Source: Erodium maritimum
Taxonomy: Eukaryota; Streptophyta; Magnoliopsida; Geraniales; Geraniaceae
Assembly: GCA_963921825.1 (NCBI GenBank)
Contig: OY997594.1
Coordinates: 55,599,675-55,663,674, forward strand
Reading direction: 5' to 3'
DNA length: 64,000 nucleotides
Both the position numbers and the translations under genes were made by a program. Shown here in pieces: positions 1-64,000 of the stretch; the stretch's first letter is position 1; each line of letters opens with the position of its first letter. Below the pieces are notes generated by a model. The model saw only the letters and a list, made by a program, of their open reading frames with translations. It made no database searches and was not told where the DNA came from.

Positions 1-825
1 CGATGACTCAGGAAGTCATTCTGGACCTTTCCGGGGCCCAAAAAGCTTAGCCGTCATCACGGTTAGCTTAGTTGGTCCATTTCCTTCAGTTTGACTGTAA
101 TATTTGTTAGGTCAAATTTCGGTCAAACTTGGACTTTATATCGGTTAATTTCCGATAAAATCTTGGGAAGCTGGAAATTATTCAAGTGGAAGTGACCCCA
201 CATGACACTTGTCATATTTGGCTTGGGGGATGAAAAAGGAGCTTCAAATGACTCTTATACCCTCCCAACTTACCTTTAAAGGGATATGACCTTAAGGACT
301 TTTCAGTATTTGGACAAAATAGGTCATTTAAAGAAACATGGGCACACAAATCAGCTCACTCACTATTGTTGCAGCCGAAAATCACAAGGAGAGAGAGAGG
401 GGAGAGCTCATTTCTTGAGGAAGAAGAAAGTGAAGAAAGCTTGGATTTTGGAGCTTGTTTTTAGTCCTTTTGCCTCCATTTTCCTTCCATCTTCTTCATC
501 TCACAATCCTAGAGGTATGGATGCTCTTAACTCTCCATTTCATCTACTTTCAATCTTTGGGTTTTGTGGGTTTTTGGCTCAAAGTTGAAGAGTTAGCTTT
601 GTGGTTGTTGCTTGAAGAAGAAGTAGTGAAGTAGGATGTTTGGATTGTGTTTTGGTTGAAGTTTTGCTGAACCCATTGAGGGTGTTGATGTTGGGTCACC
701 TTGGATGAATATTTTGGAGTTGAGAGGACTTGGAAATGGGGTTTTAATGGTGATTTTTGTGAAACTCGAGTTGGGGAAGAAAGGGGAAGGAACTGGTCAG
801 GTTTGGCGCGGAAAGTGACCCGGAC

Positions 826-1030
826 CGGGCCAGGTGCCGGCACGACAGGCCGCACGGAACGGGCCTGGTATCGGCACGACACGCGGCACGGAACGGACGG
901 GAGTCCGGCACGGTACCTCACACGGTCCGTGTCGCACTACGGGCCGGTCTGTGACGTGGTCCGTGCTGGCTACCGGGACGGACTGTGATACGGTCCGTGC
1001 CAGGTTCCGGCACGGCTAGCCACACGGTCC
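826..1030. repeat. GC-rich variable patch inside the LTR
   Basis: About 200 bp of irregular repeats built on GGCACGG, CGGTCCG and GGTCCGTG words, in a surrounding sequence that is AT-rich. Sister LTRs have a different GC-rich repeat at the same relative place (4566-4640, 8975-9150, 44590-44720, 59890-60110, 61540-61720). It has no convincing coding sense; the reading frames through it are low-complexity Arg/Gly/Thr peptides. Confidence 0.75.
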
Positions 1031-2033
1031 GTATGGCGTTCCGGATCAGACCCCCAGAACCGCAAACCCTTCCTTTTAGCCCTTTTCGATTCTTAAATCA
1101 TTTCTTCAAACCGTATTTCCATTATTTGAGTGTTGTTCTGTACTTTGGGGATAAGAACATCGTTGAGTTATTAACTTTGGTCTTATGGTGGTCTAAGACC
1201 GTGGTACCGAGCAAGGAAGGAAGGAAGAACTTGGACTAGAGCTTGAAGAACGAAGAATCACGCCGGAACCCGTGTGAAGGGCGGAGTTGTGACCACCGAG
1301 TTGTCCACAGAGTTTTAGAGGATTACCAAGAGGTAGGGAAATTCTTAACTTCTTATTTAAACGCTTAGTATGTATGTTAGGTTAATAAAATCGGAAAGGT
1401 CCTAGAATTGCATATAGGATGCGAATAACTAGAATAATCGTCTTTCAATTATTAACAACCGGAAGTGTCTAGAATGCATGTCTAGGATGAAAATGAGTAG
1501 TGTAACTCGCTTTCAATACTTGGGAATTGATTTACTGGTAGAGAGGCTGTGAAGAGCTCTCGGATTAGTTGTGTGCTAGGTTCACATGCTTGGTTGCTCG
1601 TTATTAGGACATTTAAGAGTCTAATGAAACTAGTTAGCTTATATGATTGAATGCTTAATTGATCGTTCACATGATTATTGATTAGTTGAATGCGTACTTG
1701 ATTGATTGAGTGATTGTGTTGAGATAATTGTTGATTGGATAGATGATCGAGTATGAATGGTTGTGCCAAGGGGTACAATCAGGTGATCGATGTACCACTG
1801 GTTCGTGACAGGTAAGTATACGGTAAGTGTGAGGTGTTATTGGATGTCTTTGCTGTGATGAAAGTGTGATTTGAGGAGTGTTCACGATTGGTTGAATTAT
1901 AGTGCTTTTCCTTATTCTTATTCTTGAATACTTGTTTGGTTGTTCGTTTGTTTGCTTGTTTGTTTGTTTGGTTCGGTACTAGGGGGGGTAATCCGGTGCC
2001 GTTGTGGTGGTTGGAGTTGGACAGATACAGTGA

Positions 2034-2322
2034 GATATTGATAGATTATAGGAGCCTGAGTGCTTGACAGATCCTGTGGGATATTGATTGATTATTGGAG
2101 CCTGAGAGCTCGGCAGATCCTGCGGGATATTGATAGATTATAGGAGCGTGAGTGCTCGGCAGATCCTGCGGGATATTGATTGATTAGTGGAGCCTGAGAG
2201 CTCGGCAGATCCTGCGGGATATTGATTGATTATTGGAGCCTGAGAGCTCGACAGATCCTACGGGATATTGATAGATTATAGGAGCCTGAGGGCTTGGCAG
2301 ATCCTGCGGGATATTGATCGGA
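2034..2322. repeat. 46-bp minisatellite, six copies, in LTR
   Basis: Six tandem units of about 46 bp that start GATATTGAT and contain GGAGC(C/G)TGAG and CAGATCCTG(C/T)GGG. Two unit types differ in ATAGATTATA versus TTGATTATTG and fall in the order A, B, A, B, B, A, which points to duplication of unit pairs. In the other LTR copies a different repeat of about 67 bp occupies this place. Confidence 0.88.
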
Positions 2323-3172
2323 TTACTTCATGAGAGATGGTTTCTGAGGTTTCACCCAAGGGTGTGCGTCCTACGGGAGCACTACCTTGGTTCCCTATGA
2401 TTATGGTCCTTGGAGACATTTTCGAGAATTCTGACTATGAGCATCCCTATGGGATGGTTTCTGGTGCTCCGAAGTATGTGCCTCCTCTGGACCGAGGGAA
2501 AATCTGATGTGATATGAATACTCTGGCGGATCGGAATATGGGAACCGAGGTGACGCTAGAATCTATTCATGGATCGGAGGCTTAAGAAAGCAAATGATTG
2601 GTGTGACATCAATTACTCCTTTTTAATCATTATGATACTTTATAATGATTCTTTTATGCAACATTTCAAGTTAAAGTTATCTTTAAGAGTACAGTGCTTA
2701 TCTTATTCTATCTTGTTCATATATTATTTCATCGCACTTATATTATTCTATCTCGTTACATATTAGTTCGTTGTTAATCGTATTTTGTTATCATTTGAGT
2801 TACCTGTTTATCCAGTACAGTATTGACCAAAGGGTTGAGTTGTTAAGGTTTTTCCTACTGAGCGTAAGCTCACCCCCTTGGTTTCCTTACTGTTTTACAG
2901 CCGTAGCTGATGTCTAGTGAGTTTGAGGCTCGGGAGCTTTTGGACATCTTGGGGTTTATCTTAGAGTTATGTTGGTCATGTGTTTTAAACATTATTTATT
3001 TGACTCTTCATGTTGAGCTGTGACTCATTGGAATTTTTGGAACTATTTATAGTTGTTGTTTTGAGAGAGTTTATCTTGTTATTATAAAGGTTTTGGTACT
3101 TAATTATTGCTTTTCTACTTTTAGTCCCGGTCACGTCTCGAGTCCGGCAAAAACCAGATTTGGGGCGTGACA

Positions 3173-4100
3173 AGTCTGATCATAGATATCATGTGGGACA
3201 TGATATTGAACGACCCTACATGAATATGTGCCTTAGATCAAGTCATGAACATATTCATTGCCATAACTTGTCATGTATCCTTAGACTAAGGAGTCTTTGT
3301 GATCGCTACGTAGTCAACAACTGAGTTTGACCTGAGCCTAACGTTGTCTGTAACATGGCTTCCATAACGGCCAGGATTGGCTTGGGGACGGGCTACATGA
3401 GTGACACGAAAGACGGCTAAGGTATTTATCCCTCATACTGAGGTATGAGAAAGATATTGGTTCTCGTCCGCTTGATCGAGAGTGACTGAAAGAATAACAT
3501 GGCCATGCACATGATACTGAGTATCATATATTCAGTCATCTCACATATCAAGGAACATTGATTGAGAATAATAAGGATGACGACTCTATGCCTTATCTCA
3601 ATCAAGATATCGGAGATAAAAGGATAATGACAGGGACGACGGAAATGTTAGAATCGACAGTGTCGATTCGTTATGCAGTGTCAGGCAATACTAAAGTCTC
3701 GTTAGTTGCCACTTAAATAGGATCAAGTAAAATGGGATTTAAAGTTGATCCATTGACATGCATAAACCTAAGGGTCACACCGGAGGATGAAACTCATTGA
3801 CACATTTATGGAGAATGGCCAAAAGGGAGTTGTCTTGGGACATGACCAAAACTGGGTTTTGGGTCATGTACCCGTAAGTGAATAGGACTTTACGGACCGA
3901 GACAAGGCTTGGAGTCTTGGGATTGATCGCGTCGGATAATGTTGAACATTTCCGGTATGGAAGGCTTGGAGGCGATGAACGAATCACAAGACCTCGTTGG
4001 AAATGGCCACGGGCCATGTTCCAAGAGGCCCATGAAACCAAGGCCCATGGAACTAATTAATCAAGTCTTGATTAATTGATACTAAGTAAGCAAGACAAGG
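3173..4100. other. Unassigned spacer between two LTRs
   Basis: No gene, LTR terminus or terminal repeat could be fixed here. Reading frames are short and overlap on both strands. The stretch may be the 5' part of the next LTR in a diverged subfamily, but its sequence does not match the first 150 bp of the better preserved LTRs. Confidence 0.4.
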
Positions 4101-5599
4101 ATTAAGGTGTTGGTGATTCACCACCTAACCCAATCTTGTCTTGACATACTTTGTCCTATTTACACCTTACTTGTCACCATGCTTGTCCCATGCCTTTAGT
4201 TGGACAAGTATGGGGTTTGTTATGTTTAAGTCATCTTTTTTTCAACATAACAAAACAAGACAAGAATAGGAAACACAACTTCTCTCTCCTCTCCGTGGCA
4301 ATTTTGGGTTTGGCTAGTTCCCACCTCCATTTTTGTGTTCTTGAGTCCTCAAAGAGAAGAACTACGTGGCTTTGATTCCCATGTGGATACGTAGGCGTCT
4401 TGGAGACTCAAGCCAATCATTCGTTATCCGGTGTTCTTGTTTTGGTAAGAACTAGTGCTGAATTTTTCTCTTGTGAATCCATTCTTTGTTAGTTGTTTCA
4501 TGGTTTTAATCGTCTCTTGGTTTTCATTGATTTTCCTTTGCGAGTTGGTTCATCTCCAACACTACCTCGAGACCCAACACGGCCACCCATGGACCGTGAC
4601 CGCCGGTCCGGTTTGGCCATACACGGCCATGTGTGGCCGTGGGGCCCACATGGCCGGGTTTTGGTGGTTTTATAAATGGAGCGGTCATGGGTGAACCCCG
4701 GGACGACGTTTTCACACTCGGAACGAATTATGGATATGATTCATGAAACTTCGGGAAAACACTTAGAAACTTTAAATGCGAATTTAGAACGCTCAGACCT
4801 AGGAATTTAATTCCGTCAAGTGCGTTGGAGCAAGTAAATTAATTATGATTGCTAGACTCGAATAGGGAAACTTTCGGAGTCCCGAGGGACGTATTCCCGA
4901 TTCCGGGAAAAATGGGCCTTCCTGGCCCATTTTGATAAGTCGAGCAATTGGGATTAGATTGGGTATTTCCCTCTTTAATCCACACTTGAATTAGCATTAA
5001 TTCGTGTATTGCTTGTAATCTTAGACTTTGGACCCGAGCTTGACGGAGGAGGAGACTTTGGACCTCGTGAAGTGACAAGGAGGAACCTAGCCAGGTCGTC
5101 CGCTGCGGGATCGGATTGCTTTTGAGGTAGGAAAGTAGCGAATACCGGTTTAGTTGTGGAAAGTTACTAGTATGCATATAGGTTGCGAATACTTGTTTTA
5201 ATTATTAGAATTGCATGATTAAGATGTGAGGAACGAGTGAAATGAGGGATAGCTTACGAGCCATGTCAAGCCGTAAGTTTGGGAATTGTCGTGCTGTAGA
5301 AATGCATGTGGGCCATGTCGAGCCCTTAGGTTTTTGTGTTGATTGTGATGCCATGATCTATGACTGTGAGGCATGATGTGTGGTTATTCGTTGTTAGATT
5401 GAGAATCATGATATGATATGCTCTTGTGATATGTTGTTATGTTTGGGCAAGTGTGCCATGCTTGATGTGACGTGAACCCATGTTTGTGATATGATCAGAT
5501 GATTGATAGACCGATGTGACGTGTTGTGATAAGATCGTTGGGCTTGGTAAGCCGTGGTTTAACTATGGCATTATGATGCTTTTTATTCTCTTTATGTAT

Positions 5600-5930
5600 G
5601 TTCCAAGAGGAGTTGTATTCGGGTATGGTACCTACACCGATGGGGTACTCCTGTGTAGGGTAGTACATAGGCCGACGGTGTGGTCCCACGTATGCGCGGT
5701 CCCCCGGGGTGTGGTTCCGGTACGATACCTACATCGAGGGGGTATGCCGGTGTAGGGTGTCTAGGCCGACGGTTACGTGATCAGTATAGTGATTGTGCCC
5801 CGACGGATTCCCGGGAAGGCATCTAGGTCGAGGCTGTGTGTTATGGTACGATGTATTGTGACTGTGCCCCGATGCGGTTCCGGGAAGATATACAGGCCGA
5901 TGCTGAGTGTTCCGGTACGATATGATAGAG
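5600..5930. repeat. Degenerate minisatellite in LTR
   Basis: Irregular repeats built on GGTAC(C/G)AT, CCTACACCGA, TGCCCCGA and CCGGGAAG words. They lie where the 46-bp array (2034-2322) and the 67-bp array (7936-8290) lie in the sister LTRs. The units are too diverged to count reliably. Confidence 0.6.
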
Positions 5931-6150
5931 TCAGGCTGCGGTACGTGACATATGATTGTTTTACTGTGTATGGTATGATTGATAATTAGATAAGTGATGT
6001 GAGTATAGTTCGATAGTGGTCATGTAAGTGTGGCTGTGATTTTTGTGTTCTCTCTGGAGATCATTAGGGTTGTGACTTGCTAGTATGTCCTAATTGGACG
6101 GTTACTCGTGGTGGTGAGCGGACACTCATCACCTTAACTACTTTTCCTAC

Positions 6151-6164
6151 TGAGCGAAAGCTCA
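6151..6164 (+). other. Conserved short hairpin with GNRA-type loop in LTR
   Basis: TGAGCGAAAGCTCA folds into a 5-bp stem with a GAAA loop. It lies just after CCTAC and about 25 bases before a TTTTACAG splice-acceptor-like site. The same unit is seen at 2859-2872 (loop GTAA) and, on the minus strand, at 57603-57616 and 62604-62617 (loop GAAA), 60933-60946 (one stem change) and 58517-58531 (five-base loop). The structure is inferred from sequence; a role in RNA is not shown. Confidence 0.6.
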
Positions 6165-6452
6165 CCCCTTTACTTTGTTGTTTTACAGGTCTTGAGAGGG
6201 TTTTGTGCTAGCGGGATTCTCGGAGCTTGGGAGCTAGCGATGGTCGTGTCTAGTGTGGTCTAGAGACGTGCTGTTTATTTGACTTTTAAACTCATTTATT
6301 ACTTGGCTTTTTCGAGCTGTGACTCGCGCTGTTATTCGAATATTTTAAACTGTTACTTGAGACCCATTTTAGTATTAAAATTGCTTTTATTATTTATCTC
6401 ATTAAATTCACGTCTCGAGTCCGGTCAAAACCGGATTTGGGGCGTGCCAATT

Positions 6453-6464
6453 TGGTATCAGAGC
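6453..6464 (+). other. Primer-binding site, initiator tRNA-Met type
   Basis: TGGTATCAGAGC lies three bases after the LTR end. It is the standard plant retrotransposon primer site complementary to the 3' end of initiator tRNA-Met. It fixes the orientation of the whole LTR family in this window. Confidence 0.9.
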
Positions 6465-7935
6465 CTGGTGTTTCAAAAACTTCGGACTGTACGTCAATAA
6501 GGTGGGTAGAGTTGGGTCGTTAGGTTTCCGTGTGTCGGTTACGCAAGTCGGATGCGTCCTACGTGTAGAACCGAGACGAAGAGAGTCTCGGGTTAATGAA
6601 ATGTCCAGTCTAAGTACCGTGTGCTCTTGGTGAACCGTTGTGGTTGGTGTCATTGTTTGAGTTAACTGTTTCCGAGTTGGACTTGGCCGGGTGGTAAGAG
6701 TGAAATTACCGAAACCCGAGGTGTGTAGTTGCGATGTCTTGCTGTGTACTTTGATTGTCTTAAGTGATTGGTGCAGGTTGTGTTTTGGATGTCCCGCATA
6801 AGCGGATGGTTAGTGTAATTTACGAACGGGTCATGCCCAATTTTCTGCAGAAACTGAAGTGTATGTACCATCACGAATCGGCTATAGGGGCCACTGTAGC
6901 CGGACGTGAATGGGGGGATGTCAAGTGGTTACAACGTAATTCAGGGACGCCTGAATCGGGTTGTAACGACCCGATATCGACATGAATGTTATAGTAGAAA
7001 GAAAAAATGTTAAGAACTTGAATCTAAGTTGATGTTGGTCTATGTATAATTGTTGTTTGGTGGTTGCATTGTGGATTGAGTGACTTGTGTGTAAACTCGC
7101 TGAGTGAATGTTTGACTTACGTGGCGCACTGGTGTGCGAGCTTCTTTGATTGTGTGAACTTGTGTGAACTTGTGTTAACTTGTGTGACTATACTATACTA
7201 AATATACTACTAGTGCGAGTGCGACTTTTGTGTGAACGTTAATTATTTTAAGCGCGTCATTTTATACGAAGTTAAGAAACTGAGCTTGTGCGTTATCCGT
7301 GCAGAGGATATACGACATGACGCCGACCTACGTTCCACGAGGCACCAAGAGCCGGCCAGCTGGGGGCCGAGGACAGCCACCTACCATTGAGTCGGCAGGG
7401 GCTACGAGCGCCCATGGTACATCCACCGAGGGGCAGGAGAGAGTTGAGACTGGACCATCGGGACTCCCGCCCAGGGTCCCGCCTGTCACTGAGCCTACTC
7501 AGGCAGCAGCTTTGGAGGAGCTGACCAGCACGGTTCAGGGTTTGGCAGCGGCCTTCGCCCGGAGAGAGGCCACGGCCCCGGCACCGGAGACCGTGCCTGC
7601 TGACACTACAGCCGCCACCGAGAGACCTAGTCAGTTCGACAGCCACACCGCTCAGGCATTGAGGGTCTTCCGTAGGTTGGGCACACCTGTCTTTTCTGGG
7701 GAGCCAGACCCCGAGGCAGCCGACGGATGGATGGAGCGGATGACCCGCAACCTGGACACGTCGGGGATACTGGATGGTGGCTTGAGAGTATCTTTTGCGG
7801 TGTTCCAGCTGGAAGGAGACGCCTACTTTTGGTGGCAGCGCGAGCAGACGTGAGTAGGGGATGACTTTACGCTGTTTGGATATCGATTTCTGGAGCAGTA
7901 CTTCCCACAGTCGGTATTGGATGACAGGCACCAGC

Positions 7936-8290
7936 ATCGGGGTGAAGCAAATACATCATACCGGAATACACTGTCGGTTTCGATGTCTTCCCGGACACAC
8001 AACATCAGGGTGAAACAATACATCATACCGGAATACCTATCGGTCTAGATGTCTTCCCGGACACACACCATCGGGGTGAAACAATACATCATGCCGGAAT
8101 GTCCATCGGTCTGGATGTCTTCCCGGATACACAGCATTGGGGTGAAACAACACCTCATACCGGAATACCCCTCGGTCTAGATGTCTTCCCGGAACCCACA
8201 TCGGGGTAAATCTCATCACACACATACCGGACCGGCACACACCTCGATCGGGTATCTTCCCGTCACTCGGGGTACAAGTCACACCACACA
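7936..8290. repeat. 67-bp-type minisatellite in LTR
   Basis: About five units of 57-67 bp with the core ATACATCATACCGGAATAC, then CGGTCTAGATGTCTTCCCGG, then CATCGGGGTGAA. The same family of units recurs at 58102-58237, 61207-61540 and 62875-63290. The last units shorten and change towards ACCGGACCGGCACACACC. Confidence 0.85.
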
Positions 8291-8974
8291 ATACCACACA
8301 ACCACACTATACCGAACTTATCATACCAACGAAGCTTATCGTCACAACTTACCAAAAACACCGTATCGGTCTATCATTCACCCGATCATATCACATGACA
8401 ACATTCATATCACAATCAACACATTCATTCGACCAATCATGTCACGAAACAAACGTTCATATCACATTCATGGTAATTCATATAACATAACAAAATCCCT
8501 AAATTAACCAAGAGTATACCATACGTTGACATTTAAGGACGATTAACCACAATCAAACACAACCAATACACAATCCTAAGGCCCGACATGGCCACATGTG
8601 ATTCTACAGCACATCAATTCCCATAATTGAAAGCGGTTATTCTAGTGAATCACATCCTATATGCAAGCTAAGACTCTTCCGGTTATTGACATCCTATATG
8701 CATACTATTAGCATTCTTTAAATAAAAGCGGTAATTACTACTCTTCCCTACCTCAAGTGCTCTCCAAAAGTTTAGTCCACGCGAACGCCTAAAAGTCTCC
8801 TCCTCCGAGCTCGAGAATAAAGTCTAGGATCACAAATTAACACTAGAATTAAAGACTAATCAAGGGTGGTTTAAGAGGCAAACACCCAAGTTAAAACCCC
8901 CAAACATTCGGTTCAAGATAACCTTTCGAATTAAACAAAAAAATACCCAAAAAGGACCCAAAAGGCCCAAAACT

Positions 8975-9150
8975 GATCTGTCACGGTTCGGGTCACGGAG
9001 CTATGAGGCTCCCCGTCACGGATGACGTCACGGACCCGTGACGTGTGCCGTCACGGTCTCCGTCACGGAGCCGTGACGTGTGCCGTCACGGTCTCCGTCA
9101 CGGAGCCGTGACGTCTTCCGTCACGGTCCCCGTCACGGATCCGTGACGGT
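8975..9150. repeat. GTCACGG minisatellite in LTR
   Basis: Roughly 39-bp units built from CCGTCACGG, GAGCCGTGACG and TGTGCCGTCACGG, repeated about four times. Each unit is close to a palindrome (CCGTCACGG / CCGTGACGG), so a single strand could form a cruciform or stacked hairpins. It lies at the GC-rich variable position of the LTR. Confidence 0.8.
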
Positions 9151-10023
9151 TAAGACCAGTCCGTCCTTCTTTTTCCTCCAGCCTCTTTTCCACGAAATCA
9201 ACACCAAAAACTCCATTTTTAACAACCCAAAACCTCCAAATCATTCCCATAACTTCAAAACTCTAACACTCATAATGAGTTTCATCAAAACAACAACAAA
9301 CCAATTGATTTCTACTTAAATAAATCACTTTCTTCTCATAAATAATCATCTAATCACCAAAAACCCAAAACCCAACTAGTTCATGAAATTTCTATGGAGA
9401 CCCATAACAAAGTGAATGAAAGTGGATTTTTAGAGTTTACTTATCTTGGAAACGATGAGATGATGAAGATTAGAAGACTTTTGAGAAGTTTTGATGAAGA
9501 AATGGCTTCAAGCTTCCTCATTTCCTCCCTTTCTTCTTCTTCTTCAAGCTAAGAAGCTTTTTCCTCTCCTCTCTCCCTTGTAGATTTCGGCCACCACAAG
9601 AATTATGAGCTGAATTGGTCCAAAATTGAGTCATTTAACCTAACGGTGAAGTCCCAAAAGTGCCCCCCTTGCTCTTATCCTCTCAAGACCAACTAATGAG
9701 GGTCAAATGGTCTTTTTAGCCCCTTTTCTTCACCTCCAAGCTAACATGGAAAAGTGTCCTATGTAGGGACCACCTCCACCTAATAAAACTCCAGCTCAAT
9801 TAATTTAATTAGGCTTAGTTTGACCGAAAGTTGAATTTTTCGTAAAATTGGTCATTTTAAAGGAAACGACTCAACTAAGCTAACTGTAACGACGGTTAAG
9901 CTCTTTGGGTCCTGGAAAGGTCTCGAATGACTCCCGGAGTCATCGGTTGACTATTCCGGCCGAAAGTCAACTTTCGCCAGAAATCACCGGTTCGACCGAG
10001 ATCGACCGGGAGCGGTTCTTACA

Positions 10024-10980
10024 AATGTTGGCATCCGTTGAGGTTTTAGCTTTATGCTTACTGTGTGGGTGAGGTTGCGATGTGTTTCTTTTTCCGGATC
10101 TTTTTGGAGTGTTGAAGGTGGTCCTTAGAGGTTTTTTTCGGTTCAAATCTAACATTTCATGTACCTCTCACGTTTTCGCAGAGGTCGAGATTTGGCTTCT
10201 TCTAGGTGTTGGCCCGGCCTTTCCGGTCCCTTTTGGATCTGCGTCGATTTCCCTAAAATTGTCGATGCGATACATGCGTGGGGTCTTCTTGTTCGGATTA
10301 GATTTTTCCCCCTTTCCTTCTTCCAGAGAAGGATATAGGGTTATCTATCCAGTCTCTGCCGGTGGTGATGGGCCTGGATTCTAGAGATGAGCGAGTGGAC
10401 CCTTAGGTTGGTTGGTTTCAGTTCTTCCGAGTGTGCTCCGGGAGTTGTGGTTGATTTGTTTTGGTTCTAGTACACTCCTTCAGTGGTTCTCTGTTTCAGA
10501 GTGGTTGGAGGTTGTCCCGAGGCTATGGGGTTAGTTTTTTCTGGGCTTCTGGTTCTGAATTTCAGGTTTCAGACCTTCTTTTGTTTCTTCAGTTGGTGTT
10601 TGGTTGGTTCTGCAGTTGTAAGTTTGTTCTGGTTTTATTAACTAGGTTTTTCTGGGTCTTCGTCTGTCTGGTTGGGTGTTGTATTATATTCTTGAAGTGT
10701 TGTAATCTTGTTTTGTTATCTTCATCGGTTGTAATCTTGGTATCGGTTTGGTTCTTGTTTAGTAGTTCACTGGCTTTCTTGTTGGGTTGTATTGGTTTGG
10801 CTGATTCATAGCCTCTGCGTTGTTGGTTTTCTTGGTTGTTGGTTGTTCTTTGTTATTGGTTGTTCCCGATAATAAAAGTTACGTCCTTCTAGATTTTTTG
10901 AGGTATATAGTTAGACTAGGTGTACTCCTCTTCTTCCTCATGAAAGGTTTAATTTGAATTTACTTTGTTGATCGAAAAAA
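10024..10980 (+). mobile_element. Probable LINE 3' tail, T/G-rich
   Basis: T- and G-rich sequence without a sustained protein frame that ends TTTGTTGATCGAAAAAAAG near 10982. Similar TTGATCGAAAA or GCTGATCAAGAAA ends close the other L1-type LINE fragments in this window and in plants generally. The left side is cut by the LTR that ends at 10023. No target duplication is visible, so family assignment rests on the tail alone. Confidence 0.45.
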
Positions 10981-11608
10981 AGAAACTAACCTTATGTTGA
11001 ATTTGTGCTTCGCAACTAAAAACAAGCCGCCACCCACTTCTTCATCCATTGAGCCATTGATTAACCACCATACAAGAGGAATAGGCAAATCATCAGTTCC
11101 AGCATGCCATTTACACCTCTGCTTCTCCTAAAATCAAAGGCCAAGCATTTGCACTGTTTGGATCGATCACACATCCCATACATCTTTTTTCCTCTTCATA
11201 TGGGGCCATTCATCTTATTTCAGAAGTTACTCAATCATCTGGTTCAAGTACTAGCAGCTCTGTTTTTTAGGGGTTAGGTTTCACTTTACCACCCTTTTCT
11301 TTGCATTTTGGGTTAGGTTTCACATTACTACCTTCTTTTGGTATAATTGTTGTACTACAAGTTCCTTCGAAACTTCATCCTTATATTGTCTCTGTAGCTA
11401 GAGACTTTTGTCCTCTTTTTTCAATCTTTGAAAAAAGGGAGATTTATAATATTGCTTTGCTGATCAAGAAAAAAAAAGAGGAATAGAGAAGACCCAAAAT
11501 AACTCTCTCTCTCTACGTATTGCCACCTTACATCACGAGTCAATTTGTTCTCTCCTCTTGAATTTACAGCCACCACACAAAATGGAACCAACCCCGAAAG
11601 AGATCTAT
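10981..11608. other. Unassigned; second LINE-like tail at 11240-11480
   Basis: GGGTTAGGTTTCAC occurs twice about 40 bp apart (11271 and 11309). The stretch then runs to TTTGCTGATCAAGAAAAAAAAA near 11480, again a LINE-like 3' end. 10981-11240 shows nothing recognisable. The bases just before 11609 are the insertion site of the full LINE. Confidence 0.4.
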
Positions 11609-11625
11609 TAATCTCTCAATCACTT
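11609..11625. repeat. Target-site duplication of the LINE (3' side)
   Basis: TAATCTCTCAATCACTT is present here and again, without mismatch, at 17210-17226. The two copies bracket the minus-strand LINE exactly and lie against its A-tail (T-run on plus) at this side. Confidence 0.93.
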
Positions 11626-14600
11626 TTTTTTAAAGAAAAACTGGTATTATTAAGCAATATCATTAAACACGAGACCCTGTATAGGTCCTGGTTATTAGAA
11701 CAATTCATATCTGAATTTACCCAACCCTGCGCATTACAAGCCAGCTCGTGTGCCACTTTGTTCCCTTCTCGCCGAACATGCCCAACTCGAAAGCCCAGAA
11801 TCTCCTGCAGAAGTAACTTACAATCATTAATAATACCTCCAACCGGAGCCAGTATTAACTCAGAGTTAGAAATTGCCAACAGCACGTCAAGACAGTCAGT
11901 CTCTACAATCCCCTGCTCCACCCTTTGTCCCTTATCCATCTCAGCGCCTCCCTCACCATCAGAGCCTCCACTACCTCCAAGTCTCTAATTCATGGGAATA
12001 GTAGACATCTCCACCCTACTACCACCCGACCTCATCCCTGCAAACCATTCCCCCTCCACCTCTTCCTCCCCCATCGGTGGCTCCATCAACATTCACCTTC
12101 CAAGAGCCTGCTGCTAGTCTTTGCCATTTATCCCGAGAGCCTGCACCACCTCTACTTCCAGAAACCACCACAGACTGAGCCTCCTTCCATCCTGAATAAA
12201 AGGACACCGCAACCCTAAATATAGCCTCCCCCGAGCTCTCCTTCCCATTCCACACCTTTCTATTACGAGCTCGCCAAATTTCCCAACAAACAACAGCAAA
12301 AAAATTAGACTTTTCCGGATCCAAACTACTCCAACTGAGTTCAAGACTTCCCTTCACTGACTCAGCCACATTAACATGTACTCCCTAGACCGTACTCCAT
12401 ACTTCCACTGCCTTCGGACAAGTAAATAAGGCATGCACTCCCGTCTCCTTATCTCCACAGTAAATGCACCCTGCCTAAATATCCACTTATTTTTGCCTGA
12501 GGTTTCAAGCTATCGGTAAGACATCAAAAGCCCCACTCCAAATAAAATGTTGGACTTTGGGAGGGACTTTTAATCTCCACAACTCGCGCAAGAACGAGTT
12601 TGTACCATCTTCAACCCAATTACCTCTGGCTTCCTAAAGCTCCCTGTATACCTGTCTAACCGAGTAACGCCCGTCTCTAGCTCTCCCCCAATACCAGACA
12701 TCCTCCTTTGCAACAATAATAAGAGGAATACTACAATATTAACTGCGTCTTCTGGTTGGAAAAGAGCCTGAATTACCTCAACATTCCACTCCCTCTTCCC
12801 CGGCCTCATCAACCTACTAACACGCCACTCTTCTACATGCCGAGGCACATCAACCAGCATTCCCGAACCTCCCAATAACCACGGGTCACGAGCTACCCAT
12901 GTATTCTCCCCCGATCCAATCCGTCTCCTCAAACCTCCTTTGATCAGATCCTGCGCCTCCATTATACTTCTACATATCTGGCTAGCTCCCACCAGTATCC
13001 CTGTATGTATAAAGTCAGTGAGATGATAATATTTCGCCTTAAGGAAATGAGCTACAAGACTTTCTGGTTGTTGCATCAACCGCCATCCTTGCTTCCCCAA
13101 AAGGGCAAGATTAAAATCCTGCAAATGTTTGAAACTGAGGCCTCCAGTCCACTTATGATCACATAGATTACTCCAGCTTTTCATTTAATACCCTACCCTA
13201 TCTACTGGTTATTACTCCACCAGTACTTGTTCATAACAACCTCACTTTCATGAATCAGGGTACTAGGCGATAAATAGACACTCATTTACTTAAAATCAAT
13301 TCATCCCAACTACCCAACCTTCGTTGGATTCTCTTCTTTATAAATATGAAAGCTCTATACCTGCTTCGGCCTATCATAGCAGGCAAGCCCAAATAAGTGC
13401 CAACGTCATTAACCCGATTCATCTCCAACACCTGAACAATATTGTCTCTATCTTCCTCCTTTACATTTGGGCTGAACGAAACCGATGATTTATGCACATT
13501 GACCTGCTGTCCTGATGCTCGCTCATACATACCCAATAGCTCCTTCCACCTCATCGCCTCTGCCAGCGTCGTATTCCCAAATAAGAAATTATCATCAGCA
13601 AAAAAATAAATGGGAAATTGACGGAGCATACCGAGACACTTTGTGGTCGTGTATAAGCCCCTGCCCTTCAAAACTCCCGATCAGCCTTAAAAGACCTTTC
13701 GCACAAGTGATGAACAGGTAGGGAGATAATGGATCTCCTTTCCGAATACCCCTACTCGGAGTGGTCGGCCCCACTCTTCTTCCTTCAGCCATGACCCATA
13801 ATTTAGGAGTTCTAACGCACTCCATCAATAAGGAAACCCACCGGTCGCTAAAGCCCATATTGCACAGCACCCGCTCAAAAAAATCCCAATCAATAAGGTC
13901 ATATGTTTTCTTCATATTAACCTTCAGCGCCATACAACCCCTTTTACCTTGTCTTAAATTCATCTGAGCGTGCAACACTTCACCTGAAGTAATAATATTA
14001 TCAGTAATCAGGCGCCATTGGAGGAAAGCGCTCTGGGAATCTGATATAACTTGTTGCATACAACCCTTCATCCTCAACACCATCACCTTCGTAATCACCT
14101 TGTACGTTATATTACAAAGCGTGATCGGCCTAAACTCCTCCATCCGATCCGGTTTGTTCTTCTTCGGTACCGTTACAATATTCGTGTCATTCAAGCTTGG
14201 GGGTAGCTTTCCTGACTCGAAAAATCCACAAACCAACTGCACCAAACTGTCTCCCACAATCGACCAATACTTTTGGAAGAACGCCAGGTTAAAGCCATCA
14301 GGCCTTGGACCTTTCAAAGGTAACGTACTGAATAAGGCTTTCCTCACTTCCTCCCCATTAACTGGTCGAGTCAAGTATTCATTCTGCTCTTATGTAATAG
14401 ACTGAGGTACCAGATTACTCACCTCATCAACGACCCGAGTACCTTGTCTGAATAAGTCATCAAAGTATGACCAAATCACCCCCTCCAGCCCCGTGTCCCA
14501 TCCTCTTCTAACCCCTTGATCATCAATCAGACTTGTAATCATGTTCCTCTTCCTTCTGGCTGAAGCCTTCACGATGAAATACTTGGTGTTCATGTCTCCC

Positions 14601-15840
14601 TCTTTGTACCAATGTTTCTTAGCACGCTGCTTCCACTGATCATCACGCTGCAATAATAAACCAGTCAGCTCGTGTCGTAATTGACACACTCTTTCCCCAC
14701 TTCTCATATCCCATCTTCCTTTGAGTCTATTCATCTCTGTCCTGCAGTCCTTAATTCTCTTGTTCAATTGATCCGGAGTCCCCTTAGCCCATCTCCCTAT
14801 CTGTTCTGCTGCTTGACCTAAGCGAACCCCTATGTCCGGTTCACCATCCTCTCCCCATGCTTCCCGAACCACTTCCTCACAATACAGTTTCCTGCACCAG
14901 GATTCCTCAACCCAGAACCTATAATCTCCTATCACCACCTAGTTTTGGTTCCCAAATAGTAATATAGGGGCATTGATCCGAAGTGGATAATACCCCATGG
15001 ACCATCCGAGAATTCGGATACAATCCTTCCCACCATCTATTTATCAGCGCTTTGTCCAACTGGATTTCCGTTCTACCTAGACCTCTTCTTCTAGATTTTC
15101 AAGTATACTGGTAACCCTCAATATTCAGGTCCTTCAACCCAACTTCCTCAAAAACATCTCTGAACCCTAGCAACAATGCCCCCGGGTATGCAATACCCCC
15201 TCTCATATCATCTGTAGACAAGGTATTATTCAGATCCCCTAGTAGTTCCCAATACAGCCCCGATTGCAGTCTTAAAGACCGTATCAAGTTCCATGTCTCA
15301 CCCCTCCTATCTCTTCTGGACTCACCATAAAAACCTCTCACTCTGATCAACCGTTCCTCAACATTCAAAAACTCGATGTCTATATGATTTGGAGAGAAAG
15401 TTTTCAACATCCCTTCCTCCTTATTTCTCCAAAACATTTCCAGTCCCCCTTTATTACAAGCGGCCTAAAAAAAAGCCCCTTCCATTCCCAATCTGATCTT
15501 TAAATTATCAATATAAAACTTCTTGCACATAGTTTCAAATAAAAAGATTACCTCGGGTTTCTTTTGAGTTACAAACTCGATGAGGAACTGTGTCGCCTAG
15601 GGGATCCCAAGCCCCCGGCAGTTCCATGCCAAAAGAATCATTGGGACAGGCGGGGCTGCTTAGCAACCCTCTCCAACTCCTTCGGCTCCACTTCTTATGA
15701 ATCAGGAACCAGAGTAGTTCCAAAATCCACTGTTTGCTCACCGGTATCGAATCTCCTCTTTCCCAATGTTGAAGCTTTGTTATTTCCAAGGGTCGGGGTG
15801 CTACGAGATAGCCTCTCCCTGGTCCTTGCAACCCTTCTGA
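11626..15840 (-). pseudogene. LINE ORF2: endonuclease, reverse transcriptase, RNase H (broken)
   Basis: Recognisable pieces in order are an endonuclease with HIDIEFLNVEERLIRVRGFYG and ELLGDLNNTLS, a reverse transcriptase with GIRKGDPLSPYLF and the catalytic FFADDNFLFG, the AYLGLPAMIGRS-type thumb (here TYLGLPAMIGRSR), a zf-RVT type segment, and a plant RNase H with VDGATDGGG and VGHVRREGNKVAHELA. The pieces lie in different frames, so at least five disruptions separate them. An RNase H at the C terminus is typical of a large plant L1 subgroup. Confidence 0.85.
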
Positions 15841-16088
15841 ACTTCTGAGTACCTCTGCTTCTCCCCACTTCTATCGATTCAGATTCTGAAATGTTCTCCT
15901 CTCTTTCACCCTGCACCCCTTCCACATCCGACCCAATTCCATCCACTAGAATTCTATTCAAGTTCACTCGCCCCTCAGTATTGCTTCCCCTTCTCGCCTG
16001 AACCAATCACCTTCAGCAACACTGACAGGTTCAGAAGATACATTGTCACCTTCCTCTTATCCATTTTGATCAGACCCGCGGGTCTTAC

Positions 16089-17036
16089 TCAACCCATCAC
16101 CAGACCTCCCTCTGTTTTCCAACGGTGTCTATCTGCGTCTCCAGTCTCTAGAGGATCTGCTAGGTGAGAGATTCCTCCTGGAACTGGCATCCTCAACCCA
16201 TTAATCCTTCGTTCACTATTACTCCTCCATTCGCTGCTATTATCCCTAGCTTTTGTTTGACCGGTTCTTCTAACTAGAGCACTCGAACGCATGAAGTCCC
16301 CGTACGGCAGAATTTCCGGCTCCTTCCCTGCTTCCGCATATTCACACTCCTTTACCGTATGACTAATCTGGGTGCAACAGTAGCAGAAATCATGCATGCG
16401 CTCATACCTCAGACCCACCCAAGTAGCCTCAGTGTCATCACTCAACCTCGCCTTCACCCTTCTTCTCAGAGGCTTATTAACATCCCATCTGATTCTGAAT
16501 CGCAGAAATTCCTCCCTTGCATGTCCATCATCATTAACATCGGCCTCCACAAACTTCCCTAACATATTCCCAATTCTCTTCCCAACTGGTTCAGTCCTAG
16601 CTATAAATGGGAGGTTCGACATCTGCACCCATAACATTGTTTCATCGAACACAATGTTGTCTGGGTTCTCCGCCGTGTCATAAACCTTCAGTAGCAGCAA
16701 CGACTTATTGAACCACCATGGCTCAAGTTCCATCACTCTCTGTCAAGCTCTCTCAAAGGGAAAGAAGAACCCAAACACCGATGGAGCCAACGCCTCGACC
16801 TTCAAATCTGGTTCATCCCAGATCCTCATCAAAACCTCTTTGAAGATCTTCTTATTGAATCCCTTTCTCGTCAGAAGCTTTTCGGCGAGTCCGTATTTAT
16901 ATTTCTCTACACCTTTCTCCAACTCGCTTGCCGGGATGAAAATCTCCTCTTCTTCATCTTCTATTACAATCCCCCCAATCAGTTCCTCCAACTCAGCAAT
17001 ACCCAGATCCTTATTTTGTGATCGGACCTGAGCCAT
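16089..17036 (-). pseudogene. LINE ORF1: DUF4283 and CCHC knuckle, one internal stop
   Basis: The protein starts MAQVRSQNKDLGIAELEELI at 17036. A stop after ...FPFERA (about 16743) splits the DUF4283 domain; the frame resumes at once with MELEPWWFNKSLLLL, the conserved end of that domain. The knuckle CYCCTQISHTVKEC fits C-x2-C-x4-H-x4-C. The C-terminal part is polar and Arg-rich, as usual for this nucleic-acid-binding, gag-like ORF1. The frame is lost near 16089. Confidence 0.85.
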
Positions 17037-17209
17037 AATGTAGAAACCTCTGTCATTGCCAGAATTCTCCGTCTATCCACTGCCCCTTGCTGGACTGTAG
17101 AAAGTTGGCGCTGCCTTCATACGAACCTATCAGAAACGACAAACCTTAAACTTTAGTTTCTCGAGCAAAGTATTATTTTGAGATTGAATTTAATTTAATT
17201 TTTTTAGAA

Positions 17210-17226
17210 TAATCTCTCAATCACTT
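17210..17226. repeat. Target-site duplication of the LINE (5' side)
   Basis: The second exact copy of the 17-bp duplication. Host sequence resumes with GATCCTTTAATAAATC. The presence of two intact copies sets the LINE 5' end at 17209, so this copy was not 5'-truncated at insertion. Confidence 0.93.
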
Positions 17227-17615
17227 GATCCTTTAATAAATCATCATACAAGAATACATGGGAAGAAGAACCTCTGTCTTTGCTTGTTTTGCTGCCGCCT
17301 CCCACAAGAATAAGAGCATGAACAACAGAAAGGACCTTGGTCAGGGAGTGAGAGTGCAGAACTTGTGCTGACTGGACAAAAGTGAGGGAGTGGGAGTGTA
17401 GAAAAGTGGGTGTTTTGCAACAGAAAGGACCTTGAGGTCCTGGGAGTGCAGAACAGTGCTGACTGGATTATTATTTGATATTTTCCTGTTTTATTTAATT
17501 CGTTATCAGAAACCGTTTAATTTAGTCATAATTTAAACAATTTTGGAAATAAATAATTAATGACATTCGATAATTAATAAATTCAACACGAATATAAATG
17601 AACTTCTAATTTTAT

Positions 17616-17774
17616 TCAACCCCTTTTAATACAACCCAAAAAAAACCAGCTCCAAGAGCACAAACGACTACTTGTCGTCATGGAAACCAGCTCCAAATTG
17701 ATCCCATAAGTGCTCCAAACCAGCTCCTCGTACGTCATCTCCTCAGCGTCGGACATAACCTCGTCGTCGGACAT
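17616..17774 (-). pseudogene. Short acidic ORF kept inside the Harbinger-like element
   Basis: A 52-residue frame that starts MSDDEVMSDAEEMTYEEL and ends in low-complexity sequence before the stop. The acidic start resembles the first residues of proteins encoded by plant Harbinger-type elements, but it is too short to name. A TATA box lies 82 bases upstream. I read it as the 5' remnant of the parent element's gene after an internal deletion. Confidence 0.35.
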
Positions 17775-17855
17775 TTTCAAAAATAGCGAGTAGGAAGTGA
17801 GAATGAAAGAGTGAAAGTAGAGAATGGTTTGACAAAAATGAGGAATGAGGTTGGG

Positions 17856-17864
17856 TATTTATAG
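17856..17864 (-). promoter_or_regulatory. TATA box of the Harbinger-like element
   Basis: CTATAAATA on the minus strand, followed by CCCAACCTC. It is 82 bases upstream of the ATG at 17774, a normal plant spacing. Confidence 0.5.
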
Positions 17865-18141
17865 GGTTCATTTTATCTGATTTTTGAATTAAAAAAAATA
17901 GCCGTTGGAGTTGACCGTTGCCAACGGTCGGGACACGTGGCGGCACCAGGCGCTGCCAGAGAGGGCGCGTCCAGCGCGCTCGGCCAGCCAGACGGGAGCG
18001 GGAGCGGGAGAATGGGGAGCGGGAGCGCGAGAATGGGGAGCGGGACCGCGATTTTTCGCGTCTGCAGCGGACCGGCCAACGGCTAGTGTTCCCGGCGCGC
18101 ACGGAGCGGGGAGCGGGAGCGACCCGTTGTGCCTGCTCTAA

Positions 18142-18674
18142 GACAACCCCTCATTTTCCCCTTATTCCCAACATAACTTAATGGGTTTAAGTTGGGCCAA
18201 GATATGGGCCTCTTGGACCAGTGGGCTTTTGAGCCAAAAAAATACAATTCTATGGTCGGGTTATACAAATCTTCCTCTTTTACCTCAGATACAGGTGAAA
18301 CTGCATGTTTGGGATTGCGCCTAGGCAATAGGCAATCTAAGGTCATTGAGCTTGAAGGAATATAGTCGCTCAAGGACATTCGTAACGGAAATTGGTCATT
18401 GGTGCACAACCTTTCTTATGGGGAGGTGACTTATCATGACCAGAAACTCTCTAAATGAGTAACCAATGACCTCTCGTAGTCGTAGCTGCTGTTGTTTCTA
18501 CTGCATTTTAAGTTTGGGATACAGAGTTTTAATCTTATGGGAGATTGCATGCAGATATTGTACAAGATTTACCCAACAAAATGTATAGTATAATGAAGGA
18601 AACTTTTACAAATGATAAGAACCTCAACATAAATGAATTATAAACAAATAAATCCAAGGATGCATGATATATTC
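18142..18674. other. Intergenic, 3' flank of the small gene; nothing recognised
   Basis: No sustained frame, terminal repeat or RNA gene could be seen. The part near 18600-18674 is AT-rich and probably holds the 3' UTR of the minus-strand gene that ends at 18675. Confidence 0.4.
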
Positions 18675-18887
18675 TCACAAATGAGAATATCTGGCCCCAA
18701 TAGGAAAGTAGGACATGGGAATCGGAGCGCTTGTCTTGGACTTGTTTTTGGTGCTTGATTTGGCTACACCACCACCATGCCCTGGCCTTGCTTTCACTTG
18801 CCTTGTGCTACCATCTCCTTCACATGCAACCTTGCTCGAATCAGAGAAGCATCCAAATAAACGAGACATATACATCGTCACGGCCAT
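18675..18887 (-). CDS. Small conserved-looking plant protein, 70 residues
   Basis: An intronless frame of 70 residues that starts MAVTMYMSRLFGCFSDSSK and ends PIPMSYFPIGARYSHL. The middle is Gly/Lys/Ser-rich and basic. The closing PIPMSYFP block with a final leucine resembles an uncharacterised family of short plant proteins as I recall it; no function is known to me. There is no signal peptide or membrane segment; the Cys pair (C13, C22) is not diagnostic. The first ATG is chosen because a clear TATA box lies about 100 bases upstream (18986-18995); an internal Met at residue 7 (MSRLFGC) could also serve and fits the family start better. An upstream exon cannot be excluded. Confidence 0.65.
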   Translation of the reverse strand: MAVTMYMSRLFGCFSDSSKVACEGDGSTRQVKARPGHGGGVAKSSTKNKSKTSAPIPMSYFPIGARYSHL

Positions 18888-18985
18888 TCTCCAGATACTA
18901 CAACTGTAAGCTCAACAAATCAATACAAGTTGGATCTTGTACTAGTGAATGAAGCTAATTGTTGCAATAGCATCCATATCTCACT

Positions 18986-18995
18986 CTATATATAG
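18986..18995 (-). promoter_or_regulatory. TATA box for the 70-residue protein gene
   Basis: CTATATATAG, about 100 bases before the ATG at 18887. This would give a 5' UTR of about 70 bases. Confidence 0.55.
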
Positions 18996-19440
18996 AACCG
19001 AAGATGATGATGTTGCTCCTACAAGTATCGAGGATGTTGCGTGGATAGGAAGAGAAAGGACGACTCTCATACTTGTGAATTGATATTGTATATATACATT
19101 GGACCCAAGTTGCTTAATTAACAACAGTGACGTGTGAGGATTTACCTGGGGAGGAAGTTGTCAAAGGTGAGGGGTGCATGAATATTATTGGAGCCGAGGT
19201 CATTTTCGACGAGGGTAGAAAAATCGACCATGGAAACGGTCATATATGGTGGTAACATGAACTTACTTTGTTGCTCGACATACGTTTATGTCGTATACTT
19301 TTCCACCTAACCCCCATGACATAATTTATTTTACTTATGGCGTAAGTCAAGGACGGAGGGTAAGATTGTTCATATGGGGCATGTTTCCAAATCCATGGGG
19401 TTTACCGTCAACTTTTGCCAAGACGAAATAATCAACATAT
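18996..19440. other. Intergenic; upstream region of the small gene
   Basis: No gene, repeat or RNA recognised. The sequence should include the promoter of the minus-strand gene at 18675-18887. Confidence 0.4.
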
Positions 19441-19650
19441 TTGAGAATGTAACATAATGTTGGAGCTTTTCAGCTTCAGTTCTCAGTTTTTGTTGCTTTC
19501 GTGCTGTTTTGGTTTGGTGTTTCTTTCTTTGTTAGTATCCTAGTGACGTCCTTTAGATCTTTCTTCTTCCCTTTCCTGTACCATCTCTTTGAAGGTCTTT
19601 GATCTTGGGTGGATTAAAACCGTTATTTTTGCTGATAACAAAACAATTAT
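19441..19650 (+). mobile_element. Short LINE 3' tail remnant
   Basis: T-rich sequence (TTTTGGTTTGGTGTTTC, then TTAGTATCCTAG) that ends TTTTTGCTGATAACAAAAC near 19640. This matches the style of the other LINE ends in the window (GCTGATCAAGAAA, CATTGATAAAAAAAA). It is heavily 5'-truncated and has no clear target duplication. Confidence 0.45.
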
Positions 19651-19865
19651 ATTAGCCTTACACTTATCGAATTGATAATTATCAAACTAATTATTCCAAT
19701 CAAAACATGCAGAAGAATTTAGTTCATTCTCCGATCTTTGATTTCAAAGAAACAAGAAGAAGAACCACATCATCATCTTCCTAGACAATTCGGAAGCTGT
19801 AAAAAATGTATTCGCTTATAATCTTGTACATATGATTTGAGTAAATTAATTAAACAAGACGTTAA

Positions 19866-20561
19866 TCACTCAATGGCTGCAATGGCGAGACAATTGTTGG
19901 CCAACTTTTTAAGTCTAGTAGTGATTTGAGCGATAGGAGAGTCACGGCCGGACTCTTGGAATGCGTCGTCGCATGTCCCAAAATAAGACATAGCACCGCT
20001 AATCCTGATCCTGGCCGTGGCCATGTCGTTGGTGGCCAACGCCTTGGTCGCCTTCTTTAGCTCGTCCTGGCAATCCTTGAACATTTTAGAGCAAACTTTG
20101 TAGCTCTTGGAGTTCCTGGGATCTTTTTTATCGGCGCCGTTGCTCGCTTTCACGGCCTGCTTCGATTCTGCCGCGACAACTTGGATCTCCTTGAGGAGTG
20201 CAGTCTTGGGGGTCACCTTCTCGTCCGCTCCCAATTTCGGACCAATGGTTTCTAGGCAGAGTTTTGCGTGTTCTGTTTTCTTGCATATGTCTCCGAGCCC
20301 CCCAGTTCCTCCTCCTCTTCTTTTCTTATTCTGTTTCGGTTCGCGTTCGGGTTCGCGTTCGGGTTCTGACTGTTCGTCTGGTTCAAAAGATTCGTCCGCT
20401 ATGGGTGCAGCTTCAGGGAAGGCAGATGGGTCTTCGACAACGGATGATATTGGGTTTGTCGAGAGAGGAGGGTACGTTATGTTGCGATGTACGCATATGG
20501 CTTTTGCGCAGAGGAATATGGAAGAAAGGGGAATTAGGATGATTAGAATTTGGAGCTTCAT
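19866..20561 (-). CDS. PMEI-domain secreted protein (pectin methylesterase / invertase inhibitor family)
   Basis: An intronless 231-residue protein. Residues 1-21 form a signal peptide (hydrophobic LQILIILIPLSSIFLCAKA). Residues about 55-90 are an unusual charged linker with repeated SEPEREPEREPK and a Gly run (RRGGGTGG). Residues 91-226 are the PMEI four-helix domain with the four expected cysteines: C93 and C102 in the N-terminal hairpin, C164 and C197 (YFGTCDDAF) in the bundle. The family binds pectin methylesterases or invertases in the wall or vacuole; sequence alone does not say which. Usual members are about 170-210 residues, and the extra length here is the linker. The ATG at 20561 directly precedes the signal peptide. 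The frame is fully open and codon use looks normal. Expression and partner enzyme are unknown. Confidence 0.88.
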   Translation of the reverse strand: MKLQILIILIPLSSIFLCAKAICVHRNITYPPLSTNPISSVVEDPSAFPEAAPIADESFEPDEQSEPEREPEREPKQNKKRRGGGTGGLGDICKKTEHAKLCLETIGPKLGADEKVTPKTALLKEIQVVAAESKQAVKASNGADKKDPRNSKSYKVCSKMFKDCQDELKKATKALATNDMATARIRISGAMSYFGTCDDAFQESGRDSPIAQITTRLKKLANNCLAIAAIE

Positions 20562-21687
20562 TTTCTTTTCCTCTTCCCCAATTGATGCCTCGTACTTTTT
20601 TGATGAATTTGAGGGAAAAAAGATTGACGTGGAGAGAGAGGCTTTTGTTTAGGATGGGTATGGTGATGCTTGAAAGTGTGGCTTTCATGCACAACTTGCG
20701 ATAAGTGCATCTATTTTTACACAACTGCCCTATTCTAAGGGGTTATCTTAATGTTGGAGATTAAATATTACAACACTATCAAGTTTGAGCGTAATGTTGT
20801 AGTCCCTGATGTGGATGCAATGGTTGATGATCAACATACATTCGATAAGGCCAAAAAGGACAATAGGTTCATCCACGAGTTGAACATTTTTAGTGATGCA
20901 ACAATCTCTGCCTCTACCTCTCGTGCATTTGGTGCTTCCTTCTCTGCCCCGAATGAACACCCATAAATGGCATATGCTTGTAACAAAGCATAAAAGGCAT
21001 TTAACATTGGAATATACCTGGTTAAGGATGTTGCGGTCAAAACGATATGTTCGTAGGTATAGTGAAAACACAATCAATGGAATGTTAGACAACTCCGAAC
21101 CAATGGAATGTTAGACCGCTTCTTTCAATGTAGCATGTGTCCTTAGGTAAAGACCCATTATTCTGGCTACAAGGTAGTGTAAGTTACTAAGATTTACGCT
21201 CATTCCTTACTACTTTTCTTTATCCAATGTCATCTAATATTGTCTGAAAAAACCCCATGTAGTCCGGTGTGTCTGACCATACCAGATTAACTTCGACCTT
21301 ACTTGAGATTTTTTGGACTATATCTGACTAAGATAGACCATATCCAGAACAAATTTCTAACAACAAAAGTAATAGAAATCAATATGTTTTACACATATCA
21401 ATGAAACTTGTAATTTGTTAAGAAAACAAGTACATAGAACATATACAAACAAACAATGTAAGTGTTAGACACTTATTTAGACCCCTCCCTTCCAACGTAC
21501 TAAGACATCTTATATTAGTTTTGCACATCTGACTTTCTGAGAGGTGATTGTATACTTCATCATCAGGCAAGAACCTATTGGACAATTATTGTTTTTACTC
21601 ATCTATTAATTCATAACTGGGCTTGTGGCCTCTTTAGATATTATTAACCTTTGTTTTTGTTTAGCATATTGGCGTTCATGTGAGAAT
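20562..21687. other. Intergenic, upstream of the PMEI-domain gene
   Basis: The part next to 20561 should hold the promoter; no clear TATA box was found. An RY-type CATGCA word lies near 20688. Opposed reading frames of about 70-115 codons at 20748-21092 match no family I know and are not called as genes. A short direct repeat, AATGGAATGTTAGAC, occurs at 21078 and 21102. Confidence 0.4.
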
Positions 21688-23396
21688 TAGACTTTGCAAA
21701 AGCCTTCGATAAAGTAAATTGGTTTTATCTAATCTCTACTATTTTCATAATGGGTTTTGGTAGACAGTGGTGCAATTGGATTAAAGCCTGTCTCAAAGTT
21801 AATGCCTCTGTTTTGATCAATGGTTCTCCATCTCCAGAATTCGCTTCATCTTGCGGGGTTTAACAGGGTTGTTCCCTTTCACCGTTTCTCTTCATCTTAG
21901 CTGCGGAAGGGCTTCATCTCTTACTGACCAAAGAAAAAGCGGATGAATTGATTAAAGGGTACTCCTTTGACAACTCCTCTACCTCTTTGTCGCATCTCCA
22001 GTTTGCAGACGACTCCCTCATGTTCCTTCAAGCCGAGCCAATTACAACTGCCAATGTGAGAATCATCCCTCAAGCCTTTCACCATGCTTCAGGTTTGGAG
22101 ATCAATTTTTCTAAGTCTAAACGAGTGCTTCTCAATGCGACTGCTCTAGAGGAACAGAATCTGGCCTCAATTTTAGGCTGTGATATTGGCTCCCTACCCT
22201 GCGCATATCTTGGCTTCAAATTAGGTGCTAACGCCAATCTCACCTCGACTTGAAAGCCTGTTGTGGAAAAGTTCCAAAGAGCTCTTGCAAGATGGAATTC
22301 AAAGCTCCTCTCTCAGGGTGGTAGACTGACTTTAATTCAATCGCATCTTTTGCCTCTCCCTGTATTCTAAATATCGCTCTATCGAGCCCCAAAATCTACA
22401 ATAGCGGATCTGGAACGAATCATGCGATCCTTCCTTTGGGGTGCCAAGCCGGGTAAGAAGCCTTTTTGCAAAGTGCCTTGGGAAATTGTCTCCCAACCCA
22501 AATCCTCTGGGGGCCTGGGTATTAAAAGACTTGAGGATTTCAATATCAGCCTCCTTTTTAAATGGCTTTGGAGGTTTGCAGTTGAGCCTGATTCTCTATG
22601 GAAGATGCTAGTTTGCGATCTTAATGGTTGGCATGCTGATTCGTGGGATCTCTCTCAACTTCGGGTGGCCCGGCCTTCGCCCATCATAGCTCAAATTCTG
22701 AATCTCTTTCGGGAAGACAGGGTCTCCTCCCTCTTCGGCCCCTCTGGTTTCAAATGGACTTTGGGTACAGGTCGTCGCATCAAGTTCTGGACGGATTGCT
22801 GGTGCTCTCTTGAGCCTCTATCCTCTCTTTTTCCCAGGTTCTTTGAACGGGCAACGAATAAAGAAGCACTTGTAGCTGACCTTTGGGTTTCAAACTGTTG
22901 GGCCTCTCCTCGCAGAATCGCGCCTAGGGGTCGTGCTCGGAGCCTCCTATCTAGTCTTCTTCTCCATGTCAATCAGCTAAAGTCGTCGTCAAGGCCGGAC
23001 GAAACTGCTTGATGCTATAATCAGACATCCTTTAAAGTAAAAGATTGCTACTTAGCAATTTGTAGGGGCTCTTTCTCCCCCAAGTCAGCCTGGGCTCCGA
23101 TTCTATGGAAAGCAAAATTGCCCCCCAAAGTCGCCCTCTTCGGCTGTCTGGTTAGTTGCATTTGATGCAGTTCCTTCTAAATCGTTTCTTGAAGAGCGAG
23201 GGATCTCTATCTCCTAAGGTTGCACTGGGTCCGACTCCTCTTCATTGGCATGTGGTACCCCTGGCTCTCTCGTCCATCTTTGAAAAATCCAAGCACTTAA
23301 GCTTCTTGCTCCTATTGACCGAAAACCCTTTGATCAAGCCCTCGGTTTTTCTACTTTGATCGAAGAACCCTCTTTCATATTTTTCATTGATAAAAA
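21688..23396 (+). pseudogene. 5'-truncated LINE ORF2 fragment (reverse transcriptase to zf-RVT)
   Basis: Similarity starts abruptly inside the reverse transcriptase at DFAKAFDKVNWFYL and continues through the QGCSLSPFLFILAAEGL motif, the catalytic block FADDSLMFLQAE, the thumb (CAYLGFKLGANA), the WNSKLLSQGGRLTLIQS block, FLWG, GGLGIKRLEDFN and a zf-RVT type tail (KDCYLAICRG...WKAKLPPKVALFG). The end is CATTGATAAAAAAAAG at about 23396. In-frame stops occur after the SCGV of the RT motif (21861), at about 22251, in the QSHL segment (about 22370) and at 23010. It is a dead 1.7-kb copy from the L1 group and has no clear target duplication. Confidence 0.88.
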
Positions 23397-23983
23397 AAAG
23401 CTTGAAAAAATTCAACAGCATGAACAAATTGTAACATAATTGAAAAGGAAACTTCACGTTATATCCCTTTTTGTTCCAAGTATTAAAAAGTGAAGTTGGA
23501 CAAGGCATCTTCCTCCTGTATTTCATGGAGTGGATGGATAAAAATAAATTATCAGTCTCGATGAAACCTTCCATCACAACAATTAATTAATAGCAAGATC
23601 TGGATTACTTGTCAGTCTTATTCTTCCATCACAATAATCAATTAATAACAAGATGCTGTATGATTAGGATGAGGATGAGGATTACACATATAATAAATTA
23701 TACTTTTACATAACGCTAAAGAAACATGTAAAGCCAACCCTTAATCAAAGTGCATCAACCACTCTCCTCCCGATCAGCTATAATCCTCACAACAGGTTAA
23801 CTCTCTCCAATCTCTCATCAGATTGCAGATCTCAAGTATGTAAATATCTTGCTCAATCAACTATGGTTTTGAAGTTTCTTTAGCAACAACTCTGAACTAC
23901 TCATTATATTTCCTATTCCTGTCTGGGCTTGCTTATTCTTGATAGTCTTATTGGTTTGAATTAATAGAACGAGTAAAGGCCAC
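23397..23983 (+). promoter_or_regulatory. Upstream region and probable 5' UTR intron of the 80-residue gene
   Basis: A possible 5' UTR intron runs from CTCAA/GTATGTAAAT (donor near 23836) to TTGAATTAATAG/AACGAG (acceptor near 23968), followed by the ATG at 23984. AT-rich promoter-like sequence with TATAATAAATTATA lies at 23688-23702. These are single-sequence guesses. Confidence 0.4.
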
Positions 23984-24226
23984 ATGGCTAGTGAGGCACC
24001 GAGCTGGGCAGATCAATGGGGCGCCGGAGGGATAGGTGCCATGGAAGACGAGCACGACAGTCCCAACAAAAAGGACAGCAAGAAGAAGAAGGCCGGCAAC
24101 AATGGGATAGCCAAAGTTAAAGGCATAGCAACTGTTGGAGCACTCAAAGTCAAGTGTGGAACAGCAGCCGGAGTCAAATGGATCAAGACAAAGTGCCAGA
24201 AGAAAGGATCGCCTTCTTCCAAGTAA
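23984..24226 (+). CDS. Conserved small lysine-rich plant protein, 80 residues
   Basis: An 80-residue frame that starts MASEAPSWADQWGAGGIGAM. It has an acidic then Lys-rich middle (DSKKKKAGNN) and a C-terminal amphipathic stretch rich in Lys and Val (VGALKVKCGTAAGVKWIKTK). I recall the start SWADQWGAGGIGAME as the hallmark of an uncharacterised protein family found across land plants; the function is unknown. There is no signal peptide or transmembrane segment, and the size fits the family. The start is clear because the conserved block begins at this Met. It converges with ATG8 on the other strand, whose stop lies about 400 bases away. The coding frame is intact. Confidence 0.85.
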   Translation: MASEAPSWADQWGAGGIGAMEDEHDSPNKKDSKKKKAGNNGIAKVKGIATVGALKVKCGTAAGVKWIKTKCQKKGSPSSK

Positions 24227-24622
24227 TGAGCCATAATCACCCCTTAGCCCTACAAGTACAAACCATGTGTTTAACTGTGCCTTGAGATTTCAATATATGT
24301 ATCATACAGCTTCTTGGTATTTCTGAAACCTACTTTTTAGTATCAGTGAGATTTATTTGTTGCATCCTACTCCAAAACCATTAAGGAATGATCAAATGAA
24401 ACTTACCTCCTATGTTCAAACTCATGCTTTGAAATCACACATAAAAAACCCAGGAAATAACATATATATATATAAATCATAGGATAACCAACGTGCTTAG
24501 TCCGAATGGATGACAAAGTAATCTATAGCAGATTGGACATGTCGATCTAGCAAGCAAGTCTCAAAAGGGACACTTGTGCATTCATATACAATTCCTAAGT
24601 GCTTATTTACACAATAGGGTGC
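24227..24622. other. Shared 3' flank between two convergent genes
   Basis: Holds the 3' UTRs of the 80-residue protein gene (plus) and ATG8 (minus). AT-rich with a short TA run at 24461-24474. No other gene is seen. Confidence 0.55.
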
Positions 24623-26934
24623 TTAGAACCCAAAGGTGTTCTCTCCACTGTAGGTCATGTAAAGAAAGCCATCTTCATCTTTGTTCTCTTCATAAATTGC
24701 AGACATCATAGCAGCTGCAGTAAGAAACCAAAAGCAAATGATATTAGAAACAAGACATTGAAGAAAAAAGCAATGCAATACATGAAGATAATAGAATGCT
24801 AGTTGCTCACCAGTGGAGGGCAAAGTGTTATTGACAAAAACAAATATAGCCTTCTCAGCACTAAGCTTAATCCTTTTCCGGACAACATAAACAAACTGTC
24901 CCACAGTCAAATCAGCTGGAACAAGGTATCTGCAATAATGACAAGCATGTGGCTAAGTAAATGTCCAGAAGCATATGCTATTGGTTAAGTAGAGCTTGTG
25001 AAGTTCTTTAAATTCAGACACTTTCTTTATTTCAGTAAGGAAGCTGCAAACCTTCAAATTAAAACCATGCAAGTTTGGAAGGGATATAAAAAAAACATAC
25101 ATAGCCAAGAACACAAAAGTTTGGAAGAAGGGGAAATGCTTTATAAACTAGGGCAAGATTATCCAGTGACCTATAAATTATTTGAATTGATAAGACTGCA
25201 ACTATTAGCCATGGTGATCACAAACAATACAGTGCCATTCTCAATATGATTTAAGCTCAACAGAAGTGCAAACTTTAACATGCTATATCACCTTGCTGTC
25301 ACATCACTACCCCACTTTCCATCGCCAATGTATGCTATAACCAATTATTCTAGTATCAAAATCATTTTTTTAAAGCTGAACTACATTTGACACCAAACCA
25401 GTGGTTGAGGACCCAAGCACATGACCACTTGGCCAAGTAGGAATTCATGTTTAAATAGTTATGATGAAACAATTTAAGTGGAATGTGATGTAGGGATAAC
25501 ATTATACTTATTTAAACACTAACAATTTTACACAAAAAAGGATGGTAAAACACAGGTGGTCATGTGGGACTAGTGAAAGAGTTGCAATGTTATCGAGACC
25601 AGATTTTAAGGGCAAAAAGAAACTAGGAAAAAAAAAGTTATTTGCAAGGAAAAGACACTGACTTCTTCTTATCAATGTCAGGAATGTCACTCCTCTCAGC
25701 CTTCTCCACAATCACCTGCACAGAACACCCAATTAGAAATCAAGTATATGCATCTTACTATCCAAGCCAATGTGTTGATTGATGAATTTCTTACCGGTAT
25801 TCTATCTGGGTATTTCTCTCTGATGCGTCCAGCTTCTGCCTGCCTCCTTTCTGATAAGCAAAATCACCACGTCACAATAAAACAGATATAGTAAATCCCA
25901 TTTGTTCTGACCACAAATAACTCGAACGGGTAAGTGGGATATCCACTACAGAAATGAATATGGAAATAACTCAGGACATAATTGACCCATTCTTATACAC
26001 TTCATATTATGAATAAAAGCATAGCCAATTAACAATTTGAAACAGTCATCCAAACTGAACCATACTAAAACTTCTTTTTTCGAAAGAAAGAAAAAGACTA
26101 GACCAAATAAAAATGATCCAAGAAGCAAACAATTTTTCATGTAAAAAGCTAACTTTGGGCCAGAACTTTAACCAGCAATAGCAACACTAATAATAAGAGT
26201 ATAAAAAAAAGTATCATGATCATGATATAAATTTATAATCTGCTGAAAACTTAAAACCACAGAGACCACACAGCATAATTAAATTGGCCTATTAGATCAT
26301 TAAAGTTCCAGGATAGGCTCCATTCCCATCAGGAGATGGTTTATATATACACACCAAAAATACAATCTTTATAGAGTGATATGAATCAGAAGGAGAGCCT
26401 GAGCATCACAATTTTAATCAATTAAATCAATACAGCTCTTCTATGCACATCAAGCCAAAAATTTATTACTTCACACCAAAAATCAAAACTTTATCTTTCA
26501 TTTTTAGAAATGCCTTAAATGTCATATACCATCAACTCCAAATTAGAGTTAAGCATAAAACCCCAAAAATTTCAATCAAAGATCCAAGACAGCTTTTTCT
26601 AAATTTAGCAGCCCCAAATTCATCACTTGAAAAAACAAGGAAAACTTAATCACCAATTTTAGAAGTACCCATATAATCGATCCCTCCTAATTCAATTCGA
26701 TCATAAACCCCAGAATTAATAAAAATCAATACACACCATACAACCACTGAACCACACAATCTGAATAAGAAGACATAACAAACACCGACAAAACAATCTC
26801 AGAAGATTTCAAATCCACAACAAGAGGCACGCGCGCAGAACATAACAATTCATTTCCCCCAAAATATGCGATCTTTCAGATGAGAAAATGACTCTACCCA
26901 TAGGGTGCTCGAGCTTGAAGGAGCTTTTGGCCAT
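24623..26934 (-). CDS. ATG8: ATG8, ubiquitin-like autophagy protein
   Basis: Five coding exons on the minus strand: 26934-26898, 25850-25795, 25715-25663, 24929-24811 and 24714-24623 (357 nt, 118 residues). All introns begin GT and end AG and all phases agree. The protein begins [20 protein letters not shown] and keeps the family core: [77 protein letters not shown] and SGENTFGF. Gly117 of TFG is the residue exposed by ATG4 and joined to phosphatidylethanolamine on autophagosome membranes; only one residue (Phe) follows it. Length and sequence are typical for a plant ATG8. A 1047-bp first coding intron separates the initiator exon. A further 5' UTR intron is likely (acceptor near 26962). The gene appears intact. 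Which of the plant ATG8 isoforms it is cannot be told here. Confidence 0.96.
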
Positions 26935-27368
26935 GACAACAACAGAGTTACGATTACTCTGCAAATTGCAAACACCGAAACGTTATTCACCACCCAAGAA
27001 TCTTCTCTCACCAAAGAATAGAAGAAATGAAGAACACAAAAATAGCATCAATTTCTTAAATAACAAAGAAACATACAGATCAGGGAATTGGGGAAACAAA
27101 CACCAGATTTTGCTTGATTGAAGGACCAAAAAGGGTCAAATGAGAAAGAAGAATTTTAGGGAAATCGGGTACTTAAGAATAAAGAGGGGAGACTTGTTAG
27201 GGTTTTGTTCGTAATGCCAACACGAAACGTGTACAAGGGACCTACGAGAGACTGAGTTACCTCCCTTCCAAGAAAACCACAGTATGTCACCGTGCGTGTG
27301 CAGCTTGCTTTCCGCAAAAACGACACCGCTCGGTATATGGTAAAGGATGACTCCTAAGTCCTAACACT
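26935..27368 (-). promoter_or_regulatory. 5' UTR, probable leader intron and promoter of ATG8
   Basis: On the minus strand a pyrimidine-rich stretch ending TTTGCAATTTGCAG (acceptor near 26962) precedes the leader and ATG. A matching donor, GATCT/GTATGTTTCT, lies near 27078. The ORF1-only LINE derivative landed at 27385, about 450 bp upstream of the ATG, so it now borders the promoter. Confidence 0.5.
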
Positions 27369-27384
27369 ATGACTTGTAGGTTTT
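27369..27384. repeat. Target-site duplication of ORF1-only retroposon (left)
   Basis: ATGACTTGTAGGTTTT, repeated without mismatch at 29781-29796 directly after the A-tail. Confidence 0.93.
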
Positions 27385-29780
27385 GAAAAAGCTCTCTGTT
27401 CACCTCTTCGTGAGGTTCTTATTTTCCCTAGCCGGGGTCTCGATGCGCCGTCCTCGCCATCGTCGATCCCGTCTGCGTCCTCGTCATCGCCGACCCCGTC
27501 TGCGTCATCGCCTTTGCTCGACGTCCAGTGCTCCCGTCGTCCTAGCCTGGTCGTTTCCTCTCCGCTCCCCGACGGTCCTTATCGGGACCGTCCTTCCGCG
27601 GTACTTCCGACGACTCCGTCGTCGTCCCTCGTTGTCTCAACCCCTCTCTATATCGGATCTGATCGCTCCTTGCCGGGTTCAATCGGAAATGACATCCACC
27701 AACCAGATCCACCCCGTCGTCGACGAACATCACCAGCAACAGGCCCCCGAACTGGTAGGGTTCCTGTCCGGCGCCACCTTCACGCCGTAATCCGATGCAG
27801 ATCCCTCTCGCCCTCTACCGAACCACCGACGGTCGGCCGGTCCCCTGGCCCTGCAGGACAAGCCAGGCACGCACCTGACTGCAACCGCGGCTTCTGAGGC
27901 TCCGATGGCCGTCTTGGCTCAGGGTGAAAGCCGACTGGAAGTGGGGGATGCTCGGACGGACCTGCCGTCCCGTTCTCGGCCATAGCCACCGACGGTGGTA
28001 CCTAGATATCGTCCTCCGACATATCGGATACCGGACACGAGTCCTCGACCAGCCAGCGGATCTGGGTTGGGTGTACGTCAACCTGAAGTAAACTCGATCC
28101 GGATCTCCCCGGTCCCGGATTGGGAGGATGACGATGACGAGGTGGTGGTTTCGGAGGAAGGGGTCCCGGCTTTCACCAAGGGCACGTACCAGTTCTCCCT
28201 GGCAGCTCGGGTTGTAGGGGACCGGATCCACAATCAGAACGTTGTCTGTGCGATGATGTTACAGAAGTGGAAGGTGAATGGAATGCAGGTGGAATTCATG
28301 TCCCCAGAGGTCACAGGTTATCATTTCCCTTCCGCAAAGACGATGGAAAATATCTGTCATAGGGGCCCCTGGAGTTTCAAGGGTTTCCCCCTTCTGTTGG
28401 AGCCACTCAGGCAATATGTCCCGGCCAATGAGATTGAATTTCGTCATGTGGAGCTTGGTGTCAGGGCGTTGAACGTCCTAGTGGGAGCCAGGAATTCATA
28501 CATTCGCGGCCTCATTGCAGATAGTATTGACACTCAAATGCTATCGGCTCTGATTCCATTGGCTAGGCGGGAGGATATGGTTTTATGGCTGCGAGTCCGA
28601 ATGGAGTTGAACCGACCTCTACGGAGAAGACTACGACTCAGATTTCCAGGTACCACATCCTTCGCTGTGATTGACCTGCAATATGAGAGGCTAGCGGATT
28701 TCTGTCGTAGGTGTGGATTGCTAACCCACAGAATTACGGGATGTACGACTCAGTTGCCGGGTATTGGTCGTGAAGAGGTCCGGTACGAACCGTCTATCTT
28801 GGCCCCAAGGCAGATGGATGTGGATCGGCTGCTGAGGACGGTATGGAATATACCCCCCCCCCCCCCGGTGACACACCCGACTACTACTTACCTGTTGAAT
28901 GATCTGTCCCTGAATCTGCTGATTCGATCCATGGAAATTGTTATGGGAGAAAGTCTCCCCGGCGCAGACATCTCAAAGTCTGACAATCTGGCTAGGGTTA
29001 CCCCAGGAGGGGCAACCAATGAAATGCAGGAGGGAGGGCGTCGAGTCTATAGAGGGCCCCCGGGTTTCACAAAGCCTGACAATTTGGCTAACGTCCACCC
29101 TCCTACTGATCCTGTTGACCGAGCTGAGCCCGGAGCTACTGTAGTGACCCGGGAGGGGAAGGAGAAAGATCCCCAGTGGAAGGAGAAAGATCCCCAAGCA
29201 GGACTGGGGAAAGGGGGGCCCAGTCGAGGAAAGGTTAAGCTGACTACCCTGAAGACTAGGAGCGGGTCATTGTATGCTCGTCCTCCGGATTCGTCGCTGG
29301 ATGATCCAACCCTCCAACCAGACATCGTGTGGCCGGTATACAAGGAAGGGGATAGGGAAGAGCAGACGGAGCAAAACAGCCTCCGATGCAGGAATGACCC
29401 GACCCGGCAGGGGTGGGTAGAGTCGCCCTCGGACTATACCTACAGACCCGGGACAGCCAGTGCTGGGAGGTCCCGGGCAGCCTGCAACTTCAGCAAAGTA
29501 TTTTTATCTGTTTTCTTGTTATATGAATTATTTTTGGAACAATTTATTTCCTGCTTGTTTAGGACCTTTTACTTTATGTCTCGTTGTTTTGAGACGATGG
29601 TAAGGAGTTGTCTTGAGTTTGTGTCCACGATTTCAAGTGGGCTATTATTATGGGTCCATGAGCGCCGGCCTTCTACGGTCGGCTAGGACATACATCTAGA
29701 ACCCGGAGCGGTCACGCCTCGTCCTGTTTGATTACCTATTGGTATTTATGAAAGTCTCCGGTTACCCATTTCAAAAAAAA
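27385..29780 (+). mobile_element. ORF1-only LINE derivative (DUF4283/CCHC type), 2396 bp
   Basis: A complete retroposon by its ends: a 16-bp perfect target duplication on both sides and an A-run (29773-29780) at the 3' end. It carries a C/G-rich 5' region of about 600 bp, one long ORF1-type frame (27995-29686) and a short 3' UTR. There is no endonuclease, reverse transcriptase or RNase H. The composition changes sharply near 29490 from GC-rich coding to T-rich sequence, where I place the junction between ORF1 and the 3' UTR of the parent LINE. The clean ends and open frame suggest a fairly young copy mobilised in trans. Confidence 0.88.
27995..29686 (+). CDS. LINE ORF1 protein, DUF4283 and CCHC zinc knuckle, 563 residues
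   Basis: A gag-like nucleic-acid-binding protein of plant L1 LINEs. DUF4283 spans roughly residues 60-190 (AARVVGD, FPSAKTMENICHRGPWSFKG). The RVRMELNRPLRRRLRLRF block follows, then the knuckle CRRCGLLTHRITGC (C237, C240, H245, C250). A Pro run (IPPPPPP) comes from a 13-base C-run at 28852. The C-terminal 70 residues (about 495-563) are hydrophobic and look like translated 3' UTR rather than protein. An in-frame upstream ATG (27689, MTSTNQIHP) followed by a stop at 27788 suggests that the true ORF1 start was upstream and has been lost. The remaining frame is open for 1.7 kb. Confidence 0.8.
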   Translation: MVPRYRPPTYRIPDTSPRPASGSGLGVRQPEVNSIRISPVPDWEDDDDEVVVSEEGVPAFTKGTYQFSLAARVVGDRIHNQNVVCAMMLQKWKVNGMQVEFMSPEVTGYHFPSAKTMENICHRGPWSFKGFPLLLEPLRQYVPANEIEFRHVELGVRALNVLVGARNSYIRGLIADSIDTQMLSALIPLARREDMVLWLRVRMELNRPLRRRLRLRFPGTTSFAVIDLQYERLADFCRRCGLLTHRITGCTTQLPGIGREEVRYEPSILAPRQMDVDRLLRTVWNIPPPPPVTHPTTTYLLNDLSLNLLIRSMEIVMGESLPGADISKSDNLARVTPGGATNEMQEGGRRVYRGPPGFTKPDNLANVHPPTDPVDRAEPGATVVTREGKEKDPQWKEKDPQAGLGKGGPSRGKVKLTTLKTRSGSLYARPPDSSLDDPTLQPDIVWPVYKEGDREEQTEQNSLRCRNDPTRQGWVESPSDYTYRPGTASAGRSRAACNFSKVFLSVFLLYELFLEQFISCLFRTFYFMSRCFETMVRSCLEFVSTISSGLLLWVHERRPSTVG

Positions 29781-29796
29781 ATGACTTGTAGGTTTT
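29781..29796. repeat. Target-site duplication of ORF1-only retroposon (right)
   Basis: Exact copy of 27369-27384; the A-tail lies immediately before it. Confidence 0.93.
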
Positions 29797-29903
29797 TTTT
29801 GGACTGCAAGGATGACTTGAAGGTTTTCTTAATATATAATGTGATAACTTTATTGATTATAGTCTTCAATATATACATATACATATATAAATATATATAT
29901 ATA

Positions 29904-31640
29904 GGGTCACGCTTACTTGTTACCCAAATCTAGACCATTGAATTATGAAACCTAATGTTTGCAGATTTTCTGCTTCAATTATCCACAAACTAAATAGAAA
30001 AATACCAAAAGGGTAGTTTGGTAAGCCCATCTGCTCTATTTTATTATCTGCTCTATTTTATTACCGCGGAATTAATATTTTACTGTCCAAATCTGATTTT
30101 TTTAATATTTATTTTTTTCAAAAAAATAATATTTTTTAGTTTAAATTTTCGACCGTTCGGATGTTCGTATCCGAGTTACAAATTTTTAAACTCAATACAG
30201 AATTCCATAGCCGATATTACAGAATTTTATAGACAATGTTACAAATTTTTGTATCTGAATTACAGATTTTTATAGTCGAGGTTACAGATTTTGAAACTCA
30301 ATACATAATTTTGTAACTTATGTTACAAAATCTTATAAACAAAGTTACAAATACAACGAACCCAAATTTAGAAGTTTTATGTTGGTGTTACAGATATCTA
30401 ATCTCAAAATTACATAATTACAACGAACCCAGAAATTTTACAGATATCTACACTTACAATTACAGAATAATATACCTTTTGTTACAAAAAAATTAATCTT
30501 GAAATTACAGAAACAAATAAGACTTTAACCATGTCTAAAACTACAAATTAAGACTTTAAAATGTTACAAATTACTACACCATCAATTACATATACACCCA
30601 ATTTTGAACAATAGTGTTACAAAATTTGAGCACACATGTTACAGAAATTTATAAGGAAAATTCCAAAAAATCTCAAAAAATATTCCTACCCAGATCTGGT
30701 TTCAAAAACCTACCCCAAAAAATTAAAGTAAAAAAAATCTACCCATGCAATTACAAAACCTATAATCAAAATTGCCTTCAGTCAGACTCTAAATCCAGTT
30801 GCAGGGCCGGCCATTGGAAAGATCCCGGAAGCTGACCACCTGCAGATCAAAGAAATTTTAGAAATTTATGTAACCCTAACAATACCAGAAGAAAAATGTG
30901 ATGTTGTAAGTTCAAGCAAAGCATATAAATAATGTTGACCAACAATTATTTCAAAACAAAAGGGACTGAGATGGGTGGAGCAAACCCAGAGGTGGGTTAG
31001 GAGAGAAAGGCTTGGTGGTGAACTCAAAGGCTCACAACGGTGAACTCACAGCACGGTGGTAGATCATCACAGTGGCAGATCGGCGAGGAAGACAGATATG
31101 TCGTGGCTGCTTGGCTGGTGGCAGATCAAAGCACGACCTCTTCATTGGAGTGCCACGACTTCACCACGAGGAAGGTACGGTTGAACACATCGCGACGACG
31201 TGAACCTCTCAGAGGAACTATTAGAAAAAATTGGAGAGAAGTCGAGATCGAACCTGAGAGCATGAGGAACTATCAGAGGCAGAGCACGGCGGCGGCTTCG
31301 CAAACTCGTCGGAGCGCGGAGGGTTTAGGAACGGCTGAAGCTTGCTCCACGGAGAGTTGGACGGCGGCAGTTGTGGCATGTCTTGGGGGTGAGAGGGTGA
31401 GGAGAGGGAGCTATATGACAGAGACGATGTTGTGAGGTGCTTTTAGGGTTAGATAAAATATGTAGGTGGAAATGACACATTAGCCCTCTTGTTGTGTTAG
31501 ATTACTAAAAAGAAATTAAAGTTAGTGTTTATTACGGTTATGTGCCACTATCTCTATAGCCTTTGGATCGACTTGATCTAATGGTCCACAATAAGGTAAT
31601 AGGTAACAACTTAAGGATGGGGTAACACGTTAGGTGTTCC
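29904..31640. mobile_element. Non-autonomous DNA element between TA microsatellites (1737 bp)
   Basis: Bracketed by (TA)n at 29870-29903 and 31641-31667. The left end GGGTCACGCTTACTTGTTACCC and the reverse complement of the right end GGAACACCTAACGTGTTACCCC form a weak inverted repeat ending in TGTTACCC. The interior has an AT-rich half with spaced TTACA words (30160-30650) and a GC-rich half (30960-31435) with an apparently non-functional 131-codon frame. No transposase is present. The superfamily is not determined; insertion into TA repeats resembles Micron-like elements described in rice. Confidence 0.5.
30160..30650. repeat. Degenerate spaced repeat with TTACA(A/G)A words
   Basis: About 15 occurrences of TTACAAA, TTACAGA or TTACATA, roughly 25-35 bases apart and separated by T-runs (for example GTTACAAATTTTT, ATTACAGATTTTTATAG). 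Units are too diverged to align as a true tandem array. Confidence 0.6.
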
Positions 31641-31667
31641 TATATATATATATATATATATATATAT

Positions 31668-32003
31668 CGGGTGGCTATCCAGTAAAAACCCTCCTTATTG
31701 TGCAAACTACGAACCAATCTAAGCCACAAGATGCGGTCAAAGTGACGTCAGCAGAGCGCGCGCGATGCTGACACGTGGCAGATGCGCGCGCGCCTCTGCC
31801 CGCGCGCGTGAGCGTGTTGACCACGCGCGCGCACGGTGCTAATAGTTTGGCGCGCACAGTGCTAATAGGCCAACCTATTAGCATTGTGCGCCCAAACTAT
31901 TAGCACCGTGCGCGCCACGTGTCAGCACTGTGCGCGCGCCCACGTGTCAGCACCTGGTGAGTTCGTAGTTTGCACAATAAGGGATGGTTTTTACCTGATA
32001 CCA

Positions 32004-32006
<3 letters not shown>
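31668..32006. mobile_element. MITE with about 40-bp TIRs and a foldback core, in TA repeats
   Basis: A 339-bp element between (TA)n tracts (31641-31667 and 32007-32042). TIRs share AGTAAAAACC/GGTAAAAACC and then CTTATTGTGCAAACTACGAA (about 34 of 40 match). The interior is rich in GCGCGC and CACGTGTCAGCA words. A near-perfect palindrome lies at 31831-31911. No coding sequence. It shares the TA-repeat target with the element to its left. Confidence 0.75.
31831..31911. repeat. Long palindrome (two arms of about 38 bp)
   Basis: The arm GCACGGTGCTAATAGTTTGG plus the following 19 bases is mirrored by the reverse complement of 31874-31911 with only one mismatch and a one-base length difference; the loop is about four bases (CCAA). 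Single-stranded DNA or RNA would form a long stable hairpin. Confidence 0.85.
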
Positions 32007-32042
<36 letters not shown>

Positions 32043-32044
<2 letters not shown>

Positions 32045-34330
32045 AAAATATGAAAAGGGTGAGACAGACTCTGAATTCGTAGATTTTTTTTACTTTAATC
32101 CCTACAACGAAAATATCGGATTAATTTCATAAAAATAAAAATGGGGGAGGTCCTTAGAACAATAAAGGCTTACCTGTTTCACACAACAGTCATTTTCTGA
32201 CTGACCCGAAGACGGATGTGGTTTCAACTGTATGGCAGTAGAGATGAAATGAGCATTTAGTGAGAATACTAAGAAATGAGGGAAACGGTTTGTTGGAAGT
32301 GTGTCGACTATGGCAGGGCTAGGTGTGCATCCTCATACACACCTCGTAGCTAATTGGCCTACTCAATGATCCTGGAGAGTCTGCTTGGCAAACATCACCT
32401 TGGATTTTTTTGGGGTATCAGGTTCATTCGCTTGGATGGGTACGTCCAGACTCCTTTTCTTTTGCACCGAAAGAGGGGTGGTCACCATTGCATCCAGGAG
32501 GCGGAATTTAATGGCACCCTTCTACGATTGACCAATGGTCGTGGTGGAGGGGTGGCCACCAGGGCTTGGCGGTTCCTTTTACCATCCAGGATTGAGACTT
32601 GTTAAGTAAGAGGTTCCACGTCGCAGTTGCCTCGCTCGGTCCTAATCCCACGGATGTGGAAGGTGGAGGGTTGGAACGGTGAGGCACATGCATTCGGATC
32701 CACTTGTGTGTCGGTGTTGTAGGTATAAGATCTTGTACCGGGTTAGAGGATTGGAGACCTAACGGGAGAAATCCTAAAGGAACAATCGCCCTAGGTGTTG
32801 GAAGGAGGGGATTCGAATCCAGTCCTTGGCGAGGGGAGCTTCACATCGCGATGGGGTCCAACCAGTCCCTACGAACCCCTCTACGTAAATTGGAAAGTTC
32901 TGGAGCCTTAAGAGATATATCAAAATGGTAGATCTCCATGGGATCCATGAGGTCCCTCCGAGGACATTCCACTCCCTAATGGCCTATACATCCATAGTTG
33001 AAGTAGTAGTCTGGAAGACGCACATATGCAGTCGAACACGAATCGGTATTTGATGTCCTTCAACAAGGATACGCTCCGTTCGACGAAGGGGCGTGGCCAG
33101 TTCCTTCCACAACCGTACACCAAGAGTGTCTCTTCATGCGAGAACTGATTGGTCCATGCAGACCTCCACAAACTCGCCAAGGGCTTCCCTCCACTTGGAA
33201 AGTCGTCTCATCCATAAGTCCGTCCTAGGGTAGGTTGGACACTAAGGCCAAAATCTGGAGTTTGGCAAAGGACAAGGTGACCGGATTGATTCTTGGTTGG
33301 ATATCCTCCAAAATCAAAGGAACATGGTAGAAAGACCAAGGTTATCCTCTCTTGATCTTATTCTTTTCCTCCTTGGATGAAATAGAAGCCGAAAATGCCT
33401 CATCTCAGGTCCTTAATGACAAGACTGGTATGGGGCCAGACCTTTTGCATTAAGCCCTCCATGGAGCCTCGATCACAGTTGCATGTCGTGAAGAGGCGTC
33501 CCGCCAGACCAAAGGTCGTGTGTCTATGGTTGTGATTTGTTGTTGGATTCCTTGGGATATAGACTACTCAGTCCTCTTCTTGTTCCATCTTGAGGGCGTT
33601 GAATCCCTCTTGAAGGGCCAATAGTGCCTCCATCGAAGGGTGAGCGTCATATATTGGGGTTTCCTCACCAGGTGGGGCGGTCCGGTCTGATGTTGGTGGA
33701 GTGGTTTCAGCGATTCCCGTCGGCTCTTGGGGTTCGTTAGACAGGGAGATGGTGATAGTGGAAGGAAGGATCTCGTTGGTCCGATAGCTATCCATGTGGG
33801 CCTGATATCATCAGATTGTTGGTCGGATAGATCGGAAGAGGACTTACAGTACTCGAAAGAAACTGATTGGACGGTTGAGATAGATCCTTTAATGAAAAGG
33901 GTCGACCTAGGCGAAAGTCATGCAGTGCAACCGACAAGGCGACCAGGTAGTGGTCGGAGGGGAAGAGGAGAGTCTCGATGAGCTTTTTCCCTTGTTCGTG
34001 ATGGCTTGCTAAAGTCACTAGAATAGGCCAGGGGCATGCAGGGAGGGGTCACAGGGATCGAGTTTGTGTGGGGGAACACATGGGTGGAATCGAGTTGTCG
34101 GTAGCATCGAGGCAAGGGGAAATGGGATCATGGATGGTTTTATGGATCATGATTAAAGAGATGACGACGACGACAGGTGAGAGATCGGAAATAAGCGACG
34201 CACGTAGGGGAGATAAAGAGAGAGAGAGAGAGAGAGAAAAAGAGAGGGGGGGGGGGGGGAAGTGAGAAAAAACTAAAAGCAACTTTTACTATGATTTGTA
34301 GGTTGATATTATGAAATAGTATTAAGGACG
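32043..34330 (-). pseudogene. Worn LINE ORF1 remnant, DUF4283/CCHC type
   Basis: On the minus strand, about 33795-32720, short frames show the ORF1 order: MEALLALQEGFNALKMEQEE, then a DUF4283-like FGLAGRLFTT and then the knuckle region at 33016-32972. In the knuckle both leading cysteines have become tyrosine (YFNYGCIGH for CFNCGCIGH). More than six stops and frame changes separate the parts. No ORF2 follows. Edges are not defined: no A-tail or target duplication was found. The 5' side has a GA-run and G-run (34207-34260). Confidence 0.6.
34207..34260. repeat. (GA)n and (G)n microsatellite
   Basis: An AGAGAGAG run of about 22 bases, then AAAAAGAGA, then 13 G's. It lies at the start of the worn ORF1 remnant. 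Confidence 0.85.
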
Positions 34331-34336
34331 CATATC

Positions 34337-34965
34337 TTTTTTGAACAGAAAGATTCGTTAATAAATTTTACACATCGAACAAAACAAGTATTACATTTGC
34401 TAGTCATTTTCGGTGTTTAAGGGTCGACCAGTGAGTTGAATAGCTCTCGAAAAGGGAGATGAAATGCCTAAATAAAAAACAAATACTAGGTCGATCTTTC
34501 TTATCGATTTTCCGAAAAGATCAACCGATAAAGAGACCCGACCGGACACGTACCATAAGCATGAGCTACACCTACAAGAGATTTAAGATTCCGGTAGAGA
34601 TCTAAGATTTTAGAGAGTGGCTGATCTTGGTAAAGGAGGGCAGCAGAGGAGAGAGTATATTGATGGACGGCGGTGGATGGAGGAGCTCGGGAGCTCGCCG
34701 GATCTGGCCCGAAACCACCCCAACAAGAGGAACGTCGATAGATAGCTGACTGAGGAGGGACAACCGGAGTAGATCTCGGGGAGGAGAGCAGCTTTCTAGG
34801 GGGAAGTTCTTGACGATAATTAAGGAATGAGGAGGAGGAAGAGAACAAGAGGAGGTAGAGGTTTTCGGTAGCTCTAATAGCCGCCAACAACAGTTTATGC
34901 AAGCTGAGGAGGTTCTCTCATTTATAGAGAGACTTTTTCGATTATATTAACTTATTCACGTTTTT
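34337..34965 (-). mobile_element. Possible short retroposon (minus strand)
   Basis: The T-run at 34337-34342 followed by GAACAGAAAGATTCGTTAATA looks like a retroposon 3' end read on the other strand, similar in style to the end at 47366. Flanks AGGACGCATATCTT (left, 34325) and AGATGCATATGTT (right, 34966) are similar but not identical, so the target duplication is doubtful. The 133-codon frame 34501-34902 is Ser/Pro-rich with no known domain and no ATG at its left edge. Confidence 0.3.
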
Positions 34966-35204
34966 AGATGCATATGTTAATACAATAGATGTCTATGCTC
35001 ATTGATGTACTAATATATTGTAGAAACAATAATGATCTAGAATCTTAGTGAATTCTCTAGCCTCCATTCTGCTCTAATGATGCCCCAGTCACCTGTGAGC
35101 ATGCAACCATATTGTCCTCTACTACCACGCTATTGGTGATGCCTCATCATCCTTCTAATGAACTTATTAGATGAAAGAGGAATCACAATCTTACAAAAAA
35201 GTGA

Positions 35205-36700
35205 ATGCTTGCCTTTACTCTCCAAAATGATATCTCCTCGATGATAATCATATATTGTTGGATATTCTTGCCTTATCGAGTGATCAGATTCTCCACAAAG
35301 ATCCCTACCCAATGTCGACTCACCCCTCTGGCCATGGAAGATCGTCCACGACAGCTCCCCTCCACCAAGGTGGCTCATCCATTACGCCTCCCCTCCGCGG
35401 TGGCTCGTCCACGACGATTCCTCTCCATGGGGACTCGTCCACAATGTTTACTCCCTACAACGGGCCCTCCCTAATGACTACTCCATCACGTCTTCTTGCC
35501 TCTATTGCACTAAGTCAGGTGTTGTCCCTAGATGAACTTCATGAAGGCTTATATACATGTGCAATTGGGTAGGAAGAGTATGCAATGATCGAGGTTCCGT
35601 ATGAGTCGGTGGAAAAGGGCTCCCCGGTCTACCCATTTTATGGTATAGTCGGACGCCTCCTCACGACTCGGTCGTACAATAGGTTGTTGATACTTTAGGT
35701 CATATTGAAGGCTTGCAGGGCAACCTCGAAATGACTAAAGGTCATAAGCTGGGCCTTGATGTATCTACCTTCTACTTTTCCTTCCAAGCATCCAAAGACA
35801 AGGTCCGACGGGAGGAACCGTGGTGTTTACTCTGGGAAGCCCTCATTGTCTCCGACTTACCGATGTAGAGGACTATGGGAGTATCCCTCTTTTACAATAT
35901 CCATTTGTGGGCGTATGCGAGGGACATCCGTCTAAGTTCATGACGGAGGCCACAAGGACTCTAGCGGCCAGCTCTCTAGAATCTTGTGTCAAGGTCTGAA
36001 CGGATGTCTAGGGCCTCTGATAGGAAGGGGATTCGATTTTGGTTCTGGACAAACCGGGATAACCCCCTCGCCAAACCATGGTCCTCAAATTCTGTGAATT
36101 CCTGCAACAAGTGCTTATCAGGCTTTAGTATGAGCGCCTCGCTATGTTCTTCTTTAACAATGGCCACTTGGGCCATCTAGTTCACGAATGTTCATTTTCT
36201 ACACCCGGGATATCCATAGTTGCTGATCAGAATAGGGGGTTGTGGTACCACTTCAGCACGAATGGGAAACTCCACAAACTTCTCTTGTCAAGGTATTGAC
36301 CCTACAAAAATACCCCTAGGATTCGGCCCGATAAGGTTATATGGCCATGTACCACTACTAACATCCAATGTCTTGCCAAACAACTCAGTGTACCTTTGGC
36401 GGGAACCACCCACCTAGCTAGCTCATCCTAGGTCAGAAACCGAGGAAGGTATGTCTTGGATACATATGACATCCTCCTGACCCACAATTAGACGGGACAT
36501 ACACCATTTGGGTCCTGCTCTCCCCAGAACCAAGATGGACACGTACTATAAAGGCCTTGGATATAGAGCCATGCCCTACATGGCCCCTACCCCCACCCAT
36601 CATAAATCCTCTATTGGGGAAATTGGCTCTCAAAGGAGCACGGTAGGGTGACAAAAGGAAGTGTCCTATGACATTGAGCTAAAGAAGATCGTAGCAAGGA
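35205..36700 (+). pseudogene. Worn LINE ORF1 remnant, plus strand
   Basis: The N-terminal part has a 27-bp-type tandem repeat giving PLRGGSSTTIPLHGDSST-like peptides (35330-35450). From about 35580 frames give EVPYESVEKGSPVYPF and a DUF4283-type GRLLTTRSYNRL. From about 36030 FWFWTNRDN- and RLAMFFFNNGHLGHLVHECS-like residues mark the knuckle region, where the first Cys is lost (FNNGHLGH for C-x2-CGHLGH). Many stops interrupt it. No ORF2 follows within the next kilobase. Confidence 0.6.
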
Positions 36701-38090
36701 AGAGGGCATTGATGCTAACCAACACAACTCTTGTAGAAGAATTTCATGAACATTGGGCGATATCTAGTAAGAACCCGTGTCGGGGTCAATGAGTGGCCCT
36801 ATGGGATACGAGGTGCTGGGGAGGAAAAGCCTCAAGACCCCTCGTTTAAAATCCGTCAACCATTATCCTCCATCAATTGATGGATCCCTAGTCTACCAGT
36901 GCACCCCTCACAGAGAGCAACGTACCCCTTCTAGGATCAAGCAATAGTTAGGTAATCTAGTATGTACCATCTCAAGACACAATTGATTACCACAAAAGCT
37001 ATAGTTTACTTATTTTACCAATGACTACATTTATTAAAGCCGTTATACTAATAGAATCAGAGATGTAGGGTTACCTACGGGTAATGTCTATGCTCATTTC
37101 CTGTTTCCTTCTTCGATGTTTTACTTCCTATAAGTTTAATACAATTTGGTACTTTTTGCTCAACATAATTAAAATCGTCCATTTATCCATTTAATTTTGT
37201 TAGGGTTTAATATTTATTTTCTTGAAACAACGAAATTGACCCTCTGTTCAAACCCTAAAACCCCAACCCTGAACCCAATCCTAATTCCAACCCTAAATAT
37301 TTTCTTCAGTAAAAATTGAATTAATTTGGAAATATTGTTTAGATAATAAAATAAACAAAAATATGTCTTTTAAGGCGATAAAGGCTCGTCTTCTCCAACG
37401 ACGATCATCCCACGTCTTCTCTAGCGAGGGATTTGTGCTCTTATTCGAACAATGAAAGATGAATCTAGGAGGGAGAACGGGAGTGATGGGTTCGAGGAGA
37501 GGAGGGACGTAGCTCGGAAATCGTATACCTGAAATTTCTCAAATCTGCAAATCTAGCGATGATGGCTCCTCATTCCGGCGAAGGCTAGCATTCGTGAAGC
37601 ATGCTCCACCAACTTCTCACAAAAATGTGAATATTTTATTTTGTATCTAGAATTGAAATACAATTGGAATCAATTAACGAAAAGACCATCGCTTTCTAAG
37701 CAATATCCAGACAAAAAAGTAGTAATTTTTTTTTTCGATTTCAGGGTAGTTTAGTCAATATCTTATGTGGATTTTGTGAAATTGATCATGAGATTGTTCG
37801 TATTTCTCAAATCAAAATCATTGTTATGTGTTTTACTTATAGTTATGTTGTATTATTGCTTGTCATGTGCTTCCATGACATAATAATCATCATGAGGCAT
37901 ATGGTGATCATGAGTCTTATGTTCCCTAAAAAAAATGAATGGTGTTTGTAATGGTAATGTCTTAATGGTGCATGTGATGATAATACATTGAGTTACACAT
38001 GTGCTTCACTTGTCAGTGTTTTTTCCTTACAATCAGATCAGCCTAAGTTATACATGTGCGCCATCACAACTCTATTTGCCGAAATGAGTT
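36700..38090. other. Unassigned, mostly AT-rich
   Basis: No gene or element ends recognised. A short degenerate telomere-like run (AACCCTAAAACCCC AACCCTGAACCC) lies at 37251-37280; a T-run at 37729. Nothing else stands out. Confidence 0.4.
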
Positions 38091-40250
38091 TCGTCTAGAC
38101 TCAAAAATACCAAATTCATGTGTTGATAAGAGGGTGAATGAGAGTTTGGTTGATTAATGTTGTTTGAAAACTTCCATACTCTAGCTCTTCCCAATTTATT
38201 ATATTTCAAAATCATGATTGTGTGGTAAGAAATTGAGAGTTTATGTTGTTTGATAATTAATAGCTCGATGAGACAATGAATTGCATGAATTGTGTATTTT
38301 GGAAGCCAATTTCTAGAATTGATTTAGTTGAGAAACAGACCTAACTAGGAGATTTGAAAATTTAAATGTATGCTTGATTAGTTGAATGTATGTTTAATTA
38401 ATTCATTGTGTTTTTAATTTGATTTAAGTACCTAGGAAAGGAAATTATAGTGGATGTGAAGTATTTAACATCTAGATTAATTAGGAGGCGATTTCCCAGT
38501 GTCGATTAATGAACATTAGATCAAGTCTTAACTCCATTCGTGTGATAGAACTGACTTGTCAATTAAAATTGTGATTATTGTTCGTGGTCTCCCTAGACTA
38601 GTCAAGGTAGGAAGGTGAGGTGCAGTCTGGGGTGACGCCACAGACCAAGATGCATAATTGGAATGTGTCGTAATCCTATCTTGGGACTTAATGTAGTTGT
38701 CACGTGCTGGGGTAGAACTTATTCCCCTTACCACCGGGTTGACAATTATCGAAGATCCATATCAACACTGATATTTAGAAAGAGGGAATTGTGCTTAATT
38801 GGGTAGTTCCATTATCCTACCCTTTATGTAAGTGTATGAGTGCATTGCAATGAGTCCTAGATCTCGCATACCCTTGATTCAGATTAGATTCTTTACTTTA
38901 TTTTTCAAGGTAATCTTGGGCAGTGTATACTTCATTAGGCGGATATCTATTAGGGCCTTAAGGGGGTTACGACATTTCTTATAAGTGTTGGGGATTTGTC
39001 AGTGCACTGACAATTTGTCTCTGTTATGGTTATGAGTACTTGAGGTGTTTTGCGTGAGTTTCTATTGAGATTCTCGGTCCTTACTTCAGTCGAGTCGTGA
39101 GACCATCCAGAGAGTTAGTTACAAACACCACACCAAAACTGAAATATAACTCAATCTTCATATATTATGATCGCCTACATGTCCATAGCATTCCTTGACT
39201 TGACTTGTATTTATGCCCTTCCAAAGTAGTAACTAACTCCTCTCCAACCGCTCTTTAGTAGCATCTCTAGAGATAGTCAATTCTTACTATCAACTCATAC
39301 TTTACGAGAAACTTATGTGAGCAAATGGGAGATTGTAATCAAAGTTACATTTGGGTAGTGACAACTCTCGTCTAAAGTGATCTTAGATAAGGAAACCTGA
39401 TAACTTGATGTGCTTAAATTATTGAATGCACCTTAGGATGAATCCAATTCCATCTCCATGTAGTTTTGACGCATTGAATTCTATAGATGTAAATAATGAG
39501 TGTATAGTTGTAGAAAATAGTTCACAAACTCTTGTTGAACCAAATCTTCCCATAATACCCATAGAGTTGGCTGACAGATCTATCAGATATCCAAGGGGTA
39601 CTATGGAAGATGCTCTCAAGAGAGGGGTTGACTTGAATCTCCCATTGATTTTATTTTGGTAGACATCGAGAATGATGTCGAAATTCCCTTTAGTGTGGGA
39701 GATTCATTTTTTGATTCTAGCAAATCAACTCTATATGTTCAACCCATCCCATTGGTTTTAAATTTAATAATGAGCATAGAGTTGTTAATATTAAGCATGA
39801 ATTTTGTGATGCATTTGCTACTCCTCATACCTTGTTTGTGGACTATTATTCTATTTTGGTATATGCTATTGACCCTTGTGGACAGGTGCATTTTCAAATT
39901 CATAGGATCCATATCCCTATCAAGTTATGCCAAGATGAACTTGATCATAATTATTCTATTAAGGCAAGCTTGATGATGTTGGCCTTGAGTTTGGAGCTCC
40001 TACAAAACTCAAGGAAAATGTTCTTATGCTACATTATGTACCTTCTCCCGCCTTTTTATCTACACTTGAAGAGGAGGACGCAATGGAAGTATGAGACGTT
40101 TGGGAGGCCTCCTGATTGAGCCTCCTACCCGTCGAGCAAATGACGTTAAACAAATGCGCTTGTTGGGAGGCAACCTAATATCCCTACCCCTCTTTGTTTT
40201 GTATATGTTATGTTTTGCTCTTATTTTCTAACTATTTGTGCAAGTTGCTA
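38090..40250 (+). mobile_element. Gypsy (Athila-like) fossil fragment
   Basis: A protease-region peptide with ELADRSIRYPRGTMEDAL lies at 39566-39625, a block seen in plant Athila/Tat-type gypsy elements. Further on, CTTGTTGGGAGGCAACCTAAT at 40161 matches the sequence that usually follows the pol region in such elements. The element is broken, with many interruptions, and its terminal repeats were not identified. Age: old. Confidence 0.55.
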
Positions 40251-40479
40251 GCCTCCAAAACTCCTTAAGACGATTCCCTCCATTTTATCCCCTTTTCGAT
40301 CAAAGAACCTAAAAAACACAATAGAGACAAAGTACCAGTAAAGAGAGAAAATTGGACCAAATTATACAACCCCGGGACTAAAAATCTAAAGAATATGGGA
40401 TAAAAACATTCAAAATTGATATATTTTATGTCCACATCAAGTAACCCCAATTGTCTTTTATTGAAACTCTACTGAGCTA
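40251..40479. other. Boundary between two fossils; nothing recognised
   Basis: Short stretch without identifiable element ends. Confidence 0.3.
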
Positions 40480-43099
40480 ACAGTTCAATTTACTTCTTTC
40501 ATAGGACAACTTAGTGAAGTCCAAAGAAATCATTTGAAGGATTTTTTTAATACCTCATATATCACCAATACGTTTGCTGGTATATCAACCCTTCATCAAG
40601 GCCTTCGTAATATTTCCTCCCCTAGGATTATAGATTTAGGAGCTACCAATCATATTACATGTGATGCTATTTTATTATCCAACACTTGGAACCAAAATCA
40701 TTTCTCATATGTGGAGATGGCGAATAGAGAGAGTGATTTTGTAAGTGTCGTCGAACAAGTGATCCTTGATCGTTCATTAACACTCTATCGTGTGTTTTTC
40801 GTCGTTAGTCCTTTTTAATTTTCTCTAAGTCAGTCATGTTACTCGTGACCTCAATTGCGCGCTAGTTATTTACTTAGAGTGTTGTGTGATACAAGATTTA
40901 TCATCGAGAAATTTGATTGGAACAGGTAGGGTGCAGAATGGCCTCTACTATTGGGAACCAACGACGGAAGAAAATTCGTTATTGACTCATGGAAACAATG
41001 ATACACAACTTTGGTATCAACGTTTGGGACACATGTCGGTATCCCGATTACCTCTAGTCCTAAATCTATCTATGAACTTCAGAAAACATGGACTAGGTGT
41101 ATGTTATGCTTGCTGTAGGGCTAAGAAAACTCGATTGGCCTTTTCAGTTCACACAAATAAAACCAGCCGTATTTTTAAACTCATTCATTGTGACATTTAG
41201 GGCCCATACCACACACCCTCACTCTCGGGATGTCATTTCTTCCTCTCAATCTTTGATGTTTTTAGCAGGTCCACTTGGGTGTACTTAATGAAGAATAATT
41301 TATAGGTAAAGACGAACATCCTTCGTTTCTTGAATTCGGCGACATGTCAGTTTGGTGTTCAAGTCAAGTGTCTCTACACTTATGGGGGTAAGTAATTTCA
41401 ACACCATGAGTTAACAGCTCACTATCATAACACCATCATGGAATTTCAAAACAACTGTCTCAATACTCCTCAGCAGAATGACGTCGTAGAAAAGAAACAT
41501 CGACATCTTCTCGAGGTTGCGCGGACCTTGCATTTTCAAGCCAGACTTCCATTACATTTTTTGGGAGAATGTGCACTCACAATAGCTTATTAGATCAACC
41601 GGATGCCGCTCCCAGTCCTTGGTAACAAAACCCATTTTGAGATGCTTTTTGGGAAGAAATCGGGGTATGACCTCCTCCAAAGTTTTGGTTACCTCTGCTA
41701 CATACACTGATAAACGGGAAATTTTTTTGCCTCGCAATCTCGACTTGGCCTACTTGTTGGATACACAAGAGGGAAGGAAGCGTATTGCATATACGATCTT
41801 GAAAGTCAGGCGATTGTTGAATCACGAGATGTACAATTTTGAGAATATTTTCCCAGGTGATTAGTTCACAAACACATAATCGGGTCATGAGGTCTCACAT
41901 TTTCCACCTTCCGTATTGCCTGACACAAGATTTCTACCCGACATCCATGCTCCATCATATGTGCCATCCTCTTCGCCCCTATTTATGATCAGGTTGATGA
42001 TATCATTAATGGGATTGTGGAATAACCACCCCTTACCACAAAGCGTGCACAGAAGATCTCCACGTGCTTGAGTGCACATAACTATACTTTATCGCTCTCC
42101 TTCACACCGTCTGATTCTGCCACGTCCCACACCGCTCCATCAGTATACTCAATGGTTGATCCTCCCATTCACACAATTTTATATGATAAATTGTCACCAA
42201 CTCACTATGCCTTTCTAGCTTCCATCCCCACTATCGATGAGCCACACACATTTCAGCAGGAAATTAAGCATGAGCATTGGCGAGGTTCCATGGCACAAGA
42301 AATTGCAGTTGTTGAACGAAATCATACTTGGACTTCAACAGAGCTTTCCCCATGAAAGCATGCCATTGACTCTAAATGGGTATACAAAGTGAAGTACCGT
42401 CCAGATGGGAAAATCAAACGTTACAAGGCTCGTGCCGTTGGGAAGGGTTACACTCAAGTGGAAGGGGTTCACTACACGGACACTTTTGCCCCCGTAGTGA
42501 AAATGGTCACTATTCGATGCATACTCGCCATTGCAGCCACTAGTAAATGGTCGTTGTACCAACTCAATGTCAACAATTCATTCCTTCATGGGGATCTACA
42601 TGAAGAGGTCTACATGAAAGTTCCAAATGGTTTCTTTAAACAAGGGAAGCATCGGGTTTGTCGCCTTCACAAATCGCTCTATGGTCTTAAACAGGCATCC
42701 CATAACTGGTACAAAAAATTCACAGAATCCATCATCTCACTTAGTTCAAAACTATCAATTGCTGATCATTCTCTCTTCACCTTCGTTGCTCTTAGCTCAT
42801 TTGTTGCGGTCCTCATCTACGTGGATGATGTTGTCATTACCAGCATAGATGGACCGCATATTCAACAACTCAAAGATCATTTGAACAACCAATTCAAAAT
42901 CAAGGATTTGGGAACCTTAAAATAGTTACTAGGTCTCGAAGTGGCTTGCTCGGCTTTAGGGATCGCCTTATCACAGAGAAAATATATCCTTGACATCTTG
43001 GCTGATAGTGGCTTTACTAGTTGTAAAATGACATTTTCCCACTCGTTCAACAACATCCTCTCTCGGTAGATACCAAACCTCTTTGTCAAGATAGTGGTC

Positions 43100-43104
43100 A
43101 ATAT
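43100..43104. repeat. 5-bp target duplication of solo LTR (left)
   Basis: AATAT, repeated at 45786-45790. Five bases is the standard LTR-element target duplication. Confidence 0.85.
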
Positions 43105-45785
43105 TGTCACGCCCAAATCCGGTTTTAACCGGACTCGAGACGTGAACTAAAACAATAATAAGTTTAGATGAAAGTAAAGCCAAAACAAGTCTCAATTAGT
43201 AGTTTAAAACTCTAAACAACGTCGCGAGTCACAGTTCAGTAAAAACAACGGTAAAACAATAGAGAAGATAACGGTACGTCTCTAGACTACTAGCCTAGAA
43301 CCCTCGCAAGCTCCCAAGCGTCGATCATTAGGGCATACTAGTACTCACCACCACGGGTAACCGTTCAATTAGGGCATACTAGTACATCACACAACTAATT
43401 TTCAACACGGAACTCGGAACCACAATCCTCAACTCAAGACCAAACCACACTCACAAACATACTCACACGAACAAGCACAAACTGCAACCACAACACTTAA
43501 CAGATCAACAAACAGCGTAAATAGTAAATCACACACACGTCCCGTACCAAGCCAACAGCACGCACATCACACACAGCAGACCCACACAAACGTAGTACAA
43601 CCAATCCAACATCTCCGGCTATCACAACCCGTTCCATTTATGTCGTACCGGATCACGAAGCCTCGGTCCTGACATCTTCCCGTCACGTAGACTCGGGGTA
43701 ACATACCAGACCGGAAATCCCTCAGTCGGACGTCTTCCTGTCACGTAGACTCAGGGCCTCACGTACAACGGACCGGCACATACCCCGGTCATAGGTCCTC
43801 CCATCGCAGAGACTCGGGATAACAGTCACACCGTCCTCGTCCTCAATACTCTACACCGGCATACTCTCTCAGTGTAGGTATCATTTCGGACACACAACTC
43901 CTCGTGGAACAAACATCAAGATAATATCACACATCACAATGCCATAAATTCAAACCCGGCTTACCAAGCACACAATCTTACCAAAACCAGTCACGTCGGT
44001 CTATCATCCATCCGACCATATCACAACCAAAGGTTCACGTCAATCACACGCATGGCACACTTGCCCATAGATAACCACACATAATACACCGAGTAATATC
44101 ACGACATGCTTCTCGATCTAACATACTTAAATCACTCATCGTGCATTTCAACCAAAAACAGGGCAATTCAATCAACACACAACCTAGGGGCTCGCCAAGG
44201 CCCGCATGCATTTCTACCAGCACAACAATCCCAAAATTACGGCTCGACATGGCACGTAAGCTATCCCTCGATTCACTCGTTCCTCACATCCTAATCATGC
44301 AGTTCTAACAGTTCAAATTAAGTAAAAACGACCTATAGGCATACTAGTAACTTTTTGCAATTGAACCAGTATCCGCTACGTTCCCTACCTCAAGACGAAC
44401 CGACAGCTACGTCTTCTAGCTGCTGACGTCATGGCCTAACTTCGGTCTTCTCGGGCGAAGTCCAAGTCTGATTTTAATAGGTAAAACTTACAATTAGTTC
44501 CGATACAGTCAAAATAAATTCAACAGTTGTCTTTTAAACTCGAGCGGGCTAAAAGCGGGATTATACGACGAATCGGGTTCAAGCACCCGAGCCCCGAGCA
44601 CAGAACCCGATGCACATTTCTCGAGGCACGGTTCCCAATGCACGGATCCTAGGGCACAGTTTCCGGGGCACAGATCCCGAGACACTGATCCCGATGCATG
44701 GGTTTCGAGGCACGTTTCCCGAGGTGTCCAATTCCCGCTTTTAATCCCATCCTAAGTCCGTTTAACAGTCCGATTTAAACGTCCCACATCCTCGTAACGG
44801 TTCGACAGTTCAAGGTTCTAATTTTTTATCGATCCGGTAATTCCGTCATCCAAGCGTTCCAGTTCGATCAACAGTCCAAAAGTCCTTTTTAAATCATATC
44901 TGATTTTTTTTAATTTAATTTTCGTTTCAAAACCTTTCTTTTATTTTCTTTTCTTTAATTTCAATTCCGATAATTTCTGTCTCAAAACAGACTGTCCAGA
45001 ATAAAAACGCATAAGGAAAAAGAAACGAAAGGGAGGAAGAAGTCTCGGGTCAGAAACCGACCGACCACCGCAAGAACGTCGCCGCCCGAGGCCTCATCGT
45101 AGGGAAAAGAACGACGGGAGGGTCACGGTTGCAGCCGTGGGAGTGGCGGAGCACGGCGAGGATTTCACCTCAGATCCGGACCGAAGGGCGAGGGTCTCAA
45201 CAGAGCAGCGGCGGTCCGAAACGACGGCGGCGGTTTGGTGTCGGTGTCCTCCTTCGCCGGCGAGCCAGACGGTGGATGGCGGGCTAGATCTTGAGGACTC
45301 CGCGGGTCTCCTCGTAGAAGAGGCCGCTGAAGCATTTGACGCCTTCACGGCGAGCCAGACGGGCACGGAGAAGAAGGAAGGTGGAGTGAGAGGTCGGGGG
45401 AGAGGGAGGGAAGGGAGGAGAGGGAGAGATGTGGAAAGGGAGAGATGTGGAAAGGGGCGGAGGTCGGAACCGAGAGAGGGAATCGAGAGGTTGGGGACGG
45501 CGCTGCTGAAGGATTGGGCCAAAAACCCTAAAATTGAGGTTAAATAACACGGGCTGGCTTAAACGGGCCTCATGTCGAAGTTGGTCCGCTCGGCCCAAAG
45601 GGAGAAGGGGATCCGAAAGGGGGCGGGTCTGGCCTGGCCGAGTTTACTGGTCGGGTCTGGTCCGACCCGGTCCGACACTTTACCTTTTTTTTAAACGAAT
45701 TAAAAATTAAACCAAAATTCAACCCCGACATTACCACGCAATTAAATAAAAAAACTTAGCCTTTTTAACCGGGGCGGTCTTTACA
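43105..45785 (-). mobile_element. Solo LTR of the long-LTR family, 2681 bp, nested in copia
   Basis: Starts TGTCACGCCC and ends GGTCTTTACA on the plus strand (TG...CA), with AATAT on both sides; the family end GGGGCGTGACA lies at the low-coordinate side, so it is in minus orientation. No internal domain, so it is a solo LTR left by recombination between the two LTRs. It belongs to the subfamily with CTAGCTGCTGACGTC (44430), also seen at 59690. It has a GC-rich patch (44590-44720) and lacks the hairpin segment. Copia reverse transcriptase lies to its left and copia RNase H to its right. Confidence 0.9.
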
Positions 45786-45790
45786 AATAT
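45786..45790. repeat. 5-bp target duplication of solo LTR (right)
   Basis: AATAT, matching 43100-43104. Confidence 0.85.
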
Positions 45791-46537
45791 CGTCATTTGG
45801 TCGGTTGTTTATTGTACCTAACTATTACTCGACCAAATATTAGTTATACGGTACACATTTTGAGTCAGGTCATCCATGCTCCTTGGTAACCACACCTAGA
45901 TGCGATGTTTCATGTCCTACGCTACCTCAAGAGCAGACCACGGCAAGGGTTATTTTTCTCAACCGAAAACACTCTCACCCTACGAGCATATTATGATGTT
46001 GATTAGACAGGATACTGCGACACTCAGAAATCCACCACCGGTTATATAATGTTCATCGGGTTATCTACAATCATTTGACAATCAAAGAAATAAGCTGTAG
46101 TGTCTTGTTCGTTGGTAGAAGCCGAATATAGAGCCATGAGGACTACTAACCGAGAGATAGTTTGCTGTGCCAGCTTCTCACTGATCTTCAGATACAACAC
46201 CATATGATCGTTACGCTCTTTTGTGATCATCATGCAGCTATTCACATTGTTTCAAATCCAGTCTTTTATGAACGAACAAAGCACATAGAGAATAGAGATC
46301 GATTGCCATTTTGTGCGCCAACAATTCCAGGCAGGAGTCCCACGACCTCAACCAATTTCTAGCCGACACCAGGTTGCAAATATCTTCACCAAAGGTTTGG
46401 GATGAGATCGCTTTCATAAGCTTCTCTGCAAGTTGGGCATTTCTAACATCTAAGCTCCAACTTCAAGACGAGTATTGACGGTATTTTAGGATAAGATCAA
46501 TTTAGATCCTAATCACAAGTCAATCATATACTCGTTT

Positions 46538-46972
46538 ACTCAAACCTTAGAAACGGGTGAGCAGGCCTCCCAAACACTTTGCGGAGTTTTATACCATTCA
46601 GGGAAAATCACGGAATCGTTCTTTAGAACGGGAAAGACGCGTTCGTCCCCCCGACATTGGGAAACAGGTTGAACAAGGAAAACTTCAGGCCGGAAAAGAT
46701 GCTTGGATTACAGTTCGTGAATTAGCTGCCAAGTTGAAGACTCGTCTTTGATCGGGAGGCGAGATTGACGGCTACCGTTTCTGTTTTCCGTTTTCCTTTG
46801 TCTGTTTTTCGTTTTTCCTGTTTCGTTTTTAGGAAAAAGGCTAGGCCTTTTAACTCCCCTAATGGAGTTCCTTTGTAATTATTGGCTTTTCTCATGTACC
46901 TTCTTGATGCAGGCATTCCGGTTTCTTTCAGGAATCGGTCTTATTAATAAATTTTCGAGCTTATAAAAAAAA
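46538..46972 (+). mobile_element. 5'-truncated copy of the RRM ORF1-only retroposon
   Basis: A 435-bp 3' fragment of the element at 47366-49153, in opposite orientation. Shared features are the peptide SRPPKHFAEFYTI (SRPPKHLSDFYTI in the longer copy), KSRNRSLERER, DIGKQVEQG and the end TTAATAAATTTTCGAGCTTATAAAA. Flanks TATACTCGTTT (46527-46537) and TACACTCGTTT (46973-46983) form an 11-bp target duplication with one mismatch. In this copy the frame runs on to a C terminus KDAWITVRELAAKLKTRL. It lies in the 3' LTR of the copia fossil, so it is younger than that element. Confidence 0.85.
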
Positions 46973-47110
46973 TACACTCGTTTCCTTATTTGTGGATAAT
47001 GTATTTACTGTCATATCTCTATTCCCTTTCTACTAGGTGTATACTTCTTGTATAAATATGTGATAAATTGTGATTATTAAAACAATAAGTTGGGATACAA
47101 TTCAATATAT

Positions 47111-47348
47111 CCACTTTTACAAGACGAGAGAGGTGGGGAGTTTCAGAGGGGAGAAAGTAACGATTGTTGAACGCATTGGGACACCGGAGGAGGAAGGACG
47201 CCAACAATGATGTGGACGATGGGTGAGATCCAAACAGGGACTCACCACGAATCCATAGGAGAAGACATTCTTTTGATTTGAAATTAGTCCGATTTGATTT
47301 TAGTCCACCATATGCTTAGCTATCATTCATGGTATAATACTCAATCTA
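47111..47348. other. Short spacer between the copia fossil and the RRM retroposon
   Basis: No gene seen. AT-rich, ending at the insertion site of the RRM retroposon. Confidence 0.4.
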
Positions 47349-47365
47349 TTAATTAAATTTTACTT
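47349..47365. repeat. Target-site duplication of RRM retroposon (3' side)
   Basis: TTAATTAAATTTTACTT, matching 49154-49170 at 16 of 17 positions; the T-run (A-tail of the minus-strand element) begins directly after it. Confidence 0.9.
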
Positions 47366-49153
47366 TTTTTTATAAGCTCGAAAATTTATTAATAAGACCG
47401 AATCCAAAAGACCGGAATGCCCTGTTCAAGAAGAACAGGGAAAAAGAGAACGATTACAAAGGAGCTCCAATGAGGAGGAGATAAAAGGTCAAACCTTTTC
47501 CTAAAAACGAAACAGGGAACACAACCAAAATAAGAACCCTTCCAATCCTCGCTTCCGAAGTCAGAGACGATCGTTCGCTTCTTTCTTCTTAGAAACCAAC
47601 TCACGGACTTTAGTCCATGCGTTAGTCCCATGAGACGAGGCTGCCAATTAAGAGTTCCCTTTTCGGCCTTGCTCAACCTGTTTCCCAATATCGACAGGCC
47701 GAACGAATCTTTCTCGATCCAAAGAGCGATTCCTTGACTTACACTTAATGGTATAAAAATCCGATAAATGTTTGGGAGGTCGACTCACTCGTTTCGCAGG
47801 CTTGAGTAGGACCTCCTTCCAACTACCTATATCTTCATCGGATCCCGAATCTATCGACCCATTACTCGGCCCATGGAATACTGCCCCACCAGCTTCAAGC
47901 CCAATCTTCACCAAGCCCGAAACGTGTGCATGAGCTGCAGATTCTGCAGATTCTTTCACTTGGGCTGCATTGGGCCGGTCCAACAGCTCTTGAAACTGGA
48001 CCTCATTTGCGAGAGCGTCATCCTTCTCTCCACAAGGAAACGTAGCCAAACAATCTGAGGCGTGATTCTCGGCGACGTAATCCCCACCCAAAGCGTGATT
48101 TTCGTCGGCATGATTTCCACCAGATTTTACGATATCAATTGTAGATTCGCGAATTGACTTTTCAAAATTCAAAACCTCTTGAATGGTCACAGATTGCTCC
48201 CCGATACTTCTCCCAGTCTGTTCGCCGGAGTGCATCACCGACTCACCACTCCGACGCTCATCCGATCGGGGACACGATCTCTTTTCACCAGAGACAGCTA
48301 CAGCTTCACGCGAAGCAACTTCAAACTCCGACGCGCCCTGAGTCGAAAGCTCGAATGTACTCTGTTTTGAGTTCATCTCCGTGTCTTCAACAGGGGGTGT
48401 ATGACAATGCTCTAAATCGCCATGAACGTCCATCTTTGCTGCACCATCAATCAGCAACATGTCATCTATGCGTTTGGAACCAGAAGAAGGAAGGACGCCC
48501 AATTGACCATCGTCTTCTCCTTTCCCTCTAAGCACTTTCCTGCTTCTGGCCATAGCGACTAACAAAATAAAACCATTCAGTTTCATCCCATTCATACACT
48601 CTACAGCCTTAAGAAGCGATTCATTTTCCTTAAACCGCACAAATCCGTACAACTGATAATTACGGTTTGGGCGACTAAGAGCAACCGATGAAACTATCTC
48701 CCCAAATGGTGAGAACGTGTTTTTGACCCAATTTGCAGTGGTTCCATACGGGACATTGCAGACGAACACTTCGTCTTCAACCAAGCTTCTCTGATATCTG
48801 GATCCAGGCAGCGTTCCGGAACCAAAGTCACCAACTCGCTGCTCCCGTTTCATACCACGCCTCCGTCGGCCATGACCAAGTTTTTTCACAGGCTTCGTGT
48901 CCTTCTTCTCACCCGGTAGCACAACATCCGTCTTTACAACGGGAGCTGAAACGCCACTGGTATGAACTGAATCCCGAGCATGCCTCTGAGTTCGTCGCTT
49001 CTTCCCCATCGAACTTGTCTTCTGAGCTTGAACCCCAGCCCTCAAGGTCGGGCAATCCTTCATTGCCGGATACTCAGCCATGAGTTCTGAACCGAAGGAG
49101 AAGAGGGAGAGCATTGTCTTCCAAAACGACTGATAAATGTTACCGGTTTATAC
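47366..49153 (-). mobile_element. ORF1-only LINE derivative with RRM domain, 1788 bp
   Basis: A complete retroposon by its ends: 17-bp target duplication (one mismatch), a short A-tail at 47366 on the minus strand and a 5' leader of about 40 bases before the ORF at 49114. It carries one long frame with an RRM and no endonuclease or reverse transcriptase. RRM-bearing ORF1 is established for the BNR-type L1 lineage of plants; here the 3' UTR follows ORF1 directly. A second, truncated copy lies 390 bp away on the opposite strand, so the short form has moved more than once or was formed from a master of this structure. Confidence 0.85.
47648..49114 (-). CDS. RRM-type LINE ORF1 protein, 488 residues
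   Basis: A basic N terminus (about residues 35-95, KKRRTQRHARD and GHGRRRRGMKREQR) is followed by one RRM at about 115-190. RNP2 is VFVCNV (116-121 region) and RNP1 is YQLYGFVRF (about 153-161). A long Ser/Glu-rich middle follows, then the conserved C-terminal block VSRPPKHLSDFYTIKCKSRN and DIGKQVEQG. The frame ends at GRKGNS, but a neighbouring frame continues NAWTKVRELVSKKKEANDRL, matching the C terminus of the truncated copy at 46538-46972; a small frame change near 47660 therefore shortens the protein by about 35 residues. The first Met has a second Met at residue 12 (MAEYPAMKD). Likely role: binding its own RNA in a ribonucleoprotein. It could be mistaken for a splicing-factor-like host gene. 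Confidence 0.82.
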   Translation of the reverse strand: MLSLFSFGSELMAEYPAMKDCPTLRAGVQAQKTSSMGKKRRTQRHARDSVHTSGVSAPVVKTDVVLPGEKKDTKPVKKLGHGRRRRGMKREQRVGDFGSGTLPGSRYQRSLVEDEVFVCNVPYGTTANWVKNTFSPFGEIVSSVALSRPNRNYQLYGFVRFKENESLLKAVECMNGMKLNGFILLVAMARSRKVLRGKGEDDGQLGVLPSSGSKRIDDMLLIDGAAKMDVHGDLEHCHTPPVEDTEMNSKQSTFELSTQGASEFEVASREAVAVSGEKRSCPRSDERRSGESVMHSGEQTGRSIGEQSVTIQEVLNFEKSIRESTIDIVKSGGNHADENHALGGDYVAENHASDCLATFPCGEKDDALANEVQFQELLDRPNAAQVKESAESAAHAHVSGLVKIGLEAGGAVFHGPSNGSIDSGSDEDIGSWKEVLLKPAKRVSRPPKHLSDFYTIKCKSRNRSLDRERFVRPVDIGKQVEQGRKGNS

Positions 49154-49170
49154 TTAATTAAAGTTTACTT
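49154..49170. repeat. Target-site duplication of RRM retroposon (5' side)
   Basis: TTAATTAAAGTTTACTT; one mismatch to 47349-47365. Confidence 0.9.
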
Positions 49171-50813
49171 GATTAAAAAGTTAAAGAGTTAAAATTCTCA
49201 CTCTGAAAATTATATATTTATTAGATTTGGAGTGTTTACTTAACCTTGAATGGTAATTGCAGTACAAAAGGGAATGGGAATAGGTTGTTGGAGAAAGTTT
49301 GAATTCAACGAGAGTGATGGGTAGGGTTTGGTGTTTCATTAAATAGGAAGAGTAATTAAGAGAGAAGAGCATATGTGAGAAGAGCATGGGCATGAGCATG
49401 AGCATGAGGGAGAGGGACAACACATAGCTCTTGGGAGAGACAGATAGAAACATTCATGTGTCCTACTTTCTTACTATCTTTATTTCTCTACCTTCTACAT
49501 CTTCTTGTACCATGCTAAATATCTATTATACCCTTTGTTTCATTTTTCTTTTAATATTACCAAGTTACTATATATCATTTGTCTTTTACACAATACTGTT
49601 TATTTATATGCTATAAATAAGCAATCTATGGCTCACCAAAAAAAACTTGAAATTGTAGAATAAATTATGCACATATTTAACCACACAAATATTATGTAGC
49701 CGGGTTTGATTTTCATGATTACTTGGTCAGAATTGCCCATAAGAAATCATATAGTCGAATGTGAAATTTAGGTGGGGAAAGTAAAGAATGGGAGAATAGT
49801 AATTGGAGTAGGAGTACAATTATTTTAATGGTCCCCTCAACAATCCTACCAACCAGATTTGCATGTTTAAAGCTTTGTCTTTGATTTCAAGGCCTCCCTT
49901 TTTATTTTGAATTTGACTCCATCCCTCTTCCTCTGTATATATTTATTTAACACATATCTTTTTCATTTGGTCATTATGTATTTAAAGCTCTCATTTCTCA
50001 AAAAAGAAAAATGGTATGCAAAGCTTTTAGGTGTTAAAACCCATCCATCATCACTGTGCTGGGAATGGGATAATGGGTATGAATCTTGGCTTTCTGACAA
50101 TTACCTCTGTAGGTCTCAAGTAAACTAGTCATTCTGAGTCAATCCTTAATTTAAGCAAAGTCCATTAAGCTGAGCTTTGTATCACCTGATTAAGGAAACT
50201 TGTGTATGAAGCAACAAGGCAAAACAGCAGTACCAAATAGTACTACTTGCTACTATTCTATTGTAGTAAAGGTGTTGCATTTTGATGCTTCCTTTTAGTT
50301 AAGCCACTAATTTTGGGTGCAAAACGGATGATTTATGAAGATTCGAAAAAGGGTCCAACCCAAACAGAGTGGAATTGAAATGGTGGTGTGGGTATGGATC
50401 ATAATAAATACCATACTGATATGTTGTTGAAGAGCTCTTTCTCTGTAGAGGCATTGCCTCTGAAAATGCTGTGTAGCTTTTTCATTGTTTTGTTTCTTTC
50501 TTGTATCCTTACAGAGAAACTTTTAATGCACCAACCTCTTGTTTGTTTTGCGGTTGGTGCCCAATTCAATGCCCTCTCTCTCTCTCTCTCTCTACTAAAC
50601 ACTCCAGATTCTCTCCCTCTATCACCTCTTCTTCATCCATATTAATCTTCATCACTCCCAACCCTGCATATCCCATCTTGTTTTACTCTAGTTTCCAACT
50701 TCACTTTCTTTGCTTCTTTCTCTACATGTATACATTCTCGATTCAAATGCTTTCATGTTTGCTAATTCTGCAGGTGTGAGAGAACAAGTTTGAGTGATGA
50801 TGATCATCAGTGT
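49171..50813 (+). promoter_or_regulatory. Upstream region of MIR171; CT microsatellite
   Basis: No protein gene seen. A (CT)n tract at 50574-50593 and the pyrimidine-rich sequence after it look like the core promoter or leader of a plant polymerase II transcript. A GAGCATGAGCATGAGCATG triplet repeat lies near 49384-49408. TATA-like runs occur (49936-49946), but none is at a decisive distance. Confidence 0.45.
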
Positions 50814-50907
50814 ATAGGCGAGATGTTGGTGCGGTTCAATTAGAAAGCTGTGCTCTTAATGGTAAGAGCTCCGTTGTTTGATTGAGCCGTGCCAATATCA
50901 CGCCTAT
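50814..50907 (+). ncRNA. MIR171: MIR171 precursor hairpin
   Basis: A stem-loop of about 94 nt. The 3' arm holds miR171: positions 50882-50902 match the miR171b/c register (begins TTGAGCCGTGCCAATATCAC) and 50879-50899 match the miR171a-like register (begins TGATTGAGCCGTGCCAATAT). The 5' arm holds the star strand AGATGTTGGTGCGGTTCAAT at 50821-50840. The loop region is CTCTTAATGGTAAGAG. miR171 directs cleavage of mRNAs for HAIRY MERISTEM / SCL6 GRAS factors and so acts in shoot meristem upkeep. The base of the stem (ATAGGCG/CGCCTAT) pairs perfectly. It is convergent with the galactosyltransferase gene, whose stop is about 400 bp downstream. Confidence 0.95.
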
Positions 50908-51313
50908 GTGATCACCCTTGATCTCTTCCTCAGCATAACTCATATCCTAAGGTAATAACATCAATCCCTTTCATTTCGTGTTTGCTTTCGTTATTGGTTT
51001 GGAAGAACCTGCTGATAATCTTTGCTACAAGTACCAGCCATGTTTCATCTCAAAATGAAGTTTCATGGGAGTGTATATGTTGCATGGCTAAAGGGGCTTC
51101 ACTGTGTATTATGAAGGGCTGTAGCAATGGCAGGGAACTTACACAATGATACAAAAGCCCTCAAACCATCAAAAGAATGGGATTTGTGAGTGTGACTCTC
51201 TCTCTTTCATTATTTTGTTTCTTAAACTACCAAGTTTTATCTCAGCCAAAACATCTACTTACTCTATTCTTTTTCACTATTCTAATTTCATCATCACAAG
51301 TGCTAACCATGTT
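50908..51313. other. Shared 3' flank of MIR171 and the galactosyltransferase gene
   Basis: No protein-coding signal. Holds the 3' part of the MIR171 primary transcript and the 3' UTR of the minus-strand gene; the two may overlap as antisense. Confidence 0.5.
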
Positions 51314-54307
51314 TCAGAAACTTGCCTTCCACACATCACCCTCGCCCTCTCCGCACCTCTGATGAACGTCCATGATCCTCTCAGGAGCGCTGCAAATCCC
51401 ACTACATCTCCAATCGTATGAAGCAATGCACACATTTCCAGCATGAGCTTTCCATTCACACTCTGGAGATGAAAACAGTAACATATGACTTTGTTGTCAG
51501 AGCACAACTACATATGAAAAATCAAGATGAATGTGTGTGTGTGTTTACCAGGTGGGGTGCCACAGCACATCCTCCTATCATCAATGTGCTCCACATCCAG
51601 ACCAATGAGCCATGACCCAAGCGAAACATCCTCGTTAGCATATTTGTGCAGCACTTGCCTATGGTGTTTTCAGATTAAAAAAATTCTCAACAATGGAGAA
51701 ATAATATCCCATCATGGGTATTTGGTGGCTACACTTATCTGTTTACTTACTGGTTTGTTGAGATGTAAACTGCCAAATCTTTTGAAATAGCATATAGTTG
51801 TCCTGTTGCATGACGAAAATAATTGTTCCCAACATCACCAAATTTCCAGTGCTCTGGTTCAAAATACTTTCTCCACCTATTTCATTTCATGAAAAAAAGG
51901 CTTAAGAACCAAATATTTGTGTTTGTTCAATGATATATAGACAAATAAAAGATTATAAGACTCATGCATACTTTTGAGAAAGAACATGGCCAGACTTCAT
52001 ACAGCCAAGATAGACCCGAGGTTTCAGACGGTGTGAAGCTAATGTCGTTCCAAGAGTTGCTGTATTATCAAAATTAGGCAAGCTCAATGACATGGTAATA
52101 TATGACTCCACCTTGTTAAGTATCAAACAAAAAAAAGCATTATCGACAAACAGCAGCTATGCATTGATATAAACAGTCCAAATATGGTTGCCTGAACTCT
52201 TACATAGGGCTTCATTCTTTTCTTTTGACTTGGGTATACTAAGAAAGAAGAAACATATGAGGACAGCTGGATTTCTTTACCTAAATTTACATGAATATCA
52301 TCATCAACTTTGATATAAAACTCCGCATCCCATAAAGCAACTGCAGTAGAAAAATAGGTCTTTGTCTTGGCTGACAATTCCAGATAGCCCTCAACATGAT
52401 CCTTTTCACATATAGTTCAAATTTAAGTTTGTTGTGGCAAAAGAGAAAGATAATGAGCACAAACTACAAAGAAATAAGAGTAACATGAAGAAGAATCATT
52501 ACCAGCCTCAAGAAGTCTCCATACATTGTTTCCTCTGCTTCTATAGATTTGTCAAGAATTCCACCAGGTGTAGCACTGAGAACAGAAAATAGGAAGTTAA
52601 TTGATATATAAGTTAACTGCAAATAAAAATATGTTTAGATGCATATGCATCATATACTAAAGATGAGCAAACCAGGTTTCTAGCATAAGCTTTCAAAGAT
52701 TCAAACAATGTTAAGCAGAAGAATTTTATTAAAACCCACCTGTGACCTATGACAAATCGTATCACTATCCCCTTCTCTTCCTCCAGCTTCTTTCTTTTCT
52801 CCCCTTTTTTGACCAATTGAGAATGATTGATCATAGATCAGATACAGAAGCAAGTTTAGTATAGTGGAAGACTGAAAGAAAGAGGAAAAATTAATAGCAA
52901 GTTAAAGGTAAGTGCAAAACTAGTTCATGCACCTTGAGGCATCCAAGTTGCCCGAACTGAATCTCTTCGTTTCCTGCTACTAAAAGCAGTATTGATTCCT
53001 ATAACCATAAAGTATTTTCTTTTTGCTGCTTCAACAGTCTTCAAGCTTCCTGATAAAGGTGAGCTCTTTACTGTAGTTTGAAATTCCATCTCTATATTTG
53101 ATTTTGTTTCATCCAGCTTCCTGCATTTCATGAAGAGCAATAACTAACTCAGCATTTAGGTGACACACCAAGTTAAGTAATTAAGCATCAGCTTTTTGTT
53201 TACTGAATTTGATGCGTGCTACTCAAAACTTGCTCCAGATTGTTCTCAGATCCATGTTTAGCAACCTTCAGAAGGAGGCAGAAAGAGAATTAGCAATTAA
53301 ATGCAAGTCACATTGAAGATACACATTTTGAATTAATAAGACATTGAATACTCACAAGATTTAGATTCAAATCCGTCTTAGAAACTATGCTAGTTTGTTC
53401 ATCTTGAACTCTTGATGTCCTTGCTATGCCTTTGGGCTCAGGGGCCATCCACATCCTGATCCCAAAACCTCATTAAAATGGCATCAATGTTACACAACCA
53501 AGAATGTCCTTCAACATGTTATTAAGTAGAGTACTTTGCATCCAAATAAAATGAGAGCAACTTGTTAAGGAATGATCTCAAGTAGTTGGAACATATAATA
53601 TGTATTGATCCATGTAAGAGAGTCACACAACATAACTGAGAATCATTCTAGTAAGAGAATACAGAAACAAAAAACTGACTAGAGGTGAAGAGTAGATGCT
53701 TTCATCATTCACAAGTCACAAGTCCCCCCACTTTAGAAAAGCTAAATTTTAATTCAAGAATAACTTTTGGCAGTCTGGGTTTTGTACATAAGATCAAGAA
53801 AATCAATCTCACCATAATGCCAGCACATCTTCATTGTTGGAAAAGAAATCATCAAAAGACAATGATGGATTACAAAGGCCCTATTTGTTGTTTTAAATTA
53901 CAGAAAAAGTAATAAACAGACAATGCCAAGCCACATTTCATGAAATCATGTTCCTAATCATGAACAGCAAAAAAATTATAATTGCAGTGAGCCCAAAGCA
54001 CGATCAATGACAATCCTCCAATTCACAAAAACAAAAGTCAGTATTAAGTAATGAGTCAAGAGCCCAAACTCAAAACAACACCTAATGTTGCAACTAAAGT
54101 GACACCCACAAGACCCAAATGCGCAATTAAGCCACTTGAGAAAGAAGAGATTGAAAATTTCCTCAAAGCAAGAGAAACCCAGTTGAGCAAATACCTGTTA
54201 GTGAACAACATTCCAGCACAGAAGCTACTTAGACAAAGCAAAAGAGCCCAGTTCCTAGAAACAACACTCCTCGTACTCAACTCCCCTCCTTTACCCTTGA
54301 GAGACAT
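51314..54307 (-). CDS. B3GALT: Beta-1,3-galactosyltransferase, GT31, type II Golgi protein
   Basis: Eleven exons on the minus strand: 54307-54195, 53455-53356, 53265-53204, 53120-52933, 52803-52740, 52575-52503, 52401-52281, 52059-51972, 51876-51751, 51658-51549, 51462-51314 (1194 nt, 397 residues). All introns are GT-AG and the phases are consistent. The protein has a short N-terminal tail, a signal anchor at about residues 19-35 ([17 protein letters not shown]), a DUF4094-type stem and the Galactosyl_T domain, with [20 protein letters not shown], the metal-binding VDDD at 232-235 and the C-terminal [19 protein letters not shown]. The closing Cys-rich part ([15 protein letters not shown]...WKASF) is typical of the plant group. 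It should transfer galactose to a glycan or arabinogalactan-type acceptor in the Golgi; the acceptor is not known from sequence. Length is normal and the frame intact. Confidence 0.95.
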
Positions 54308-56042
54308 TTCTTCTGATTAATGTCTCTTCACTCTTTGGCCTACAAAGAGCAGCAGAGGGAAAAGGAACATCAGAATCAAAACCCAGAGGCAAAATTGTAA
54401 AAAACACGAGCTTTATACAGTGCACAGAGGGCTCGCAGGTTTGTTGACACACACTCTTCTCCTCCTCCTCAGGGAAGAGAGGTGTACAGAAGTTGAGGAA
54501 GACACACCAACTGCCCTCTAAATACTCCAAATTACCAAACCGTCCTCTTCAACCCTTAATCAGTCTTAATTATACTATAAACTCATGCCTCCTTTAACGG
54601 TTTTTATACCGTTTTGTTTCGTTTCATTTGAAGCGCTAGTTGAAGTCTTGATTAAGGTTAGAGTTAATTGTTTTAAAACCTTACACCTCCAGTTTAAGGT
54701 ACTGAAAATGACCTCTCAAAGTGCCTAAAAAAAGAGTAACCGTATTGTGGACTATGACTCAAAAATTGTCCACTAGTTCGTTACTTTCCAAGGAAAGGGT
54801 TAATTAATCTAAGAGTAATTACAAAACTGAAGTCAACACTATATTTACCCTCTTAAGTCTTTAAGTACATTAAACTGATTTGTATGGTAACTTGTCGTGT
54901 AACGTTTTAATTGCTAAGCGTGGTTAAATTCAGTTAATCACTCTGACTTTAATGATACTTGTTACTTACAGCTATAGCCAAGTCAGGTTGCTATTTTTTC
55001 ACACGGTTTAGTTGTCTACAAAAGGCAATAGACTTCTTTTTCAGGGGTAAAATTAACATGTTTAAGATAAACGGTAGTACTTGATACAATGTACACTTTT
55101 TTTTATTACAATAGTACGAATGCATGTATATATACTTCAGCTATCACGTATCTAGACTATTAAATGTGTAGACGAATCATGTGAACCTTGTGGTTATTCT
55201 TACGTTTTATTTGAAAATTTCAAGTTATATCATTTGAATAACGTGACATATTTTGGTTACTTTAAAAACGGATCTATATTATGTGATATTATATATACAT
55301 TTTAAAAGTTATTAGGGGTATAAGATAATTTTAATAAGTTTCACGTTTGTAATATTTCGTAAAGGTTTTTCATGTATTACCTCAGACTAATTTTTACTTA
55401 TATATTTATATTTTTAAAAAGGGGAAAGTATACATAACGGTACTTGCGGTACCTAATTATCGTTTTTTTTAGATCACCCATTAACTATTTTTTGTGATAT
55501 TGTACTCCTCTAACTTTTTTTTTCATTTTACTTTTTTCCATTCAAAAACAAACGGAAAACGAGCATGTACAAGACACATGTTATATTTTATAAAAGTCCC
55601 CAAATTACGCTTACTTAGATAACTCTAAGATAAACCTTGTCATCTCTCATTCTTACTTAGTCTCTCCTCTCAATCTCAACCTCTCTCTAAACTTCTACTT
55701 GCCAGACCTCCACCTTCCCCTAACCACGACAAGCACCTTCCTCTACTTCTACGCCACGTCCACCGTTCAGGTCCATCATGTCAAGCTCCAACACAGCTCT
55801 ACTCCGGCCACTACGAGGGCTTCTCGGGCCATGTGGTCAATCTCACGTGCCAGCGTTCAGTTTTCGACCTCAACTCCGTCGATCTGGTAGTGCACAAAGA
55901 AAGTGAGGTGTTATACTGTGCTGTTAGGGATTTGGGTTTGATCTTTTAGATTTGTTGGGTTTTGGTTTTAATTTTTCAAATATGTTGGGTTTGGGGTTTG
56001 ATTTTTCAGATCTATTGGGGTTGATTTTTCAATTTTGTTTCT
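54308..56042. other. Promoter side of the galactosyltransferase gene, then AT-rich intergenic DNA
   Basis: The first 250 bp hold the 5' UTR and promoter of the minus-strand gene. Further on the sequence is AT-rich with short frames only. A Ser/Thr-rich 63-codon frame at 55699-55890 has no family resemblance. Nothing else is supported. Confidence 0.45.
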
Positions 56043-57304
56043 TCGGATTCCATTTTTACTACCCTATAATTTTTCCACCTCTCTATCCTAAAGTTTAATT
56101 TGTATAACTTTAATACCCTCCGTTAATTTTGCATCTATTTTTGAAGAGAAAATAATCATGTGCCTGATACTTGACCTAAGTATTTTTTAAATGACCTTTG
56201 GTCTCTTAAAACCCTAACACCCTCTTTCCATCTTTTGTTCATCTCCTTGCCGCACACCACCATCAACCATCTGCCATTACTCCATCGTTGTCGGTGTTGA
56301 TTATCCGATTTTCACTTGAATCTTCCTCAAACCCTCCTGACCTAGTTGGTGTCGCTCAATACGCCGACGGAGACGCCGCCGCTGCGAATATCCGTCCCCA
56401 ACACCCCGACACAATCCCAATCGCACGGATCCAAGTCCAGGAAGCTCCCTTCTCCATCCCCTTCACGATCCATGCCTTCCCCACTCGCGGAGAAATGACG
56501 ATTCTTTTTACGGTGGCGAGGGGCACGTTAGTCTTAGCAAACTTCAGCATCGTCACTGGAAACACCAGGGCCGTTTTATCTTCCACATACTTAGATCCGA
56601 TGATCTCAACTTCCTCTATATAGCCAACGACTCTCATCTTTGCTCTCATTTGTAAACCTTTTTAGCTCATCCTTAAGTCCATAACAAAATCCCAATAGTT
56701 TAAAGTTTGGATATCATCTCCCTGTACCTTGTTCCTTATATTTAAAATGCAAGCTAAATTTGGATATCAGACACACAAAGAAATTGAGAGTTTTGGATGT
56801 CAGACCGGAAGGAATTAGGGATTTTGGAGAAGATTAGGTATTTTTACAATATTTCAAGAATAAATATTAAATAATTTTGAAGAAAATAATATATATATAT
56901 ATATATATAATAAAATTTCTGAAATAAAATTTTTATATTTCTTTTTAGAATAAAATATGAATTTTATATATTTTTAAAATTAAAATATGATTTTTATCGT
57001 ATTTTTAAAATTAAAATATGATTTATATATAATTAATTATTAATAAAAATAAATTATTCTAATGACACATTTTGAAAATTTGAAAGTTTATGAAGGATAC
57101 TATTGTTATTTTACTATTTTTAAGTTCTGAAAATTCAATGGCATGCTTTTGAAGATTTAACTGTTAGTGAAGGGTATAATGGACTTTTTAAGTGTTTTGG
57201 ACGGAAAAATGATAAAAATTAACGTTAGATACTAAACTGACACAAATAAAACTCTAGGGTACGAGATGAAGAAAAATAATTATAGAATAGTAAAAATAGA
57301 ATTC
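56043..57304. mobile_element. Long-TIR DNA element (MULE-like), 1.26 kb
   Basis: The left end (ATTTTTACTACCCTATAATT from 56052) and the reverse complement of the right end (ATTTTTACTATTCTATAATT to 57297) remain similar over about 85 bp each (roughly 75%), including TTTAATTTGT/TTTTATTTGT and CGTTAATTTT. Long TIRs of this kind are typical of Mutator-like elements, but a 9-bp duplication was not found. The interior has a GC-richer block (56290-56650) and an AT-rich block with a 30-bp-type repeat ATTAAAATATGATTT (56960-57030). No transposase. The GC-rich block may be captured host DNA. Confidence 0.55.
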
Positions 57305-57321
57305 AAAACTTTTAGGATATT

Positions 57322-58237
57322 TGTCATGCCCCAAATCCGGTTTTGACCGGACTTGAGACGTGAGCCAAAGATAATAATAATAAATGTGAATTTAAAATAA
57401 AGAGTTCCTCAAATAACCGTTCAAACCAATAATTCCGACCACAGGAGTCAACGCTCAAAATTCAAGTAAAGAAGTTTAGTACAAAAGAGAAAGTACGTCG
57501 CTAGACAACCAAAATCTAGGACTCTCGCAAAGCTCCCCAGCTCTAAGACGTCCTCTAAACCAACTCACGATCGAAGCCTGTAAAACAGTAATGAATGGGG
57601 TGTGAGCTTTCGCTCAGTAGGAAAAAGTAGTTAAGGGGATGAGCTATCTGCTCACCTCCACGGGTAACCGTCCAATTAGGGCATACTAGTAAGCACAACA
57701 ACTAACGAAATAGTTAAACAAGTAACTAAAGATAACACTTGACCCACACTCGGGAGCAACCCGGATATCAAACTCAACACTGAACCGAACTCATACAAAT
57801 ATTCTCAACTATGCCCTTAATCACTGTCACCCCATCAATTCTCGATGGACAGCGACCACGGTTATCTCTTAACCTGCTCCGTCACCATAATTACTAAGTC
57901 AAGAATTATAAACGGTTAATCGACAACACGAATAGAAAACCAACGGGAACCCAACATTATCGATAATAGGACTAAGCTAAAGAACCATCCAAATATCAGA
58001 ATATTATATTATTAAGACCACTACGAACGTCACTCAAACCCGATATCATGCAGACATAAGACACATACACCGTGATACTCCGATCACCACGCACAACTCA
58101 ACAAATACATCATACCGGAATACACCCTTGGTCTAGATGTCTTCCCGGACACACATCATCGGGGTGAAGCAATACATCATACCGGAATACACCATCGGTC
58201 TAGATGTCTTTCCGGACACACAACATCGGGGTGAAAC
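57322..58237 (-). mobile_element. Partial long LTR, copy A of a stack (fossil)
   Basis: Starts TGTCATGCCCCAAATCC (family end in minus orientation), then the acceptor-like CTGTAAAACAG (57579), hairpin 57603-57616 and two 67-bp repeat units (58102-58237). It is cut at 58237 where the next LTR begins. No coding sequence. Confidence 0.78.
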
Positions 58238-60544
58238 TGTCACGCCCCAAATCTGGTATTGACCGGACTCGAGACGTGAACCGGGATTTGTAGAGAAAAC
58301 GATTTAAAATACATAATTAAATCCAAAACTGTAGATAGATATAAAAATAGTCAAGGTCTAAAAATCTAAGTCCTACGCTCAGTTAAATACAACAGTCGAA
58401 AATACAGTACGTCTCTAAGAAACATAAAATAAACTCGGGCCTCCGCTAGCTCCCAAGCTCTGCGTAACCCTCTAATCCAAATCATAGCTATCACCTGTAG
58501 AAAACATGGAAAGGGGTGAGCTTGACGCTCAGTAGGAGAATACACAACACTTGCCCCAATAAAGTAGTATTAGCACGTTTCCAAACTAACTTTTAACAAT
58601 TTAAAGGAGAAGACGACAACGAGACATGTATCCCAAATTAAGCAACCTTCACTTTACTCAACCACAAACTATTCCGTAAATCCCCGTCCAAACACTTTCA
58701 CGACCGACTCACGGATAACCCAAAGACGATACTTTCAATTACACGGGAAACCTCACACATGAATCTCATCATCAAACAATCACAATCAAGTCATTCGCAG
58801 TCACACGCAACTCATAACAATTGCACGGTCTCGGGAGCAACCCGCTCGGCCCGGTGTAGCCGCACGCAACTTCCCCAACACATAGTCGGGATAGGCGGTC
58901 GACCTTATCGCGGAACACAGCGTTTTACCGATACACGGAAGGCAGGGAAATCGCCTCTTCGCGGAACAACCTCATCGCGGAAACAACGTTTTACCGATAC
59001 ACGGAAGGCAGTGAAATCGCCTCTTCACGGCACAACCTCATCGCGGAACAACACATCGTTTTACCGAGTGCTAGACGGAAGGTAGGGAAACCACCTCTTC
59101 GCGGGACACAGCGTTTTACCGACTCTAGGTCGGAAGGTAGGGAAACCACCTTTCTTAGTAACCAGAGTACCACAATCACAATCAAAATCACAATCACAAT
59201 CACATTCTATATTTACTCCTGTAACCGTCACGCACTTACCATCACTTACCGACACCACACTCAACGTGGTAACCCAACCGGCTTAGCCGGTATCTATTCC
59301 CCAAAGTCCACAACTCACATGTTACATAGATAGCATCAAATCGTTCAAGACCCTAATATGCATCACTAAGTTCACCTCTACTCGTTTTCATGTTCGTTAT
59401 TTATTAACCGTTTAACAACACAGAGCACACAATCAAACACAATCAACAAACAATCCTACAGGCGCGACATGGCCTGATTCTACCAACACGGCATACCAAC
59501 ACCTACGGCACGACATGGCTCGTAGGTGGTTCACAATTTATAAGTCTATGCTAGTTAATCACATCCTATATGCGAGCTAGTTATTTATCCGGTTATTAGG
59601 TTTCCCTATATGCATTCTAGTACAACCGTAAAGAGGAGGTATCAAGGTATTTCCCTACCTCTCAATCTCTATCTGGATCTCCTAGCTGCTGACGTCCGGG
59701 CCTACCTCCGGTCTTCTCCACGATCGAGGTTAAAGCCTGATTTTAACAAATAAGGACTGTAATCAGTCCCGGTCCAGTCCGTAACAGTCCTCTAAATTAT
59801 CAAGTAAGTCCTTTAATTTATCAACTTGGTCCTTTTAATTTACCTGATTTAAGTCTTTTAAAGTAATTAATTAATTAATTAAGCTGTCCGACCCGGCCCC
59901 GACCCGAGTCCGACCCGAATCCGGAAAACGGATCCAAATCTGACCTGGATCCGTGTCTGGACCCGAACCTAACCCGAGCCCGACCCAGACCTGGATCCAG
60001 GCCCGACCCAGACAAAATTCCAGGCCCGACTCAGACTCGAATCAAGGCCCAGTCTGTCCTATCCCGAGCCCAAGGCCCGTGTCTCGCCTTGGCCCAAGCC
60101 CAAGGCTCGGTCCTGGCCTGAGTTGGGAACGGAGGTGAGACGGGGCTAAGGTTCCGGTGAGTGAGGACGGCGGCAGGCGAGCTAGGGTGGGTTCTCAACG
60201 GCGTCAGGGAGGCTTGGAGTGACGAGGGAAGGTCGTTGGTGCAAAATCCAGGGCCTCTCCGTCCAGATCTGACGGCGTGAGAGCTTCGCCGGCGCGAAAA
60301 ACCTCAGAACTGGAACTCGAGAGTTCTGGCGAGTCTCTCCAAACGATCTCGACCAAAACGAGCTCGTGCGCGCTCGATTCTCAGGGAAGGGACCAACGGG
60401 GATGGTGAATCAGGCCGGGAAAGGGCTCACCGTCTCCGGTTTCTTCTGTTGCAGGCGCGGCGAGGCTCGAACGAGGAGGGTGGCGTCGTTGGTGCGAAGG
60501 CGAGGAGGTTGAGGACGGAGAGGTTCGCTCTTTGACACGGGGGG
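58238..60544 (-). mobile_element. Partial long LTR, copy B, nested in copy A (fossil)
   Basis: Starts TGTCACGCCCCAAATCTGG in the middle of a 67-bp unit of copy A; the five bases before it are GAAAC. It belongs to the CTAGCTGCTGACGTC subfamily of the solo LTR at 43105. It carries its own repeat (58920-59160, TTTTACCGA...GGAAGG(C/T)AGGGAAA units of about 60 bp) and a CCCGACCC-rich patch (59890-60110). Its last few hundred bases are missing and no closing duplication is visible. Confidence 0.72.
58910..59160. repeat. Minisatellite of copy B
   Basis: About four units of 55-70 bp with CAGCGTTTTACCGA, GGAAGGCAGGGAAATC and CCTCTTCGCGG. It is a third type of array at the same LTR position as 2034-2322 and 7936-8290. 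Confidence 0.75.
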
Positions 60545-62600
60545 TGTGAGGCGACGGAGTCTCGGCCGGTTTTGGCCGGAATCGAGACGTGAACTAAAGA
60601 AAAGTAAAAACAATAATAAATTTAAAAGTAAAAGTAAGTTAAACGAGATAAAAGTAGATTTAAACAACAGAAACCCCGAATTTAGTTCCAAAATAAACAA
60701 CCCCGATAATCATAAGTCAATGTTTTAAATCCAATAGTTCCAAAATAAACAACCCCGATAATCATAAGTCAATGTTTTAAATCCAAAAGAAAGGGAGTTC
60801 GATCTAGTACAAAAGGTAAAGTACGTCACAAATAAATGTTAATCCCCGAACTCTCGATGAGCTCCCGAGCTCTAGGACGTCCTCTAGACCGAGTCACGAT
60901 CGAAACCTGTAAAACAATAAAAACAGAGGGGGTGAGATTTCGCTCAGTAGGAAAAAGTAGTAATGGGATTGGACATCCGCTCCGTCACCATAATTACTAA
61001 GTCGAGAATTATAAACGGTTAATCGACAAAACGAATAGAAAATCAACGGGAACCCAACATTATCGATAATAGGACCAAGCTAAAGAACCATCCAAATATC
61101 AGAATATTATATTATTAAGACCACTACGAACGTCACTCAAACCTGATATCATGCAGACATAAGACACGTACACTGTGATACTCCAATCACCACGCACAAC
61201 TCAACAAATACATCATACCGGAATACACCCTCGGTCTAGATGTCTTCCCGGACACACAACATCGAGGTGAAGCAATACATCATACCGGAATACACCATCG
61301 TTCTAGATGTCTTCCCGGACACACATCATCGGGGTGAAACACACATCATACCGGAATACCCGTCGGTCTAGATGTCTTCCCGGACACACAACATCGGGGT
61401 GAAACAATATACCAGAAACGCACATCGGTCTTCCCGGAAACGCACATCGGGGTAAACAAGTAATACATCATACCGGAAATGCACTATCGGCCTAGATGTC
61501 TTCCCGGAAACACTCCTCGGGGTAAGCAAACAATACACTCCCCGTTCCGTGCCCCTTAGAGGCCCGGCACCAGGACCGGACCGTTCCCCTCAGAGGCACG
61601 GCACCAGGCCCGGACCATGCCCCTCAGAGGGCCGGCACCAGGCCAGGACCGTGCCGCTCAGAGGGCCGATACCAAGCACGGACCGTGCCGCTCAGATGGC
61701 CGGTCAGAGGCCCTTTCAGTGCCAAATCTGGGCAGACACAACTTCTTCTTCCCCAACTTCGTTTTCCTGAAAATCTACTTCAACCACTCCATTTCTACCA
61801 TCATTAAACTCCAAAATCAGTCACCAAAACCCCCAAACTTCATTACCCATAATGGGTTTCCTCCAAACATCACCCAACAATTGATTTCTAACCAAAACCT
61901 TCATTATTCTTCATCAAAACAACCATCTAACAACTAATTAAAAACCCGACAAGTTCATGAAATTTCTATGGAAACCCACAACCCCAAATTGATTGAAAGT
62001 AGGAGTTTAGAGGTTACTTACCTTGGAAATGGAGAGATGATGAAGATTGTGAGGTTTTTGAGAAGATTTGGTGAAGAACTTGCTCCAAGCTTTCCTCCTT
62101 TCCTCCCTTCTTCTTCCTCAAGTCAAGAAGCTTTTCCTTTCTCTCTCCCTTTGTGAAATTTCGGCTACAATGGTGTAAATGGGCTGAATTGCTCTCCAAA
62201 AATGGTCTTAAACCTAAGGTTGAGTTGACCAAAAGGCCCTCCCTTGCTCTTTCTTCTATTTTGGCACTTATAAGGGCAAATGGGTCATTAGAGACCCATT
62301 TCTTCTCCTCCAAGTCACCATGGACAAGTTTCCTAGTGGGGGCCACCTTGCCCTTAATAAAATCCAGCATCTTTAATTTAATTAGGTTTAGTCGATAATT
62401 AGCCTTAGTTTGACCCGAGTTTGAATTTTTTCGCAAAGATAGTCATTTGAAAGGAAACGACCCAACTAAGCTAACCGTAATGACGGCTAAGCTTTTTGGG
62501 TCCCGGAAATGTCCCGAATGACTCACAGAGTCTTCGGTTGACTTTTCCGGCCGAAAGTCAACTTTCGCCAAAATTCATCGGTTCGACCAGGATCGACCGG
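60545..62600 (-). mobile_element. Partial long LTR, copy C (fossil)
   Basis: Begins inside the family end (CCGGTTTTGGCCGGAATCGAGACG) and runs to GATCGACCGGG near the other terminus; both extreme ends are lost. A 56-bp direct repeat lies at 60670-60790 (GTTCCAAAATAAACAACCCC units). The 67-bp array is at 61207-61540 and a GC-rich 34-bp array at 61540-61720. Confidence 0.75.
61540..61720. repeat. GC-rich 34-bp minisatellite in copy C
   Basis: About five units of 34 bp with CGGACC(G/A)TGCCCCTCAGAGG and CCGGCACCAGG. It occupies the GC-rich variable position. Its reading frame is Pro/Arg-rich but is not a gene. Confidence 0.82.
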
Positions 62601-64000
62601 GGGTGAGCTTTCGCTCAGTAGGAAAAAGTAGTAACGGGATTGGACATCCGCTCCGTCACCATAATTACTAAGTCAAGAATTATAAACGGTTAATCGACAA
62701 CACGAATAGAGAACCAACGGGAACCAACATTATCGATAATAGGACCAAGCTAAAGAACCATCCAAATATCAGAATATTATATTATTAAGACCAGTACGAA
62801 CATCACTCAAACCCGTTATCATGCAGACATAAGACACGTACACCGTGATACTCCGATCACCACGCACAACTCAACAAATACATCATACCAGAATACACCC
62901 TCGGTCTAGATGTCTTCCCGGACACACAACATCGGGGTGAAGCAATACATCATACCAGAATACGACATCGGTCTAGAAGTCTTCCCGGACACAAAGCATC
63001 GGGGTGAAACACACATCATACCGGAATCCCCGTCGGCCTAGATGTCTTCCTAGACACACAACATCGGGGTGAAACAATATACCGGAAACGCACATCGGTC
63101 TTCCCGGAAACGCACATCGGGGTAAAAAAGTAGTACATCATACCGAAAACGCACTATCGGCCTAGATGTCTTCCCGGAAACACTCCTCGGGGTAAGCAAA
63201 CAATACACCATACCGGAAACGCACATCGGCCTAGGTGTTTTCCCGGAAACGCACATCTGGGTAAGTAAACAATACATCACACACATATCGGACCGGCACA
63301 CACCTCGATTGGGTATCTTCCCGTCGCACAGGGTACAAGACACACCGCACAACACTGTAACAAACATGTTCACCGAACTTATCATACCATCAAGGCTTAC
63401 AAACACAACTTACCAAGTACACCACATCGGTCTATCATTCACCGAATCATATCACAAGACAACAATTTATACTACATTCAACACATTCATTCATCCAATC
63501 ATAACACGAGATCATCATTTATGTCACATTCATCATATTCAAATAGCGTGCCATGATTCTTAAAGTAAACAAGGAATATACCATACATCGACATTTTAAA
63601 AACTATTAACCACAATCAATCACAACCAACACACAATCCTAAGGCCCAACATGGCCCCATGTGATTCTACAGCAAGACAATTCCCATAATTGGAAGCGGT
63701 TATTCTAGTTAATCATATCATATATGCAAACTAAGACTCTTCTGGTTATTAACATCCTATATGCATACTATTAGCATTCTTTAAATAAAAGCGGTAATTA
63801 CTACTCTTCCCTACCTCAAGTGCTTTCCAAACGCTTAGTCACACGAACGCCTAGTAGTATCCTCCTCCGAGCTCGAGAATAAAGTCTAGGATCATAAATT
63901 AATACTATAATTAATAAGCATTCAAGGTCGGTTTTAATGTTAAATACGTAAATTGCCCCTAACGACAAAACTTGGGCCAAAAGGTAAATTGGGCCGGAAC
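62601..64000 (-). mobile_element. Partial long LTR, copy D, runs off the window (fossil)
   Basis: From 62601 the sequence repeats copy C from 60930 onward with few differences (for example the GGATTGGACATCCGCTCCGT block and the 67-bp array at 62875-63290). The join follows GATCGACCGGGG directly, so copy D lacks its outer end. It continues past the window edge. The close match to copy C indicates a recent duplication or two closely related insertions. Confidence 0.75.

Follow-up and report, generated by a model that had tools for sequence, protein, structure and literature searches.

An RRM-type ORF1-only retroposon with a conserved 3' tail in the genome of Erodium maritimum

Plant L1 LINEs of the BNR type carry an RRM in ORF1, and plant non-autonomous elements that depend on LINEs are, to our knowledge, mostly non-coding (SINEs, Sadhu). 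A review passage gives two reading frames as usual for L1 LINEs and names BNR among the L1 groups of plants. HAL1, as summarized in the relevant part of one account (PMC5753468), is a non-autonomous L1 derivative that codes for ORF1p only and had several origins in mammals. Ohshima's review (PMC3747384) describes an L1 group of maize and sorghum, monocot 1a in ME1, whose 3' end is of the stringent type; this group and its SINEs have a conserved 3' end with a putative hairpin, and CGAG occurs in the 3' flank. Sadhu of Arabidopsis appears in the corresponding part of its description (PMC2848041) as a non-autonomous, non-coding element of about 0.9 kb with target duplications of 7–16 bp and a poly(A) tract. 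In the literature matches listed, which do not extend to Repbase or to most subscription journals, a plant LINE reduced to ORF1 is mentioned neither in titles nor at the starts of abstracts; this is not proof of absence in print.

The locus described here lies in a stretch of 64,000 nucleotides, referred to as the window. Taken as a whole, the evidence is best explained by assuming that the copy in the window belongs to a large, old and diverse superfamily of plant non-LTR retroposons coding only an ORF1-type RNA-binding protein, with one RRM and a conserved basic C-terminus. We consider this explanation highly probable.

The window copy and its protein

Table 1. Features of the window copy and of a related copy beside it (window coordinates).
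Feature	Position	Strand	Basis or remark
ORF1-only retroposon, whole copy	47366..49153	-	bounded by target duplication
Target-site duplication, 5'-end copy	49154..49170		16/17 identical to its partner
Target-site duplication, 3'-end copy	47349..47365		partner of 49154..49170
5' leader, 39 nt	49115..49153	-	without recognisable kin among the leaders compared
ORF1, 488 codons	47648..49114	-	both ends shortened relative to relatives
RRM domain, residues 116-182	48569..48769	-	Pfam RRM_1, PDB RRM matches, Ka/Ks
Conserved basic C-terminal block, residues 432-484, WKEVLLKPAKRVSRPPKHLSDFYT...RNRSLDRER...	47663..47821	-	common to diverged groups
Leftover of the family C-terminal end, open past the early TAA to a TGA	47561..47647	-	by eye; C-termini of relatives
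3' hairpin 1, 8-bp stem	47420..47440	-	compensatory changes across copies
Possible 3' hairpin 2, 5 bp in the window copy	47403..47416	-	folding; 8-9 bp in 3/6 folded copies
Terminal 26-mer	47372..47397	-	872 genome matches, at most 3 mismatches
A-tail	47366..47371	-	read from the sequence
Second, 5'-truncated copy of a related lineage, same 3' end	46537..46970	+	blastn; 26-mer at 46939-46964

The element is 1.79 kb long and lies on the minus strand (Table 1). Its limits agree to the base with those proposed in the first-pass annotation, and the 17-bp target duplication described there was recovered with a score of 14, above all 104 flank-swapped controls (highest 12); three shuffled controls made for this duplication reached scores of up to 9. 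Equally, the A-tail is present, consisting of six A plus two A's that are common with the duplication, and the 276 nt between the ORF1 stop and the A-tail are free of ORF2, as had been stated. The leader exists as annotated but is one base shorter than the 40 assigned to it. The annotated frame of 488 residues with its RRM was also found, but it is shortened. About 30 bp near the ORF1 N-terminus, corresponding to about 10 residues, are absent from the window copy as compared with its relatives (SELLSLYGKYYNLMAE in copy L016 versus SELMAE in the window), and its TAA (47648-47650) lies 28 codons ahead of the stop used by these relatives. By eye, the sequence that follows this TAA contains no stop until a TGA at 47561-47563. 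Because of the N-terminal loss and the early TAA, the frame is, judged by the sequences of its relatives, not pristine, and the copy is a slightly damaged member of its family.

The terminal 26-mer occurs twice in the window, against 0.00 occurrences expected from shuffling. The second occurrence belongs to the related copy on the plus strand, which lies about 400 bp away in opposite orientation, beside what by eye appear to be Ty1/copia remnants. It is 68.8% identical over 471 columns (blastn), and its candidate 15-bp duplication with two mismatches is no better than its controls.

Pfam RRM_1 matches the window ORF1 with an E value of 2.8e-13 and is the sole domain detected at E values of up to 1. 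Solved RRM structures also match, the best of them being that of poly(A)-binding protein. Ka/Ks was determined according to Nei-Gojobori for every pairing among 31 sequences that offered 25 codons or more, the pairs not being independent of each other. The RRM has a median of 0.22 (238 pairs, one of them at 1 or above), as compared with 0.41 for the C-terminus (378 pairs), 0.59 for the N-terminus (162 pairs, 20 at 1 or above) and 0.70 for the middle region (381 pairs). The median for the whole ORF is only moderate (0.51; 432 pairs); in comparisons with the window copy it was 0.43–0.66 in 25 of the 29 computable cases, 0.31–0.34 for three of the most diverged sequences and 0.98 for one stretch of 257 codons. 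At least one stop codon is present in 21 of the 31 sequences, and the terminal branches of dead copies push Ka/Ks upward. An earlier run with two groups had left out six of 30 loci (L019, L024, L027, L030, L031 and L034); the repeat with all 31 sequences returned the same median for the RRM. The RRM was under purifying selection, and this lends weight to the importance of the protein, which the first-pass annotation had proposed to be the element's own RNA-binding protein.

Synonymous divergence differs along the frame, with a median Ks of 0.40 in the C-terminal stretch (window 47651-47884) as compared with 0.64 in the RRM and 0.71 in the middle region. The lower value at the end of the frame may reflect constraint at the nucleotide level, an RNA signal or an exchange of modules, reaching from the tail into the end of ORF1.

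Copies, tails and insertion sites across the genome

The genome searched comprises 763 Mb in 40 contigs, and all match counts are lower bounds. At least 49 matches were obtained in a DNA search with the window element. Apart from the window copy, eight copies yielded an unbroken alignment of 1.6–1.7 kb at 74–83% identity, starting at query base 1 or 8 and ending at base 1716-1721. The protein search yielded at least 143 matches, many with open frames of 400–600 amino acids, in which the RRM and the C-terminus of ORF1 are conserved and the middle is divergent. ORF1 pieces reach the 26-mer tail in L032, L033, L035 and L036, where the proteins of L033 and L036 are 40–42% identical to that of the window copy. 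They also extend into the tail in L069–L072, of which L072 has 32% protein identity and the others have partly broken frames. A further C-terminal type, first met in L095, accounts for at least 150 scored matches; of this type the C-terminus beside the tail was read. Six copies lack a recognisable tail (L016, L021–L024 and L031, with a degraded tail in L021), and inspection of all six frames by eye revealed no ORF2 after their ORF1. When LINE ORF2 ends were compared with all examined loci by tblastn, LINE pieces were found solely outside the ORF1 copies, among others in the flanks of L002, L007/L044, L042 and L046. The ORF1-only unit is what inserts.

A copy on contig C7 that is split into two parts (G000:C7:34542261-34546772) was considered as a possible hiding place of ORF2 and rejected, as its 2.8-kb insert sits within ORF1. 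Given this position, a longest frame of 146 codons and pieces that match several repeats of the window, the insert is a nested insertion. The pieces of the insert (G000:C7:34543316-34546125) match window positions 43105-43147, 57322-57616, 58238-58325 and 62017-62575, among others, and the related repeats in the window form a diverged non-coding repeat family.

The 26-mer TCTTATTAATAAATTTTCGAGCTTAT has 872 sites in the genome with at most three mismatches, versus a single one for the reversed control, and a run of at least six A lies within the first 14 nt after it in 62 of 68 distinct ends. Thirty of the 872 sites were read in listed order, 10 on C1 and 20 on C2, all of them exact matches; five listed sites in this range, already known to be of ORF1 type, were passed over, so that the sample underrepresents ORF1. 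Coding sequence for the ORF1 C-terminus lies directly upstream of the tail at 20 of the 30 sites (tblastn with unchanged C-terminal stretches), with the main C-terminal block in 18 cases and the L095 type in two. At the other 10 sites the match to the family 3' end covers 43–179 bp only, and their assignment to a source is uncertain. ORF2 was found at none of the 30 sites by tblastn with LINE ORF2 ends over the 361–591 bp read per site; for a sample of this size, the rule of three leaves room for a share of up to about 10% of these tails that belong to something else, for example ORF2 LINEs.

Upstream of the 26-mer, hairpin 1 is predicted in all six copies that were folded. Hairpin 2 has 8–9 bp in three of them and 5 bp in two (the window copy and L072), and is lacking in L007; folding z-scores of these six 3' ends range from -4.65 to -1.05. 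Pairs were counted in anchored alignments of 59 of 61 ends, two having been dropped for want of an anchor and some of those kept probably being mis-anchored. For hairpin 1, 402 of 472 cells are paired as compared with a maximum of 377 in 300 shuffles, and many changes affect both sides of the stem. For hairpin 2, 370 of 472 cells are paired (shuffle mean 366, maximum 375), i.e. no covariation above shuffling was detected. RNAalifold returned no pairs from the MAFFT alignment of these 3' ends, in which the stems are probably misaligned owing to differences in loop length. The 3' end of the family consists of a near-invariant tail of 26 nt after at least one compensated hairpin. The combination of a conserved terminal sequence with the compensated hairpin 1 suggests a 3' end of the stringent type.

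Target duplications were scored in 26 copies for which both the tail and the sequence upstream were available; 104 controls were made by exchanging flanks between copies. Scores of 11 or higher were obtained for 16 of the 26 copies versus three of the 104 controls, and 13 copies exceeded the highest control (12), while L006 and L013 (score 11) and L005 (score 12) are within the control range. In the listed set of 16 duplications, where L026 (score 10) replaces L013, 12 are 15–18 bp long and 13 start with AA, a count that is somewhat inflated, as the search allows the duplication to take in bases of the A-tail. AA at the start of the duplication is the preference of L1-type endonuclease sites. 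The copies truncate from the 5' end, and the signs of target-primed reverse transcription, i.e. target duplications, an A-tail and 5' truncation, are all present. The ORF1-only family suggested by the first-pass annotation is thus borne out by the genome search, with eight more whole units, 20 of 30 tails joined to ORF1 and duplications above controls in 13 of 26 copies.

The genome is rich in LINEs: at least 150 zf-RVT matches were scored among 12902 candidates, and the end of a LINE in the window (22422-23425) has at least 150 matches. No helper was found among the zf-RVT matches scored and the relatives of this window LINE, nor did the genome searches run reveal a full-length RRM LINE. By eye, the 26-mer tail is absent from four LINE 3' ends, namely those at about 11620 and at 23391 in the window, that of L106, which ends in a different tail, and that of the LINE in L022; the sequences of L103–L105 stop before the LINE end. 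These LINEs have features of their own. That at 22422-23391 (+) is a fragment without evident RNase H whose last ~105 bp are conserved and common to truncated copies. A stem is possible near its end, and the fragment may represent a further L1 lineage that conserves its 3' end. The LINE between about 11620 and 16736 (-) is degraded; it has RT, RNase H and a fragment of a knuckle-type ORF1, and by eye its tail is a different one. In L022, the end of a LINE ORF2 (L022:43-1330) is located just upstream of an ORF1-only copy that has the same orientation. The 3' end of this LINE comprises, by eye, a CCTTC/GAAGG stem, AATAAATAAA and an A-tail, and the LINE appears to end in this tail of its own roughly 100 nt before the start of ORF1.

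The sampled tails bound full-length LINEs only at about 10% of such ends, and this leaves some room for low-copy full-length LINEs with the same tail as the real source, the ORF1-only copies being frequent deletion products. We regard this as unlikely: the deeply diverged groups are all ORF1-only where they were read and have kept a selected RRM, and repeated deletion should have given rise to varied junctions. Less probable still is an origin as retrocopies (processed pseudogenes) of a host RRM gene with no derivation from LINEs. The RRM does resemble those of host proteins such as poly(A)-binding protein, and the copies have A-tails and target duplications, yet host retrocopies would track a single parent gene, whereas here one tail is common to hundreds of 3' ends and is kept across groups with 32–42% protein identity to the window copy. 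Finally, L1 LINEs normally have two frames and the window copy is itself damaged, but it is extremely improbable that this copy arose from a full-length RRM-type LINE by a single, isolated internal deletion, as eight other copies have the uninterrupted unit from ORF1 to the 3' end and, among the 30 tail sites, 20 lie beside ORF1 and none shows the ORF2 between ORF1 and 3' UTR that such a deletion would predict for other copies.

Leaders at the 5' end

The start-codon alignment comprises 18 rows, 13 of which keep the ATG; it is lost or truncated in four, and one (L069) is a weak, distant match. Homology between copies sets in at the ATG or a few bases away from it, and the sequences upstream are mostly unrelated. 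In 13 copies from the listed set of duplications that have the ATG at the expected place, leaders of 9–53 nt separate the duplication from the start codon, the lengths for L005, L006 and L026 resting on duplications at control level. Even close relatives differ in this respect. Over 891 nt of the ORF, L006 and L007 have 94.7% identity, and their leaders agree in just the last 4–5 nt, and the leaders of L003 and L005 (93.7% identity) have essentially nothing in common. Full turnover is argued against by L007 and L013, whose leaders have about 12 nt in common beside the ATG. Over all pairs of leaders, seven of 120 gave p values below 0.05, close to the six expected. A purine is found at position -3 in 14 of 16 copies, among which sister copies are not independent.

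Searched genome-wide with at most three mismatches, the leaders of the window copy, L032, L006 and L035 (last 39 nt) matched only themselves; for these four, there is accordingly no support for an origin from a spliced exon of the host or from a source flank that survives. When 14 leaders were compared with their own flanks, every match stayed at or below the best of 30 shuffles. Our reading of these sequences is that the RNA may begin near the ATG and that each insertion would acquire, at the 5' junction, sequence that is foreign or acts as filler. Alternatively, transcription might set out from sequence flanking a source copy, this copy having diverged or being missing from the assembly. As far as we know, the turnover of leaders is new. 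Combining a start near the ATG with the features of the 3' end, it is tempting to speculate that the ORF1-only superfamily is long-lived and diversified, uses its shared structured 3' tail as a ticket to the helper LINE and acquires a new leader at nearly every insertion. This more extensive proposal is tentative, and we would sooner doubt than defend it in its entirety.

A link to Sadhu, with its 5' CAATCGTTSC motif and its non-coding nature, was considered and rejected, since the leaders are mostly unrelated and the element is coding. The window leader CAGTCGTTTT together with a pyrimidine run in the coding start resembles the Sadhu motif; the leader being unique to the window copy, this likeness is taken as chance.

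Proposed mode of propagation and comparison with known elements

Given the absence of a reverse transcriptase, the target duplications and the 5' truncation of copies, we infer that this enzyme is borrowed. In the mechanism that we propose, the mRNA of the element would direct the synthesis of ORF1p, which would coat its own RNA. The enzyme of an L1-clade LINE would then act in trans and nick the target at a T/A-rich site, and reverse transcription would start at the conserved tail in a target-primed reaction of the stringent type. Such a mode of working would be HAL1-like, but with a sequence-specific 3' tail common to diverged groups.

If true, the family represents a natural experiment on the service that ORF1p renders to the RNA encoding it where the reverse transcriptase is supplied from outside, and it raises the question of why an element would retain the chaperone yet give up the enzyme. 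The common tail makes the helper findable and recognition of the 3' end testable. Likewise, the turnover of leaders asks where such RNAs start and how 5' junctions get sealed in plants.

The first-pass annotation had called the element a plant counterpart of HAL1. This holds insofar as both have an ORF1 protein and no ORF2, the window element as a multi-copy family, and would work alike; it does not extend to membership in HAL1, because the protein is of another, canonical RRM type and lacks the architecture of mammalian L1 ORF1p, and the host is a plant. Moreover, diverged groups of the present family share a near-invariant 26-mer, preceded by a supported hairpin and a possible second one, and this sets the family apart from HAL1. 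With BNR-type L1 elements it shares the RRM in ORF1 and the L1-like insertion features, the difference being that ORF2, with endonuclease and RT, is lacking. Like Sadhu it is non-autonomous and has target duplications and poly(A), but it is coding. Like the 3' flank in the L1 group of grasses, the tail of the family contains CGAG, here after the hairpins, a shared 4-mer that provides a weak lead; the grass group comprises full LINEs and SINEs, whereas the present family codes for ORF1.
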